Source: Thiorhodovibrio frisius (GTDB lineage Bacteria; Pseudomonadota; Gammaproteobacteria; Chromatiales; Chromatiaceae). Taken from it: a stretch of DNA of 64,000 nt. The number at the start of each line of letters is the position of its first letter. Position 1 is the stretch's first letter. The position numbers and the translations under genes are program-made. Shown piece after piece: positions 1-64,000 of this stretch. The notes beneath the pieces are model-generated. The model saw only the letters and a list, made by a program, of their open reading frames with translations. It did no database searches and had not been told where the DNA came from. Location of the stretch: contig NZ_CP121471.1 in the NCBI RefSeq assembly GCF_033954835.1, positions 4,396,501-4,460,500 on the forward strand, read 5' to 3'.

Positions 1-1571
1 AACGCGGACTCAGAAATGCCGCGCTGGAGGCCATCGACACCGTGCGCTGGCTGCCCGACTGGGGGCAGTCGCGCATTCAGGGCATGGTGGCCAACCGGCC
101 GGACTGGTGCATTTCCCGTCAGCGAACCTGGGGCGTCCCCATCACGCTGCTGATCCACAAGCACAGCGGCGAGCGCCACCCGCGCACCCCGGAACTGATC
201 GAAGAGGTTGCCCGGCGCATCGAACAAGGCGGCATCAATGCCTGGTTCGAGCTGCAAGTGAGCGACCTGCTGCCGGAAGCTGAAGCAGCCGACTACGTGA
301 AGGTGACGGACACCCTGGATGTCTGGTTCGACTCGGGCGTCACCCACGCCTGCGTGCTTGAGCAGCGCACGGGCTTAAGCGTCCCGGCCGATCTGTACCT
401 GGAGGGCTCCGACCAACATCGCGGCTGGTTCCAGTCCTCGTTGCTGACATCCGTCGCCATGCACGGGCCTGATGAGAGCAGGGCGCCCTACAAAACCGTG
501 CTGACCCATGGTTTCACCGTCGATCAGCAGGGACGCAAGATGTCGAAGTCCCTCGGCAATGTGGTCAGTCCCCAGCAGGTGGTCAAAACGCTCGGCGCCG
601 ACATCATCCGTCTGTGGGTAGCGGCGACCGACTATCGCGGCGAGATGAGTGTGTCGGAGGAAATCCTCAAGCGCACCGCCGATGCCTACCGGCGCATCCG
701 CAACACCGCGCGCTTTCTGCTGGCTAATCTCAACGGCTTCGACCCCGAACAGCATCTGGTTGCCCCGGGTGAAATGATCGCGCTCGACCGTTGGGCGGTG
801 GCCCGCGCGCATGAGTTGCAGCAGGAGATCCTCAGCGCCTACCAGGACTATCAATTTCACTTGATCTACCACCGCCTGCACAACTTCTGCGTGGTCGACA
901 TGGGCGGCTTTTATCTGGATGTCATCAAGGATCGCCAGTACACCACGCCGGCCGACAGCCTGGCCCGTCGCTCCTGCCAGAGCGCCATGTACCTGATCAT
1001 TGAGGCCATGAGTCGCTGGCTGGCACCCATCTTGAGCTTCACCGCCGATGAGATCTGGCAGCACATTCCCGGTCGCCAACCAGATCGGGAGCCCGGTGCT
1101 GAGCCGCCATCGAGCGTCTTCGCCGCCTCCTGGTTCGACGGCCTGTTCGCGCTCGATGCCAGCGACCCGCTCGATACTGCGGCCTGGAATCAGATACTCG
1201 AGTGCCGCGCCGCCGTTGGTAAAGCGCTGGAAGACGCGCGCAAATCCGCGCTGATCGGCGCCGCCCTGGATGCCGAGATCGCGCTTTATTGCAAACCCGA
1301 GTTGGCGGGGATTCTGAACCGCCTAGGCGAGGAGTTGCGCTTTATCTTCATCACATCAGGGGTCTCTGTGCACGGGCTTGAGCAGGCTCCGGCGGACGCG
1401 ACCGACGCCGCAGAGGGACTGAAAGTGCAGGTGCGCCCAAGCCCGCACCCAAAATGCGTGCGCTGCTGGCATCATCGCGCCGACCTGGGCACCCATACCG
1501 AGCATCCGCATCTGTGTGGGCGCTGTGTTGAGAACATCACCGGCGCCGGCGAGACCCGGCGCTTTGCCTAA
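1..1571 (+). CDS. ileS: Isoleucyl-tRNA synthetase, 5' truncated by window edge
   Basis: Class I aminoacyl-tRNA synthetase charging tRNA-Ile in the cytoplasm. The reading frame is already open at position 3, so the N-terminal half, including HIGH, lies outside the window. Visible landmarks are [12 protein letters not shown] near the start, [10 protein letters not shown] and [11 protein letters not shown] of the catalytic core, the KMSKS loop at 537-551 (RKMSKSLGN), the anticodon-binding helical region, and the C-terminal zinc finger (CVRCWHH then CGRC) that is typical of bacterial IleS. The C-terminus GETRRFA resembles the E. coli end. The stop codon overlaps the lspA start (TAATG), the classical ileS-lspA arrangement. 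Identification is essentially certain; only completeness is unknown. Confidence 0.97.
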
Positions 1572-2068
1572 TGAGTGACAACATGTCCGCATTCACCCCG
1601 AGCCGGGCGCACTGGTTATGGCTGTCGGTCACAGTCATCGCACTCGACCAGCTCAGCAAATGGCTGGCTGAGCGTCTACTGCCGCTGCACGAGCCGGTCG
1701 CGCTCATGCCGATGTTAAACCTCACCCTGATGCACAACGAGGGCGCAGCCTTCAGCCTGCTAGCCGATGCCGGTGGCTGGCAGCGCTGGCTGTTCGCGGG
1801 CTTTGCGCTGCTGGTCACCATCGGGCTGATCATCTGGCTGCTGCGCCTCGACGCCCGCGAGCGCCTGACTGCTGCGGCGCTAACGCTGCTAATTGGCGGT
1901 GCTATTGGCAACCTGATCGACCGGGTACGCACCGGCAGGGTGGTGGATTTCATCGATGTCTATTATGGTGACTGGCACTGGCCGGCGTTTAACCTTGCCG
2001 ATAGCGCCATCACCCTTGGCGTCGCACTGCTGCTGATCGAGACCCTGCGGGCGGGGAAAAACACTTGA
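1571..2068 (+). CDS. lspA: Lipoprotein signal peptidase II
   Basis: Membrane aspartic peptidase that cleaves signal peptides of prolipoproteins after Lgt has added diacylglycerol. The 165-residue length is normal. Four hydrophobic segments are visible (about 15-32, 72-92, 97-115, 140-160). The family motifs are present: LDQLSKW near residue 26, NEGAAFSLL, GNLIDR at 113-118, VVDFID with catalytic D126 and NLADS with catalytic D144. The start ATG overlaps the ileS stop by one base, so translation is coupled. Its substrates in this window would include the lipobox-containing proteins at 24381 and 31817. Confidence 0.96.
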   Translation: MSDNMSAFTPSRAHWLWLSVTVIALDQLSKWLAERLLPLHEPVALMPMLNLTLMHNEGAAFSLLADAGGWQRWLFAGFALLVTIGLIIWLLRLDARERLTAAALTLLIGGAIGNLIDRVRTGRVVDFIDVYYGDWHWPAFNLADSAITLGVALLLIETLRAGKNT

Positions 2069-2265
2069 AGCCGGAAGCGACAAAATCGGCGCAAACAGCT
2101 TCGACCGCGACCATCCTTGCAACCATGCTCCCCCGGCATCTGAACTCGGCCCACATCTAACCGGCATTGGCGGCTAAAGCACCTCCCATCTGGGAAGCGA
2201 ACGGCTGGTCGCGGCTCGGCCCGATGTGATTCCGGATCATCACTGAAAAGCTCAGGTTCATCGTA

Positions 2266-3171
2266 ATGAAAATTGCCATTCTCTCCCGCAACGCCAGCCT
2301 CTATTCGACCCGACGCATCCTAGAGGCCGCCCGCGAGCGCGGTCACGAGGCCCGGGTCGTCGACGTGCTGCGCTGCTACATGAATATCACCTCCCATGCC
2401 CCGTCCATCCACTACAAGGGCGAGTCCCTGACGGGTTTCGATGCGGTCATTCCGCGCATCGGCGCCTCGGTGACCTTCTACGGCACCGCCGTGCTGCGAC
2501 AGTTTGAGATGATGAATGTCTATCCGCTGAACGAATCCGTCGCTATCACGCGCTCGCGCGACAAACTGCGCTCGCTTCAGTTGCTGTCGCGCAAGGGGAT
2601 CGGGCTGCCGGTCACCGGCTTTGCGCATGCACCTGACGATGTTCAGGATCTGATCAAAATGGTCGGCGGCGCACCGCTGGTCATCAAACTGCTGGAAGGC
2701 ACCCAGGGCATCGGTGTGGTACTGGCCGAAACCGCGCAGGCTGCCGAAAGCGTGATCGAAGCCTTCATGGGACTGCAGGTCAATATTCTGGTGCAGGAAT
2801 ACATCAAGGAATCGCGCGGAACTGACATCCGCTGCTTCGTGATCGGCGACAAGGTGGTCGCGGCCATGAAACGCCAGGGCAAGGAGGGCGAGTTCCGCTC
2901 CAATCTGCACCGCGGTGGCACCGCAAACCTTATCCGCATCACGCCGGAGGAACGCTCGACTGCGGTACGCGCCGCGCGCGTCCTGGGGCTGAATGTTGCC
3001 GGGGTGGATATCCTGCGCTCCAATCACGGCCCACTGGTTATGGAAGTCAACTCCTCACCTGGACTCGAAGGCATTGAGGCGGCCACCACCAAAGACATTG
3101 CCGGCATGATCATCGACTTTCTGGTCAAGGACGCCATTGCCGGCAAGACGCGCACCCGCGGCAAGGGCTAA
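2266..3171 (+). CDS. rimK: RimK-type ATP-grasp ligase (S6 glutamate ligase)
   Basis: ATP-grasp ligase of the RimK family, which in E. coli adds glutamate residues to the C-terminus of ribosomal protein S6. The protein is 301 residues, the usual family length, and begins [12 protein letters not shown]-grasp hallmarks are the [11 protein letters not shown] loop, the VQEYIKE nucleotide-contact strand, DIRCFVIG and the Mg-binding end [14 protein letters not shown]. About 200 bp separate it from lspA. The gene directly downstream is a zinc hydrolase of the AstE/aspartoacylase superfamily and a RimB-like protease sits at 19430; both families are commonly linked to rimK, which supports a glutamylation role rather than another ATP-grasp ligation. 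Confidence 0.92.
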
Positions 3172-3239
3172 GCCATATCCCAAGCACATTCGCTTAAGCC
3201 CCCTGCCCCACCCGCCATCCAGAGAGCTGCTCAAGGCCT

Positions 3240-4271
3240 TTGAATCAAACCCCACTCCAGATCGCCGAGCAGCAGATTCTCCCCGGCCGCCGCACCCGGG
3301 TCGACATCCCGCTGCCGAGTCTGTTCACCCAGAACCGGGTGGTTCTGCCGGTACATGTCATCCATGGCCGGCTGGCCGGGCCACGTTTGTTTGTCACCGC
3401 CGCCATCCATGGCGATGAGATCAACGGGCTTGAGATCATCCGCCGCCTGCTTGCGACCTCTATCCTGCGCCATCTGCGCGGCACCCTGCTGGCGGTGCCC
3501 GTGGTCAATGCCTATGGCTTTGTGCGGCTATCGCGCTATTTACCTGACCGGCGCGATCTTAACCGCAGCTTTCCAGGCTCCGAAAGCGGCTCGCTGGCCG
3601 CACGCCTGGCCGCCACCCTGATGCAGGAGGTGGTGCGCGACAGCGATCTTGGCATTGATTTGCACACGGGAGCTGCGCATCGGGAGAATCTGCCGCAGAT
3701 TCGCGCTGCGCTCGACGACTTTGGCATGCTCGAGCTGGCCAGCGCCTTTGGCGCGCCGGTGATGATCAATGCCGAGGTGCGCGATGGCTCGTTGCGCGCC
3801 GAATCGGCCGCGCTCGGCGTGCCGGTGATGGTCTACGAAGGCGGCGAGGCGCTGCGCTTTAACGAACTGGCCATCCGTGCCGGCCTGCGCGGCATTCTGG
3901 CGGTGATGCGATATCTCGGCATGCTGCGCGGGCGCCGGTCCGCAACGCCAACACCGGCCATCGCCCGCTCCACCCAGTGGGCGCGCGCCGGGCAGAGCGG
4001 CGTGCTACGGCAGATCAAGCCGCTCGGGTCACGGGTGGTCAAGGGCGCTCATCTGGCGACCATTGCTGATCCCTTTGGCGACTTCGACACACCGGTGCCA
4101 GCACCCACCGGCGGGATTATCATCGGACGCACCAATCTGCCGCTGGTCACCGAGGGGGAGGCGCTGTTTCATATCGCGCGCTTTGAGCAGACTGCTGCGG
4201 CAGCCGAGTCTGTTGAGCAATTGCAAAGTCTGCTTGACCCGCCCGATGATCTCTTTGTGGATTCCAACTGA
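3240..4271 (+). CDS. Succinylglutamate desuccinylase/aspartoacylase-family zinc hydrolase
   Basis: Zinc carboxypeptidase-like deacylase of the M14 / AstE-AspA superfamily. Zinc ligands are visible in the AAIHGDEING motif (His and Glu) and in the LHTGA motif (second His); the substrate-binding NAYGFVRLSRYLPDRRDLNRS region is typical. The C-terminal 100 residues form a small beta-rich domain. The start is the TTG at 3240, 68 bp after rimK; no in-frame ATG lies near it. Its place directly behind rimK suggests that it acts on an acylated or glutamylated substrate, but the true substrate cannot be read from sequence and it should not be named astE. Confidence 0.85.
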   Translation: MNQTPLQIAEQQILPGRRTRVDIPLPSLFTQNRVVLPVHVIHGRLAGPRLFVTAAIHGDEINGLEIIRRLLATSILRHLRGTLLAVPVVNAYGFVRLSRYLPDRRDLNRSFPGSESGSLAARLAATLMQEVVRDSDLGIDLHTGAAHRENLPQIRAALDDFGMLELASAFGAPVMINAEVRDGSLRAESAALGVPVMVYEGGEALRFNELAIRAGLRGILAVMRYLGMLRGRRSATPTPAIARSTQWARAGQSGVLRQIKPLGSRVVKGAHLATIADPFGDFDTPVPAPTGGIIIGRTNLPLVTEGEALFHIARFEQTAAAAESVEQLQSLLDPPDDLFVDSN

Positions 4272-4298
4272 CAGAAACCAAGCGCTCGGATTTGATCC

Positions 4299-4317
4299 TG
4301 TCTGCATTTTGCAGACA
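4299..4317. terminator. Short hairpin between convergent genes
   Basis: A perfect 8-bp stem (TGTCTGCA / TGCAGACA) with a 3-base loop sits in the 108-bp gap between the hydrolase (+) and the histidine kinase (-). There is no strong T-tract on either side, so it is at best a weak terminator. Confidence 0.4.
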
Positions 4318-4379
4318 ACACTGAAAATACCAAGTAACAGAAGAAGCGCAAACCGCTTCCAGCAACCTCAGGATAGGTT

Positions 4380-7202
4380 TCAGGCAATCTCGCGCAAACA
4401 GTCGAGCAGCGCTTCACTCACATCAGCCTTGCTCAGAGCGTATTCTGCTCCAGCATCGAGCATCTCTTCGACCCAGCTCTGATCTTCTTGCACCGACAGA
4501 CCAATCACCCGCACCTGACTCCAGCGCGCGCGTATCACCCGCGTTGCCTCAGCGCCGTTTAGCTCAGGCATGGAAACATCCATCACTACCACGTCAGGCT
4601 GCTTGCGGTTCACCATCTCAATCGCCTCGAAGCCATCGGATGCCTCACCCACCACGCGCATGTCCGGTTCATCGTTGATCAGACTCGCCAGTGCCTGGCG
4701 CACCATCACATGATCATCCACCAGCACGATCCGAATGGTTCGCCTGCGCTCCAACACCGGCTGCTGCCCGTGCGTGCCGGCGCCGCTAACGACGAACTGG
4801 TTGCCAGCGGTTTTGTTCTTGCTGCCCTCGCTAAGAGGCACCCTGAGAACGATGCTGGTGCCGGCCACGCCCTCCCCACTATGAACAGCCAAGGTCCCGC
4901 CAAGCAGGGTGATGCGCTCGCGAATGGCCACCAGACCCAACCCCATGTTCTGATCGGTCGCGCCGCTATCCGGCGTGAACCCGCGCCCCGAGTCCTCGAC
5001 CCGTACCAGCACCTGCTCATTGTGCTCAACATCCAATACCAAAAGTGCGTCACGAGTCTCTGCGTGCTTGACGACGTTTAGCAGGAGCTCCCTGACCGAC
5101 TCAAACAGCAGAATGCGCAACTCCTCGCGCTCAAACCAGACGTCATGCTCGACTTGCATGCAAACCTCTAGTCCGTGCCGCTCACCAAACCCCTGTGCCA
5201 GCCAAGCCAAGGCGTTGCCAAAACTGCCCTGGTGCAACAACGGGGGGTTGAGGTCGGCATTGAGCGTGCGGCCAGTGGCAATCGCTTGATCGATCAGGGC
5301 CTTCGCCTGAGCCAGGCCATCTTCTCCAGCCACGCGCGGGTTGCTGGCAAGCTTGGCGAGTTGGAACTTGACTGCGACCATGTCCTGTTGCAAGTGGTCG
5401 TGCAACAGCCGACTGATGCGTAACCGCTCCTGCTGCTCAGACAGAGTCAGCTGCAAAGTCAGACGGGCGAGCTGCTCGGCGCGTGCCCGAAGCTGATCGC
5501 GCGATTTGCGCACTTGCGCCTCGGCACGGCGACGCGCGTTGATGTCCTGCATCGCCCCCACCAGGCCCAGCACCTCGCCAGTGCTGCTGTGATGGGGCGC
5601 CGCCGAGACTTGCATCCAGCGCCACGCGCCATCGCCCCGGCGTACCCGACAGGCCATCTCAAAAGCGCACGGAGGCTGTGCCGACTCCGCAAGCCGTTGC
5701 TGAAAAGCCGGCAGATCTTCACGGTGAAGTAGCTGTGGCCACAGGTCTCGAAGCTGTTCGGATGCCTGGCTACCCAAGCCGAAAAACTGCCGGAAGACGC
5801 CATTGACAAACTCCAGTCGACCCTGCTGATCTGCCACCCACAGGATCAAGGGGACGCCATCGGCCATAATACGAAATCGCCGCTCGCTCTCGCGCATAGC
5901 CACCAGCGCGCGCTGGGCTGCCTCGGCAGCAATACGCATGCTAATGTCCTCAAGCACGACCACCACACCCTGGTCGCTTCCCGGCAGCGGCGCGGCCGTG
6001 GCATTGAGCCATAGCACACTGCCATCGGAACGCGGACAACCGACAACTTCGTCCGTTACCACCCGTCGCTCGCGAAACGCGCGCACGGTTGCCGAGTGCT
6101 CAATGGGAAAAGGCTGTTGGTTCGCGTCGACGAGTCGCCAATAGCTCTCTTCGATATGACGCCCCTGGTAGCGACCGAAAGCACTATCGAGCAAGCGATG
6201 CGCAACCGGATTGGCCTCGGTGATGAAACCTGCGGCATCGACGACCAGAATGCCCAGGGGAAAATGCTCGAACAGAATTCGGAATTTGCCGAGAGCAAGC
6301 CCGGTCTGATCGCGCGCGCGCCGGAGCGCCGAATTGTCCCGCCCGATGACAGCCGCGCCAATCACCCGGCCCGCGTTTTCTCGACAGGGTCGGTACGTGA
6401 CCGACATAAAAGACTGCGCACCGGGCTGCAGCTCGAACCAGGCATCGTAGGAGACGATTTCTCCGTCAAAGCAGCGGTCCAACTGAGGTTTAACCCGCGC
6501 ACTGAAAACACCCTCGCCAAGCATATCCGCGACATGGTGCCCCACAATCATGCTGCGGGGCTTGCCGAAAACTCTCTCGTAGACGGCATTCACATAGCGG
6601 TAAATATAATCCGTATCAACAAAGGACACGGGGTCACCGACGGCGGCTAGAATAGACTCGACCTGACGCAGCTCTTGCTCGACCCGCCTGCGGGCACTGA
6701 TATCGCGCCCCACCCCGATGATGGCGGCATCGGCCCCGTCTCCGGCGGGTAAGCGGGTATAAGACCAGCCAAACCAGCACCAGCCAGCCCGGGTGGACAA
6801 GCGCTGCTCGGAGTAAAGACGCGAGCGCACGCCCAGGGTATCGAGCGTCACATTTTCTTCACACTCAGCATCGCCATCGAGCCATTGCAGTACCTCGATG
6901 ATTTCGCCGTGCTCTTGCGGATGCACAAAGTCGAGCATATTGCGCCCAAGCAGCGCTGGCGTTTCCACCCCAAGCAGTTTATACAAAGAGGGCGTAGCGA
7001 AGCGCAGAACACCTTCGCCATCGAGCACGATGACGGACTCCGCGAAATGATCAGGCAACCGGCACGACCACCGAGCCGCATTCACCGGCTCCGAGGCAGA
7101 CACAGGATTGCGTTGGAGCCAGCGCGCACGCAGCCAGAGCAGGCTGACCGGCAGGGCACCGAGCAGCACACCAGTCAGCAGGAATGCCAAGGGAGACAGC
7201 AT
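4380..7202 (-). CDS. Multi-PAS hybrid sensor histidine kinase (NarX/HisKA_3 type) with C-terminal receiver
   Basis: A 940-residue signalling protein. One N-terminal hydrophobic segment (about 5-25) is followed by four PAS domains (about 52-170, 178-295, 303-425 and 437-560), a short coiled coil, a HisKA_3 dimerisation domain with phospho-acceptor H601 in LLHDHLQQD, a HATPase_c domain (N box NVVKHA 709-714, G1 DSGRGF 737-742, G2 MGLGL 753-757) and a receiver domain from about 822 to the end (acidic pair D829/D830, phosphorylation site D875 in VVVMDVSMPELNG). NarX-family kinases normally signal to a separate NarL-type regulator with an HTH domain; here the receiver is fused and no DNA-binding output follows. 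It lies 85 bp behind bchJ on the same strand, so it may be co-transcribed with the photosynthesis genes. The signal sensed is unknown; redox, oxygen or light is only inference. Confidence 0.92.
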   Translation of the reverse strand: MLSPLAFLLTGVLLGALPVSLLWLRARWLQRNPVSASEPVNAARWSCRLPDHFAESVIVLDGEGVLRFATPSLYKLLGVETPALLGRNMLDFVHPQEHGEIIEVLQWLDGDAECEENVTLDTLGVRSRLYSEQRLSTRAGWCWFGWSYTRLPAGDGADAAIIGVGRDISARRRVEQELRQVESILAAVGDPVSFVDTDYIYRYVNAVYERVFGKPRSMIVGHHVADMLGEGVFSARVKPQLDRCFDGEIVSYDAWFELQPGAQSFMSVTYRPCRENAGRVIGAAVIGRDNSALRRARDQTGLALGKFRILFEHFPLGILVVDAAGFITEANPVAHRLLDSAFGRYQGRHIEESYWRLVDANQQPFPIEHSATVRAFRERRVVTDEVVGCPRSDGSVLWLNATAAPLPGSDQGVVVVLEDISMRIAAEAAQRALVAMRESERRFRIMADGVPLILWVADQQGRLEFVNGVFRQFFGLGSQASEQLRDLWPQLLHREDLPAFQQRLAESAQPPCAFEMACRVRRGDGAWRWMQVSAAPHHSSTGEVLGLVGAMQDINARRRAEAQVRKSRDQLRARAEQLARLTLQLTLSEQQERLRISRLLHDHLQQDMVAVKFQLAKLASNPRVAGEDGLAQAKALIDQAIATGRTLNADLNPPLLHQGSFGNALAWLAQGFGERHGLEVCMQVEHDVWFEREELRILLFESVRELLLNVVKHAETRDALLVLDVEHNEQVLVRVEDSGRGFTPDSGATDQNMGLGLVAIRERITLLGGTLAVHSGEGVAGTSIVLRVPLSEGSKNKTAGNQFVVSGAGTHGQQPVLERRRTIRIVLVDDHVMVRQALASLINDEPDMRVVGEASDGFEAIEMVNRKQPDVVVMDVSMPELNGAEATRVIRARWSQVRVIGLSVQEDQSWVEEMLDAGAEYALSKADVSEALLDCLREIA

Positions 7203-7287
7203 GCGAGTCGAGGCTGGGCAGGAAACTCAGCCAGGTTGGGGCGAGGTTGGAACGCGACTCGGCACCGCCTGGTTGGAAAGAGAAAAA

Positions 7288-7914
7288 TCAGCGCCGCCAG
7301 TCGATCTCGAACTGACAGGCCGGGGCACCAAGTGCCTGGCACTGCGTTTCGCGCACTCGCGCTCGCGGGCTGACCAGGATTTGGCACAAACGCTCGAAGG
7401 CACCAGCATAGAAGTCGCAGACTGGAAGGCTGGCCGTCGCACCACGACAGATTGGACATTGGGCAATGGACACCCGCACCGGGCGTCCCATTTCAAACCC
7501 ATAGTGACCGCTGCCGACAAAGGTCCAGGCGTTATTGGCGACGGCTTTCAGCAGCATGCGACATGCCGGGCCGGGTGGCAGCCATTTCAGCACCCGCTGA
7601 GCAGGCTTCGGGATTCGATGCGCCAGCAGGTAATCGCCGGTACGCAGGCCAGCATCGCGCGAGACAGCGCCCGCAGCCTCGATCGAGAGTTCCGCGCGCA
7701 ATGCCTGTTGAAGCGCAATCACCTCAGCCTCAGGGACCATCTCCGAAGGCAGATTCTGCCGGTAATGGGATAAGCCGGCAGTGGCGAAAACCCGGTCAGC
7801 AGTCTCGGCGCTCTCAAGCGCAAGCAAAGCCTCACCAACACGAATGATGGCATTGGGGCCAATGCGCGCTGGCTGGGCACCCGGCTGCGGAGCCTGCCCG
7901 CCCGAGACTGTCAA
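7288..7914 (-). CDS. bchJ: BchJ, V4R-domain bacteriochlorophyll biosynthesis protein
   Basis: Small V4R (4-vinyl reductase) domain protein of bacteriochlorophyll synthesis. BchJ was first described as the 8-vinyl reductase; it is now regarded as an accessory factor, possibly a porphyrin carrier. The conserved C-terminal region includes FVGSGHYGFEMG, the CPICRG motif and CQALGAPACQFEI, matching the V4R Cys pattern. I place the start at the TTG at 7914, whose TTGA overlaps the hemN stop, with GAGG a few bases upstream; this gives 208 residues, close to other BchJ proteins. An upstream in-frame start at 7977 would lie wholly within hemN and is less likely. Translation is probably coupled to hemN. 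Confidence 0.85.
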   Translation of the reverse strand: MTVSGGQAPQPGAQPARIGPNAIIRVGEALLALESAETADRVFATAGLSHYRQNLPSEMVPEAEVIALQQALRAELSIEAAGAVSRDAGLRTGDYLLAHRIPKPAQRVLKWLPPGPACRMLLKAVANNAWTFVGSGHYGFEMGRPVRVSIAQCPICRGATASLPVCDFYAGAFERLCQILVSPRARVRETQCQALGAPACQFEIDWRR

Positions 7915-9269
7915 AGGGACCTCGAGAAATGCCAGCGGGCGCGATCCCAGGCGAAGTAGGCCTCGTGCTCGGTGCACAAATGCCGCAGCAAATAGCGTCC
8001 TGTCGGGGTAATGCGCAGCTTATCGCCCTCGACATCGACCAAGCCATCGCGGGCATAGGCCGCCAGGCGATGGTATTCCTCGTCCAAGCAGCCTTCGGCC
8101 AGTTCCAGTGGCAGTTCAAGATTACAGATGAGATAGCCGATAGCCTCGCGGCGACGGCGGTCGGTCGAATTGAGTAAATGCCCGCGGGCAATGGGAAATT
8201 CCCCGCGTTCGATCGTGGCTTCCCAAGCCGAGAGGTTGGGCTCGTTCTGCACGCAATGACCATGCACGTCGCCAGCCGCGCCTGTGCCCAGCCCGATGGT
8301 ATGGTCCGCCCGCATCGTGGTGTAGCCGATACAGTTGCGCCCCAGCCGCCCTTCATCCTGAGCAATGGCCAGTTCATCGGTATCGAGCACAAAGGTATCC
8401 AGCCCGACCCACACATAGCCGGACCCCAGAAAGGACTTGACCGCCTGCTCGAACAACCCCTGCCGACCCATGTCATCCGGTAGTCGGTGGATATCAATGG
8501 CATGCTGATGCATGGCAAGGCTGGTCCCGCGCGAGTAGCCGAAGCAGGCCACCCGATCAGGCGCCATCTCGATCACGGCATCAAGCGTAGCCTGAAAGCT
8601 GTCCGGGGTTTGCTCGGGTAAGCCGTAGATCAGATCGAAACCGATGGAGTCGAACCCGACCTCGCGCGCCATCCAGTAGACATCGCGTACCAGGTCGATG
8701 GACTGAATGCGCCCGATTGAGCGTTGCACCCGAGGTTCCAGATCCTGCACGCCAAAGGTGACGCGTCTGAAGCCCAGCGCATACAGCAGCTCGAGCTGAC
8801 CAGCGGAGGTGCGGCGCGGATCGCACTCAATCGAGGCGTCGGTTTCCGGCAGGATGCGGAAACGGTCGTTGACTAGCTCTACCAGGCGAGTGAGTTGCGC
8901 GTCGTTTAGGTAATTGGGCGTGCCGCCGGCAACATGGAGTTGTAAAACATCGCGTCCAGCGCCGATGGCGTCCCCGACCATCTCCACCTCACGTTCGAGC
9001 GCATCAAGGTAGCCATCGATGCGCTGGCTATTGTGCGTCACCGTGGTATTACAGCCGCAGTAAAGGCAGCGCCCCGGACAGAAGGGAATATGCAGATACA
9101 GGGCAAGGGTGTCATCGGGATTCCGGCCCACGTCCCTGAGCGCCTGTCGATAATCCGCCCCGGTGAACCCCTCCGACCAAGCATCTGCCGCCGGTGGATC
9201 AGGACGGTCGAAACAGCTAAATCGGGTCAGTAACTCCGGCGAGATATCGACGGACACCATGTTAGTCAT
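7911..9269 (-). CDS. hemN: Oxygen-independent coproporphyrinogen III oxidase (HemN-type radical SAM)
   Basis: Radical SAM enzyme decarboxylating coproporphyrinogen III to protoporphyrinogen IX without oxygen, feeding haem and bacteriochlorophyll synthesis. The 452-residue length matches E. coli HemN (457). The 4Fe-4S motif C64-x3-C68-x2-C71-x-C73 (PFCPGRCLYCGC) is intact, followed by HVAGGTPNYLN, GVQDLEP, FDLIYGLPEQTP and the HemN-specific C-terminal domain ending WHFSRSL. A GAGG Shine-Dalgarno lies upstream of the ATG at 9269. It is separated from puhE by about 500 bp but shares its strand and overlaps bchJ. Its presence inside the photosynthesis block suits an anaerobic phototroph. Close HemN/HemZ/HemW alternatives are less likely given the length and the CxC extension of the motif. 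Confidence 0.9.
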   Translation of the reverse strand: MTNMVSVDISPELLTRFSCFDRPDPPAADAWSEGFTGADYRQALRDVGRNPDDTLALYLHIPFCPGRCLYCGCNTTVTHNSQRIDGYLDALEREVEMVGDAIGAGRDVLQLHVAGGTPNYLNDAQLTRLVELVNDRFRILPETDASIECDPRRTSAGQLELLYALGFRRVTFGVQDLEPRVQRSIGRIQSIDLVRDVYWMAREVGFDSIGFDLIYGLPEQTPDSFQATLDAVIEMAPDRVACFGYSRGTSLAMHQHAIDIHRLPDDMGRQGLFEQAVKSFLGSGYVWVGLDTFVLDTDELAIAQDEGRLGRNCIGYTTMRADHTIGLGTGAAGDVHGHCVQNEPNLSAWEATIERGEFPIARGHLLNSTDRRRREAIGYLICNLELPLELAEGCLDEEYHRLAAYARDGLVDVEGDKLRITPTGRYLLRHLCTEHEAYFAWDRARWHFSRSL

Positions 9270-9778
9270 CAGACGGCAACCTCAGCGTGGCTGGGCGGTA
9301 AACAAGCGCGCAGTCCCGAACAACCTTATCTGGCCAGGCCAGTTGATCGAGAAAGACATGATCGGGAACAAAGCCGCGCACAGAGGGCGCGGGCCTTTGA
9401 TGGCCTGAGCGATTCGGCCGCAGACGGACAACAGGGGGAAAGACAGATTGAACGGATCGCAATCTGTTGGGTCGCGATTCGCCGGGCTGGAATTCCGGGT
9501 CGCCTCGATCAGTTGCCGAGTGGTCCAAAACGTGAACCGGCAAGATACGCATACAGCGTCCTCCGGGGATTCTCCAAAGGCAGCAGGGCCGCACAGAATA
9601 AGTCAACCGCCGACTCAATACCTTGACTCAACTCAAAGGCATCGCACTTAGCAAAGCTTAAACCCCTTTCCGGCGTTTTGCCAAATTCCCGGACTAGCGG
9701 CACTGCAAATGAGCAAGAAACTGGAGCCAAACACGCTACGCGATAGAATGAGCTTGAACAAGCACGCGCAAGTGCTCG
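9270..9778 (-). other. Non-coding gap inside the photosynthesis block
   Basis: About 510 bp between puhE and hemN hold no convincing gene. Short open frames on both strands show no recognisable domain. I saw no TGT-N12-ACA (PpsR/CrtJ-type) or TTGAT-N4-ATCAA (FNR-type) site. In related clusters this is a position where other tetrapyrrole genes such as acsF can sit, so it may be a scar of gene loss; no remnant could be identified. Confidence 0.5.
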
Positions 9779-10594
9779 TTATTGCGCCGATGTCTCTGAC
9801 GGCGAGCCTTTCTGCTTCTCTTTGGACGCTGACACCTCATTGGGCTCAAACACCCAGTCCCACAAGGCCGAATCGGCCACGGGAAGCACCAGAAACCAAT
9901 GCTCAAGAATGGCCAGCGCGAGCAGGCTGGCACCCAGCACTGCGGCTTGCGCAGTAAAGCTGCCGGGCGGAAAATCCAACGCATGCTCGATCAGCAGGGC
10001 CATCACCACGGTAGCCACTGTCACCGAGATAGGAAACAGCAGATTCATCGGGCGCTTGGCGAGATAGCTGGTGAGAAAACGCAAATGCGCCGGCAGCCAG
10101 TCTTCGTTCAGGTTGGGCACACCAAAAAACAGATTGAGCTTGGAACTCCAGCGCATCCACCAGAGAACCGCGAAGGTCCAGGCGGCCATCTGATTGACCT
10201 GCCCCCAGCTCAACGCGAATAACAGCAAGCCGACCGAGACAATAGCCAATTCATGATACAGGCTGGTCTGAATTGCCAGCCAAAAGCGCTGTCGCTGATG
10301 GCAATCATGCGGGCAATCTGCCTTACGCGGACCTGTGAGGGCATTCATGAAATAGGTCATTTCAATCCAGCCCCAGATCAGCACACCGCTGGTAAAGCCG
10401 AGATAGGCACCCAAGGTGTCGGCTCGATCCGCCACCCAAATGACCACCGCTACAGAAGCGCCGCCGAGCAGCGTAGCACCAAGCAAACTAAAGCGATAGG
10501 TTCGCGCCGGGAGGCGGTCCAGAAACAGGATGACCCCGGTACTAAACCACCACAAAAACAGCGCGTAGAGAATCGCGAGCGCAAGGCTCAGCAT
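9779..10594 (-). CDS. puhE: PuhE, photosynthetic complex assembly protein 2
   Basis: Polytopic membrane protein of the PuhE family (DUF3623), linked genetically to assembly of reaction centre and LH1 in purple bacteria. At 271 residues it is of normal length. Roughly seven hydrophobic segments are visible, starting with LALAILYALFLWWFSTG. Recognisable family stretches are GVLIWGWIEMTYFMNALTGPRK, a Cys/His stretch CPHDCHQRQRFW, and the conserved KLNLFFGVPNLNEDWLP followed by HLRFLTSYLAKRPMN. It starts 18 bp after the puhC stop and is therefore in the puh operon. The tail beyond about residue 245 is hydrophilic and probably cytoplasmic. Confidence 0.9.
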   Translation of the reverse strand: MLSLALAILYALFLWWFSTGVILFLDRLPARTYRFSLLGATLLGGASVAVVIWVADRADTLGAYLGFTSGVLIWGWIEMTYFMNALTGPRKADCPHDCHQRQRFWLAIQTSLYHELAIVSVGLLLFALSWGQVNQMAAWTFAVLWWMRWSSKLNLFFGVPNLNEDWLPAHLRFLTSYLAKRPMNLLFPISVTVATVVMALLIEHALDFPPGSFTAQAAVLGASLLALAILEHWFLVLPVADSALWDWVFEPNEVSASKEKQKGSPSETSAQ

Positions 10595-10612
10595 GTGCAG
10601 ATACAGTTGTAA

Positions 10613-11125
10613 TTAGCGTGGGACGTCTGGCTGCGTTGGGTACCCGGTTGCCGGGTCTGCGGCGGACGAAGAGGATGTATCTAGATGCTTGGCTTCAAGG
10701 AGCTCACGAAAGGCAGCGGCGTTATCCACGCCATAAGCGCGCAAATCGAGTTGTTCGCCAGTTGTCGGGTCTTCTAGCACCAAGCGACCGCTAGCGCGCA
10801 GCGATACGATGTAAGGACGGTCTTTACCGGTTTCACTGACCTTGCGATAGTGCCCAAGTCCGCGCAGAACGCCGAAGATGAAGCCATCCTCTTTAGAGTC
10901 AAGCACGGCGATTGGCGCACCCTCGGCGATAACCTCAATGGTGCTCTGGTCAATCTCGCGGAAAAACAATTTGCGTTCAACAACCACGGGGGCGAATTCC
11001 GTCTCGCTTTTCCCAATCCCGGTCAGACGCACAAAGGCGGCTGCCGCAATGGTAAAGCCAATCAGAAGGGCCGCACCAATTAGCAGGGGTCGCGGAAACT
11101 GGCGGCCCTCGAATGCGTCACTCAA
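10613..11125 (-). CDS. puhC: PuhC, photosynthetic complex assembly protein
   Basis: Membrane-anchored assembly factor for the RC-LH1 core. I choose the TTG start at 11125 (begins M-SDAFEGRQFPRPLLIG), with ACGAGG about 9 bases upstream, which gives 170 residues, near the 162 of Rhodobacter PuhC. Longer readings would run into puhB and add a basic stretch with no family character. One transmembrane helix (LLIGAALLIGFTIAAAAFV) near residues 14-32 is followed by a periplasmic domain with the family motifs RKLFFREIDQSTIEV and GEGGFxxGVLRGL-like EDGFIFGVLRGLGHYRK. The C-terminal tail is Ser/Pro-rich. Confidence 0.88.
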   Translation of the reverse strand: MSDAFEGRQFPRPLLIGAALLIGFTIAAAAFVRLTGIGKSETEFAPVVVERKLFFREIDQSTIEVIAEGAPIAVLDSKEDGFIFGVLRGLGHYRKVSETGKDRPYIVSLRASGRLVLEDPTTGEQLDLRAYGVDNAAAFRELLEAKHLDTSSSSAADPATGYPTQPDVPR

Positions 11126-11153
11126 GGATGATACCTCGTATTTGGCAGTCGGT

Positions 11154-11849
11154 TCAGGATGACGACGATGTCGCCAAGGGGTCGGCGCTCGCGGTCTCCG
11201 CTCCAGATGTTGAGCCTGACTCCGGCGATGCTGAATTCGGATGATGAGGGGCAACATCCGATGGAACGGCTTCTGCCTCGGCCTTGAGTGCGTCGGCGAG
11301 CAGTTCAGCGACGTCCTCGACGTCTGGAATGGCCCGCAGCATCGGCTGCGCCTTGGAGAAATGCCATGGCCTGACATTTGGCCACATCAGGAGGTAACTG
11401 ACCTTTTGCTTAGCAATCAACGCCAGGGGAATATCGCCAGAGCCGTCGGAATGGACGCGCAGACCAGCGCTTTCGATACTCTTAAATGGCAAATTCACTG
11501 CGATGGGCACGACCACACCATGGCGGAAAATGACCCGCTTACTGCTGATGCTGTAGATAGTCGACCGCGCATAGAACCACGCAAGCATCGACAGAATGGC
11601 AACAGTCACCAGCCCCACAAAAACGAGCCACAAGGCGGACCCGAGCACAACGTCCCAGCCGTCGCCGTCGGAGAGAATAAAACCCGCCCGAAGCAAAATC
11701 AGTACGCCAAAGTAAATCCCCACCTCGCGGACATGAAACGCCCGTTTGGCCAGCGGCACCCACAGCGGGGTGCCCTGCCAAAGGAGCTCCTCCCCATCGG
11801 GGAGGAGCGCAGGCAAGCCGGGAATCGGCTCGACTTCGAATTCACTCAC
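11154..11849 (-). CDS. puhB: PuhB, photosynthetic complex assembly protein
   Basis: PuhB family membrane protein with a bacterial PH-like domain, needed for efficient reaction-centre assembly. It opens with EFEVEPIPGLPALLPDGEELLWQG, a diagnostic PuhB N-terminus. Hydrophobic segments at about 44-62 and 68-95 are followed by the PH-like region (YSISSKRVIFRHGVVVPIAVNLPFKSIESA) and MWPNVRPWHFSKAQPMLRAIPD, also typical. The start is GTG at 11849, overlapping the puhA stop (GTGA). The last 35 residues are Ser/Ala/Glu-rich and look disordered, making it slightly longer than the usual 210-215 residues. Confidence 0.92.
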   Translation of the reverse strand: MSEFEVEPIPGLPALLPDGEELLWQGTPLWVPLAKRAFHVREVGIYFGVLILLRAGFILSDGDGWDVVLGSALWLVFVGLVTVAILSMLAWFYARSTIYSISSKRVIFRHGVVVPIAVNLPFKSIESAGLRVHSDGSGDIPLALIAKQKVSYLLMWPNVRPWHFSKAQPMLRAIPDVEDVAELLADALKAEAEAVPSDVAPHHPNSASPESGSTSGAETASADPLATSSSS

Positions 11850-12622
11850 AGAACGGACTCCGCCCGATTCGGAGTGGCATACAGCGTACCAGCACCATAG
11901 TAAGCCGAGACCTTGTCTTCTTCGGCCAGGGTGATCTGGTCATAGTTGGAGAGAGTGGGGACATCATTGAAGTGGATGCCATTGATAGACCGGACTTTCA
12001 CTTCACGCTTCTGGCCCTTGATCACGCACAGGGCAATCGGCACCAACACCTTCTTCTTGTTGCCAGCTTCGAGTTCCAGGTAGCGCACTTGGGGCTCAGC
12101 ACGGTCAACCCAGATTTCGGTCACTTTGCCACCGACTTGGCCGTCAGCGCCGATCACGGTCATACCGCGGGGATCGGGATCTTTATCGACCACGGCAAAA
12201 TGCTTGGCTACTCGCATCGGCACGATGCGCGGATCGCCAGCGTTGGTGAGGTCAGGCTTGTTCGCGCGAACGGCATAAGCGCCGGGGCCAACACCCGCGA
12301 GCATCGGGTTACCGACCGGACGATAGGCTGCACCGGCGAAACGATCGACCTGCTCCAGCTTAAAGTCGTACTGCGGACGCTCCGGACCGGGCTTAACCAC
12401 ATCGCCGCCATTGTGGGGCAGCTTGAAGGTCTTTGGTGCGGGCATAAACGGAAAGCCCTCGGTCAAAATAGTTTTGCCGAAAATTTGCACCGCCTCTTGC
12501 GGATAGCCCTCACGTTTGTCCTCACGACGGTTGAAGAAAATGACGCTGAGGAGCGACAACCAGAACGCCCAAAGCGTGACCTGCGCGAGGTCAAAATATT
12601 GTGTGATGTAACCAAATTCCAT
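11846..12622 (-). CDS. puhA: Photosynthetic reaction centre H subunit
   Basis: H subunit of the purple bacterial type II reaction centre, capping the cytoplasmic face of L-M and delivering protons to QB. It is 258 residues, the normal length. A short periplasmic N-terminus (GYITQYFDLAQ) leads into a single transmembrane helix at about 12-30 (VTLWAFWLSLLSVIFF), then the cytoplasmic beta-barrel domain. Conserved pieces are RREDKREGYP, GVGPGAYAVRANKPDLT, VVDKDPDPRGMTVIGADG and GKVTEIWVDRAEPQVRYLELE, which contains the acidic residue equivalent to Glu173. A strong GGAGG Shine-Dalgarno lies upstream of the ATG, within a small hairpin. Confidence 0.97.
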   Translation of the reverse strand: MEFGYITQYFDLAQVTLWAFWLSLLSVIFFNRREDKREGYPQEAVQIFGKTILTEGFPFMPAPKTFKLPHNGGDVVKPGPERPQYDFKLEQVDRFAGAAYRPVGNPMLAGVGPGAYAVRANKPDLTNAGDPRIVPMRVAKHFAVVDKDPDPRGMTVIGADGQVGGKVTEIWVDRAEPQVRYLELEAGNKKKVLVPIALCVIKGQKREVKVRSINGIHFNDVPTLSNYDQITLAEEDKVSAYYGAGTLYATPNRAESVL

Positions 12623-12623
12623 G

Positions 12624-12636
12624 CGGAGATCCTCCG
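12624..12636 (-). promoter_or_regulatory. Hairpin over the puhA Shine-Dalgarno
   Basis: On the minus strand CGGAG-GAT-CTCCG forms a 5-bp stem immediately before the puhA start codon and includes the GGAGG ribosome-binding site. It could modulate translation of the H subunit; the stem is short, so this is tentative. Confidence 0.35.
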
Positions 12637-12650
12637 AAGAGAGAGTTGAG

Positions 12651-13133
12651 TTAAGGAAGCTCGGTCAGCCCGAGCCTCGACGACGATGGCGCCTTGGCCG
12701 CCCCCGTGCACCGCACGAGTAGGCCAACCGCGATCAGGGTTGCGAACAGGAAAAGACTTTCGAGATGGTAAACCAACAGATACCAGGCGCTTAGTCCGGT
12801 CAAAGCCGGCTCCAGCGCACTCTCCACAGCCAGCCAGGAGAAGAGATCACTTGGCACACCGCCAAGCACAATCGCTATCCCGAGCGCGGCTCCCTGAACC
12901 GCACCAGAAACTCCTAAGGCCAGCCCACTTTGACCATTGTGCGCCAGATGAATGGCAGTGGTCAAAGCTCCGACGGCAAACAGCCCGCCGCCGAATCCGA
13001 TTAGCGCCTCATTGGCGCGGAAAACTTGTGCCCAGCCAGACGGCAGTTTGCGAGTCGAAACATCCGCAGCATGCGGGTATTGCGACGCAGTCCGAAGCCA
13101 TTTTTGCGCGAGTAGGCAATAGGCGGCCATCAT
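12651..13133 (-). pseudogene. lhaA: Internally deleted lhaA (LH1 assembly protein, PucC family)
   Basis: LhaA is a 12-helix MFS-type protein of about 450-480 residues that assists LH1 assembly. Only 160 codons remain. The gene starts at the expected place, ATG at 13133 overlapping the bchM stop (ATGA). The first 30 or so residues (LAQKWLRTASQYPHAADVS then LP) resemble the usual hydrophilic LhaA N-terminus. From about residue 33 the sequence jumps to the C-terminal part of the family: LIGFGGGLFAVGALTTAIHL, GQSGLALGVSGAVQGAALG and VYHLESLFLFATLIAVGLLVR. About 300 residues are missing and the frame is preserved. It may be a pseudogene or a mini-protein with roughly three helices; a full-length PucC/LhaA elsewhere in the genome would be expected. 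Confidence 0.82.
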
Positions 13134-13834
13134 GATGCGGTGACCAACTCCAGTCCCTGCGAGGTATAGAAACCGCGAATAATGCGCTCGCAACGACCGA
13201 TATGCCAGGGTTTTAACGCGCTATCCTGTTCAATAAGCGCGCGAAGCCGTTTCTCGGCGATGGGAACAATAGCTGGAGAGCGATCACTGCGCGGAAAGAA
13301 CTGACCGACCGCATGCATCAGCGCCAATGCCCGGGTACGCGGCGCGAAGGTAAAGATCACTGCGCAGCGAGCCTGCGCGGCGAAGCCGCGAATCAACGCC
13401 AGCGCGTCCTCAGGCTCGTAATGGATCAGCGAATCCATGGCGACAATGTAATCAAAGGTTCCGCGCTCGGCATCCAGCATATCGCCCACCGAGAAATTGA
13501 CCGACCCGCCACCGAGCTCACCAGGCGCTCGCTCGCGCGCCAAGTCGATGAGGGTCGCGGACAGGTCCACCGCCACCACATCGGCGCCACGGCGCGCGGC
13601 AGCCAAGCTGAACAGGCCAGTCCCACAGCCGGCATCAAGCAGGCGGCAGCCGGAGAGATCCTGCGGCATCCAGTCGAGCAGCGTCTGACGCATCAGCTCG
13701 CGGCCCTGGCGTACGGTCTCTCGAATGCGCCCGAGCGGGGCATCGGAGGTGAGGCGTTTCCAGCCATCGGCAGCAGTGCGGTCGAAATAGGTTTCGATTT
13801 GGCTGCGGCGCTGCTGGTAGGAGGCATTGGCCAT
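13130..13834 (-). CDS. bchM: Magnesium-protoporphyrin IX O-methyltransferase
   Basis: SAM-dependent methyltransferase that makes Mg-protoporphyrin IX monomethyl ester, the step after magnesium chelatase in bacteriochlorophyll synthesis. It is 234 residues, the usual size. The SAM motif is LLDAGCGTGLFSLAAARRGADVVAVDLS, followed by FDYIVAMDSLIHY (motif II region) and the family-specific ARCAVIFTFAPRTRALALMHAVGQFFPRSDRSP. The N-terminal YFDRTAADGWKRLTSD is characteristic of BchM. The start abuts the bchL stop with no gap. Its 3' end overlaps the remnant lhaA. Confidence 0.95.
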   Translation of the reverse strand: MANASYQQRRSQIETYFDRTAADGWKRLTSDAPLGRIRETVRQGRELMRQTLLDWMPQDLSGCRLLDAGCGTGLFSLAAARRGADVVAVDLSATLIDLARERAPGELGGGSVNFSVGDMLDAERGTFDYIVAMDSLIHYEPEDALALIRGFAAQARCAVIFTFAPRTRALALMHAVGQFFPRSDRSPAIVPIAEKRLRALIEQDSALKPWHIGRCERIIRGFYTSQGLELVTAS

Positions 13835-18588
<4,754 letters not shown>

Positions 18589-18884
18589 CTTTGCTATTCG
18601 ATCTCTCTAGACCAGCCGCGCATTGCTGCCTGCCGATGCGCGCGCTCCCAAGCAAGCTAACCGCCTTGCAACCTTTAACGGGGCAGCGCGCGGCTATCGC
18701 CGCAGCACCCCGTCGAACCCGAACTCCCTATATTAAGCCGCAATGCACCGAATACTCAAACAGTCTAGTTTCCAGCCAAAGCCGTAACATGCACCGAACC
18801 GCGAGGGCGAACCCTGGGGCAAACCGGGATCAGCCCCTTCACGAGTGAGGGCAGCCGCCGGCGAAGAATCCATCTATATTAAAG

Positions 18885-18913
18885 AATCTAGTCGCCGACA
18901 CCCCAGATGTCAA
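18885..18913 (-). promoter_or_regulatory. Sigma70-type promoter for the bchH operon
   Basis: On the minus strand a perfect TTGACA (18908-18913) is followed after exactly 17 bases by TAGATT (18885-18890). Transcription would start near 18878 and read through a long leader into bchH at 18588. The -35 box is one arm of an inverted repeat described separately. Confidence 0.65.
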
Positions 18914-18941
18914 TATTTCTTTACGTTAAGCAAAGTTGACA
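18908..18941. promoter_or_regulatory. Inverted repeat overlapping the bchH -35 box
   Basis: TGTCAA at 18908-18913 and TTGACA at 18936-18941 form perfectly inverted hexamers flanking an AT-rich core. In addition the minus strand reads CGT-N12-ACA over the -35 box, one mismatch from the TGT-N12-ACA consensus of PpsR/CrtJ repressors. This may be an oxygen- or redox-responsive operator; the assignment is inference. Confidence 0.4.
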
Positions 18942-19050
18942 GTCACAACCGCCAGCGGACTCCGCCAGTCACCCTGACTCGCGCGCTAGAGTCAAGCCGA
19001 AAAAAATTTGTGACTGGGACAGGCGATTGTAGCGCGGTTCGCCGGAAAAA

Positions 19051-19081
19051 ATCGTCTGGGGTAGTCGGGACCATGAGCGCT
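19051..19081 (+). repeat. Short dispersed repeat, copy A
   Basis: Matches the window-wide core GGGGTGGTCGGGACCATG with one difference (GGGGTAGTCGGGACCATG), followed by AGCGC. The inner part can pair as GGTC/GACC-like arms. Located between bchH and the rimB-like gene. Confidence 0.7.
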
Positions 19082-19429
19082 GGAAGGGGCGCTATCGCGC
19101 AGGGGTGCGATCCGGGCGGCTTTCATGTCAGGACACTTCAATTCGGTTAGCATGACTGGACTCCACGCGGTAGGCGCCTGGTGGAAACCGGAAAAAACCG
19201 AAAAAAGAAACACGGGCTTGCAAAAAATCTCGACAAACAGCCGTTCTGTCAGGCAAATTCCATACCGCAGGGAGGGAACACAAGCCTGCACCGGATTTTT
19301 TCAAGTCCTATGCCAAGCATCCCGCACACCACCACAATGCTCGCCGCACTTGAGCCCTGACGCCGAATCGGCGACTATCCTGGGCCATCATTAACAACAA
19401 TCACGCCTCACTGACATCTACCAGAAGCC

Positions 19430-19975
19430 ATGTCATCAGATCCCTCGCCCGCCTTGGTGCAAACAGCCGAGAACGCCAGACTCGCCATCCTTGGCTGGCG
19501 CGAATGGATCGGCCTGCCAGAGCTTGGGTTACCGCTAATCAAGGCCAAGCTCGATACCGGCGCCCGCACTTCGGCACTGCACGCCTTCGATCTGGATACC
19601 GAAACCGACGCCGAGGGCCGCGTCTGGGCGTTATTCGGGGTGCATCCACTGCAAGACCGCCTGGATGTTGTGGTCCGGTGCCGCGCCCTCGTGCTGGACC
19701 AGCGCCTGGTATCAGATTCGGGCGGCCATCGCGAGCAGCGCTTTGTGATTGCTACCCAACTGCAGCTGGGCGCGAACGCCTGGCCCATTGAGCTGACCCT
19801 GACCAATCGCGATACCATGCGCTTTCGCATGCTGATCGGGCGCACTGCCTTGGCCGGACGCGCATTGGTGGATTCGGGTCATTCCTATGCGTTTGGCCGA
19901 CCGCACGACGCCATCGCCCGCTATCAGCCGTCGCCAAATGGCTACAACCAGACAACCGAACCCTCGCAGACATGA
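19430..19975 (+). CDS. RimB/retropepsin-like ATP-dependent zinc protease family protein
   Basis: Protein of the COG4067 family (often annotated as putative ATP-dependent zinc protease, or RimB), structurally a retropepsin-like aspartic protease. The catalytic-type motif [15 protein letters not shown] is present near residue 40, and the conserved [18 protein letters not shown] follows near residue 130. Length (181) is slightly above typical, because of a Ser/Thr-rich tail after residue 160. RimB in other bacteria trims poly-glutamate from ribosomal S6 together with RimK; rimK in this genome is 16 kb away at 2266. The gene is followed by hisA after 55 bp. Confidence 0.85.
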
Positions 19976-20030
19976 TATTCCGCGAAAACATGAAATACCC
20001 AACAGATGCAATCAAGGAAGCCTTCAAGCT

Positions 20031-20795
20031 ATGCTGCTGATCCCCGCCATTGACCTCAAGGACGGCTGCTGCGTGCGCCTGCGCCAAGGGCGCATGGACG
20101 ATGAAACCCGCTTTTCCGACAATCCGGTGGAGATGGCTGGGCGCTGGTCGAGCGCCGGCGCGCGTCGCCTGCATCTGGTTGATCTTAACGGTGCCTTTGC
20201 CGGCACCCCGGTCAACGGCGCGGCCATTCGCGCCATCGCCACTGCCTACCCCGAACTGCCCATTCAGGTCGGCGGCGGCATCCGCGATCTTGACACCATT
20301 GGCGCCTATCTGGATGCGGGCGTGCATTTCTGTATCATCGGCACCCAGGCGGTGATCGAACCCGAGTTCGTTGCCCGCGCCTGCAAGTCCTTCCCTGGTC
20401 ATATTCTGGTCGGGCTGGACGCCAAGGATGGACAGGTCGCCATCCGCGGCTGGGCCGAGACCACTGAGCACCGAGTGGAAGAATTGGCGCGGCGCTTCGC
20501 CAGCGACGGCATCGGCGCCGTGATCTACACCGACATCGGCCGCGACGGTATGCTGACCGGCCCCAATCTCGAGGCCACCGCGCGTCTGGCCGACGCCATT
20601 GATGTGCCAGTCATCGCCTCGGGCGGCATCACCACCCTTGATGACGTGCGCGCTCTGGCCGGAATCGCCGCCCAACTCACCAAAGGCGGCATCAGCGGCG
20701 CAATCACCGGGCGCGCCATTTACGAGGGCACCCTGGACTTCGCCGAGGGCCAACGCTTGGCCGACAGCCTGAGCGCCGGGGATCGCGCAGCATGA
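20031..20795 (+). CDS. hisA: Phosphoribosylformimino-5-aminoimidazole carboxamide ribotide isomerase
   Basis: TIM-barrel isomerase converting ProFAR to PRFAR in histidine biosynthesis. I start it at the ATG at 20031 ([12 protein letters not shown]), which is preceded by AAGGAAG; the open frame upstream is not part of the family. 254 residues is normal. Phosphate-binding and catalytic motifs are visible: [16 protein letters not shown] (catalytic Asp), [41 protein letters not shown] (second catalytic Asp) and [12 protein letters not shown]. The stop overlaps the hisE start (ATGA), although hisF and hisI usually follow hisA. Confidence 0.96.
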
Positions 20796-21115
20796 GTGAC
20801 GTACTCGAACGCTTGGCCGAGGTGCTTGAGGCCCGCAAGCAGGCGGAGCCGGAATCCTCTTATGTCGCCAAGCTCTACGCCAAGGGGCTAGACGCCATCC
20901 TGAAAAAAATTGGCGAGGAAGCGACCGAAACCGTGATGGCCGCCAAAGATGGCGACCGCGAGCATCTCGTCAAAGAGGTCGCTGACCTCTGGTTTCACAG
21001 CCTGGTGCTGCTTGCAGATCAGGGTCTGCACCCGAACGCCGTGCTGGATGAACTCGACCGGCGTTTTGGTCTCTCGGGTCTGGCCGAAAAAGCCGCGCGT
21101 AAACCACCAGCCTGA
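20792..21115 (+). CDS. hisE: Phosphoribosyl-ATP pyrophosphatase
   Basis: Alpha-helical MazG-like pyrophosphohydrolase for the second step of histidine synthesis, 107 residues. The signatures [33 protein letters not shown] and [18 protein letters not shown] are diagnostic (Mg-binding acidic residues EExxE and ExxD). It is a stand-alone HisE, not a HisIE fusion; the HisI function must be supplied elsewhere. It sits between hisA and tatA, 174 bp upstream of the latter, the usual hisE-tatABC linkage. Confidence 0.95.
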
Positions 21116-21289
21116 GTCATGATGCAACTGCACTTTGGCGTGATCGCGCTTGTCAGGACTGCATCGTGCCGCGCGGTTGCGGTATGATTCGCCGTCGCTT
21201 TTATCACAGCTTCAACAAGAAACAGACAAGCCTGCCCCATTGCCCAGCACCCATCGCTGGCAAACCGGATAGGCACACAGGAGGATTCT

Positions 21290-21562
21290 ATGGGAATGGG
21301 TGGCATTAGTATCTGGCAACTACTGATCGTGCTCGTCATCGTGCTCTTGCTCTTCGGCACCAAGAAGTTGAAAAACCTCGGCTCAGACCTTGGCGGAGCC
21401 GTTAAGGGTTTCCGCTCGGCAATGAGCGACCCTGACCGCAAGGATGCAGAAGAGGAAGAGAATCAATCCAGCGCGCAACTCTCGGGTCGGACCGACGAAC
21501 CCGGCAAACCTGCTTCCCAGCCTGCCGGTGAAACGGCCAAGCCCTCGGATTCCAGCCGCTAA
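21290..21562 (+). CDS. tatA: Twin-arginine translocase subunit TatA
   Basis: Pore-forming subunit of the Tat export system for folded proteins. 90 residues with the short N-terminal transmembrane helix ([18 protein letters not shown]), hinge Gly, the amphipathic helix [21 protein letters not shown], and an acidic then Pro/Thr/Ser-rich tail. A strong AGGAGG ribosome-binding site precedes the ATG. First gene of tatABC, 18 bp upstream of tatB. Confidence 0.96.
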
Positions 21563-21580
21563 CCGCGAGACAGCTGCACC

Positions 21581-21934
21581 ATGTTCGACGTCGGCGCGCT
21601 TGAGTTGGTCGTGATTGCCGTGGTGGCCCTGCTGGTCGTGGGGCCAGAGCGCTTGCCACGTCTGGCGCGCACCGCCGGGCGCTGGGTCGGGCGCGGGCGA
21701 CGAGCGCTACTGTCAGTCAAAGACGAGATTGATCGCGAAATCAAAGCTGAAGAACTGCGCGAGATCATCCGCCGCCAGAACGAGCGCAAGCCGCTCGATG
21801 AGATTCTCGAAGAGCAGTTCGACCCCAAAACCGCCGCCAAAGGCCAGGCGCTGACTGGCGGCAAGCGTCTCCAAACCAACGCCAAGTCCGACGCTGAATC
21901 TGGCGCTGAATCCGGGCAAGAGCCGCACGCCTGA
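21581..21934 (+). CDS. tatB: Twin-arginine translocase subunit TatB
   Basis: TatB forms the signal-peptide receptor with TatC. 117 residues. The N-terminus [26 protein letters not shown] carries the TatB-specific Glu in the helix and the GPERLP hinge, then a long charged amphipathic helix (about 25-80) and a Ser/Glu/Ala-rich tail. Separated by 2 bp from tatC. Confidence 0.95.
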
Positions 21935-21936
21935 GC

Positions 21937-23124
21937 ATGAACGAACGCCTGCCCGACCCGCGACTCGCAGCCGATGACGGCGGCAGTGAACAGCCCTTCA
22001 TCGACCACCTGATCGAATTGCGCGACCGCCTGCTGCGCATGGTCGTGGCTATTGTGATCGTTTTCCTCGGGCTCTTCCCCTTCGCCAACACACTTTATAC
22101 CTGGATCGCCGCGCCGATCCGCGCCCAGTTGCCAGAAGGCGCGACCATGATCGCCACCCAGGTGGCCTCGCCCTTTCTGACTCCCTTCAAGCTTGCGCTG
22201 GTGGTGGCGGTGTTCATCGCCATGCCCTACATCCTCTACCAGCTCTGGGCCTTTATCGCGCCCGGGCTCTACCGGCACGAAAAGCGCCTGGCGGTGCCGC
22301 TTTTGGCCTCGAGCATCGTCCTGTTCTACCTGGGCATGGTGTTCGCTTACTTTGTGGTTTTTCCGCTGGTCTTCGGCTTCTTCACCTCGGTCACGCCCGA
22401 GGGCGTACAGCAAATGCCGGACATCGCCTTTTACCTGGAATTCATTCTCAAGCTGTTTTTTGCCTTTGGCATCGCCTTTGAGATTCCCATCGCCACCATT
22501 CTGCTGGTGGCCGCCGGCATCACCACACCGGCAGCGCTGGAAAACAAGCGCCCCTATGTGATTGTTGGTGTTTTCATTGCCGGCATGCTGCTCACGCCGC
22601 CAGATGTCATTTCCCAAACCCTGCTGGCCATACCCATGTGGCTGCTCTATGAGCTTGGCATTCTGTTCTCGCGCTTCTTTCAGAAAGATGCCGGAGCACG
22701 CGCGCAAAGCGACGATGACTCCCCCGGCGACGATGACCCGCCAACCGGGTCGCACCGCCCGAAATCCCCAAAGCCCCCCGCAGGGCCGGGTGCGGCTGAG
22801 ATCGCGGTTGGTCATGAAATTGATAGCAGCGATATCAACGACCCTGAGCGCTTCCGGCCGCTGACAGATGATGAAATGGAAGCCGAACTCGATGCCATTG
22901 AGGCCGAGGATCTGCACCCACATCAAAGCGGCGCAAGAGTCGACGCAAGCGGTTCCAGCGCGATGCCCACCGCAGCCACCGACACCCTGCTTTACCAAGC
23001 CAACCAACACCGCGCTGAAGGCAACCTAAACGCCGCCCGTCATCTGCTCTATCGCGTCCTCGAAGACGGCACTGCCGACCAGCGCCGCGTCGCCCGCAAC
23101 ATCCTCAGCGACCTCGACAGCTAA
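21937..23124 (+). CDS. tatC: Twin-arginine translocase subunit TatC with long C-terminal extension
   Basis: Six-helix core of the Tat translocase. Residues 18-248 are a normal Tat[13 protein letters not shown] (N-terminal signal-binding motif), the second periplasmic/helix regions with [11 protein letters not shown], and [32 protein letters not shown]. Usual TatC proteins end about here (250-260 residues). This one continues for about 145 residues: an acidic, Pro-rich linker (251-340), then a helical segment (about 346-395) with [20 protein letters not shown] and [21 protein letters not shown], which resembles the C-terminal TPR-like domain of FimV. The tail would be cytoplasmic. The frame is continuous with no sign of a stop, so the fusion appears real. 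Confidence 0.93.
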
Positions 23125-23596
23125 GCCCCTCGCGCTCGGCGCATCGCGCCTGCCCGCAAAACCGCCCCGCCCCAATGTCCACCCGAGCAACCCTGCTTGG
23201 CGGGAGCGAGGGCGCAAAGCATCAACGCTTTATCCGCCATCCCCAATCGACTGGGCAGAATAACCATCGCTGCCCGGGCAGCCCCGGCGACACAGGAACA
23301 GCACAGTTTTTTTTGTCCGTGACGGGCCATTTTTCTGTCTTTCTGTGATCGATCTCCGCTGCCAGCTTGCAGCATCGCCGAGACAAGAAACCGGCATCTC
23401 AGGTGCACCAATGGCTAGCGATGCCCAGCCGCCGCGAACAGCGCAGCCCCTAGACCCTTCAAAAGGCAAGCATTCACGTCTCAGGTCGAGCGAAAATCCG
23501 CCAAGTTTTACCAACCAAAGCACAGCGCCTCGCATTACTCAGCCGCAACAAGCCACTATCGCCAGAATTCGCATTGTTATCGATGAAAAAAAACCC
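23125..23596. other. Intergenic region downstream of tatC
   Basis: About 470 bp before the promoter of the XRE gene. Several short open frames exist on both strands but none has a recognisable domain or ribosome-binding site. Composition is less GC-rich toward the right end. Confidence 0.5.
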
Positions 23597-23624
23597 TTGA
23601 CCTTCAGAGCCTCAGGTGTACGAT
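23597..23624 (+). promoter_or_regulatory. Promoter of the first XRE regulator gene
   Basis: TTGACC (23597-23602) and TACGAT (23619-23624) are spaced by 16 bases. The predicted start point near 23631 lies directly before the large palindrome. Confidence 0.5.
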
Positions 23625-23633
23625 AGCCCCCAC

Positions 23634-23666
23634 GGACATTTGTAGGGAATTTCCCTACAAACGTCC
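23634..23666. promoter_or_regulatory. 33-bp near-perfect palindrome, probable operator
   Basis: Centred on 23650: arms TTTGTAGGGAA and TTCCCTACAAA flank a single central base, and outside them GGAC pairs with GTCC after one mismatch (23638/23662). It lies between the predicted transcription start and the XRE gene 38 bp downstream, a position suited to autorepression by that protein. No T-tract follows, so a terminator is unlikely. Confidence 0.65.
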
Positions 23667-23703
23667 ACTGAAACAATTTTTTCACCTCAATGCGAGAGAT
23701 ACT

Positions 23704-24084
23704 ATGGACGAAGAAAGCATTAACCTCACAAAAATGATCGGCCAACGCCTGCGCGCCGCCCGCAACGCTCATGGCTACAGCCTGGCTGAGCTGGCCGCTC
23801 GGACCAACTCCCTGTCCAAATCCCGTATTAGCAACTATGAGCAGGGCATCCGCCGGATGGGCTTGGAAGAGGCATCCGAGTTGTCCAACGCTCTCGACGG
23901 CCTGACGCCAACCTATCTGCTATGCCTGGATGACAAATCCCCGCTGAGCAAGACCGAGTGGAAAATGATCGACGCCTTCCGCAACAGCGACGAACGCGGC
24001 AAGGACACCATCCTGCGCGTCTGTGAAGTGCAGCGGGAGTACTCGGTACCTGCCATGCGCAGTCGCCTAGAAATGGCTGATTAG
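23704..24084 (+). CDS. XRE-family HTH transcriptional regulator (paralogue 1)
   Basis: Small DNA-binding protein of 126 residues. A Cro/C1-type helix-turn-helix spans about 12-66 (MIGQRLRAARNAHGYSLAEL, then SKSRISNYEQGIRRMG). The C-terminal half begins YLLCLDDKSPLS and is helical; it may dimerise. It is clearly paralogous to the gene at 62605-62946: the string SKSRISNYEQGIRRMG is identical and YLLCLDD is shared. The last codons run into a 15-bp tandem repeat. Autoregulation through the palindrome upstream is likely but unproven; target genes are unknown. Confidence 0.85.
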   Translation: MDEESINLTKMIGQRLRAARNAHGYSLAELAARTNSLSKSRISNYEQGIRRMGLEEASELSNALDGLTPTYLLCLDDKSPLSKTEWKMIDAFRNSDERGKDTILRVCEVQREYSVPAMRSRLEMAD

Positions 24085-24146
24085 GCAATGGCTGATTAGG
24101 CAATGGCTGATTGAGCAATGGCTAATTGAGCAATCGTTGGTTCAGC
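24072..24146 (+). repeat. Five tandem 15-bp units
   Basis: Units of AATGGCTGATTAGGC start at 24072, 24087, 24102, 24117 and 24132. The first two are identical, the third and fourth differ at two or three bases, the fifth is degenerate. The first unit includes the stop codon of the XRE gene, so slippage could add or remove units without altering the protein. Confidence 0.85.
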
Positions 24147-24167
24147 TAAAGCAGCGCGCTGACCAAA

Positions 24168-24195
24168 CCACCGGCGAGTTGGGACTCGCCGGTGG
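24168..24195 (+). terminator. Strong hairpin behind the XRE gene
   Basis: CCACCGGCGAGT and ACTCGCCGGTGG form a perfect 12-bp stem with a TGGG loop. A short T-run (TTTTT) appears only about 15 bases after the stem, so it may act as a terminator or as an mRNA-stabilising hairpin. Confidence 0.6.
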
Positions 24196-24380
24196 CGCCC
24201 GCAACATCTCTTTTTGACGCCGGCGCACCTTTCCCATTAGAGTTCACCCGCCCGGTTGCCTGCGATGCCAGGCTAGCAAGTCTCTCGCTAATCAGGGCGT
24301 TCCCACCTCTAACTGGTATCCGGCGCCAAACAGCCGTCCAGACTTCAACTCACCAAGCCAACAGAATCCTCGCCGTCACC

Positions 24381-25796
24381 ATGCACCAACCTGCCCGGCA
24401 GCGGTCTCCGCATTTCGCGGCACTGCTTCTTGCGATGTTCACTGCGGTGCTGGCCCTGCTCCCGTCAGGCTGCGCCAACCAAGACACCCAGCCCGAGTTT
24501 GCCACCACCCATGACTTTGCGGTGCCGGCCAGTCTGAAGCCAAATGTCGAATTTTGGCGCAAGGTGTACGCCGAATGGAGCCGATCTCAGGTGGTTGTGC
24601 ACGACGACCGTTATCTGGACCTCATCTACCAAATCGCCGATCTTCCCGGCCCCGTGAAGGCGTCCTATACGCCGCAACAGCGGGATTTTGTCGACCGACT
24701 GAAACTGAGTTGGAGCGAACGGCTGCAGCGACTGTCTCGCAAGCTCGCGAGCAATGCCCCACTAACCAACGAGGAACGCGCGCTTAAAGACAAAATCACC
24801 GCCGCTGGCGGCGCTGCGGCCCTGATCAACCCAGCCGAGCGCGTGCGCACCCAGCGCGGCTTGCGCGAACGTTTCCGGCGCGGAATCGATATCAGCGGGC
24901 GCTATGATCAAGAGTTCCGGGAGATCTTCCGTCGCCATGGGGTCCCCGAGGACCTCGCCTATCTGCCTCACGTAGAGTCCTCCTTCCAACTCAACGCCCG
25001 CTCAAGCGCAGGCGCGACCGGCATGTGGCAGTTCATCCGCTCCACCGGGCGGCATTACATGACAGTGAACAGCCAGATCGACGAGCGCCTCGATCCCTTC
25101 ATCGCCGCCGACGCCGCCGCACGCTATCTGGCGGAGGCACACCGAGAACTCGGCAGTTGGCCGCTGGCAATTACCTCATACAACCACGGGGTCGGCGGCA
25201 TGAGCAATGCCCGGGCGCTGCATGGCAACGACATCGGCAGCATCGTAAAATCCTATCGTGGGCGCTACTTTGGTTTTGCCTCGCGCAATTTTTATGCGGA
25301 ATTCATCGCCGCGCGACATGTCGCCATGAACGCCAACAACTATTTTCCCGGCAACATCCATTATGAGCCCCCGATTGCGCACAAGCGTGAGCGCCTAGCG
25401 CGCAGCCTGACAATAAACCAAATCGCACGCGAGTATCGGGTGCCTGCCTATGAACTCATCCGCGCCAACCCCGCCTGGCTCGATCCCATCCGCGACGGCC
25501 GCGCGCCCGTTCCAGCCGGCAGCGCAATCTGGCTGCCAACAGATCAACAGTCGTCTCGGCCCAAGAAGCAACCTGCTCCTGACAGGCCGCTGTTCGGAGC
25601 ACGCCAGATCAACGGCTCCTCCCCCGAGGCCGCACCACAAGCACTTAGCATGCAAAAGCCAATTCATCCCAAGGCGTGGCGCCGCGCCATGAGGCTTGCC
25701 GTGAATCACATGGATTCATTTTCCGGCATAGCCGGGACCATGCGCATTAACCATTCACCCCTTCCATTCATGCCGCGTCCTGGCGCGGAGGCCTGA
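24381..25796 (+). CDS. Membrane-bound lytic murein transglycosylase (MltD-like) with LysM
   Basis: Lytic transglycosylase cleaving peptidoglycan glycan strands. The ATG at 24381 is chosen because it opens a signal peptide ([20 protein letters not shown]) with a cysteine suited, though not ideal, for lipoprotein processing. The 471-residue protein has an SLT domain around residues 170-300, with catalytic Glu in [21 protein letters not shown] and the [11 protein letters not shown] motif, then a LysM-like segment ([20 protein letters not shown]) near 340-390. The last 30 residues include a copy of the dispersed repeat (SGIAGTMR) and are probably not part of the ancestral protein. The stop overlaps the dcd start. 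Confidence 0.88.
25717..25750 (+). repeat. Short dispersed repeat, copy B, inside a coding 3' end
   Basis: TTTTCCGGCATAGCCGGG followed by ACCATGCGCATTAA resembles the window-wide repeat, including the ATTNTCCGG left flank. It lies in frame within the C-terminal tail of the lytic transglycosylase. Confidence 0.6.
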
Positions 25797-26365
25797 TGTC
25801 GATTAAGTCCGACAACTGGATTCGCCTCATGGCGACCGAGACCGGCATGATCGAGCCTTTCGAGCCGACCCAGGTGCGCGAAACGCCCCAAGGCGAGCGC
25901 GTCATCTCCTACGGCACCTCAAGCTACGGCTACGATATCCGCTGCGCCGATGAGTTCAAGATTTTCACCAACATCAACTCGGCCATCGTCGACCCAAAAA
26001 ACTTTGATGCCTCGAGCTTTGTCGATTTGCGCGCCGATGTCTGCATGATTCCGCCCAATTCTTTCGCACTGGCGCGCACCGTGGAGTACTTTCGCATCCC
26101 GCGCAATGTCCTGACGCTGTGCCTGGGCAAAAGCACCTATGCGCGCTGCGGCATCATCGTGAATGTGACGCCGCTCGAGCCCGAGTGGGAAGGCCATGTC
26201 ACCCTTGAGTTTTCCAACACCACGCCGCTGCCCGCAAAAATCTATGCCAACGAGGGTGTCGCGCAGATTCTGTTCTTCGAGTCCGACGAGGTTTGCGAAA
26301 GCTCCTACCGCGACCGCAAGGGCAAATATCAGGGGCAGCGTGGCGTGACACTGCCCAAGCCCTAA
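25796..26365 (+). CDS. dcd: dCTP deaminase
   Basis: Trimeric enzyme deaminating dCTP to dUTP for thymidylate synthesis. 189 residues, close to E. coli Dcd (193). Conserved segments are [35 protein letters not shown], the catalytic [11 protein letters not shown] and [18 protein letters not shown] (catalytic Glu), with [10 protein letters not shown] and a C-terminal [14 protein letters not shown] lid. The ATG overlaps the stop of the transglycosylase by one base. Confidence 0.96.
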
Positions 26366-26375
26366 ATCAGTCGCA

Positions 26376-28124
26376 ATGCGCAAAGCGCCGCGGCAGACAT
26401 CCCCGCGAGAACCCGCACCCGCTTTAGCACTCGAAGCCACACTGCCGGTCGGTCTGGTGCCTTGGCTGCTAGGCGGCCTGATCCTGGCGCTCAGCCTGTG
26501 GCGTTTGGTCGGATTCGATCACCTGCTGGTCTGGCACGACGAGGTCTTTACCCTGATCCGGGTGCTCGGCCGGTCCGCACTCACAGTCAACCAAAGCTTG
26601 TTCAACGCCACCCCGCTGTCACCCGCGGACGCACTGGCCTTGCTGCAAGGCCCAGCCGACACCTGGGCGGCCACGCTGACCGCCCTGATGCGCCACCCCG
26701 AGCATCCGCCGCTGTATTACCTGCTCGCACGCGCGCTGATGGGGCTACCTATCGACCCGGTGACGGCCATGCGCGGCGCATCGGCTGGCTTTGGCGTGCT
26801 GCTGCCGCTTGCCGCTTTCTGGCTGATGCAGGAAGTCTTTGGTTCGAGCCAACCCCAGAATGCCTGGCAGCGACCGGCATCCTGGCCAGCGCCCTGGCTC
26901 ACAGCGCTGCTGGTCGCTGCATCGCCCCTATATCTGCTCTATGCGCAGGAAGGTCGCCAGTACGCGCTCTGGACGCTGCTGGTGGCGGCGGCAAGCGCAG
27001 CTTTCCTGCGCGCCCTGCGCACCCGTGACAACCTGAACTGGGCCAGCTATGCGACGCTGCTCGCACTTGCGCTCTACACCCACCTGCTCTCAGCGCTGCT
27101 GATCCCACTACATGCACTCTATGGGCTGCTTGCGAGCAACTGGAAATTCGGCTCGAAACTGAGCTCACAAATGGACTGGCAACTGGGCTGGCAGCAGGAA
27201 GTACGCCCCCTGGCGCGGCGCTTTGCGCTGGCCGTCGGCGCCGCCATCATGCTGCTCTCCCCCTGGCTGGTGCTGATGATCGTCGCCGCAGATCGGGTCG
27301 ATGACTATACGTCCTGGATGCAGCGCCCCATCCCGCTCGCCGAGATGTTTCTCGCCTGGCGCGACCACCTGACACGGGTGTTCATCGACATTCGCCCCGT
27401 CGGCACCACCGGCGTGGGCGTTCCGCCATGGACCGCGCTAGTCTTGGTGCCGGTTGGCTTGGCTCTGGGACATTATCTGCTCAAGGCGCCGCGACCGGCA
27501 GTCTGGTTCCTACCGTTGCTCGCGCTCGCCTTTATCGGCATGGTGCTCGGGCCGGATTTATTGCTCGGCGGCAGTCGCTCGCAGCACCCACGTTATGCCT
27601 TGCCCGGCTTGCTCGCGCTTGAACTGATGCTGGCCTGGAGCCTCAGCAAGATGCTCACGGGCAACTCGACTGGCTGGCGATGGGCCGGCTGCATGCTACT
27701 GGCCACCCTGCTAACCGCCGGGCTCTGGTCCTTCGCAGCCATTGGCCAAGCCGAGAGCTGGTGGAACAAGAACTTCAGCGCCGGCAATTCTGCTCTCGCC
27801 CACGACATCAATGCCGCCCCTGCCCCGCTGGTGGCAGTCAGCCCAAGCGGCGTCAGCACCGGCGAAATCCTGTCCCTTGCCTATCATCTGGCGCCCCATG
27901 TGCGAATCTGGGGCGAGCCCGAAATCGACTCCCCGCTGACAATTCCCGATGGTTTTACGGGTTACTTCGCCCTGACCCCTTCGGCCAAACTCAGAACCGC
28001 GCTGAAACCGCTTTCCCTGCGACCCGTTCCCGGCCACTGGCAATGGTTCCAGGCGCAACCAGGTACCATGCCCAGCGACATCCGCAACCCAACACCCGAG
28101 CACCCGCGAAGAGCCCCCTCATGA
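26376..28124 (+). CDS. Polytopic GT-C glycosyltransferase-like membrane protein (GT39/ArnT type)
   Basis: A 582-residue integral membrane protein with about ten hydrophobic segments. Features of the GT-C fold using polyprenyl-linked sugars are the acidic loop motif WHDE at 53-56 after the first helix and HPPLYYLLARALM near residues 110-122. The C-terminal 120 residues are soluble and probably periplasmic. The stop overlaps the start of the GH17-GT2 gene (ATGA), indicating translational coupling and a shared role in an envelope or exported polysaccharide. The sugar donor and acceptor cannot be deduced. Confidence 0.75.
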   Translation: MRKAPRQTSPREPAPALALEATLPVGLVPWLLGGLILALSLWRLVGFDHLLVWHDEVFTLIRVLGRSALTVNQSLFNATPLSPADALALLQGPADTWAATLTALMRHPEHPPLYYLLARALMGLPIDPVTAMRGASAGFGVLLPLAAFWLMQEVFGSSQPQNAWQRPASWPAPWLTALLVAASPLYLLYAQEGRQYALWTLLVAAASAAFLRALRTRDNLNWASYATLLALALYTHLLSALLIPLHALYGLLASNWKFGSKLSSQMDWQLGWQQEVRPLARRFALAVGAAIMLLSPWLVLMIVAADRVDDYTSWMQRPIPLAEMFLAWRDHLTRVFIDIRPVGTTGVGVPPWTALVLVPVGLALGHYLLKAPRPAVWFLPLLALAFIGMVLGPDLLLGGSRSQHPRYALPGLLALELMLAWSLSKMLTGNSTGWRWAGCMLLATLLTAGLWSFAAIGQAESWWNKNFSAGNSALAHDINAAPAPLVAVSPSGVSTGEILSLAYHLAPHVRIWGEPEIDSPLTIPDGFTGYFALTPSAKLRTALKPLSLRPVPGHWQWFQAQPGTMPSDIRNPTPEHPRRAPS

Positions 28125-30796
28125 GACGCGTCCTGACCCTGTTAATTCCTATGCTGATGGCACTGCTGACCATCACCATCTGGGGTTTGTTGAATCAACC
28201 CTCCGAAGAGCCACCCTGGCCGACGCGCATTCAAGGCTTTTCCTTCTCGCCGATTCGTGCCGATCAGGACCCGATGGAGAAGATTTTTCCAACAATAGAA
28301 CAGATCGAAAGCGACATGGCGCTGCTCGAAGGCCGCGCCCATGCGCTGCGCACCTATAGCGTCGAGGAAACGCTCGGTGAGATTCCAGGCCTGGCCAGCA
28401 ATCACCGCTTCAATGTCACCCTGGGGGCCTGGATTGGCCCTTTTCCGAACGCCAACGAGCGCGAACTCGAGCGCCTGATCAGCATACTGCGCGAGGGCCA
28501 TCGCAGCGTCGTGCGGGTGATGGTCGGCAACGAGAGCATTCTGCGCGGCGATGTGCCGGTGGAGGATCTCGTCGAGCACATCGAGCGCGTGCGCGAAGTC
28601 ACCAACCTTCCAGTCAGCACCGCCGAGCCCTGGCACGTCTGGCTGAAACACCCGGAACTGGTCGAACATGTGGACTTTATCGCCATCCACCTGTTGCCCT
28701 ACTGGGAGGGCCTGCCGATCGATCACGCGATCAGCTTTGCCTTCAATCGCTTCGATGAGGTACAGGCCGCCTATCCGGACAAACCCGTGATTATTGGCGA
28801 GGTTGGTTGGCCCAGCAACGGCCGGCGCAATCGCGGTGCCGAGGCATCGCAGGCCAACCAGACGCGCTTTTTGCGGCGTTTCCTCGCCGAGGCCGAGAAG
28901 GGCGGATACATCTATTATGTACTCGAAGCCTTCGACCAACCCTGGAAAGCCAAGCTCGAAGGTGGGGTCGGCACCTACTGGGGCGTCTACAACGCTGAAC
29001 GCGAACCCAAATTCAACTTCACCCAACCGGTTGTGCGCATTCCGCAATGGCAGGAGCTGGCCGCGCTCTCGGTCGGCATGGCCGTATTGTTGCTGCTTTT
29101 GCTGTATCGCGACAGCGCGTCTCTGTCTTCATCGGGCAAGGGCTTCCTGGCGCTGATCACCTATGCGATCTCAACGGCGGCCGTGTGGATTATCTACGAC
29201 TACACCCGCCAGTACATGACCCCAGCGACTGCTGCGGTCGGCGCGCTACTGCTGATCGGCGGCATCGGCGTCATTGTGTTGCTGGTGGCAGAGGCGCACG
29301 AATGGGCCGAGGCGCTCTGGCTCAAGCAGTGGCGCCGGCCTTTTCCCCGCCATATCAAGTCCGACCAGGATATGCCTTTCGTCTCCATTCATGTGCCGGC
29401 CTACAACGAGCCGCCGGCACTCTTGATTGAAACCCTGGATGCCCTGGCGGCGCTGGATTACCCGCACTTTGAGGTGCTGGTGATCGACAACAACACCAAA
29501 GATCCTGATGTCTGGCAGCCCGTATGTGCCCATTGCGCGTGTTTGGGCGAGCGCTTTCGCTTCTTCCATGTCGATCCGCTGGCGGGCTTCAAGGCGGGGG
29601 CGCTCAATTTCGCCCTGCGCGAAACCCATCCCGAGGTCGACGTGGTGGCCGTGATCGACGCCGACTATGTGGTGCAGCCCAACTGGCTGCGCGATCTGGT
29701 CCCGGCCTTTGACGACCCGGACGTTGGCATCGTGCAGGCGCCACAGGATTATCGCGATGGCGATCAGAACGCCTTCAAGGCCATGTGCCACGCTGAATAC
29801 CGCGGCTTTTTCCATATCGGCATGGTCACGCGCAACGAGCGCAACGCCATTATTCAGCATGGCACCATGACCATGATCCGGCGCAAAACCCTGGTTGCTG
29901 CCCATGGCTGGGCCGAGTGGTGCATTACCGAGGATGCCGAACTTGGCCTGCGGCTGTTCGAGCAGGGTTACAAGGCGCTGTATATTCCCTGTACCTATGG
30001 GCGCGGACTGATTCCAGACAGCTTTGCCGATTTTCGCAAGCAGCGCTTTCGCTGGGCCTATGGCGCAGTGCGCATTCTTGCCCACCACTGGCGCGAACTC
30101 TTCGGCTGGCGTCGCACCGCACTCTGCGCCGGACAGCGCTATCACTTTATCGCCGGCTGGCTGCCCTGGTTCGCGGATAGCTTCAATCTGCTGTTTAACT
30201 TCGCCGCGCTCGGCTGGACACTGGCGATGATCTATTACCCGGACCAGGTCACCCCGCCCTATATGACAGTCGCCCTGATCCCGCTGGTGCTCTTTAGCTT
30301 CAAGGTACTAAAAAGCCTCTTCCTGTACCGCCGTCGCGTGTCGGCCACCTGGCGCCAGAGCCTGGCCGCAGGTCTGGCCGGACTGGCGCTGTCCCACACC
30401 ATTGCCCGCGCAATTGTGGCGGGCATGACCTCGGGGAAATTGCCCTTTCTGCGCACCCCCAAGCTGGCACACTCGCCGGCACTGATTCGCGCACTGCTCG
30501 ATGCGCGAGAAGAAGCTTTGTTCGCGCTCGCCCTGTGCCTAGGCGCCCATGGCGTCATACAGCGCGAGGACGCCTACATGCTGGACGTGAAAGTGTGGAT
30601 CAGCGTGCTGCTGGTGCAGGCCATTCCCTATCTGGCGGCGGTAGTGGTGTCTCTGATCAGCGCCTGGAACCGGCTGCCGGCGGGCATGATCGGCACCATG
30701 GCGGAAATCGACGACCCGCTTACGAAGACCGAACCGCCCCGCCCCGATAAGCCCAAACCAACAGACCGGCACCAGCCAACAGCATCGGCAGGCTGA
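28121..30796 (+). CDS. GH17-GT2 fusion, NdvB-like beta-(1,3)-glucan synthase/transferase
   Basis: 891 residues, started at the ATG at 28121 overlapping the previous stop. An N-terminal membrane anchor (5-23) is followed by a GH17 domain (about 35-300) with acid/base E138 in [10 protein letters not shown] and nucleophile E227 in [11 protein letters not shown], then three transmembrane helices (about 313-395), a GT2 processive glycosyltransferase (about 417-650: [12 protein letters not shown] 513-516, TED 603-605, QRFRW 641-645) and C-terminal helices. This architecture is known from the Pseudomonas NdvB/Glt1 proteins, where GH17 remodels beta-1,3-glucan made by GT2. Its last 77 bp overlap lgt on the other strand. 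Confidence 0.88.
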
Positions 30797-31574
30797 GCAA
30801 CTGGCCCATGGTCAGCCAGTTAAAGGCCAGGTAGCCGATATGTGCATCCGGCTGGCGCACCCATTCAACAGCAAAACGAAACAGGCCGTACAGCAGCAAA
30901 AACAGCCCGGACACCGCCATGGTCGGGCGCGGACGGCGGGAGAACAGCCACAGCACCACAAAGAGCACTAGCCCTTCAAGCATCGCTTCGTAGAGTTGCG
31001 ACGGATGCAGTGGCAACGACCAGAGCGTCCCCGACGGCAGCCCCTGGCAAGATTCAGGAAAACGCATGCAGGGCAGGCGCATGCCCCAGGGCACATGGGT
31101 GGCGTGCCCCCATAACTCGCCATTGATGAAATTACCGACGCGACCGGCCAAAAGCCCCAGCGGCACCAGCGGCGCGAGAAAATCGCCAACTTCAAAAAAA
31201 CGCAGCTGATACTTGCGCGCAAACAGCCAGATAGCCAGCAATACGCCAATCAGCCCACCATGAAAGGACATCCCGCCCTGCCACACCTTGAGCAGGTTAA
31301 GCGGATTGTCGAGAATCTGCGCCTGGCCATAAAACAGCATGTAGCCCAGACGCCCGCCGGCAATGGTGCCGATAACACCGTAGAAGATGAGATCGTCGAC
31401 CATCTCGGCCGACCAGGGCGAATCCAGACGGGAGCCGTAATGACTGTGCGCCACGCGCCAGCGCCCGAGCATCCAGGCGAGCGCGAAGCCCACCAGGTAC
31501 ATCAGGCCGTACCAGTGAATTTTGAGCGGCCCCAGCGAGAGGGCGATAGGATCAATGGTGGGATAGGTCAACAT
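30720..31574 (-). CDS. lgt: Prolipoprotein diacylglyceryl transferase
   Basis: Inner-membrane enzyme transferring diacylglycerol from phosphatidylglycerol to the lipobox cysteine. The start ATG at 31574 ([23 protein letters not shown]) fits the family; an upstream start six codons earlier is possible. 284 residues with seven hydrophobic segments. Signatures include [21 protein letters not shown] and the Lgt box [17 protein letters not shown] with its essential Arg, Asn and Glu, plus [12 protein letters not shown]. Its 3' end overlaps the GH17-GT2 gene tail to tail. Confidence 0.95.
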
Positions 31575-31816
31575 GGCCCGGGAGTCTAGCACAGCGCAGC
31601 TCTAGCGCCGATGTCAGTCGGATGACAACAATCCTGCCCCTGCGGCACCGAAATCTTGTGATCGCGTGCAAGCTGCGCTAGTCTCCAAGCCATCCGCGAC
31701 ATACTGACCGCTGCGACAGAATGCCCGGTCCGAACAAGCATCACCCCCATGGCGGCGGCATTATTACCATTGCGCTAACCCACATCCACCATTGCGCTGA
31801 CTGACATTTCTACCGC

Positions 31817-32401
31817 ATGAACACACGCACTTCGAAATCACAGCCATTCAGAATCACCAACACACATCACGACGACCGGCAAAAGCATTTTTGGCTTGGC
31901 CGCCTTGTTCTTCTCTGCTTTGCTGTTTTGTGCTTCACGGGCTGCCCAGTTAAACCCCCGATCGAGCCGACCTACGCGGACAAAGTCGTGGTGCGCAAAG
32001 ACGAGCGCCTGTTGCAATTGCTCAATAACGGGCGAGTATTTCGCGAATATCGCGTCAACCTTGGCGACTCGCCCAGAGGCCACAAAGTTCAGGAAGGCGA
32101 TGAGCGCACCCCGGAAGGCGACTATATTCTCGACTGGCGCAATCCAAACAGCCGTTTTTACAAGTCAATTCATGTATCCTATCCGAACCAGGCGGATCGT
32201 GAGTTTGCCCGCGCGATTGGCGTCAGGCCCGGCGGCATGATTATGATTCATGGTCGCCCCAACTGGCTTCAGCCCGGACCGTTGGTCAAGGACTACGACG
32301 AACTCGACTGGACCAACGGCTGCATCGCGGTTCAGAACGACGCCATGGACGAGATCTGGCAAAAAGTTTCCGATGGCACACCTATTACCATTCTGCCCTG
32401 A
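31817..32401 (+). CDS. L,D-transpeptidase (YkuD domain) lipoprotein
   Basis: Periplasmic enzyme of the YkuD/ErfK family that forms 3-3 crosslinks or attaches proteins to peptidoglycan. An N-terminal hydrophobic segment (28-42) ends in a lipobox-like FTGC with C43. The catalytic domain (about 55-194) shows KDERLLQLLNNG, TPEGDYIL, MIMIHGRPN with H145, and DWTNGCIAV with catalytic C169 (the usual S/T-H-G-C is T-N-G-C here). 194 residues is normal for a minimal YkuD protein. It is transcribed divergently from lgt. Confidence 0.9.
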   Translation: MNTRTSKSQPFRITNTHHDDRQKHFWLGRLVLLCFAVLCFTGCPVKPPIEPTYADKVVVRKDERLLQLLNNGRVFREYRVNLGDSPRGHKVQEGDERTPEGDYILDWRNPNSRFYKSIHVSYPNQADREFARAIGVRPGGMIMIHGRPNWLQPGPLVKDYDELDWTNGCIAVQNDAMDEIWQKVSDGTPITILP

Positions 32402-32464
32402 TCCGGCGTCCCTCGGGGTCACCTGCCCCTGCCAAATCCACCCCGCTGCCCGAGCGCTCTCCAG

Positions 32465-33196
32465 ATGATTGAATCACCGCGCGGCCGCCATATCATGCGT
32501 GCCTTCGATCAGGAACTCGCGCGTCTACGCGACCTGGTTCTCGACATGAAAACCCGCGTGCTCGAGCAGACCCGCGAAGCACTGACCAGTCTGCTAGAGC
32601 CCGATATCAACGCCGCGCATCTGGTTCTTGATCGCGAGCCAGGCATCGACACCCTGACGCTCGAAGCCGATGAAGAAATCTTCATTGTCATCGCCAAACG
32701 CCAACCCACAGCGGTCGACCTGCGCCTGGTTATGGCGATTTCCAAAGTCATCAACGATCTCGAACGCGGCGGCGATCATGCCGCCAGCATGGCGCGCAGC
32801 GCGATTCGCCTGCATGAGTCTGGCTATTCGCCACCATCGGTCCCCTTGTCCAAATCCTTTGAACAGCTGTTCGCTGCCGGTTGCCAGATGCTCGAACAGG
32901 GCGTCACCGCGCTAGCCGAGGCCGATCTGACACCAGCTATCGAGGTTTTCGAGCTTGAAACCGCGTTCTACCAGCAAGTCAGGTCCACGCGCGAGGATAT
33001 CCTTGACTCCCCCTATGCCCAACAGCCAAGAGCAATGGCCGAGCTGCTGACAATTCCGCACTCGCTCAAGCGGCTCGGCAACCATGGTGCCAATATCGCC
33101 GAGCAGGCGGTTTATGTCATCCGTGGCGACGACGTGCGCTACCGCAACCGCGAATTACTGATCGACGCCCTGCGTCATGCAAACACCGGGTCCTAA
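32465..33196 (+). CDS. phoU: Phosphate signalling protein PhoU
   Basis: All-helical dimeric regulator linking the Pst phosphate transporter to PhoR. 243 residues with two repeated three-helix PhoU domains; the metal-binding acidic motifs appear as [17 protein letters not shown] in the first and [21 protein letters not shown] in the second. The N-terminal [22 protein letters not shown] is typical. No pst or phoB genes adjoin it, so it is detached from the usual operon. Its 3' end is 38 bp before xthA. Confidence 0.93.
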
Positions 33197-33233
33197 TCCT
33201 GGCAGGCATCTAAATACGCATTCAGCACTTGCA

Positions 33234-34049
33234 ATGACGGTTCTCACTTCCTTCAACATCAACGGCATCCGCGCCCGCCCCCACCAGCTGCAAGCCATCA
33301 AGGACCTGCTTGCGCCCGACATCATCGGCCTGCAGGAATCGAAGGTCGTTGATGAGCAGTTCCCGCGCGAGATGATCGAAGCGCTTGGTTACCATCCGGC
33401 CTACCATGGCCAGAAAGGACATTACGGGGTTGCCCTGCTGAGTAAAGAACCACCAAAACGGTTGCACAAAGGCTTCCCGGGTGACGACGCCGACGCTCAA
33501 CGCCGCGCCATCACAGGCGTTTTCACCTTAAGCGACGGCAGCGAACTGCATGTCATCAATGGTTATTTCCCGCAGGGCGAGAGCCGCGCGCACCCGGTGA
33601 AATTCCCCTACAAGCAGCGTTTCTACGCCAATCTGCTTGATTATTTGCGCCGCGACTTCACCCCCGATCAGCAAATCCTGGTGATGGGTGACATGAACGT
33701 CGCCCCGCTTGATCTCGACATCGGCATTGGGGAGAACAACGCCAAACGCTGGCTGCGCTCGGGCAAATGCAGCTTCCTGCCCGAGGAGCGCGAATGGTTC
33801 TCAGCCCTGACAGCCTGGGGCCTGCACGACAGCTTCCGCCTCCTGCACCCAGATACCGACAACCGCTTTAGCTGGTTCGACTACCGCTCGCGCGGTTTCG
33901 AGGACAATCCAAAACGCGGCCTTCGCATCGACTTGATGCTGATCAGCACCCCGCTGCGCGAGCGCCTGCGCGGTGCCGGCATCGACTACGACATCCGTGC
34001 ACTGGAAAAACCCTCGGATCACTGCCCGGTGTGGATCGACCTCGAGTGA
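33234..34049 (+). CDS. xthA: Exodeoxyribonuclease III
   Basis: AP endonuclease and 3'-5' exonuclease for base-excision repair. Started at the ATG at 33234 ([16 protein letters not shown]), giving 271 residues, like E. coli XthA (268). Catalytic motifs of the EEP fold are seen in order: [17 protein letters not shown] (metal-binding Glu), [23 protein letters not shown] (Asp/Asn), LRIDLMLIS and the terminal [11 protein letters not shown] (catalytic His). The stop overlaps the next start (GTGA). Confidence 0.95.
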
Positions 34050-35023
34050 GCAACCCGACCGGCGCGCGTGTGCTGATCACTGGCGCGACCGGCTTTGTCG
34101 GGCGCCATCTGTGCCCTTGGTTGGCCGGGCTTGGCTGGCGAGTCGCAGCCGGCGTGCGAACCCATGGTCCACTGCCAGATGGTGCCAGCGACGTCTGCCA
34201 CCTTGGCGATCTTGCCCAGCGCCCACCGCTTACCGAGGCGCTCCGCGGCATCGACAGCATCGTGCATCTCGCCGGTCGCGCCCATGTGATGCACGACCAG
34301 GCGCATAATCCGGAACAGGCTTTTTTTGCCGCGAATACCACAGCTACAGAACATCTCGCATCTGCCGCCGCCAGCGCCGGAGTGCGCCGGCTGGTCTTCA
34401 TCAGCAGCATTAAGGTCAATGGCGAACACACCACAGAAGGCCAGCCGTTTCGCGCTAGCGACACCCCAGCCCCGGAGGACGCCTATGGCCGCTCCAAACT
34501 CGCCGCCGAGCAGACCTTGCACCGCATAGGCGCCACCACCGGGCTTGAGATCGTCATCATCCGCCCGCCCCTGCTGCACGGACCTGGCGTGAAAGGCAAT
34601 CTGCCACGGTTGATGCGACTGATCGACCTGGGCTTGCCGCTACCCTTTGCCGCGATCAATAACCAGCGCAGCCTGCTGGCAGTGGCCAATCTGTGCGATC
34701 TAATCGCGCACTGCCTGCATCACCCTGCAGCATCCGGGGTGACCTGGCTAGCCGCTGATGCGGATCTTTCAACGCCCGCGTTGATCCGCGCCTTGGCGAG
34801 CGGTCTTGAGCGCCCGGCGCGCTTGTTTCCCCTGCCGCAAGTCGCCTTGCAAGGGCTGGCCTGGCTCAGCGGTCAGCGCGCCACTCTGGCCCGACTGACT
34901 GGTTCGTTACAGATTGACAGCCTGCCGCTCCGCCAGCAGCTCGACTGGACACCGCCACTCACCGCCGAGGTCAGTCTGCAACAGACAGCAGCCAGGTATC
35001 GCGCGGCACGTCATGCGCTTTAG
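34046..35023 (+). CDS. NAD-dependent epimerase/dehydratase (extended SDR)
   Basis: Extended short-chain dehydrogenase acting on nucleotide sugars or similar substrates. The GTG at 34046 overlaps the xthA stop (GTGA) and gives 325 residues; an earlier GTG at 34031 is less likely. The Rossmann motif [14 protein letters not shown] is followed by [11 protein letters not shown], the serine region [13 protein letters not shown] and the catalytic [12 protein letters not shown] (YxxxK). It resembles UDP-glucose 4-epimerase-like enzymes in O-antigen clusters, but no other sugar-biosynthesis genes flank it, so the substrate is open. Confidence 0.88.
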
Positions 35024-35080
35024 CCGCCAACCTGAGTTTTCGGCTTAGTTAAACGGGTCCGGTCTATCCTGAACCTGGCC

Positions 35081-36742
35081 TCAGCTGGCCGCGCGCCACT
35101 GATAGAGCAGCAGCCAAACGCCAAGCACCAGCACCGCGCCGGCGACCACTTGGGCCACCAGTGGACTAACCAGCGAACCCGGCCCCAAGAGCAACAGCAG
35201 GGTGGCACAGACGATCAGCACCGCGCCGCTTAGCGCGCCGACCAGGGTGCGTCGCTCGCGCAGTTCACGTTGCAAGCGGGCCTGTTCCTCGCGCATGGCG
35301 TGTGCTTGCTGCTGGGCGCTTTCCATGTTCTCGAGCACCCGGTAAGCCAGCATGGGCAGATCCGGCAGATGTTCGGCGAAGGGACCGAAGTTGGCCCTAA
35401 CCCGACGCAGCAGAGCGCGCGGGCCGATGCGTTCCTTCATCCAGCGTTCCATAAAGGGCTTGGCGGTGGTCCAGAGGTCTAGCTCCGGATAGAGCTGGCG
35501 ACCAAGCCCTTCGATATTGAGCAGGGTTTTTTCAAGTAACACCAGTTGCGGCTGAATTTCCATATTAAAGCGCCGCGCCGTCTGAAACAGCCGCACGAGG
35601 AAATGCCCGAACGAGATTTCCGACAGGGGCTTTTCAAAAATCGGCTCACTCACTGTGCGGATGGCCGCTTCAAACTCGTCCACCCGGGTGCCGCGCGGCA
35701 CCCAGCCGGACTCCACATGCAGCTCGGCCACTCGGCGATAATTGCGCTCGAAAAAGGCCAGCAGATTTTCCGCCAGATAGCGCTGATCTTCCTCGGTCAA
35801 GCTGCCGACAATGCCAAAGTCCACCGAGATGTAACGCCCGCTGGGCTCGACAAAAATGTTGCCGGGATGCATATCGGCATGAAAAAAATTGTCCCGGAAC
35901 ACCTGAGTGAAGAAAATCTCCACCCCGCGCTCGCCAAGCAACTGCATGCTAATACCCTGCTGCTTGAGGGTGCCAACATCGCTCACCGGGGTGCCAAAGA
36001 TGCGCTCCATCACCATCACCGTCGGGCGTGTCCAGTCCCAGTAAACGTCCGGAATGTACAACGCCGAGCTGTGCAGCCAGTTGCGCCGCAATTGGGAGGC
36101 ATTGGCCGCCTCGCGCTGCAGGTCGAGCTCGCCGTAAATGGTCTTTTCGTACTCAGCGACGACCTCGATCGGGCGCAGCCGGCGGGCTTCTTTGGAGTAA
36201 CGATGGGCCAAACGCGCAATGCTGTACATGAGCGCAATGTCGCGGTTAATGGTGCGCGCGATGCCGGGGCGCAGCACCTTAACGATGACCGAGCGCCCAT
36301 CCTTCAGCCGCCCGGTATGTACCTGAGCAATAGAGGCAGAGGCCAGCGGGATATCGGAGAAGTCATCAAGGACGCTGTCGATAGATTGGCCCCAGGCTTT
36401 TTCGATCAGCTCCCGGGCAATCTCGCTCGGGAAGGGCGGCACCCTGTCCTGCAGGCGCGCAAGCTCCACGGCCCAGTCATCCGGCAGTAGATCGCGCCGG
36501 GTGGAGAGCAACTGGCCAAATTTGATGAAAATTGGCCCCAGATCCTCAAGCGCCTCGCGCACCCGTGCTGGGTAGGGTGTCATGGTTTTGCGCTTGCGCC
36601 ACCAATACAGTGGTGAGAGCCACAGCAGAAAGCGCAAGGGCCGAAACAGCGGGGTCGCAAAGATGAGTTCGTCGAGACCGTGGCGCAGCAGAACCAGGTT
36701 GATATGAATCAGCCGCAGGGTCTGGCTGATTGGAACCATCAT
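35081..36742 (-). CDS. ubiB: Ubiquinone biosynthesis protein UbiB
   Basis: Atypical protein kinase-like ATPase (ABC1/ADCK family) needed for ubiquinone biosynthesis. 553 residues. The family motif [23 protein letters not shown] (KxGQ) is intact, with the A-rich loop [13 protein letters not shown]-like [24 protein letters not shown] (Lys), the catalytic region [13 protein letters not shown] and the metal-binding SVDFGIVG. Two C-terminal transmembrane helices (about 500-545) anchor it. The start overlaps the ubiJ stop (ATGA), completing the ubiE-ubiJ-ubiB operon. Confidence 0.95.
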
Positions 36743-37458
36743 GCGTCAGGTTGCTCTGATGGGGGTGCCGATGAAGATGCTGGTGGATGCGCTGAGGGAC
36801 GCCCCGACGCGCTGGCCGCTGGACCTTTTGGCACAAGGCGGTCAACCCGCGCAGCCAAGCGCTCCACATCGTCGCGGAAAATATCCACGCCATTGAGAAA
36901 CTGGCGCAACTCGGTGTCGCTCGGTAACAAGCGGCTTTCCTGTTGTAGGAACTCGCGCAGGTTTTGCGTCAGGGTATCGCCTCCGCGCTCAGTCCATTCC
37001 TTGACATTACGCGCTTGCTGGCCAATTTGCCGCGCCACACTGTCGCCAAACAGACGCGCGAGCTGTTCTTCCCAGTCGATATCGAGATTGCGAAAGACAT
37101 CGCCGACGCGCTGCGCGACCTGGTTATCACCGGTGATTTCAATCGCACCCGAGAAGACCTCATCCTCGCGGTGGTCGGCCAGCGACATCCGCAGCAACGC
37201 GGCTGGCGTACCGCGCACCCGACAGTCAGGCTCGGCATCGTAACTGGCGTAGAGTCCGAGAGTGTGATGGCCCGGCACCACGAAAATGCGCGTTCCAAAG
37301 CCTTCCAGCTCAATCAGCAACACCTGACCCTGAACGTCAGACAGTCGCTCGGCGCCCTCCGGGTCCAGCGCTAAAAACCGGTTGACGCTCTCCTGCAAGG
37401 ACAAAAGCAGCGCGTCCGGAATCTGGATACCCCCATTCTCACTCCCGCTCTCGCTCAT
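36739..37458 (-). CDS. ubiJ: Ubiquinone biosynthesis accessory factor UbiJ
   Basis: SCP2-domain lipid-binding protein that supports the soluble Ubi complex. 239 residues: the N-terminal SCP2 fold (about 10-115) includes [20 protein letters not shown] and [34 protein letters not shown]; a helical region and a coiled-coil-like C-terminus follow, ending in a Ser/Ala/Pro-rich tail. The position between ubiE and ubiB with 4-bp overlaps on both sides decides the name, since sequence conservation in this family is low. Confidence 0.9.
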
Positions 37459-38204
37459 AACTTGACCCCCCGATGGATGGCGACGACGCCGCCGGTCAGG
37501 TTGAAGTACTCACAACGCTCGAACCCGGCCAGTTCCATCATATCGCGCAGACTTTCCTGATCCGGGTGCATGCGGATGGACTCAGCCAGATACTTGTAAC
37601 TGTCCGGATCTTTCGCCACCAGGCGCCCGAGCAGCGGCAGCACCGAAAAAGAATAAGCATCATAAGCTTTTTGCAGCGGCGCCTGGGTCGGATGGGAGAA
37701 CTCGAGCACCAGACCGCGACCACCTGGCCTGAGAATACGTTGCATCTCGGCCAGCGCCCGCTCCTTGCGGGTGACGTTGCGCAAACCGAAGCCAATGGTG
37801 ACGCAGTCGAAGCTATTGGAGGCAAAAGGCAGCGCCTCGGCATTGGCCAGCGCGTAGTGAATGTTACCAACCACAGCGGCATCGTCCATGCGCTCACGAC
37901 CGCGCTCGAGCATGGCGGCGTTGATGTCCGACATCACCACCTGTCCGCTGCTACCGACAATGCCGGCAAAGCGCGCGCTCAAGTCCCCGGTTCCGGCGGC
38001 AAGATCCAGCACCCGCTGGCCACGCCGCACGCCGGCAAGCTCAATCAGCCGCCGCTTCCACAGCCGATGAATGCCGAACGACATCAGGTCGTTCATTAAA
38101 TCGTAGCGATCGGCGACTGAATCGAAAACCGCACGCACCCGTTCCTGTTTCTCGGCAACGGGTACCTGTTGATAGCCAAAATGGGTCTGATCCTGATCCG
38201 ACAT
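37455..38204 (-). CDS. ubiE: Ubiquinone/menaquinone C-methyltransferase UbiE
   Basis: SAM-dependent methyltransferase methylating the benzoquinol ring (and demethylmenaquinol). I take the ATG at 38204 ([15 protein letters not shown]), giving 249 residues; a TTG 11 codons earlier would extend it. Motifs: [24 protein letters not shown], the SAM loop [15 protein letters not shown], the [24 protein letters not shown] signature and [26 protein letters not shown]. The 3' end overlaps ubiJ. The helicase gene at 38294 ends only 90 bp upstream on the same strand. Confidence 0.95.
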
Positions 38205-38293
38205 CGGTGTCAACTCTGGTTGCAATACAGCCGTCAATTCTACCCCAGCCGCGCGCCCTCTGCCCGGGCAGGAATCAATCTGAGAACGAAACG

Positions 38294-41164
38294 CTATTTC
38301 GTCGACTCAAGCCCGGCGGCAATGGCATCCGCGTCCGGCTGTTGCAGGATGTCACGCAAGCGCACGACCTTTCGCGTTAAAAAATGATTGGGGTCTGAGA
38401 GTCCATCGTTGGCATACCAGCCCGCCACGTCTATGAGCTCCGCCGCCAGGCGCTCGGGGGCGAGAAGCTGGTAAATAGGTTGCCAGCGGCCCTCGACGCG
38501 CAGAGAGAGGTAAGGGTTGAGGAGATAGTGGCCACGGCGCACCCGCATGAACAGCTTGCGATTGCCCGGACCTTCGCGCGCCACTTCATTTTTCGACAGG
38601 ATGGACGACAGATACTGCCGCTTCTTGCGACGCTCGGGGATGATGGCATCGGGAAAGTGCGCCAGGATCTCCTCGAAATCCGGCGCTGCCAAAAACCTGC
38701 TGCCCCGAACGTAATTCTGACCCAGACGCTGGTAGAAAAGCACCATGGCCACGCACAGCATCAGATATTCCATGATCTTGCGGTCGAGCTTGATCAGGCG
38801 CCCGTCGACCTGGATGTCCAGGCTTGGCGGTGCGAGATGCTCGAACACTGCCGGCAGCTTTTGGCGCGCATAACGCTGATCGACACAGGCGCGCTCCAAA
38901 CTGATCTGAAAGGCATTGAGTCCATTGGCATCGACTAGGCTAGTGTCGGCATCGCCCGCAAGTAGCTCTTCGATCAAGTCCGCGTGGCCTTGACGGCTGG
39001 CAATCATCAGCGGCGTCTGGTTAAAGACATTGCGGAAGTCGACCCCATAGCGCTCAACCTCCCGCATTACGCCATTGGTGTGCTTGAGCCCATAAGCCAG
39101 ATAGTGCTTCTTCTCAAGGAAGCTCATGGCTTTCTCGGGCTGCTTCGCGGCACTGAAGCCGGCATCGATCAGCGCATTCAGCCAGCGCTGGTCACGATAG
39201 ACCAAGGCGTATTCCATCAGCGCAACGCGAGCCTTTTTCTCGCCTTTCTCAAGCGCGTTTTGCTCCAGCTCCGCGAGCGCCTCGCCCTGCAACACCGTCC
39301 AGGGCACCTCGCGCTGCTTGAGGATCTGCTCGCGGATTTCAGCGGCCTGATCCTCCTTGCCCTGCATTTCCAGCCGATGGGCCTCGCGGCGCCAGTCATC
39401 GAGGCTGGAGCGCTGTTCCTCCACATCATTGACATCCTGATGCACCTCGGTCAGGCCGAGCAACTCAAGCAGCGCCTGCTTGGGGCTAGTCTCCAGGAGA
39501 TAGAGATTGCGCACCGCTCGGGTCACGGCGACATAGAGCGCATTGATGTAGAACTTATAGATCTCGAGCGATTTGTCGCTCTTATCGCGCCCGCGCGCAT
39601 AACGCAGCTCGCCTTGCAAGTCCTCGAGCACCAGATCGCCGGCGATGTCGCGGTAGCGTTTCTCCTCGCCCGACAGGAAGTTGTAGAGCAGGACGTTTTC
39701 GTATTCGAGGCCCTTGGCTTCGTGAATTGAAAACACTAGTGGTGTGCGGAAATGCTTGCGCACCTCGGCCTTTTGGTCCGGATGCAGCACCAGGATGGCG
39801 AAACGCGCCGAGCCGGCCGTGCGGCGGTCGAGATCGCGCTTGACGGCATCGCTGTCGGCCAGCAGCCCGACCCTGCCAGTCTTGGGGCCACGGCTCTGAA
39901 CCAGATAATTGCTCTCGCGATCAACCGAGCCAAAACGCGCCTGCTTGATGTGCAGCAGCCGGTTGGCCATCTCGGTGATCTGCGGCGAGTTGCGGAAGTT
40001 GGCATTGAGGATGCGGATCAGCTCGGCGGAGCCACCAGACCCCTCAGTGCGCTCGCGCCAGAACAGCGTCTTGACCTTGGCCCAGGAGAAGAAATTCGGA
40101 TGGACGATCTGGTTAGAGTCGCCACACAGCAGAAAGGCTGTCGGATCGCGCAGCGCGCGCAGAATCAGCAAGAGCTGCACGGCAGTCAGATCCTGCACCT
40201 CATCAATCACGATGAAGTCATAGCGCGGCGCGATCAGTGCAAGCCAATCGTGACTGACCAGATTGGCGTCGAACCAGCCCTCATCGGCCAGCAGGCGCAG
40301 GTAGCGTTCGAACAGATCGTAAACGGCATCGCGCAGCTCAGGTGCATAGATCGACTGGCGCACGCCGAGACTGCGATAGGTCGCGCGGTCCAGATAGGGC
40401 CGCTCCTCGTCGGTGCCGGTCAGAGCGCCCTGGAACTCCTCGAACAACCGATGAGTATCGCGCAGCTCGCGCGGGAGCTTCTGGCGTCCAGCCCATGCGG
40501 CGAAGGTGCGCGGGGTCATCTCGCGGCCCTCAGGCACGCGGATGGTTTCCAGATACTCGCGGAAGGACAGGAAATCGACCTCCTGGTCCTCGTTGTCGTA
40601 ACCGTTGGCGTAGTAGAGCTCGCGCGCGTTCTGCACCAGGAAGGGCGAACGGGTGACGTAGAGCACCTCGCCGACGGCGTCTTTCATCTTCTCGAGCGTC
40701 AGGGCCGTCTTGCCGCTTCCGGCCGAGCCGATCACGATCAGCGGCGGCGGCTGCTGGTAGATAGCCTCCTGGTCTTGGTCGAAGCTGAGCACCTTATCGA
40801 GCAGATGAAAGCGCGGTAACTCGGGGTTCAGATATGCCAGCTCCGGCGCCTCGTCGACGGCGCTAGTGTCAACATCCGGAATCTTCGCCTCGTCGATCAC
40901 CGCCCCGCGACTAAGGAAGCGGGATTTCTCATAGGCATGCGCGGCGATGTATTCGAGCACCAGGATACAGCCTTCACCCTCGTGCCGATGCAGGGCGAAC
41001 AGCAGGCGGTTGGCCTTGTCGAGGCGGGCGCGAAAGAGATTCTCACCGACCTTCTTGACCTCGGCGGAGCTGAAATCGCCAGCGCTCAGATAGCCGGCAA
41101 GTTTGGCGTAGCCCGGGATCTTGCCGGTGTCCAGGCCACGGTAGGTCAGAAGACGAAACTGCAT
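38294..41164 (-). CDS. UvrD-like SF1 helicase with ankyrin repeats and RelE-like N-terminus
   Basis: A 956-residue protein. Residues about 35-85 ([16 protein letters not shown] then [19 protein letters not shown]) look like a RelE/ParE-type fold. SF1 helicase motifs follow: Walker A GSAGSGKT at 146-153, motif [13 protein letters not shown] at 320-330, motif [15 protein letters not shown], motif IV-like ANFRNSP at 388-394, motif [14 protein letters not shown] at 479-491 and motif [15 protein letters not shown] at 544-556. Residues about 705-775 contain two ankyrin-like repeats ([20 protein letters not shown]). The C-terminal 180 residues are unassigned. It sits between a DUF971 gene and ubiE, which are frequently near neighbours in other Gammaproteobacteria. 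Cellular role unknown; repair, phage defence or a conflict system are all possible. Confidence 0.85.
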
Positions 41165-41250
41165 AGGAAAATGGGTGGCAATGGTCGGTAGTTGCCCGCA
41201 TCAAAAGCAACTGAATAGATGGCGGGCGAGAGTTTTGGCGGTGCGACCTG

Positions 41251-41613
41251 TCAGGACGGGCGCAGCTTGCGCTTGTGGCCGGCTTTTTCGAGTTCGGCCA
41301 GATAATCGGCCCAGAGACCTTCCTGGTTCTTACCCAGGTTGTACAGGTACTCCCAGGAGAAAATACCGGTATTGTGTTCGTCATCGAAATGCAGACAGAC
41401 GGCGTAGTTGCCGACCGGCTCGATCTTGTCGATGCCGACTTCCTCCTTGCCAAGCTGCAACACCCGCTGACCGGGGCCATGGCCCATCACCTCGGCCGAG
41501 GGGGAGTACACCCGCAGCAACTCGACTGGCAGGGTGAAGTGAGCATCGTCGTCAAAGGTGATCTCAAGCACCCGCGAGGCGCGGTGCAGGTTAAATTCCG
41601 TGGGGGTTGGCAT
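41251..41613 (-). CDS. DUF971 family protein (gamma-butyrobetaine hydroxylase-like N-terminal domain)
   Basis: Small stand-alone DUF971 protein of 120 residues. Family features are the opening PTEFNLHRASRVLEITFDDD, LPVELLRVYSPSAEV, GHGPGQ and VGNYAVCLHFDDEHNTGIFSWEYLYNLG, the last being most diagnostic. The biochemical role is unknown; in other Gammaproteobacteria this gene often lies upstream of ubiE, and here the helicase gene lies between them. It starts from the ATG at 41613. Confidence 0.9.
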   Translation of the reverse strand: MPTPTEFNLHRASRVLEITFDDDAHFTLPVELLRVYSPSAEVMGHGPGQRVLQLGKEEVGIDKIEPVGNYAVCLHFDDEHNTGIFSWEYLYNLGKNQEGLWADYLAELEKAGHKRKLRPS

Positions 41614-41711
41614 GCTGATAAAAACTCCGTGGCGCGATCTGGTGATTTGGCTGCCAAAGCGGGTGTCCGCGCAGCCGACTTAGCCCGGGTTACCCTTGGA
41701 TCAAACAGATT

Positions 41712-41740
41712 GATTCTCCGGGGTGGTCGGGACCATGGGC
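41712..41740 (+). repeat. Short dispersed repeat, copy C
   Basis: TCCGGGGTGGTCGGGACCAT preceded by ATTC; an exact match to the core. It stands alone between the DUF971 and MBL genes, 50 bp from copy D in the same orientation. Confidence 0.75.
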
Positions 41741-41764
41741 TCAGCCCTGAATCAATCAAAGTTT

Positions 41765-41800
41765 CGTTCTCTGGGGTGGCCGGGACTATGAGCGTTAGGT
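41765..41800 (+). repeat. Short dispersed repeat, copy D
   Basis: CTGGGGTGGCCGGGACTATG followed by AGCGTTAGGT; two differences from the core but an exact match to the right flank seen in copy F. Direct repeat of copy C. Confidence 0.75.
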
Positions 41801-41858
41801 GGGTGAAGGCACGCGGAACTCAAGCCACAGGCGAGTCCCTGCCCTATCCAGCCCGCGC

Positions 41859-42848
41859 TCAGCCGGCCGCCTCGCGCTGCTTGCGCCGGCGTTTCAGCCA
41901 GACATCCAGACCCTGGGCGTTTAACTCGGTATCCACCGCCAGCAGCGCACGGATGTGCTCGGCCTCCAAGCGCACGCCATGAGCCTGGGCCGCAGCCACC
42001 AGGCTGTCGGCCACAGCAGTTTTGAGCCGCGCGAGCCGGCCGTCCTCGGCCTGTTCTTGCTGACCTGAAGCATCCTCGCCCAATTCTTCCTCACGCAAGG
42101 CCACCTCGGCCAGTGTGGCAATGCTTGCCCTGAGCTGCCCCCCCAATGCCGCCGGGGCATCAACGCGGCCAAAATGCGTCAGGAACATCATCTGCGGCGC
42201 GACCTCAAGTAGCCGTTCGACACTGGCCTGCCAGGCAGTCGGGTCGAAGGCCACGGGCGTGGTGGGCGCGAACAGCCAGGGGCCGGCCTCGGTATAAAAC
42301 TCCGGATAGGCAATGCCGAAAGTATCTCCGGTAAACCAACCCCGGGTGCGCTCGTCGAACAGACAGCCGTGATGGTTGGCATGCCCAGGGGTGTCGATAA
42401 AACGCAGGATGCGCCCGCCAAGATCAAGAGACTGTTCGTCTTGCGCCAGCTCAACACGCGACTCGGGGATGGGTGTCAGGGCACCGAAATGACGCTCGAA
42501 CTCCTCGGCGCCATAAACAGCCGTGGCGCCCGCAATCAGCTTGGCGGGATCAATCAAATGCGGCGCGCCCTTGGGATGCACGATCAGACGTGCATTGGGG
42601 CAGGCCTGCAGCAGGGCACCGGCAGCACCGGCATGGTCGAGATGCACATGCGTCGGAATCACCATGTCCACATGCTCAGGCGTCAGACCGATCTCTGCGA
42701 CGGCATCAAGCAGTCGCGGGAGCGCGCGGGCAACGCCAGTATCGACAAAGGCCAGACTGTCGCCGCCGCGTATCAGATAACTGGCAGCCAGTCGCGGCCG
42801 GTAGAGATCTGTGTCGATGCAATAAATACCCTCAGCAACACTTTCCAT
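41859..42848 (-). CDS. MBL-fold metallo-hydrolase
   Basis: Metallo-beta-lactamase superfamily hydrolase of 329 residues. Metal-binding motifs are visible: THVHLDHAGA (HxHxDH), DTPGHANHHGCLF (His), GWFTGDTFGI (Asp) and MFLTHFGRVD (His). The C-terminal 100 residues are helical and rich in Glu and Ala, with AEHIRALLAVDTELNAQGLDVWLKRRRKQRE at the end. It lies 40 bp behind the small ParA partner gene on the same strand. The substrate is not evident; glyoxalase II- or lactonase-like activities are possible. Confidence 0.88.
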   Translation of the reverse strand: MESVAEGIYCIDTDLYRPRLAASYLIRGGDSLAFVDTGVARALPRLLDAVAEIGLTPEHVDMVIPTHVHLDHAGAAGALLQACPNARLIVHPKGAPHLIDPAKLIAGATAVYGAEEFERHFGALTPIPESRVELAQDEQSLDLGGRILRFIDTPGHANHHGCLFDERTRGWFTGDTFGIAYPEFYTEAGPWLFAPTTPVAFDPTAWQASVERLLEVAPQMMFLTHFGRVDAPAALGGQLRASIATLAEVALREEELGEDASGQQEQAEDGRLARLKTAVADSLVAAAQAHGVRLEAEHIRALLAVDTELNAQGLDVWLKRRRKQREAAG

Positions 42849-42888
42849 TATCTACTCCAAACCCAGATGAGCCATTGGTACCCGGACA

Positions 42889-43161
42889 TCAATCCGGCCA
42901 CACTCGGCGCGCACTACTGTAGCCGCTGCTGCCAGTCGCAGGCGCTGTCTGCGCCTTTTTTCGCGCGCTGCCTTTGGCAGCCGCAGCGCGCGGCCTTGGC
43001 TGTTGACTTTCAGTTGGGACCGAGGCTTCTGACATCCTGGGCGCGGCAGCTTCAATCGCCTTGGAGGCGCCGTCAGACTCACCTACCCCCGACTCACCGC
43101 CGGTCTTGGCCTTGCGAATGGAATCGATCAACTGACGTTCGGTCTTGCTCGCGGCAGTCAT
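42889..43161 (-). CDS. Small disordered ParA-partner protein, McdB-like
   Basis: A 90-residue protein coupled to the ParA gene by an ATGA overlap. The N-terminus (ASKTERQLIDSIRKAKTG) is basic and likely helical; the middle is low-complexity Ala/Ser/Pro/Gln/Lys and probably disordered; the C-terminus is SSARRVWPD with a single Trp three residues from the end. Basic N-terminal segments commonly stimulate ParA-type ATPases, and a disordered body with a terminal Trp recalls McdB, the carboxysome-positioning adaptor. Homology cannot be shown by eye, so the name is withheld. Confidence 0.7.
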   Translation of the reverse strand: MTAASKTERQLIDSIRKAKTGGESGVGESDGASKAIEAAAPRMSEASVPTESQQPRPRAAAAKGSARKKAQTAPATGSSGYSSARRVWPD

Positions 43162-43787
43162 GGGCGAAATATCTCCTCAATGAGTTGTTCTATCTCGGCG
43201 ACGGCATCAGCACCACGGCGGCCGCTCTGAAAAATTGTCCGCCCCTCCAGTGCGCACAGGCGATGGATAGAGCGCCGCCGCAGCATGGAACTCGCCACCG
43301 GCAGGTCCAGTTCGGCGACTGCCTCGGGCATCAGGCGTGACAGGGTCGTGCGCGGTTCGATCTGGCTCATCACGATAAAGCCGCGCAGGTGCGGATTCTC
43401 GGCTCGCAGTTCGGCGATGACCCGTGCGATGGGCGCCGTCGCCCAGAGGTCCATGGGCGAGGGCTGCACCGGGACCAACGCAATGTCAGCCAAACGCAGC
43501 GCACGAGCGCTCTGCTCGGACTTGATCGACGGCGGGCAGTCGATGATCAGGTGCTGGTGGCTGTCGCTCAGCGCCTTGACCGTGGACTCAAGCCCATGGG
43601 CCACGGCGACCACCGGCGGCAGGCCCGGGCGATCTTCCCCCACCAACCGCCACTGATAGGCCGACTGCTGCGGATCGGCATCAATCAGCATCAGGCTGTC
43701 ATTGCGCAGCAACCCGGCGGCCAAGCTCATAGCCAGGGTTGTCTTACCGGTCCCGCCCTTGTTGCTGACCACGGCAATAATGGCCAC
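43158..43787 (-). CDS. ParA/MinD-family ATPase (McdA-like)
   Basis: Deviant Walker-type ATPase of 209 residues. The P-loop KGGTGKTT spans residues 10-17 with the signature lysine K10, followed by the switch I segment DADPQQSAYQW and Walker B IIDCPPS. The length is that of small, single-domain ParA proteins that position cargo (for example McdA, PpfA or MipZ-like) rather than of chromosomal ParA with an N-terminal HTH. No parB or parS-like site adjoins; instead a small basic, disordered protein overlaps the 3' end. A role in intracellular positioning is likely; the cargo is unknown. Confidence 0.88.
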   Translation of the reverse strand: MAIIAVVSNKGGTGKTTLAMSLAAGLLRNDSLMLIDADPQQSAYQWRLVGEDRPGLPPVVAVAHGLESTVKALSDSHQHLIIDCPPSIKSEQSARALRLADIALVPVQPSPMDLWATAPIARVIAELRAENPHLRGFIVMSQIEPRTTLSRLMPEAVAELDLPVASSMLRRRSIHRLCALEGRTIFQSGRRGADAVAEIEQLIEEIFRP

Positions 43788-43936
43788 ATCGGTTTCCTCG
43801 GGTTAAAACATCGTCGATATCGCGGGGAGAAAACAACCGCCGTAACGGATGCGGTGCAGTCAGCGCCGCCAACCGCGCTCGTCAGAGTTCCCGCTGTTTA
43901 CCATGGCATTCTAACCCGGCCAGCTGGCAGGCGCGA

Positions 43937-44923
43937 TCAGAGCGGGCCGCTCGTCTCAAACAAATCCCGCTGCACTGGCAGCCTTGGCTCAGCCGATGCG
44001 TCTTTGCTGCGGTCTAGTGCCACGCGATACCCGCCATACAGGGATTCACCGTGCGGATCATGCGCGGCCTGATGACACCGCGCGAGCGCGAAACTGCGGG
44101 TGGCGTAGCAGTAGGCACAACCAAAGAGACAACTATCGTACATGCCGATATCGCGCGCCTCGATACAGCCGCAGAGCGCGCGCTGACTTTTGTCCTTGCG
44201 CGCCGCAGCCGCCAGACCGAACAACCGGCGGATGAGCCGATCATCAATGCACTTTCCAGGACTCACCCCCCAGGGTTGCAAATCAATCTCCTCGGCACAG
44301 CTTTGGATATCCAAGCCCAGATCGCCTGCTATCGTCGCCAGATCGCGGATCAATGACCCGTCGCGCTCAGTGTCGAAGGGGCGCGGCGCCAATTCCGGGT
44401 GGGCTGCGCCAAGAGTCTGCAATCGCCCGCGCATTTTCGCGTAATCATCAAGAATACTAATGACAACCCGGCGAGTCGCGCCTCGCAGTCGCTGCCCGAT
44501 GCGCGCAAAGCGTTCGCGATGAAAATCCCCATCCATTGCATTACTGAGCACAATGGGGTCATAGCGCCAAACGACCCGCTCCGGGCCAACGCGGTTCGCC
44601 AGGCGACGGAAAGCATCAAGGCTCTTCACGCACAGCGGCGCATGAGGCTCAAGCGGGCGAGGATAATCGACCAGGGTGTAAAGAAAGTAGAAAGCAAAGC
44701 CACGCTGCTCAAGCTCATCAAGGTGGCGCAAAAAAGGCAACGGCCAGCGCGTCCAGAACACAATCACCGTCTCGCCCGGGACGAAATCCATCCGCGAGAC
44801 CTGCTCAGCATTAAAAGGATTGGGTACGGCACACCAGCCAGCGCGCATCCGGTTCATAAACCAGTCGCCATAAAACGCAGGAATGTCGGTACGCCGGCTG
44901 GCGCTAAGAATGCGCAGGGACAC
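43937..44923 (-). CDS. DUF1848 family protein with C-terminal CxxxCxxC motif
   Basis: DUF1848 proteins are uncharacterised and related to radical SAM enzymes such as spore photoproduct lyase-like proteins. The family opens ILSASRRTDIPAFYGDWF, so I start at the GTG at 44923 (328 residues); the open frame further upstream runs through a dispersed inverted-repeat element and is not genuine. Other family motifs: VFWTRWPLPFLRHLDELE, VWRYDPIVLS and DIGMYDSCLFGCAYCYAT, which carries a CxxxCxxC cluster site. No partner gene suggests a function. Confidence 0.82.
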   Translation of the reverse strand: MSLRILSASRRTDIPAFYGDWFMNRMRAGWCAVPNPFNAEQVSRMDFVPGETVIVFWTRWPLPFLRHLDELEQRGFAFYFLYTLVDYPRPLEPHAPLCVKSLDAFRRLANRVGPERVVWRYDPIVLSNAMDGDFHRERFARIGQRLRGATRRVVISILDDYAKMRGRLQTLGAAHPELAPRPFDTERDGSLIRDLATIAGDLGLDIQSCAEEIDLQPWGVSPGKCIDDRLIRRLFGLAAAARKDKSQRALCGCIEARDIGMYDSCLFGCAYCYATRSFALARCHQAAHDPHGESLYGGYRVALDRSKDASAEPRLPVQRDLFETSGPL

Positions 44924-44959
44924 GATGAAGCTTGCTGCTATACCAATCGTAAATGGTTT

Positions 44960-45075
44960 TCGGTTCTGGGCCGAGTGACAGCCACGGGGGACGCCGTGAA
45001 TCCATCCATGGAGGCTTCGCGGCGGCATTCTTGCCGCCGAGACCTCCGTGGCCGTCACTCGGCCCAGAACGAGCC
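44960..45075. repeat. About 115-bp inverted-repeat element, copy 1
   Basis: Terminal arms of about 25 bp (GGTTCTGGGCCGAGTGAC at the left, its inverse GTCACTCGGCCCAGAAC at the right) enclose a core containing ACGCCGTGAAT, GGAGGCTTC and an inner hairpin CGGCGGCA/TGCCGCCG. A homologous element is at 63008-63136. MITE- or BIME-like; no transposase is nearby. Confidence 0.8.
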
Positions 45076-45133
45076 AAAATCTCGAAGGGTTTCGGTATTA
45101 AGAGTCTTAAACTCAGCACTGCCGACATTGCCA

Positions 45134-47149
45134 TCAGTCATTGCCCAGCATCGCCTTCAGCGCATCCAGATGCGCCTTGCCGCGATTGCGGCTGTCCGCA
45201 GCCGCTGCCGGGTCGTTGTCACGGCGCACTTCGCCCTCGGGTAGTTCGGCAAGAAAGCGGCTGGGCTCGCAGCTGACCGTCTCACCATAGCGGCGACGCT
45301 GGCGGGCGAGCGTCAGGCACAGGGTGCGACGGGCGCGCGTGATGCCCACATAGCACAATCGGCGTTCCTCCTCAATGGTATCGGCTTCAATGCTGGCGCG
45401 GTGCGGCAACAGGTCTTCTTCCATACCGACCAAGAACACCCGCTCGAATTCCAGCCCCTTGGCGGCATGCAATGTCATCAGGTGCACGCGGTCGCCGCCA
45501 GCGTCTTCTTCCTGGCGCTCAAGGACATCAAGCAGGCTCAGACGCGCCGTCAGGTCGTCGAGGCCGGCGCCGCGCAGGTTGCCCTCGGAGCGCTCGCCTT
45601 TGTGCAGCGCCTCCAGCCAGGCAATGAGGTCATCAACATTCTGCATGCGTTTCTCGCCCTGCGCGCGGCTGCTCGACTGCTGGTAGAGCCAGCCGTCATA
45701 ATCGCAGTCTTTCAGCAAGGCGCGCGCGGCAGCGATAGGTTCGGTACGCGAGCGCAGGCGTAACTCCTCGAGCCAATGGCTGAAGGCGCGCAGCTCGGCG
45801 CGCTGGGGTTCTTTCACCGGGCCGCCGAGGCCAGCGGCGTCGCAAGCGCGCAGCAGGCTCAGGCGCTGGGCACCGGCAAAACCGCCGAGTGCCTCCAGGG
45901 TGGTGGCGCCAAGCCCGCGCCCCGGGCGATTTACAACGCGCAGAAAGGCAGCATCGTCATCCGGGTTGGTCAGCAGGCGCAGATAGGCCATCACGTCTTT
46001 CACCTCGGAGCGGGCGAAAAAGGACTGACCGCCGCTGAGAAAATACGGAATGCGATGGGTGCGCAGCGCCTGCTCGAACACCCGCGCCTGGTGATTGCCC
46101 CGATAGAGAATGGCGTAGTCGCCAAAGTGGTGCTGTTCGGCAAAATGCCCGTGCAAAATCTCGGCGATCACCCGTTCGGCCTCGTGCGCCTCGTCGCGGC
46201 AGCTGAGCAGACGCACCGGCTCGCCGGGGCCAAGCGCGCTCCACAGGCGTTTTTCAAACAAGTGCGGATTGTGCGCAATCAAGCCATTGGCGAGCTTGAG
46301 AATCCGCCCGCTGGAGCGGTAATTCTGCTCAAGCATAATGACCTTGAGTGTTGGATAGTCCTCTTTGAGCCGGGCGAGATTTTGCGGGCGGGCACCGCGC
46401 CAGGCGTAGATGGACTGATCATCATCGCCCACCATGGTGAAGGCACCGCGCTCCCCGACCAGCAGGCGGATCAGCTCATACTGGGCGCTGTTGGTATCCT
46501 GGTACTCGTCCACCAGCAGATGATCAATGCGCGCCTGCCAGGCCTCGCGCACCCCTGTGTGCTCGCGCAGCAGGACGACCGGGCGCAGGATGAGGTCATC
46601 GAAATCCACCGCGTTGTAAGCGTGCAGGCTGCGTTCGTAGTCGCGATAGAGTGCGGCCAGTGCGGCCTCGAAGTCATCTTCGGCCGCGCTGGCGGCCGTC
46701 TCTGGCGGGATCAGATCATTCTTCCAATGAGAGATGCGGGACAGGGCGGCCGCCGGGGCGATCTCGGCCAGCCCGGCCTCGGCCAGACGGTCCTTCAGCA
46801 GCGCCTCACCGTCCTGCGGATCGAACAGCGAAAAGCCGGGGCGAAGACCGGCGTGTTTGAGTTCGCGACGCAGCAGATTGAGCCCAAAGGTGTGGAAGGT
46901 CGAGACCCTCAAGCCGCGTGCCGCCCTGCCCTGCACCAGTTCGCCCACGCGGGACTTCATCTCCCGCGCGGCCTTGTTGGTGAACGTCAGCGCCACAATG
47001 GCACGCGCCGGCAGCCCGCGTTTTTTGATCAAAAAACCCACTTTGCGGGTAATGACCCGGGTTTTGCCTGAGCCGGCACCGGCGATAACCAGCAGCGGAC
47101 CTGAGGTGTGGGCGACAGCTTCGGCCTGGGCCGGGTTGAGGTCCTGCAT
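45134..47149 (-). CDS. rep: ATP-dependent DNA helicase Rep
   Basis: SF1A 3'-5' helicase assisting replication past protein barriers. The ATG at 47149 (MQDLNPAQAEAVAHTSGPLLV) gives 671 residues, matching E. coli Rep (673); an upstream extension has no family support. Motifs: Walker A AGAGSGKTRVI, Ia ALTFTNKAAREM, II VDEYQDTN, III VGDDDQSIYAWRGA, IV LEQNYRSSG, V MTLHAAKGLEFERVFLVGMEE and VI LCYVGITRARR. The C-terminus is short and charged. The second UvrD-like helicase in the window (38294) is only distantly related. Confidence 0.94.
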   Translation of the reverse strand: MQDLNPAQAEAVAHTSGPLLVIAGAGSGKTRVITRKVGFLIKKRGLPARAIVALTFTNKAAREMKSRVGELVQGRAARGLRVSTFHTFGLNLLRRELKHAGLRPGFSLFDPQDGEALLKDRLAEAGLAEIAPAAALSRISHWKNDLIPPETAASAAEDDFEAALAALYRDYERSLHAYNAVDFDDLILRPVVLLREHTGVREAWQARIDHLLVDEYQDTNSAQYELIRLLVGERGAFTMVGDDDQSIYAWRGARPQNLARLKEDYPTLKVIMLEQNYRSSGRILKLANGLIAHNPHLFEKRLWSALGPGEPVRLLSCRDEAHEAERVIAEILHGHFAEQHHFGDYAILYRGNHQARVFEQALRTHRIPYFLSGGQSFFARSEVKDVMAYLRLLTNPDDDAAFLRVVNRPGRGLGATTLEALGGFAGAQRLSLLRACDAAGLGGPVKEPQRAELRAFSHWLEELRLRSRTEPIAAARALLKDCDYDGWLYQQSSSRAQGEKRMQNVDDLIAWLEALHKGERSEGNLRGAGLDDLTARLSLLDVLERQEEDAGGDRVHLMTLHAAKGLEFERVFLVGMEEDLLPHRASIEADTIEEERRLCYVGITRARRTLCLTLARQRRRYGETVSCEPSRFLAELPEGEVRRDNDPAAAADSRNRGKAHLDALKAMLGND

Positions 47150-47339
47150 GTATTGGTTGATTAGGAAGTGGAGAGTGGATAGCGAGAAGTGATGAGGGAT
47201 TAGGGAGCGCTGCAACCGAGTGCGCTAACATAGCTTGGTTCCTGCCCCCTATCTGTCCATTAAATGTCCTTGCGAAATCATGATGCATCAGGGTGTTCAC
47301 CTCGACCGGGCGAATCCATTCGCCCCTAAAAGCGCTGTC

Positions 47340-49628
47340 ATGGCCCGCCGGTTGCCTCGCAGCTGGTTGCTTCCCAGTTGGCTGCTTTCGGGCTGGCTAC
47401 TTCCGGCGCTTGTCCTGCTTACCCTCAGCTGCACCATCCTGGCGCCAAGCCCAGCAAATGCCGCCGGCACCGCCAGGCATCCGCGCATTGGCCTGGTGCT
47501 GGCCGGCGGGGGTGCCAAGGGCGCCGCCCATATCGGAGTGCTCAAGGTGCTGGAGGAATTACGAATTCCCATTCACGCCATTGCCGGCACCAGTATGGGC
47601 TCGCTGGTCGGCGGCGGCTATGCCGCCGGGCTGTCAGCGGAAGAACTCGAGAATCGTGTGCTACTAGTGGACTGGAACGAGCTCTTCGACGACAACCCGC
47701 CGCGCTCACAGTGGCCAGCTCGGCGTCAGGAGGCGAGCATGACAACCGCCTTTAATTTCACCGTCGGGGTGAGCGGGGGCAAGATGAAACTGCCCCCGGG
47801 CGCCATTTCCGGGCAGAAAGTCCAGCTGTTTTTTAACGATCTGCTCAAGGGCGTGGAGACCACGGAGAACTTCGACGCCCTGCCGATTCCCTTTCGGGCC
47901 GTGGCGACCAACCTTGAAAACGGCGAGATGTTTGTGTTCGATCAGGGCCCGCTGCCAATAGCGCTGCGCGCGAGCATGGCGGTGCCTGGCATTTTTGCTC
48001 CCATCGTGTGGCAAGATCACATTTTTGTCGACGGCGGCCTTGTGCGCAACCTGCCGGTGGATGTCGCGCGTTCCATGGGTGTCGATCATCTGATCGTGGT
48101 GAATCTTGGCTCGAGCTTTCTGCCACGCGATCAGCTCGACAATCTTATCGGCATCACCGGTCAGATGATCGCCATTCTCACCGAGCAGAACGTCGAGACC
48201 TCGCTGGCCGAGATCGACCCCAAGCGCGATCTGCTCATTGTGCCCGATCTGGGCGATATCGGCTCGGGTGATTTTCCGCGCGCGGCCGAGGCCATCGCCA
48301 CCGGGGTAACCGCTGCGCGCCAAAGCGCTGACCAACTGCGCCGCTTCAGCCTGAGCGAGACCGAATACGCCGCCTGGAAGCAGGCGCACTTCGGCTCCGG
48401 CGCGCCGGTGCAGCGCGTCAGCGAGGTACGAATCGCCGGACTCAAACGGGTCAATGCCAAGTTGTTTGACGCACTGATTGAAGCCCAGCAGGGCAAGCCC
48501 TTCGACCGCGAGCGCCTTGAGCGTGATATCCAGCGTCTTTATGGACGCGGGGACTTCGAGCGCATCAGCTACCGTTTTCAGCCGGATGACCGGGGCAGAG
48601 GCGAGGTGCTGGTCGTCGATGCGGTGGAAAAAGGCTGGGGACCGGGCTATCTCGGCTTCGGGCTGAAACTCTCGAGCGACAATCAGGGTGACAGCCGCTT
48701 TGGTCTGCGCGCCACCTATCGCCAGACCTGGATGAACAGCCTCGGTGCCGAATGGTTCAGCGAGCTTGAACTGGGTAACGAACCACGCCTATTCAGCGAG
48801 TGGTTCCAGCCGCTCGACCTGGATCACTCCGGCTTTGTCGCGCCCTATTTCGACATCTACCAGACGCCTTACAGCGTCTTTGATGGCGATCAGCGTGTTG
48901 CCCGCTACGATGTCAGCCGGGCGCGTGTCGGGGCCGATTTTGGCCTCAGCCGCAGTCATCTGGAAATGCGCATTGGGCCTTACTGGGGCATTACCGATGT
49001 CAATCTGGATACGGGCTCAGCCGAGCTGCCAGACGGGCGGGTGGTCGATTCCGGCGTGCGCGCGCGTCTGGCTTACGACACCATGGATCGCGCCGCCGTG
49101 CCGCGTAACGGCCAGCGTCTGACGCTTGAGGCTCGCGCGCCGCTTGCCGCCTTGGGTGCCGATCCAAACTACACCCGCGCCGAGGTCACCGCCTTTGATG
49201 CAACAAGTTTCGGTCCCAACACTTTGGCCGTGCGCTTCAAGGCCGGAACCAGTTTCGGCGCCGACATGCCCTACTACGACCAGTTTCCGCTCGGCGGCTT
49301 CCTGACGCTCTCGGGCTATGCCAACGAGCAATTCCGCGGCAACGACATGGTGTTCGGCTCCCTGGCCTACTATCGCCAGATCGCCACCCTGCCAACCCCC
49401 TTCGGACGCGGGCTCTTTCTTGGCGCTTCGCTGGAAGCCGGCTGGCTGCCCGAAAGCCGCTTCAACGATGCCGCGGGGGTTGACTTCAATCTGGCGCCCG
49501 AGGGCACCCGCTTTGGCAGCAGCCTGTTTTTTGGCTCCGACACCTGGATTGGCCCGGCCTATCTGGGCCTTGGGCTTTCCGCCAGCGGGGATCATGCGGT
49601 CTATGTGCTGATCGGGCGCCCGAACTGA
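47340..49628 (+). CDS. Patatin-like phospholipase with POTRA and beta-barrel (PlpD-like, type Vd)
   Basis: A 762-residue predicted outer-membrane protein. A signal peptide (about 1-42, ending SPANAA) precedes a patatin domain: oxyanion hole GGGAKG at 56-61, catalytic Ser85 in GTSMG, and catalytic Asp231 in DGG. One POTRA domain (about 359-430; RVSEVRIAGLKRVNAKLFDALI) and a C-terminal Omp85-like beta-barrel (about 435-762) follow. The order patatin-POTRA-barrel is that of PlpD-type (type Vd) proteins, where the lipase is displayed or released at the cell surface. The ATG at 47340 is chosen for the signal peptide; an upstream ATG at 47281 is possible. Phospholipase A1 activity is inferred. Confidence 0.9.
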   Translation: MARRLPRSWLLPSWLLSGWLLPALVLLTLSCTILAPSPANAAGTARHPRIGLVLAGGGAKGAAHIGVLKVLEELRIPIHAIAGTSMGSLVGGGYAAGLSAEELENRVLLVDWNELFDDNPPRSQWPARRQEASMTTAFNFTVGVSGGKMKLPPGAISGQKVQLFFNDLLKGVETTENFDALPIPFRAVATNLENGEMFVFDQGPLPIALRASMAVPGIFAPIVWQDHIFVDGGLVRNLPVDVARSMGVDHLIVVNLGSSFLPRDQLDNLIGITGQMIAILTEQNVETSLAEIDPKRDLLIVPDLGDIGSGDFPRAAEAIATGVTAARQSADQLRRFSLSETEYAAWKQAHFGSGAPVQRVSEVRIAGLKRVNAKLFDALIEAQQGKPFDRERLERDIQRLYGRGDFERISYRFQPDDRGRGEVLVVDAVEKGWGPGYLGFGLKLSSDNQGDSRFGLRATYRQTWMNSLGAEWFSELELGNEPRLFSEWFQPLDLDHSGFVAPYFDIYQTPYSVFDGDQRVARYDVSRARVGADFGLSRSHLEMRIGPYWGITDVNLDTGSAELPDGRVVDSGVRARLAYDTMDRAAVPRNGQRLTLEARAPLAALGADPNYTRAEVTAFDATSFGPNTLAVRFKAGTSFGADMPYYDQFPLGGFLTLSGYANEQFRGNDMVFGSLAYYRQIATLPTPFGRGLFLGASLEAGWLPESRFNDAAGVDFNLAPEGTRFGSSLFFGSDTWIGPAYLGLGLSASGDHAVYVLIGRPN

Positions 49629-49649
49629 TCCCGAGCCTACAGCTGATTT

Positions 49650-50348
49650 TCAGCAGATATCCTGGGAGGCCAGCCATGCGCTCAAAAAAGGCACCGTCGG
49701 CACCCGGCTCTGTGCCAGGCTGGCGGCATCAATCTCATCGAGCAGGCGCAGCAGGGCAGCCGGGGCGCGGGTGCAGCGACAGAGCAGATAGCGGCGCGCG
49801 GCGGCATCCAGGGTGAAGCCACGCTCGCACGCGCCCTGGCTGAGAAGCTGATCCAGCCCATCGTCATCCAGCGGCTGGAGCAAAAAGCTTGGCCCGGAGC
49901 AAAGGCGCGATTGCAGGTCGGGTAGTTCAATCGAGAGGGCTGCCGGCGGGCGTGTGGCGGCGACCAACAAGCGCGCGCCCTGTTCGCGCAGGCGGTTGAA
50001 GAGCGCGAACAAGGCTTGCTCCCAAAGGGCGTTGCCGGCAATGGCTTGCAGGTCGTCGAGCACAACGGCATTGAGTGCTTCCAGCCCTTCGCAGACGTCC
50101 GGCATCAGGTCCAGTTGCGCCAGCGATAGATAGACCAGCGGCCGCTCCTGGCGCTCGACCTCGGCACAAGCGGCGCGCAGCAAATGCGTCTTGCCGCAGC
50201 CGGGCTCGCCGTGCAGGCTCAGATAGGGCGCCCCCTGACCGCCCGCCCAGTCACGCAGCGCAGCCAGCACCTCAGCATTGCGCCCGGGGATAAAATTAGC
50301 AAAGGCTTGCACCTGGGGCAGGCGCAACGCCAGACCGAGTTGTTGCAT
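49650..50348 (-). CDS. hda: DnaA regulatory inactivator Hda
   Basis: AAA+ protein that, with the beta clamp, stimulates hydrolysis of DnaA-ATP after initiation. 232 residues. The N-terminal clamp-binding motif is present (QLGLALRL), then Walker A HGEPGCGKTHL, Walker B VVLDDLQAIAG, sensor I VAATRPPAA and LQSRLCSG. Length and lack of a DNA-binding C-terminus separate it from DnaA. Placed 30 bp downstream of the wrbA-like gene. Confidence 0.9.
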   Translation of the reverse strand: MQQLGLALRLPQVQAFANFIPGRNAEVLAALRDWAGGQGAPYLSLHGEPGCGKTHLLRAACAEVERQERPLVYLSLAQLDLMPDVCEGLEALNAVVLDDLQAIAGNALWEQALFALFNRLREQGARLLVAATRPPAALSIELPDLQSRLCSGPSFLLQPLDDDGLDQLLSQGACERGFTLDAAARRYLLCRCTRAPAALLRLLDEIDAASLAQSRVPTVPFLSAWLASQDIC

Positions 50349-50378
50349 GGGGAATGGGATGCGGGTGGTGGAAGGAAA

Positions 50379-50984
<606 letters not shown>

Positions 50985-51023
50985 TCAGTGGTTAGGTTAT
51001 TTCGGTGAAAAAGTCGTCTGCCT

Positions 51024-52514
51024 TCAGCCTTGCTTCCTGCAATCTCCAGCAGCCAACTCCGCGATCATGGCGCTGGTGCTGCGCTCGGGCAAGAGCGGGA
51101 TCAGCACCAGTTGCCCACCATAACCTTGCACCTCATCGGCACCCACGACTTGCTCGGGCCGATAATCCGCCCCCTTGACCAGCACGTCGGGGCGAATGGC
51201 GCGGATCAGCTCCAAGGGTGTGGACTCGTTGAAAATCACCACGGCATCCACAGCGGTCAGGCCAGCCAGCACCAGGGCGCGGTCAGCTTCCGACACAATC
51301 GGGCGTTGCGGGCCTTTAAGCGCGCGCACTGAATCATCGCTGTTTAGCCCAAGGATTAAGCGCTGTCCATACTGACGTGCCTGCGCAAGATAGCTGACAT
51401 GGCCGGCATGCAATAGATCGAAGCAGCCATTGGTGAAAACAACACGCTCGCCCTGATCCCGCCAGTGGCGCAGTCGTTCCAGCAGCGCTTCTCGCGTGAG
51501 GATTTTCGCCTGCTGGGCATTGGCGCTGTCCTGTTCCATGGCGGCCAGGAGTTCGGCGGCTTCAAGCTGGGCGGTGCCGACCCGACCGACCACCACGCCA
51601 GCGCCGAGATTGGCCAGCGCAACGGCATCGGCACGCGTCAGACCTGCGGTCAGGGCGGCGGCCAGCACAGCAATGGCAGTGTCGCCAGCACCGGAAACAT
51701 CAAACACCTCGCGCGCCACCGCCGGAATTTGGTGCTGACCTTGGGCGTCGATTAGTGTCATCCCCAATTCACCCAGGGTGATGACCAGCGCCTCCAGCTC
51801 CAGTGTCTCGCGCAGCCGATCGGCACCTGTGAGCAAGGACGGGAGTTCACTCGCCGACAGCCCCAGGGCGACAGCCAGTTCGGCGCGATTTGGGGTCATC
51901 AAGCTAGCGCCCTGGTAGCGGCTGAAATCCCGACCCTTGGGATCGACCCACACCGGCTTACCGAGCGCTCGCGCCGCCTGGATCAGCCGCTGGCAGAGGC
52001 CGCCGCTCAGCACGCCCTTGGCGTAGTCTGAGAGCAGCAGGCTATGGACATCTTTAAGACGTGGGCTGATCGCGGCGAACAGGGCATCCTCGAGCGCGGG
52101 TTCCAGGGGCCTGGTTTCCTCGCGGTCGATGCGCAGCATCTGCTGGTGATTGCCGATGGCGCGCGTCTTGGTGCTGGTGCCGCGCTCGCTCGCACCCACA
52201 ACCGCATCGGTCCCAATCCCGGCTTGTCGCAGCAGCGCCAGCAGCCGCTCAGCTTCGGTATCCTGCCCGATCACGCCCGCCAATTCGACCTTAAGCCCAA
52301 GCGCGGCCAGATTGCGCGCGACATTGGCCGCGCCACCGGCCACTTCGGTCTCGCGGCGCAGGCGCAGCACGGGCACAGGCGCTTCGGGCGAGATGCGTTG
52401 CACCTCGCCCCATAAGTAGCGATCAAGCATCAAATCGCCGGCCACCAGCAGGCGCCGCCCGCCAAAACCGCTGGTCACCGCCTCGCGCACCGCAGCCGGA
52501 TCGGAAAAGCTCAT
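51024..52514 (-). CDS. hldE: Bifunctional heptose-7-phosphate kinase / heptose-1-phosphate adenylyltransferase
   Basis: Enzyme for ADP-heptose synthesis for the LPS inner core. 496 residues. The N-terminal PfkB-type kinase domain (about 1-320) shows RLLVAGDLMLDRYLWGEV, GGAANVARNLAALG and the C-terminal kinase box VFDVSGAGDTAIAVLAAAL (catalytic Asp). The C-terminal nucleotidyltransferase domain (about 345-490) has VVFTNGCFDLLHAGHVSYL. The start overlaps the gmhA stop (ATGA), so both heptose enzymes are co-translated. Confidence 0.95.
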   Translation of the reverse strand: MSFSDPAAVREAVTSGFGGRRLLVAGDLMLDRYLWGEVQRISPEAPVPVLRLRRETEVAGGAANVARNLAALGLKVELAGVIGQDTEAERLLALLRQAGIGTDAVVGASERGTSTKTRAIGNHQQMLRIDREETRPLEPALEDALFAAISPRLKDVHSLLLSDYAKGVLSGGLCQRLIQAARALGKPVWVDPKGRDFSRYQGASLMTPNRAELAVALGLSASELPSLLTGADRLRETLELEALVITLGELGMTLIDAQGQHQIPAVAREVFDVSGAGDTAIAVLAAALTAGLTRADAVALANLGAGVVVGRVGTAQLEAAELLAAMEQDSANAQQAKILTREALLERLRHWRDQGERVVFTNGCFDLLHAGHVSYLAQARQYGQRLILGLNSDDSVRALKGPQRPIVSEADRALVLAGLTAVDAVVIFNESTPLELIRAIRPDVLVKGADYRPEQVVGADEVQGYGGQLVLIPLLPERSTSAMIAELAAGDCRKQG

Positions 52515-53131
52515 GACCCCGTGCCCCGGTCTTGTTGAACCCCGGCTTGGGTGTTGGCCTGGGCTTCAGCTTGGGCTTGGGCCTCGATGGCATCACACAG
52601 CAGATGCCCGATCAGCTGATGGGCCTCCTGGATGCGCGCGGTGCGTCTGGATGGCACGCACAGGCAAAGTTCGCACTGCTCACGCAGCGCGCCACCATCT
52701 GCACCGGTCAGCCCGGCACACGTCAACCCGAGTCTGGCGCCAACCTCCATGGCGCGCAGCACATTGGGGCTATTGCCGGATGTCGACAGGCCGATCAGCA
52801 AGTCTCCCGGGCGCCCGATGGCTTCGACCTGACGGGCAAAAATGTGCTCAAAACCATAGTCATTGGCAACCGAGGTCAGAATTGAGGTGTCGGTGGTCAG
52901 AGCAATGGACGCAAGCCCAGGGCGCTCGCGCTCAAAACGGCCAACCAACTCGGCGGCCAGATGCTGAGCATCGGCTGCGCTGCCGCCATTGCCCATCCAA
53001 AGAATCCGCCCGCCGGCCTTGAGTGTGGCTACCCCGCGCTCGGCCAGGGCCGCAATCTCGCCGGTGAGGTCAACCAGCGCATTAATGGTGTCGATATGCT
53101 CGGCAAGGGTTGCGCGAATCCGCTGGTGCAT
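52511..53131 (-). CDS. gmhA: Phosphoheptose isomerase
   Basis: SIS-domain isomerase converting sedoheptulose-7-phosphate to glycero-manno-heptose-7-phosphate, the first step toward LPS heptose. 206 residues. Key segments are ILWMGNGGSAADAQHLAAELVGRF, ALTTDTSILTSVANDYGFEHIFARQVEA and LLIGLSTSGNSPNVLRAMEVG, with EAHQLIGHLLCDAIE near the C-terminus. A Gln/Ala-rich tail of about 20 residues extends beyond the normal end. It overlaps hldE. Confidence 0.93.
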   Translation of the reverse strand: MHQRIRATLAEHIDTINALVDLTGEIAALAERGVATLKAGGRILWMGNGGSAADAQHLAAELVGRFERERPGLASIALTTDTSILTSVANDYGFEHIFARQVEAIGRPGDLLIGLSTSGNSPNVLRAMEVGARLGLTCAGLTGADGGALREQCELCLCVPSRRTARIQEAHQLIGHLLCDAIEAQAQAEAQANTQAGVQQDRGTGS

Positions 53132-53226
53132 CGGGTTTCAAAGTCTAGAAGTGTCGGGCAAAGGCCAAGTATCCGGGTTTCCGCTGCGAGATAGCAAACC
53201 GGAACCCATCACACCCACATGCTGGC

Positions 53227-54777
53227 TCAGCCCCGCCGCCCAATCAGCTCTTCAATCCGGCGCGAAATTTCACGGAAACTGCGCTTGGGCACATGGCGCC
53301 GAGAGGCCTCGCGTGCCTGTTCGGCAGCGTCGAAGCGCTGCTTGACGGTGGCCGCGAGAACGGCAGCGCGGTCCGGGTGCGCGGTTAAGATTCGTTGCAG
53401 GCACTCAAAGCTCACGCGCACCAGCACGACATCACTTCTTGCCGTGTATTCGAGAAATGAGGGCTCACTGGTCGCCATCGACAGAATGCCATAGTAGTCG
53501 CCGGGGCCAAGCAGCTCTGTGACTTCCTTCGCACCGCCGGGCAGGGTAATGCTGGCCTCCACCAGGCCGTGGATCACGATATCGAAGGCCTCGGCAATCT
53601 CGCCCTCGCGCAGCAGCACGGCGCCAGCATCGAAGTCGAGATAGCGGCTGGGCGTCGCGATCTGTTCGATCTCTTCATCCGCCCAATGGCGGGAGACGTC
53701 GAGTTGTTTGAGCGCCTGAAAAATACTCGGGCGCTCGCGGGTGTTGGCATCGGCACGCCGGGTGCGCCATTCAGAGATTTGCGGCGAGATGTGAATACCC
53801 GCATTCAGAAAAGCGTAATGAATCTCGCGAAACAGCTCCTCGCGACCGCGGAACATGGCCGGATAATTATCGTAATGGACCCACACCATGTATTCATAGG
53901 GCTGACTCGTCGCATTGGCCAGGCGCACCACCGGCAGCGGCCGATTCAGCACATGGGGCGCGCGCATCGCGGCCTCGAGCAGCAACGCGGTGGCAAAGCG
54001 CGGGTCGACCTCGGCCGGCACCTTGACGATGTACCAGGGGGCAAACTGGCGCCGGCCACTTTCGTAGTTCTTGATGTTCTGCCCGGCAAGCAGCGAATTG
54101 GGAATGATAAGGCGGCTGTTGTCCCAGCCCTGCAACCAGGTGGCGCGCCAGTTAATGTCCACCACCCGCCCGACAATGTCGCCCGGCAGCTCAATCCAGT
54201 CGCCAATCTGAAAGGGCTGCTCCAGCCCCATGGCAATGCCGGCAAACAGATCTCCCAACGGCCGTTGCAGCGCGAATCCGGCCAGGGCGGCAGCGACACC
54301 GGTCGAGACCCAGACCCCGGCGATGGAATAGCCCTGCTGCCACATAAAGAGGCTGACGCCGCCAAGCAGACCGCCGAGATAGCCAAGCGCGCGCAGCAGC
54401 CCAGGCACGCTCGCGCGGTAGTCTGCGACGCGCTTCTCGAACAGAAACACCTCGCCCATCCGCACCAGGCACCAGGACAACACCATGTAGAAAAAAAACA
54501 CCATGATGACCCGCAGCGGTTCCTCGGCGCGCGCGATGCCAAACTCCTCGACCGCCAACCGCAGCAGTGTGCCGACCAGGATGACCACTGTTGGCAGCAG
54601 CAACAAATCCAGGGTTGCGACCAGGCCAGGCTTGTTCGCCGATCCACCGCGACCACCGAGTTTGCGCAGTCCAAGCTCCCACAGCGCGAATAGTCCCAGG
54701 CAGGCCGCGAGCAACCAGGCCGGCTTGTCCAGAAGGGCGTCGAACAGACTGCTTTGGTGGGCCGTCGATTGTTCCAT
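53227..54777 (-). CDS. MscS-type mechanosensitive channel with cyclic-nucleotide-binding domain
   Basis: 516 residues from the ATG at 54777 (a TTG six codons earlier is an alternative). Four or five transmembrane helices (about 18-180) lead to the MscS pore helix and beta domain: GVAAALAGFALQRPLGDLFAGIAM, IGDWIELPGDIVGRVVDINWRAT and IIPNSLLAGQNIKNY. From about residue 385 a cNMP-binding fold follows (AVLLREGEIAEAFDIVIHG and LLGPGDYYGILSMATSEP). The canonical cNMP phosphate-binding RSA motif is replaced, so cyclic nucleotide binding is uncertain. It may respond to turgor under control of a ligand. Divergent from polA. Confidence 0.9.
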   Translation of the reverse strand: MEQSTAHQSSLFDALLDKPAWLLAACLGLFALWELGLRKLGGRGGSANKPGLVATLDLLLLPTVVILVGTLLRLAVEEFGIARAEEPLRVIMVFFFYMVLSWCLVRMGEVFLFEKRVADYRASVPGLLRALGYLGGLLGGVSLFMWQQGYSIAGVWVSTGVAAALAGFALQRPLGDLFAGIAMGLEQPFQIGDWIELPGDIVGRVVDINWRATWLQGWDNSRLIIPNSLLAGQNIKNYESGRRQFAPWYIVKVPAEVDPRFATALLLEAAMRAPHVLNRPLPVVRLANATSQPYEYMVWVHYDNYPAMFRGREELFREIHYAFLNAGIHISPQISEWRTRRADANTRERPSIFQALKQLDVSRHWADEEIEQIATPSRYLDFDAGAVLLREGEIAEAFDIVIHGLVEASITLPGGAKEVTELLGPGDYYGILSMATSEPSFLEYTARSDVVLVRVSFECLQRILTAHPDRAAVLAATVKQRFDAAEQAREASRRHVPKRSFREISRRIEELIGRRG

Positions 54778-54993
54778 CAGGCTTGCAGTCTGCAACTGCT
54801 GTGGTGCGCGGAGGCTGGTGCGCTATTGCTGCAAGCGTGCATGCCGCTGCTGATGCTCGCGGCCACTGTGCCGAATAAAACCGGGTGATTCACGCCAAGC
54901 TTCCCCAAGCCCACTGCCGCCAGCCGTCGCATCATGCTAACTTGGCCTCCGAGCCCCCGATTCTTTGGTTTTAACGCTGTCACCATCGCCATC

Positions 54994-57711
54994 ATGTCAA
55001 ACGTCTACGATCTCGTGCTGCTCGACGCATCAGGTTACCTGTTCCGCGCCTATCATGCCCTGCCCAAGCTCAGTAACTCGCGCGGTGAGCCGACCGGCGC
55101 CCTGGTTGGCGTGCTAAACATGATCCGTAGTTTATGCGAGCGTTATCAACCCCGCTATATCGGTGTGGTGTTCGACGCTCCCGGACCAACCTTTCGCAAC
55201 GCCCTCTTTGCTGACTACAAGGCCAACCGCCCGGAGATGCCGGCGGACTTGCGCGAACAGATCGACCCGCTGCGCGAGATTGTGCGCGCACTCGGGCTGC
55301 CGTTGTTGATCATCCCCGAGGTAGAAGCCGATGACGTGCTCGGCACCCTGGCGACCCGCGCCGAGGCGGCCGGGCTGCGCACGCTGATTTCTACCGGCGA
55401 TAAGGATCTGGCGCAACTGGTGACAGATCGCATTCATCTGATCAACACCATGAGCGACAGTCTGCTCGACCCCGATGGCGTGCGTGAGAAGTTCGGCGTG
55501 CCGCCTGAACGAATTGTGGACTATTTGAGCCTGATGGGCGACAGCGTCGACAACATTCCCGGCGTACCCAAGTGCGGTCCCAAGACGGCAGTCAAGTGGC
55601 TCGGCGAGTATGGCGATCTTGATGGCGTGATGGCGCACGCCGATAAGATTGGCGGCAAGGTCGGTGAGAACCTGCGCGAGAGCCTTTCGCAACTGCCCTT
55701 GGCACGGCAACTCACCACCATCAAGCGCGATCTAGAGCTTGAACTGGCACCGGAGGATCTCAGTCCCGGCGCCCCGGACAGCGACAGCCTGCGCACCTGG
55801 TATGAGCGCATCGAATCGCGCCGGCTGCTGGCAACGCTCGAGGCCGTGGCAGACCCCGAGGCTTCGAGCGGGACCGACCCCCAAGCCAGCCCCAAGATCG
55901 AGGTGGACTACCAGGTCATCTTGACCGAAGCGGATTTCGCGAGCTGGCTTGAGCGCCTGCAAGCCGCCGAGCTGTTCGCCGTCGATACCGAAACCACCGC
56001 GCTCGATTATATGCAAGCCGAGATCGTCGGGCTGTCCTTTGCCATTACGCCCGGCGATGCCGCTTATTTGCCGCTCGCGCACTGCTACCCCGGCGCTCCG
56101 ACCCAACTTAAGCGCAACGAGATTCTCACCGCGCTCAAGCCGTTGCTGGAAGATCCAACCCGGCGCAAGCTCGGGCAGAATCTCAAATACGACATGAACG
56201 TGCTTGCCGGCCATGGCATCGCGCTCCAAGGCGTCGCCCACGACAGCATGCTCCAGAGCTATGTGCTCGACAGCACCGCGAGCCGCCACGACATGGACAC
56301 CCTGGCGCTGAAATACCTCGGCCACCAGTGCATCGCATTCAAGGACATCGCCGGCAAGGGTGCGAAACAGCTGCGCTTCGATCAAATCGACCTCGAGCAG
56401 GCCGCGCCCTATGCCGCCGAGGATGCCGACATCACCCTGCAACTGCATCGCAGCTTCTGGCCAAGGCTCGAGCAGACACCAAGCCTGAAGCAGCTGTATC
56501 AAGAAATCGAAATCCCGCTGATCCCGGTTCTTTCGCGCATGGAGCGCTTAGGTGTGCGCATTGATGCCGAGGAACTCGGCAAACAAAGCCGCGAGTTAGC
56601 CGAGCGCATCGCCGAGCTTGAGGAGAAGTCCTATCAGGCCGCCGGGCGCAAGTTCAATCTCGGATCACCCAAGCAGATCGGCCAAATCTTCTTCGAGGAA
56701 CTGGGCCTGCCGGTGCTCTCGCGCACGCCTAAGGGCGCGCCATCAACAGCGGAATCAGTCCTCGAAAAACTCGCCGAGGACGGACACGAGCTGCCGCACC
56801 TGATCCTTGAGCATCGCGGCCTGTCGAAGTTGCGCTCCACCTACACCGACAAATTGCCGCGCATGCGCAACCCCGAATCCGGCCGGGTGCATACCAGCTA
56901 CCACCAAGCGGTCGCCGCCACCGGACGCCTATCCTCCAGCGACCCCAATTTGCAAAATATACCCATCCGTCGCGAAGAGGGCCGGCGCATTCGCCGTGCC
57001 TTTATCCCCGAACCCGGCTATCGGCTGGTGGCAGCGGATTATTCTCAGATCGAGCTGCGCATTATGGCGCATCTGTCCGGTGACCAACGTCTGCTGGCCG
57101 CCTTTGCCGCCGGGGCCGATGTGCATCGCGCCACCGCAGCGGAAATCCATGGCCTGCCGCCAGAGGAGGTTACCTCAGACCAGCGCCGCTCGGCCAAGGC
57201 GATCAACTTCGGGCTCATTTACGGCATGTCCGCCTTCGGCCTCGCGCGCCAGCTTGGCATTGAGCGGCGTGAGGCCCAAGCCTACGTGGATACCTATTTT
57301 GCCCGCTACCCAGGGGTAAAAGCCTTTATGGAGCGGATTCGCGAGCAGGCCGGACGCGACCGCTATGTCGAGACAATCTTCGGTCGCCGACTTTATCTGC
57401 CGGACATCAACCACACCAATCAGCAGCGCCGCCAGGGTGCTGAGCGCACCGCCATCAACGCCCCCATGCAGGGCAGCGCGGCGGACATTATCAAGCGCGC
57501 CATGATCACCGTCGATGACTGGATCCAGCGCGAGCAACCGCCGGTGCGGATGATCATGCAGGTCCATGATGAGCTGGTATTTGAGATTGCCAATGAAGCT
57601 ATTGATGCCGCCACTAGCCAGATCCGCGAGCTGATGCAGTCAGCCGCCGAGCTGAAGGTGCCGCTGATTGTCGATATCGGCGTGGGGGAAAATTGGGATG
57701 AGGCGCATTAG
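54994..57711 (+). CDS. polA: DNA polymerase I
   Basis: Replicative/repair polymerase for Okazaki fragment processing and gap filling. The ATG at 54994 (MSNVYDLVLLDASGYLFRAYHALP) gives 905 residues. Three domains: 5'-3' exonuclease (1 to about 290; VEADDVLGTLA, DKDLAQLV, GDSVDNIPGVPKCGPKTA), 3'-5' proofreading exonuclease (about 310-500; FAVDTETTALDY retains the metal-binding Asp and Glu) and polymerase (about 520-905; motif A VAADYSQIELRIMAHLS, motif B RRSAKAINFGLIYGMS, motif C QVHDELVFE). The ORF extends 20 codons upstream but that part is not conserved. Confidence 0.96.
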   Translation: MSNVYDLVLLDASGYLFRAYHALPKLSNSRGEPTGALVGVLNMIRSLCERYQPRYIGVVFDAPGPTFRNALFADYKANRPEMPADLREQIDPLREIVRALGLPLLIIPEVEADDVLGTLATRAEAAGLRTLISTGDKDLAQLVTDRIHLINTMSDSLLDPDGVREKFGVPPERIVDYLSLMGDSVDNIPGVPKCGPKTAVKWLGEYGDLDGVMAHADKIGGKVGENLRESLSQLPLARQLTTIKRDLELELAPEDLSPGAPDSDSLRTWYERIESRRLLATLEAVADPEASSGTDPQASPKIEVDYQVILTEADFASWLERLQAAELFAVDTETTALDYMQAEIVGLSFAITPGDAAYLPLAHCYPGAPTQLKRNEILTALKPLLEDPTRRKLGQNLKYDMNVLAGHGIALQGVAHDSMLQSYVLDSTASRHDMDTLALKYLGHQCIAFKDIAGKGAKQLRFDQIDLEQAAPYAAEDADITLQLHRSFWPRLEQTPSLKQLYQEIEIPLIPVLSRMERLGVRIDAEELGKQSRELAERIAELEEKSYQAAGRKFNLGSPKQIGQIFFEELGLPVLSRTPKGAPSTAESVLEKLAEDGHELPHLILEHRGLSKLRSTYTDKLPRMRNPESGRVHTSYHQAVAATGRLSSSDPNLQNIPIRREEGRRIRRAFIPEPGYRLVAADYSQIELRIMAHLSGDQRLLAAFAAGADVHRATAAEIHGLPPEEVTSDQRRSAKAINFGLIYGMSAFGLARQLGIERREAQAYVDTYFARYPGVKAFMERIREQAGRDRYVETIFGRRLYLPDINHTNQQRRQGAERTAINAPMQGSAADIIKRAMITVDDWIQREQPPVRMIMQVHDELVFEIANEAIDAATSQIRELMQSAAELKVPLIVDIGVGENWDEAH

Positions 57712-57772
57712 GCTGCGGGATTGACCGAATGCATGGCGGTCGAGTCGGCCGACCGCGCAAACTCTGGCATCC

Positions 57773-58699
57773 ATGATGCCCTCGCCATTCCAGTTCGCCT
57801 CCCTTGCAGCCGGCCTGATCTTGGCCTGGCTGCTATTTCATCTTGCTATCCAGCTCGGCTTTCGCGCCAAACGTCTGCCCGAGCAGTCTGATCCCGGCAC
57901 ACTCGGTCTGCCTTTTGCCACCGTGGCAATCCCGGGTCGCGCCCGCAAGCCGCTGTTTGGCTGGTGGCTGCCTGCTGAAAACAGCCGTCGTTCGGTCATT
58001 ATTCTGCACGGCTGGGGCAGCAATGCCGAGCAAATGCTGCCGCTCGCCCTGCCCCTGCATGGTGGTGGCTACAATGTGCTGTTGTTTGATGCGCGCAACC
58101 ATGGCCGCAGCCCGGGAGCGACCTTTTCCTCGCTGCCCCGTTTTGCCGAGGATCTGGACGCCGCCATCACCTGGCTGCAAGCAAATCAGTCCGATGCGGC
58201 AGCCTCCATCACAGTGATTGGTCACTCAGTTGGCGCCGGCGCGGCATTGTTCAGTGCCTCGCGCCGCAATGACTTAGCCGCCGTGGTCAGCCTGTCCACC
58301 TTCGCCCACCCGCGTTGGGTGACCGCGCGTTATCTGCGCCAGATCCGTCTGCCGTCCCCCGTCATCGCGCTGGTCGCGCGTTATGTGGAATGGGTCATCG
58401 GCCATCGCTTCGAGACCATTGCGCCCGTGAACACCATCAAGGCCATCCCCTGCCCGGTGCTGCTGGTACATGGCGATGCTGACCGGGCGGTGCCGATCAC
58501 TGATGCTCAGATGATTGCCCAATCAGGCGCTCCGGGAGGGCTAGAGCTGCTGGTCATTCCCGGAGGGGATCATGACTCAAGCGAGCATATTCCTGAATAC
58601 AGTCCGCGCTTGCTGGCATTTCTGGCTGCCGCGGAACAGCAGCAATCTTACTGCGCAAAGCGGGAGCCTGAGGCGCATGGTCCCGGCCAGCCCGGATAA
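57773..58699 (+). CDS. Alpha/beta hydrolase with N-terminal membrane anchor
   Basis: 308 residues. A hydrophobic N-terminus (FASLAAGLILAWLLFHLAIQL) is followed by an alpha/beta hydrolase domain: the oxyanion strand VIILHGWGSNAEQM, DARNHGRSPG, the nucleophile elbow VIGHSVGAGAAL (Ser), the acid region LLVHGDADRAVPITDAQ (Asp) and the His in IPGGDHDSSEHIPEY. The catalytic triad is complete. The last ten or so codons (PEAHGPGQPG) lie in a copy of the dispersed repeat. Substrate unknown; esterase or peptidase are both possible. Confidence 0.87.
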   Translation: MMPSPFQFASLAAGLILAWLLFHLAIQLGFRAKRLPEQSDPGTLGLPFATVAIPGRARKPLFGWWLPAENSRRSVIILHGWGSNAEQMLPLALPLHGGGYNVLLFDARNHGRSPGATFSSLPRFAEDLDAAITWLQANQSDAAASITVIGHSVGAGAALFSASRRNDLAAVVSLSTFAHPRWVTARYLRQIRLPSPVIALVARYVEWVIGHRFETIAPVNTIKAIPCPVLLVHGDADRAVPITDAQMIAQSGAPGGLELLVIPGGDHDSSEHIPEYSPRLLAFLAAAEQQQSYCAKREPEAHGPGQPG

Positions 58700-58706
58700 T
58701 GAAGCG
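58672..58706 (-). repeat. Short dispersed repeat, copy E, inside a coding 3' end
   Basis: On the minus strand ATTATCCGGGCTGGCCGGG then ACCATGCGCC; it overlaps the stop codon of the alpha/beta hydrolase gene and shares the ATTATCCGG left flank with copy F. Confidence 0.7.
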
Positions 58707-58742
58707 ACTGTGTCACGGTAAGGATCACCGACCGCATCAAAA

Positions 58743-59144
58743 TCAGGCGTAGTCGTCAACCACCGGGCTGCGAGCGCGCCCCCAGCCTGACGGAAACATC
58801 GCCGGGCCGCGCAGGTTGACCCTGGGTGCACTTGGCAGGCGGCGCTCGTTGCGGCGGCGATCAGTATCGCGTCGATCAAGATCGCGCCGATCTTCCAGGC
58901 GACGTTCCGTAACCATGCGCAGACCGCCTCGGCGATCATCGTCGCGCCGCTCCTTGAATCGTCGCTCTTTGCGGCGCCTTTCTGCCGAACGCCGCTCGCT
59001 GCCGCGCTGATCGCTGCGCTTGCCGCTTTTGCCCGGCACCGCGCGCCCATCGAGCATTGGGTAGTGCTCGTTTTCATCACTGCCCATCGCCTGGCCAAAA
59101 CGGGTGGAGGAAATGGGTTGTATGGCATCCAATCGATCAAACAT
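58743..59144 (-). CDS. Arg/Asp-rich low-complexity protein of unknown function
   Basis: 133 residues from the ATG at 59144, which has CGAGG upstream (a TTG two codons earlier is in frame). Residues about 45-102 are a run of charged RR-containing units (for example SERRSAERRRKERRFKERR and DLDRRDTDRRRNERR) with a roughly three- to seven-residue rhythm; the flanks are less biased and Pro/Gly-rich. Such RxxRR-type runs may bind nucleic acid or form a highly charged helix. No domain is recognised. The strong bias makes the opposite strand open as well, but the minus frame has the better start. Confidence 0.55.
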   Translation of the reverse strand: MFDRLDAIQPISSTRFGQAMGSDENEHYPMLDGRAVPGKSGKRSDQRGSERRSAERRRKERRFKERRDDDRRGGLRMVTERRLEDRRDLDRRDTDRRRNERRLPSAPRVNLRGPAMFPSGWGRARSPVVDDYA

Positions 59145-59420
59145 GGTCAAGCCTCGAAGGTGTGCCCGAGGGTCCGCCTCAAGGTCTGTGCGGAAAACGA
59201 CCAGTCACGACCTGCCAGAATCCTTTCTTTGGCCGTGACCGGTCCTGCTCTGCTCCGCCCAGCTCAGTCCCTGACAGAAGGCGACTCCCTGTCCCGAAAA
59301 TCCCTGCCTTCATCAGCTCCATTTTTCGCGGAGCCTTACCCTCTGTATCGTTCTCTGGGGCCGGTTCTTGAACAATCAGTACTGGAGAGTGTTGGGCGGA
59401 GCCGGGCGAGATGCACCAGA

Positions 59421-60158
59421 TCAAAGGTCGCCTTCTGTCAGCAGCGGACGCATCGCGCTCAGCAAATTGCCAAACAGGCGCGGATTGGCCTGCTCCTCGC
59501 GCGCGAGCAATCCCTTGAAGTAGTCGCGCTGGGTCGGTTTGTCAAAACAGGCCGGACAGGAATCTGGCACCACCGGCAGCGCGGCGGTCTCGGCATAGGC
59601 GCAAGTCTGGCGCTCACGGCAATAGACCAGCGGGCGGATGACGCGCAGATCGCCTGCGTCGATGCGATAGTGCGCTTTCATGGTGCGCAACTGCCCGCCG
59701 TGAAACATGGACATCATCAGACTTTCGCCCAGATCATCAAGATGCTGCCCAAGCGCCAGCACCCCATAACCATGCTCGCGGCACAGCCGATACATGATGC
59801 CGCGCTTCATGCGCGCGCAATAAGCGCAAAAAGAATCGCCATCCATGTGCGCTTGCGCCTGTTCCATGATCGGCTGGCGCTCGTAGAGATAGTCGAGCCC
59901 AAGCTGGCTGTAATAGCCAATCAGCGGTTCAGGGTCAAAACCCGGCACTTGCGGATCGACCGTGATGACGCCAAGCTCGAAGTGCACCGGCGCACGCCGT
60001 TGCAGATGACGGAGAATCTGTAGCAATGACAAAGAATCCTTGCCACCGGAGACTGCAACCAGCACGCGATCACCGGGCTGGATCATGCGATAGTCGGCGA
60101 TGGCGCGCCCGACCAGGCGCAGCAGGGATTTGGGCGGGGTATCTGGGCTCTTGCTCAT
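59421..60158 (-). CDS. ttcA: TtcA-family tRNA 2-thiocytidine biosynthesis protein
   Basis: PP-loop ATPase that thiolates cytidine 32 of certain tRNAs using a 4Fe-4S cluster. 245 residues, shorter than E. coli TtcA (311) but like many proteobacterial homologues. Motifs: LVAVSGGKDSLSLLQIL (SGGKDS PP-loop), CAYCARMKRGIMYRL (CxxC), LGQHLDDLGESLMMSMFHGG and a second pair CPACFDKPTQRD. The presence of both CxxC motifs supports TtcA over other PP-loop proteins. A terminator-like hairpin lies 30 bp upstream. Confidence 0.88.
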   Translation of the reverse strand: MSKSPDTPPKSLLRLVGRAIADYRMIQPGDRVLVAVSGGKDSLSLLQILRHLQRRAPVHFELGVITVDPQVPGFDPEPLIGYYSQLGLDYLYERQPIMEQAQAHMDGDSFCAYCARMKRGIMYRLCREHGYGVLALGQHLDDLGESLMMSMFHGGQLRTMKAHYRIDAGDLRVIRPLVYCRERQTCAYAETAALPVVPDSCPACFDKPTQRDYFKGLLAREEQANPRLFGNLLSAMRPLLTEGDL

Positions 60159-60190
60159 GCCCGGCAGTGTAGCGCATCCGCCAAAAGATT

Positions 60191-60212
60191 AAGGCCGGCG
60201 GATGCCGGCCTT
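60191..60212 (-). terminator. Rho-independent terminator between the phosphoesterase and ttcA
   Basis: AAGGCCGGC and GCCGGCCTT form a 9-bp stem with a 4-base loop; on the minus strand AATCTTTTGG follows. It would end transcription of the phosphoesterase gene, so ttcA probably has its own promoter or relies on read-through. Confidence 0.7.
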
Positions 60213-60378
60213 ATGCTGCTGGCGCCTTGGGCGCGCACCCTGGGTCAGGGCGTTTTGAACTCCTGTGTCAGGAGCCATAATTAAAAGTGTAGCGCAGTTT
60301 TCAAATCCCGCTCGGTTTGGCAGCCCCATTTTGCCCAAACTCGGCCCGATTCCGACGAGCGGTCGCTCGGCGGATCGC

Positions 60379-60948
60379 TCAGAGTCTGGCCGCAGTCTGG
60401 TGTTTTGATCGCGGTGGCAGCGCAAAACGGTGCTCATCGATCTCCCAACGATCAAGACTCGCCGTCAGCACCAGACAGGAAGGGCCGCCGCAGGTACGCG
60501 AACGCCCGGCTGCGCCCGGGTTCAGCACCCAGGGCAGGCACTCGCAGTCCACCACCAGACGGTGACTATGCCCATAAACGATGGCCCGCGCCTGAGGATA
60601 GCGTCGGCGCAGCCGCTCATGACGCCCAGCCGCTGCCATGCGGTGGCTGTGCTCAACCACCAAAAGACCGCCCGGCAGGTCCACCTGGGCTCGCCCGGGA
60701 ATGCGTTCAAGTAGCGCCTGGTCTGCAACCGGCCAGTCACGATGGACGTCGTTGTTGCCCCGCACTGCATAGACCTGTCCAAGCTTGGGTTGAAGACTCG
60801 CCAGCACCGCCACCGAGCCGATATCCCCGCCATGCACGGCCATGTCGCAGTCCGCCACTAGGGCAAGAATGCGCGGATCAATCTGCCCGTGCGTATCCGC
60901 CAGCAGAGCGACCCGCAGCCTTTGCGGTAAAGGGGTCGGGTCACTCAC
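60379..60948 (-). CDS. YfcE/MJ0936-type metallophosphoesterase
   Basis: Calcineurin-like phosphoesterase, 189 residues. Metal and phosphate ligands are complete: LLADTHGQIDPR (DxH), VHGGDIGSV (GDxx), VRGNNDVHRDW (GNND), VVEHSHRM and VYGHSHRLVV (GHSH). The family acts on phosphodiesters in vitro; natural substrates are mostly unknown. It starts 46 bp after the quinone oxidoreductase stop, so the two are likely co-transcribed. Confidence 0.9.
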   Translation of the reverse strand: MSDPTPLPQRLRVALLADTHGQIDPRILALVADCDMAVHGGDIGSVAVLASLQPKLGQVYAVRGNNDVHRDWPVADQALLERIPGRAQVDLPGGLLVVEHSHRMAAAGRHERLRRRYPQARAIVYGHSHRLVVDCECLPWVLNPGAAGRSRTCGGPSCLVLTASLDRWEIDEHRFALPPRSKHQTAARL

Positions 60949-60994
60949 GCGTCACCGGCGAGAGACAACACACCGGACATAGGCGCCAAAGTCG

Positions 60995-61996
60995 TCAAGG
61001 GTCGATGCGCAGCACCAATTTGCCGCTCATCCCGCCCGCTTCGAGCTGACGATGAGCCTCGGCTGCCTGGGTGAAGGGCAAAGACTCACTGACATGAATG
61101 CCTAATTGACCCCGCTCCATGAGTTCGGCGCACTGGCTGAGAATCCAGCCCTGACGCGCCTGGGCTTCACCGATATCGCGCAGTTGCGGGGTCAGCATCA
61201 GTTCCAGACTGATGCGTAGATTGCGCAGGCGCGCTTCGCTCAGGTCAATATCCGGACCAGGATCGAGAATGGTGATCAGATCACCATAAAGCGCCATGGC
61301 GGGGATAGTCTGGCGGAAAACCTCAGGACCGACGGTATCAAGCGCAATATCCACGCCACGCCCCTGAGTCCAGTCGGATATAGCCTCGATCAAAGACTCC
61401 TCGCGATAATTGATCGCGCACTCAGCGCCGAGACGATGCGCAACGTCCGCCTTTTCGGCGCTGCTGACCGTGGTGGCCACGCGCGCGCCGGCAGCGACCG
61501 CAAGCTGAATGGCGACATGGCCAACACCACCCGCGCCGCCATGAATCAGCACCTGCTGACCAGGCCTGATACCAGCGCGATCATGCAGCGCCTCCCAGGC
61601 GGTGATCAGCACCAAGGGCGCGGCAGCGCCCTGATCGATGGGAAGCCCCGCCGGCAGAGGCTGGATAAGCGCCTCGTCGACCAGATTGAACTGGGCATAA
61701 TTGCCGCGCATGCCGCCTAGTCCGCCGCTGCAATACCAGACGCTGTCACCGGGTCGCACCCGGGTCACCTCCGTGCCCACGGCTTCGACCACGCCGGCAC
61801 CGTCGCAACCGAGTACCGTCGGTCCGGTGGCCGCGCGCATCGGGCCGCGACTGCGGATCTTGGTGTCGACCGGGTTCACACCTGCGGCCTGCACGCGCAC
61901 CAGAACCGCGTGCGGTGATTCGATCCGGGGATCATCAAGCTCGGACGGAACGAGCACCTCGGGGCCGCCCGGTCCGTTCATTACCATGGCTTTCAT
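60995..61996 (-). CDS. Zinc-free quinone oxidoreductase-like MDR protein
   Basis: Medium-chain dehydrogenase/reductase of 333 residues. N-terminal GroES-like domain (VQAAGVNPVDTKIRSRGP, the QOR hallmark), VLGCDGAGVVEAVG, then the nucleotide-binding motif VLIHGGAGGVGHVAIQLAVAAGARVATTVSS, which prefers NADPH. The catalytic zinc ligands of alcohol dehydrogenases are absent. Likely reduces quinones or enones. It may form an operon with the phosphoesterase downstream. Confidence 0.9.
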   Translation of the reverse strand: MKAMVMNGPGGPEVLVPSELDDPRIESPHAVLVRVQAAGVNPVDTKIRSRGPMRAATGPTVLGCDGAGVVEAVGTEVTRVRPGDSVWYCSGGLGGMRGNYAQFNLVDEALIQPLPAGLPIDQGAAAPLVLITAWEALHDRAGIRPGQQVLIHGGAGGVGHVAIQLAVAAGARVATTVSSAEKADVAHRLGAECAINYREESLIEAISDWTQGRGVDIALDTVGPEVFRQTIPAMALYGDLITILDPGPDIDLSEARLRNLRISLELMLTPQLRDIGEAQARQGWILSQCAELMERGQLGIHVSESLPFTQAAEAHRQLEAGGMSGKLVLRIDP

Positions 61997-62061
61997 CGGT
62001 TAGGGTCCTCCTGTTGCCGAGGGCACCTGCAAGGATTCAGTCCACCGATTCAGCAGCCTGT

Positions 62062-62460
62062 TCAGTCGGTGGGATCGCGCTCAACCAGCATGGCCTGCAA
62101 TTCGAGATCAAGCCGCGAATCGTCGTCCAGATTCACCTCGACCAACCGCCGCAGTTGCGCCACGCTGTCCAAGTCCATTTCCAGCACATGGACACCAATC
62201 TGTCCGGCGTCCAGGTGCCTGACTTCGCCTTTGACCTGAATGCGCATACTACCCTGCTCATCGAGCACCACAGACAGATCGACCAGTTGCCCAAGCACCG
62301 GTTGCCAACTCTCACAGGCATCCAGCAGCAGACCGCGCAGCGAAATATCGACCAGCCGGCACTGGGTCTCCTGATCCATCGCCTCAACCCGCACCTCGCG
62401 GTCGAGGCCGATACGCTGGAAGCGCCGGCGATTGCCGTCTGTGTCAGTGGCTGAACTCAT
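62062..62460 (-). CDS. PilZ-domain protein (c-di-GMP effector)
   Basis: 132 residues from the ATG at 62460. The c-di-GMP binding motifs are present: RRRFQRIGL (RxxxR type) at about 12-20 and VDISLRGLLL (D/NxSxxG) near residue 40, followed by a PilZ beta-barrel (VDLSVVLDEQGSMRIQVKGEV and IGVHVLEMDLDSVAQLRRLVE). A single-domain PilZ protein of this size usually acts by protein-protein contact. A 10-bp duplication (CTGAACTCAT) surrounds the start codon and would permit a longer start, which I consider less likely. Confidence 0.87.
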   Translation of the reverse strand: MSSATDTDGNRRRFQRIGLDREVRVEAMDQETQCRLVDISLRGLLLDACESWQPVLGQLVDLSVVLDEQGSMRIQVKGEVRHLDAGQIGVHVLEMDLDSVAQLRRLVEVNLDDDSRLDLELQAMLVERDPTD

Positions 62461-62542
62461 CTGGCTGAACTCATTTGATAGGCACCGCCCACACCAACAG
62501 GTTGCGCGCATTGCGCCCTCTGAGGCACGGAACCTTTAGCCC

Positions 62543-62584
62543 GCCTAACGCTCATGGTCCCGACCACCCCGGATAATGCATCCG
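62543..62584 (-). repeat. Short dispersed repeat, copy F
   Basis: On the minus strand ATTATCCGGGGTGGTCGGG then ACCATGAGCGTTAGG; the best-preserved copy. It lies between the PilZ gene and the second XRE gene, about 20 bp from the XRE stop codon. Confidence 0.8.
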
Positions 62585-62604
62585 TGTGATTCGCAGTAAA
62601 AATA

Positions 62605-62946
62605 TCACCCGTTCTTGGCTTCTTCGGCCGCTTCGAGCACCCGCAGGCGCCCGGTTGGGTCGGCAGCGCGGAAATTGCCAATCAGACGCTGTTCCTCCGG
62701 GGACAACTCGGGTGCCGAGTCATCCAGGCACAGCAAATACACTGGTGACACTGTACCTAGCGCCTGCGTCAGGGTCTGCGCCTGTTCGATGCCCATTCGG
62801 CGAATACCCTGCTCGTAATTGCTGATGCGGGACTTTGACAGCTCGTTACCCGTCCTCTCCGACAACTGCGCCAGGCTCAGGCCCTGCGCTTGGCGCGCCT
62901 CTCTCAACCGTTGGCCGATCGCGTCATTCAACTCTTTTGTATTCAT
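62605..62946 (-). CDS. XRE-family HTH transcriptional regulator (paralogue 2)
   Basis: 113 residues from the ATG at 62946 (MNTKELNDAIGQRLREARQAQG). HTH at about 10-65 and a helical C-terminus with YLLCLDDSAPELSPEEQRLIGNF. It shares the identical string SKSRISNYEQGIRRMG and the YLLCLDD segment with the regulator at 23704-24084. An upstream extension through the inverted-repeat element exists but is not genuine. Its upstream region has an AT-rich TATATATAT stretch near 62975, and lacks the 33-bp palindrome seen at paralogue 1. Confidence 0.87.
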   Translation of the reverse strand: MNTKELNDAIGQRLREARQAQGLSLAQLSERTGNELSKSRISNYEQGIRRMGIEQAQTLTQALGTVSPVYLLCLDDSAPELSPEEQRLIGNFRAADPTGRLRVLEAAEEAKNG

Positions 62947-63007
62947 GATAAATCGCCATCTCGAAACAAAAATCCATATATATACCCAAACCCTATGGCA
63001 TTTCGGC

Positions 63008-63136
63008 TCGGTTTGGGCTGGGTGACGGCCACGAAAAACGCCGTGAATACCTCCCCCTTTGCATCCAGGGAGGCTTCCCGGCGGCACCCTTGCCGCCGGG
63101 AGACCCCGCGTCCGTCACCCGACCCAAAACCGCAAA
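63008..63136. repeat. About 125-bp inverted-repeat element, copy 2
   Basis: Homologue of the element at 44960-45075: left arm GGTTTGGGCTGGGTGACGG, right arm ending CGTCACCCGACCCAAAACC, core with ACGCCGTGAAT, GGAGGCTTC and the inner hairpin GGCGGCA/TGCCGCC. It lies directly upstream of the second XRE gene. Confidence 0.8.
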
Positions 63137-63479
63137 CCAATTTCCCATTGCTTATAGAAGCAAGATCCATGGCCGATGCACAGGCCACCGCGCCATACAA
63201 GCATCGGCAGCTCGGCACATGCCAGACAAGGAATTCGCACCATGCGCTCGTACTATGCCTGCCAGCGCCATCAGTAGCAAGGCAGTCTGTACAGTGTTTG
63301 AGTACCGCCCGCGCACTTCAGTGCGGCATTGAACCCTTGCTCGCTAGTCTGGCACAAAGATCGCAACACTTGATCAGTGCCGCCTTGCCCCCACACTGCG
63401 CGCCACCGGCTCTCGCCCTTCTGTAAAAAGGCAAACCGGGATCCTGCCTCATCCGCGATGAGACTGTCCGCCAATCGCC
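63137..63479. other. Intergenic region between the repeat element and ilvC
   Basis: About 340 bp downstream of ilvC with no recognisable gene or RNA. A small open frame on the plus strand has no family features. Confidence 0.5.

Positions 63480-64000
<521 letters not shown>

Follow-up and report, generated by a model that had tools for sequence, protein, structure and literature searches.

A distant alpha-McdAB gene pair of the published type 2 arrangement as the probable carboxysome-positioning system of Thiorhodovibrio frisius

Which cargo might be positioned by a ParA-type ATPase and its small low-complexity partner when the pair is encoded far from the cso operon? This question is raised by two overlapping genes in the 64,000-nucleotide stretch of DNA analysed here (the window). 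The first-pass annotation had likened them to McdA-McdB pairs, had counted carboxysomes encoded elsewhere among several possible cargos, and had regarded the pair as a candidate for an undescribed two-gene system. Judging from homology, motifs, genome content, co-occurrence and the single clade formed by distant pairs, we consider it very probable that the two genes encode an alpha-McdAB system for positioning carboxysomes, arranged in the way published as type 2. This system would most likely serve the carboxysome encoded 1.17 Mb away.

The gene pair and the cso operon of the same genome

The reported anatomy of the locus, a ParA with the box KGGTGKTT overlapping a protein of 90 residues by ATGA, and a tryptophan three residues from the C-terminus of the latter, was borne out, with both ORFs on the minus strand (Table 1).

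Table 1. Predicted features of the gene pair (window coordinates) and of the lone McdB encoded in the cso operon (coordinates of stretch L081)
Feature	Position	Strand	Remarks
alpha-mcdA, single-domain ParA-type ATPase	43158-43787	minus	209 aa, GTG start
alpha-mcdB type 1, low-complexity partner	42889-43161	minus	90 aa
ATGA overlap of mcdB start and mcdA stop	43158-43161	minus	four bases
Deviant Walker A box KGGTGKTT with signature lysine, McdA residues 10-17	43737-43760	minus	from 11-relative alignment
Basic N-terminal segment KTERQLIDSIRKAK, McdB residues 6-19, presumed McdA contact	43105-43146	minus	
C-terminal RVWPD of McdB, presumed carboxysome-binding motif	42892-42906	minus	role from PMC11321042 (excerpt)
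Lone McdB type 2, 70 aa, ending ARVWPD	L081 8774-8986	minus	directly after acRAF-like gene

The small protein begins with MTAASKTERQLIDSIRKAKTG and ends with ARRVWPD, its tryptophan being residue 88 of 90. Five of its first 24 residues are basic (net charge +2), and its middle is rich in Ala, Ser and Pro and of low complexity, as judged by eye and from composition. Searches against Pfam and PADLOC returned no match, and the match in NCBIfam was at chance level (E 0.76). Its length lies inside the range of 51-169 residues given for alpha-McdBs, proteins with an invariant WPD and the consensus R(V/I)WPD (PMC11321042, excerpt); the last 10 residues of the Halothiobacillus neapolitanus McdB suffice for carboxysome association (PMC11321042, excerpt), and the model for the McdAB system of this bacterium is summarised elsewhere (PMC12918739, excerpt). 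An alpha-McdB of type 1 is further expected to be almost entirely disordered and to have no coiled coil. The ATPase matches the NCBIfam family NF041546, 'ParA family partition ATPase', with 184.5 bits against a cut-off of 180. As is characteristic of alpha-McdA, it possesses a deviant Walker A box with signature lysine and has no large extension in mid-protein; as is characteristic of alpha-McdB type 1, the partner has a charged N-terminus and its gene directly follows mcdA.

The suggested inspection of the genome for cso genes led to an operon that contains a second McdB and in which no mcdA is present among the ORFs (L081). It spans C1:3.259-3.268 Mb, at a distance of 1.17 Mb from the pair (C1:4439389-4440287). 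The description of the pair as lying far from a carboxysome locus is consequently correct in terms of map distance, but the same genome does possess a cso operon. A family search placed CsoS2 at C1:3263957-3265330 and two BMC genes at 3260189-3260817. The operon, with all its genes on the minus strand, has the order that we take to be CbbL, CbbS, CsoS2, CsoSCA, CsoS4A, CsoS4B, two CsoS1, a ferritin-like, a pterin-dehydratase/acRAF-like and a 70-residue protein; the family search confirmed CsoS2, BMC, ferritin and pterin-dehydratase, and the other cso names are assigned from gene order. A LysR-type gene follows the 70-residue WPD protein, which is devoid of a basic N-terminus (net charge 0 in the first 24 residues). 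When the whole genome was scanned with the pattern CGN-(V/I/L/M)-W-P-D-stop, outside of which fall AGR arginines and other second residues, two matches were obtained, the mcdB of the window and the cso-operon protein. Likewise, the ParA of the window was the single strong match when its genome was searched for McdA; other ParA relatives in it include a ParA accompanied by ParB at 630 kb and a protein of 290 residues at 3.72 Mb.

A distant mcdAB pair, accompanied by a cso-operon mcdB that lacks both a charged N-terminus and an adjacent mcdA, corresponds to the alpha-McdAB type 2 of proteobacteria, in which mcdA and a downstream mcdB type 1 are distant from cso (PMC8262871, excerpt). We found no departure from this description (PMC8262871, excerpt), and the claim of an undescribed two-gene system had to be abandoned, since published systems already combine a distant alpha-mcdAB with another mcdB inside the cso operon (PMC8262871, excerpt). 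Why two distinct alpha-McdBs should be needed is, according to that paper, still to be determined (PMC8262871, excerpt). The beta-McdAB systems of cyanobacteria share with the pair a ParA-type ATPase and a low-complexity partner with a C-terminal Trp (PMC8262871, by its description, excerpt); beta-McdB is reported with a coiled coil, and the signature lysine seen in the McdA of the window is missing from beta-McdA type 1 (both PMC8262871, by its description, excerpt). An McdA of 43% identity is found in Halothiobacillus sp. LH_M7 (L116), also with an RVWPD-ending McdB (67 residues) directly downstream, but the pair of this bacterium lies with cso shell genes.

Conservation, co-occurrence and descent of the pair

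Among 55 genomes, the host's own included, the ParA was found in 13 (limit E up to 1e-20) and reached at least 42% identity in 11 of these; the remaining two (G023 and G024, 30-33% identity, unlike partners) were excluded from the alignments. The gene after the ParA encodes a small protein ending in R-x-WPD in all 11 aligned relatives. Residues K10, G11, G12, G14, K15, T16 and T17 of McdA are invariant among them, as are M1, L11, R16, K19, R86, W88, P89 and D90 of McdB. CsoS2 occurs in each of the 11 McdA genomes and in 18 of the 55 overall. In six of the 11 (L010-L015), CsoS2 or BMC-domain genes are situated on the same contig within about 10 kb, and upstream ORFs resemble, by eye, ferritin-like and pterin-dehydratase-like proteins; these are alpha-carboxysome loci. 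Conservation of the small protein is concentrated at its ends: relative to its two congeners, the protein of the window keeps 21 of the first 22 residues and 10 and 8, respectively, of the last 10; in the linker, 27 of 54 and 21 of 57 aligned residues are retained. Because the linker diverges rapidly, a direct search of the 55 genomes with the small protein detected few relatives (four matches besides its own, one of them weak: G045, E 0.002); the family becomes visible through its conserved ends and gene order. Both McdB proteins are present in all three species of the genus that were examined.

A survey of 210 genomes of the family with an McdA profile (limit E 1e-30) gave matches in 60, of which those with at least 269 bits, 43 genomes, were counted as McdA; the next score was 192. 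CsoS2 is present in 78 of the 210 genomes, namely in 40 of the 43 with McdA and in 38 of the 167 others (Fisher p 9e-18, uncorrected for relatedness). The three McdA genomes without a CsoS2 match are G127 (56% complete), G186 (83%) and G184 (99%), the last of which carries its McdAB pair at L269 on contig C45; in this genome, a contig may be missing, or McdAB may exist without carboxysomes. A WPD-ending partner accompanies McdA in all 43 genomes, directly in 41 and, when an over-long ORF start is allowed for, in two more (G182, G208). Absence of the partner from the relatives, named in the first-pass annotation as a finding that would speak against the pair, is thus not what we observed. With a WPD-ending protein encoded after the ParA in every one of the 43, the pair is not a product of chance. 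The McdA proteins of G188 and G189, members of the same family, are identical to sequences from Thiohalocapsa MAGs. The host is a phototroph, and its family appears to include Thiohalocapsa (Chromatiaceae).

In a scan of named genomes, the best 80 ParA loci among the matches listed were inspected. A WPD partner occurs in 50 of them, and for 38 of these the examined stretch also includes cso shell genes; among the 12 WPD loci that lack shell genes are some on short contigs. Cso shell genes accompany none of the 30 loci without a WPD partner, two of which (L121, L151) are on stretches that end right after the ParA.

In genera g1, g16, g24 and g76, 25 genomes have both a distant McdA and CsoS2, and in 23 of them the cso region contains the WPD ORF of a type-2 McdB; in the other two (G147, G183) this region stops at a contig end. 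The segment L-x(3,4)-R-xx-K lies within the first 40 residues of 40 of 43 type-1 proteins and within the first 60 residues of none of 48 cso-located type-2 proteins. Three type-1 proteins escaped this count: in G147 the motif comes just after residue 40, in G144 the N-terminus is masked, and the ORF start in G208 is over-long. Over their first 24 residues, type-1 proteins carry a mean net charge of +2.4 and type-2 proteins one of -1.6; since the starts were partly chosen by script and the sequences are related to each other, the p-value of this difference is nominal. Upstream of the type-2 gene, acRAF is the first carboxysome probe to be met in 47 of the 48 cases, at a distance of 17-230 bases; in G020, whose ORF start is doubtful, it is CsoS1. 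Cso-located pairs such as L015 have their mcdAB at this same site after acRAF.

For the descent of McdA, a tree of 92 rows was computed by a quick method without bootstraps; it comprises the 43 McdAs and two other ParAs of the family, 43 of the 80 named loci and four sequences from the class, and was rooted by choice on seven ParAs without WPD partners (branch support 79). The McdA of the window and 29 others form a clade (SH-aLRT 100) in which 28 rows are labelled distant and two unknown, 'distant' in draft genomes meaning another contig or beyond the examined stretch; distance is certain where both loci are on one contig, for example in G000 (the host), G001, G002, G025, G142, G144 and G148. 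The enclosing clade of 57 rows (SH-aLRT 97) contains 23 cso-located McdAs, and the seven ParAs without a WPD partner lie outside of it. Three changes between cso and distant positions suffice on the tree when only rows labelled in either way are considered, the other distant rows being those of Thiomicrorhabdus/Hydrogenovibrio and L110. The distant McdAs of the Chromatiaceae appear as one clade, as a single relocation would give. With the RVWPD signature and a ParA that groups with cso-encoded McdAs, the suspected likeness to McdA-McdB has come out stronger than initially claimed, and we regard it, at the level of sequence, as homology.

Cargo, mechanism and competing explanations

The cargo question finds its answer on sequence grounds in a tail of five residues that is common to the pair and the cso-operon protein. 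With the cso operon located 1.17 Mb away, carboxysomes encoded elsewhere are the option that gained support, and nothing pointing to PHB, sulfur globules or membranes as cargo emerged from this sequence analysis; because of the distance to cso, there is no operon-level tie between pair and carboxysome in the host genome. We infer all biochemical and cellular steps of the following mechanism from published work on McdAB. ATP-bound McdA dimers would coat the nucleoid. The C-terminal RVWPD of McdB type 1 would bind alpha-carboxysomes, and its basic N-terminus would bind McdA, thereby stimulating ATP hydrolysis and release. Carboxysomes would consequently track the gradient of McdA and become spaced. 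The McdB type 2 of the cso operon would represent a carboxysome-binding tail without the McdA-binding head. A genus with both McdBs, together with relatives that possess type 2 only, offers natural material to test the need for two McdBs.

The relocated pair could conceivably have changed its cargo to sulfur globules, PHB or chromatophores, leaving carboxysomes to McdB type 2. Its distance of 1.17 Mb from cso, the cso operon's own WPD protein, and G184 with a pair and no CsoS2 match fit such a scenario; nevertheless, the WPD tail has been retained throughout the relocated clade and CsoS2 is present in 25 of the 27 McdA genomes of genera g1, g16, g24 and g76, so that we view a change of cargo as quite improbable.

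Far less credible still is a ParA of plasmid or chromosome partition with a small ParB-like or ParG-like partner, an idea that draws on the single-domain build of the protein and on its closest solved sequences, the plasmid partition protein ParF and a chain named ParA (117 bits each). The partner matches no DNA-binding family in Pfam or NCBIfam, and ParB adjoins another ParA, that at 630 kb. Grouping with partition proteins had been named as a further finding against the pair: the ParA of the window does stand with the McdAs, apart from the seven ParAs without a WPD partner, in a tree that contains neither ParF nor other known plasmid ParAs. It is just as hard to believe that the ParA alone is real and the small ORF spurious. 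A linker of low complexity and poor conservation might create this impression, but both ends of the protein are conserved and it occupies the same place in 43 of 43 genomes, with varying length. An alpha-McdAB system of type 2 hence remains the reading that we prefer.

McdB type 2 in genomes with no McdA found, and further observations

Of the 38 family genomes with CsoS2 and without an McdA of at least 269 bits, 26 have a WPD protein, two do not, and in 10 the regions are cut short; in cso regions of at least 8 kb, a WPD ORF is carried by 24 of 26, the exceptions being G136 and G138. The WPD protein of G019 is on another contig (L073), and that of G204 ends with NPVWPD. Twelve of the 38 genomes were searched again at E 1e-8, and the best ParA scored at most 124 bits. 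The 26 WPD loci are L231, L233, L235, L236, L238, L240, L242, L244-L246, L248-L251, L253, L255, L257, L258, L261-L263, L265-L267, L073 and L264. Some of the genomes (G092, G093, G095, G145, G185) are drafts from genera in which other members do possess McdA, and in such drafts incompleteness may account for its absence. In G033 and G179, the protein begins like a type-1 McdB but has prolines in the helix region, which suggests decay of a putative McdA-binding head.

As 26 of these 38 genomes keep the WPD protein, McdB type 2 may act without McdA. We attach just short of even credence to the idea that it is an McdA-independent carboxysome protein, beyond an accessory of a distant McdAB. If so, mcdA would have left the operon and the remaining mcdB would have lost its McdA-binding head; the McdB tail would then have a second, selected role, for instance in shell association or condensation, or type 2 might compete with McdB type 1 where both occur. 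A search of the literature, with the founding paper (MacCready 2021) outside its scope, gave no pointer to cso loci with McdB type 2 and without McdA, and Mcd proteins are not mentioned in the excerpt of PMC9164163. The retention of McdB type 2 without McdA is possibly a new side result.

Several other features of the genome deserve mention. A lone 207-residue BMC-domain protein, presumably CsoS1D-like, is encoded away from the cso operon (L085 4364-4987; G000 C1:4640364-4640987). A second small ParA (211 residues), followed by a protein of 193 residues without a Pfam match, is found downstream of an AcrB-type transporter gene (L087 5528-6787; G000 C1:545528-546787); the two might constitute another ParA pair. 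Photosynthetic reaction-centre genes are present, with two copies of a gene pair of equal scores about 15.5 kb apart (G000 C1:828031-829689 and 843533-845191), so that a part of the photosynthesis cluster may have been duplicated in tandem.

In the window, a metallo-beta-lactamase-fold gene (41859-42848) comes 40 nt after mcdB and has the same orientation. It is found downstream in all three species of the genus, with larger gaps in the congeners (L091, L092). We considered an operon of this gene with the pair and rejected it, as neither in G025 nor in G017 was the gene detected in the vicinity of the pair; its presence here seems to be a matter of local context. At the start of a DUF1848 gene, before a UvrD/Rep-type helicase gene, positions 44963-45070 of the window form an inverted repeat with 28-nt arms that are 93% complementary and 52 nt apart, and could be a hairpin element, either REP-like or small and mobile.
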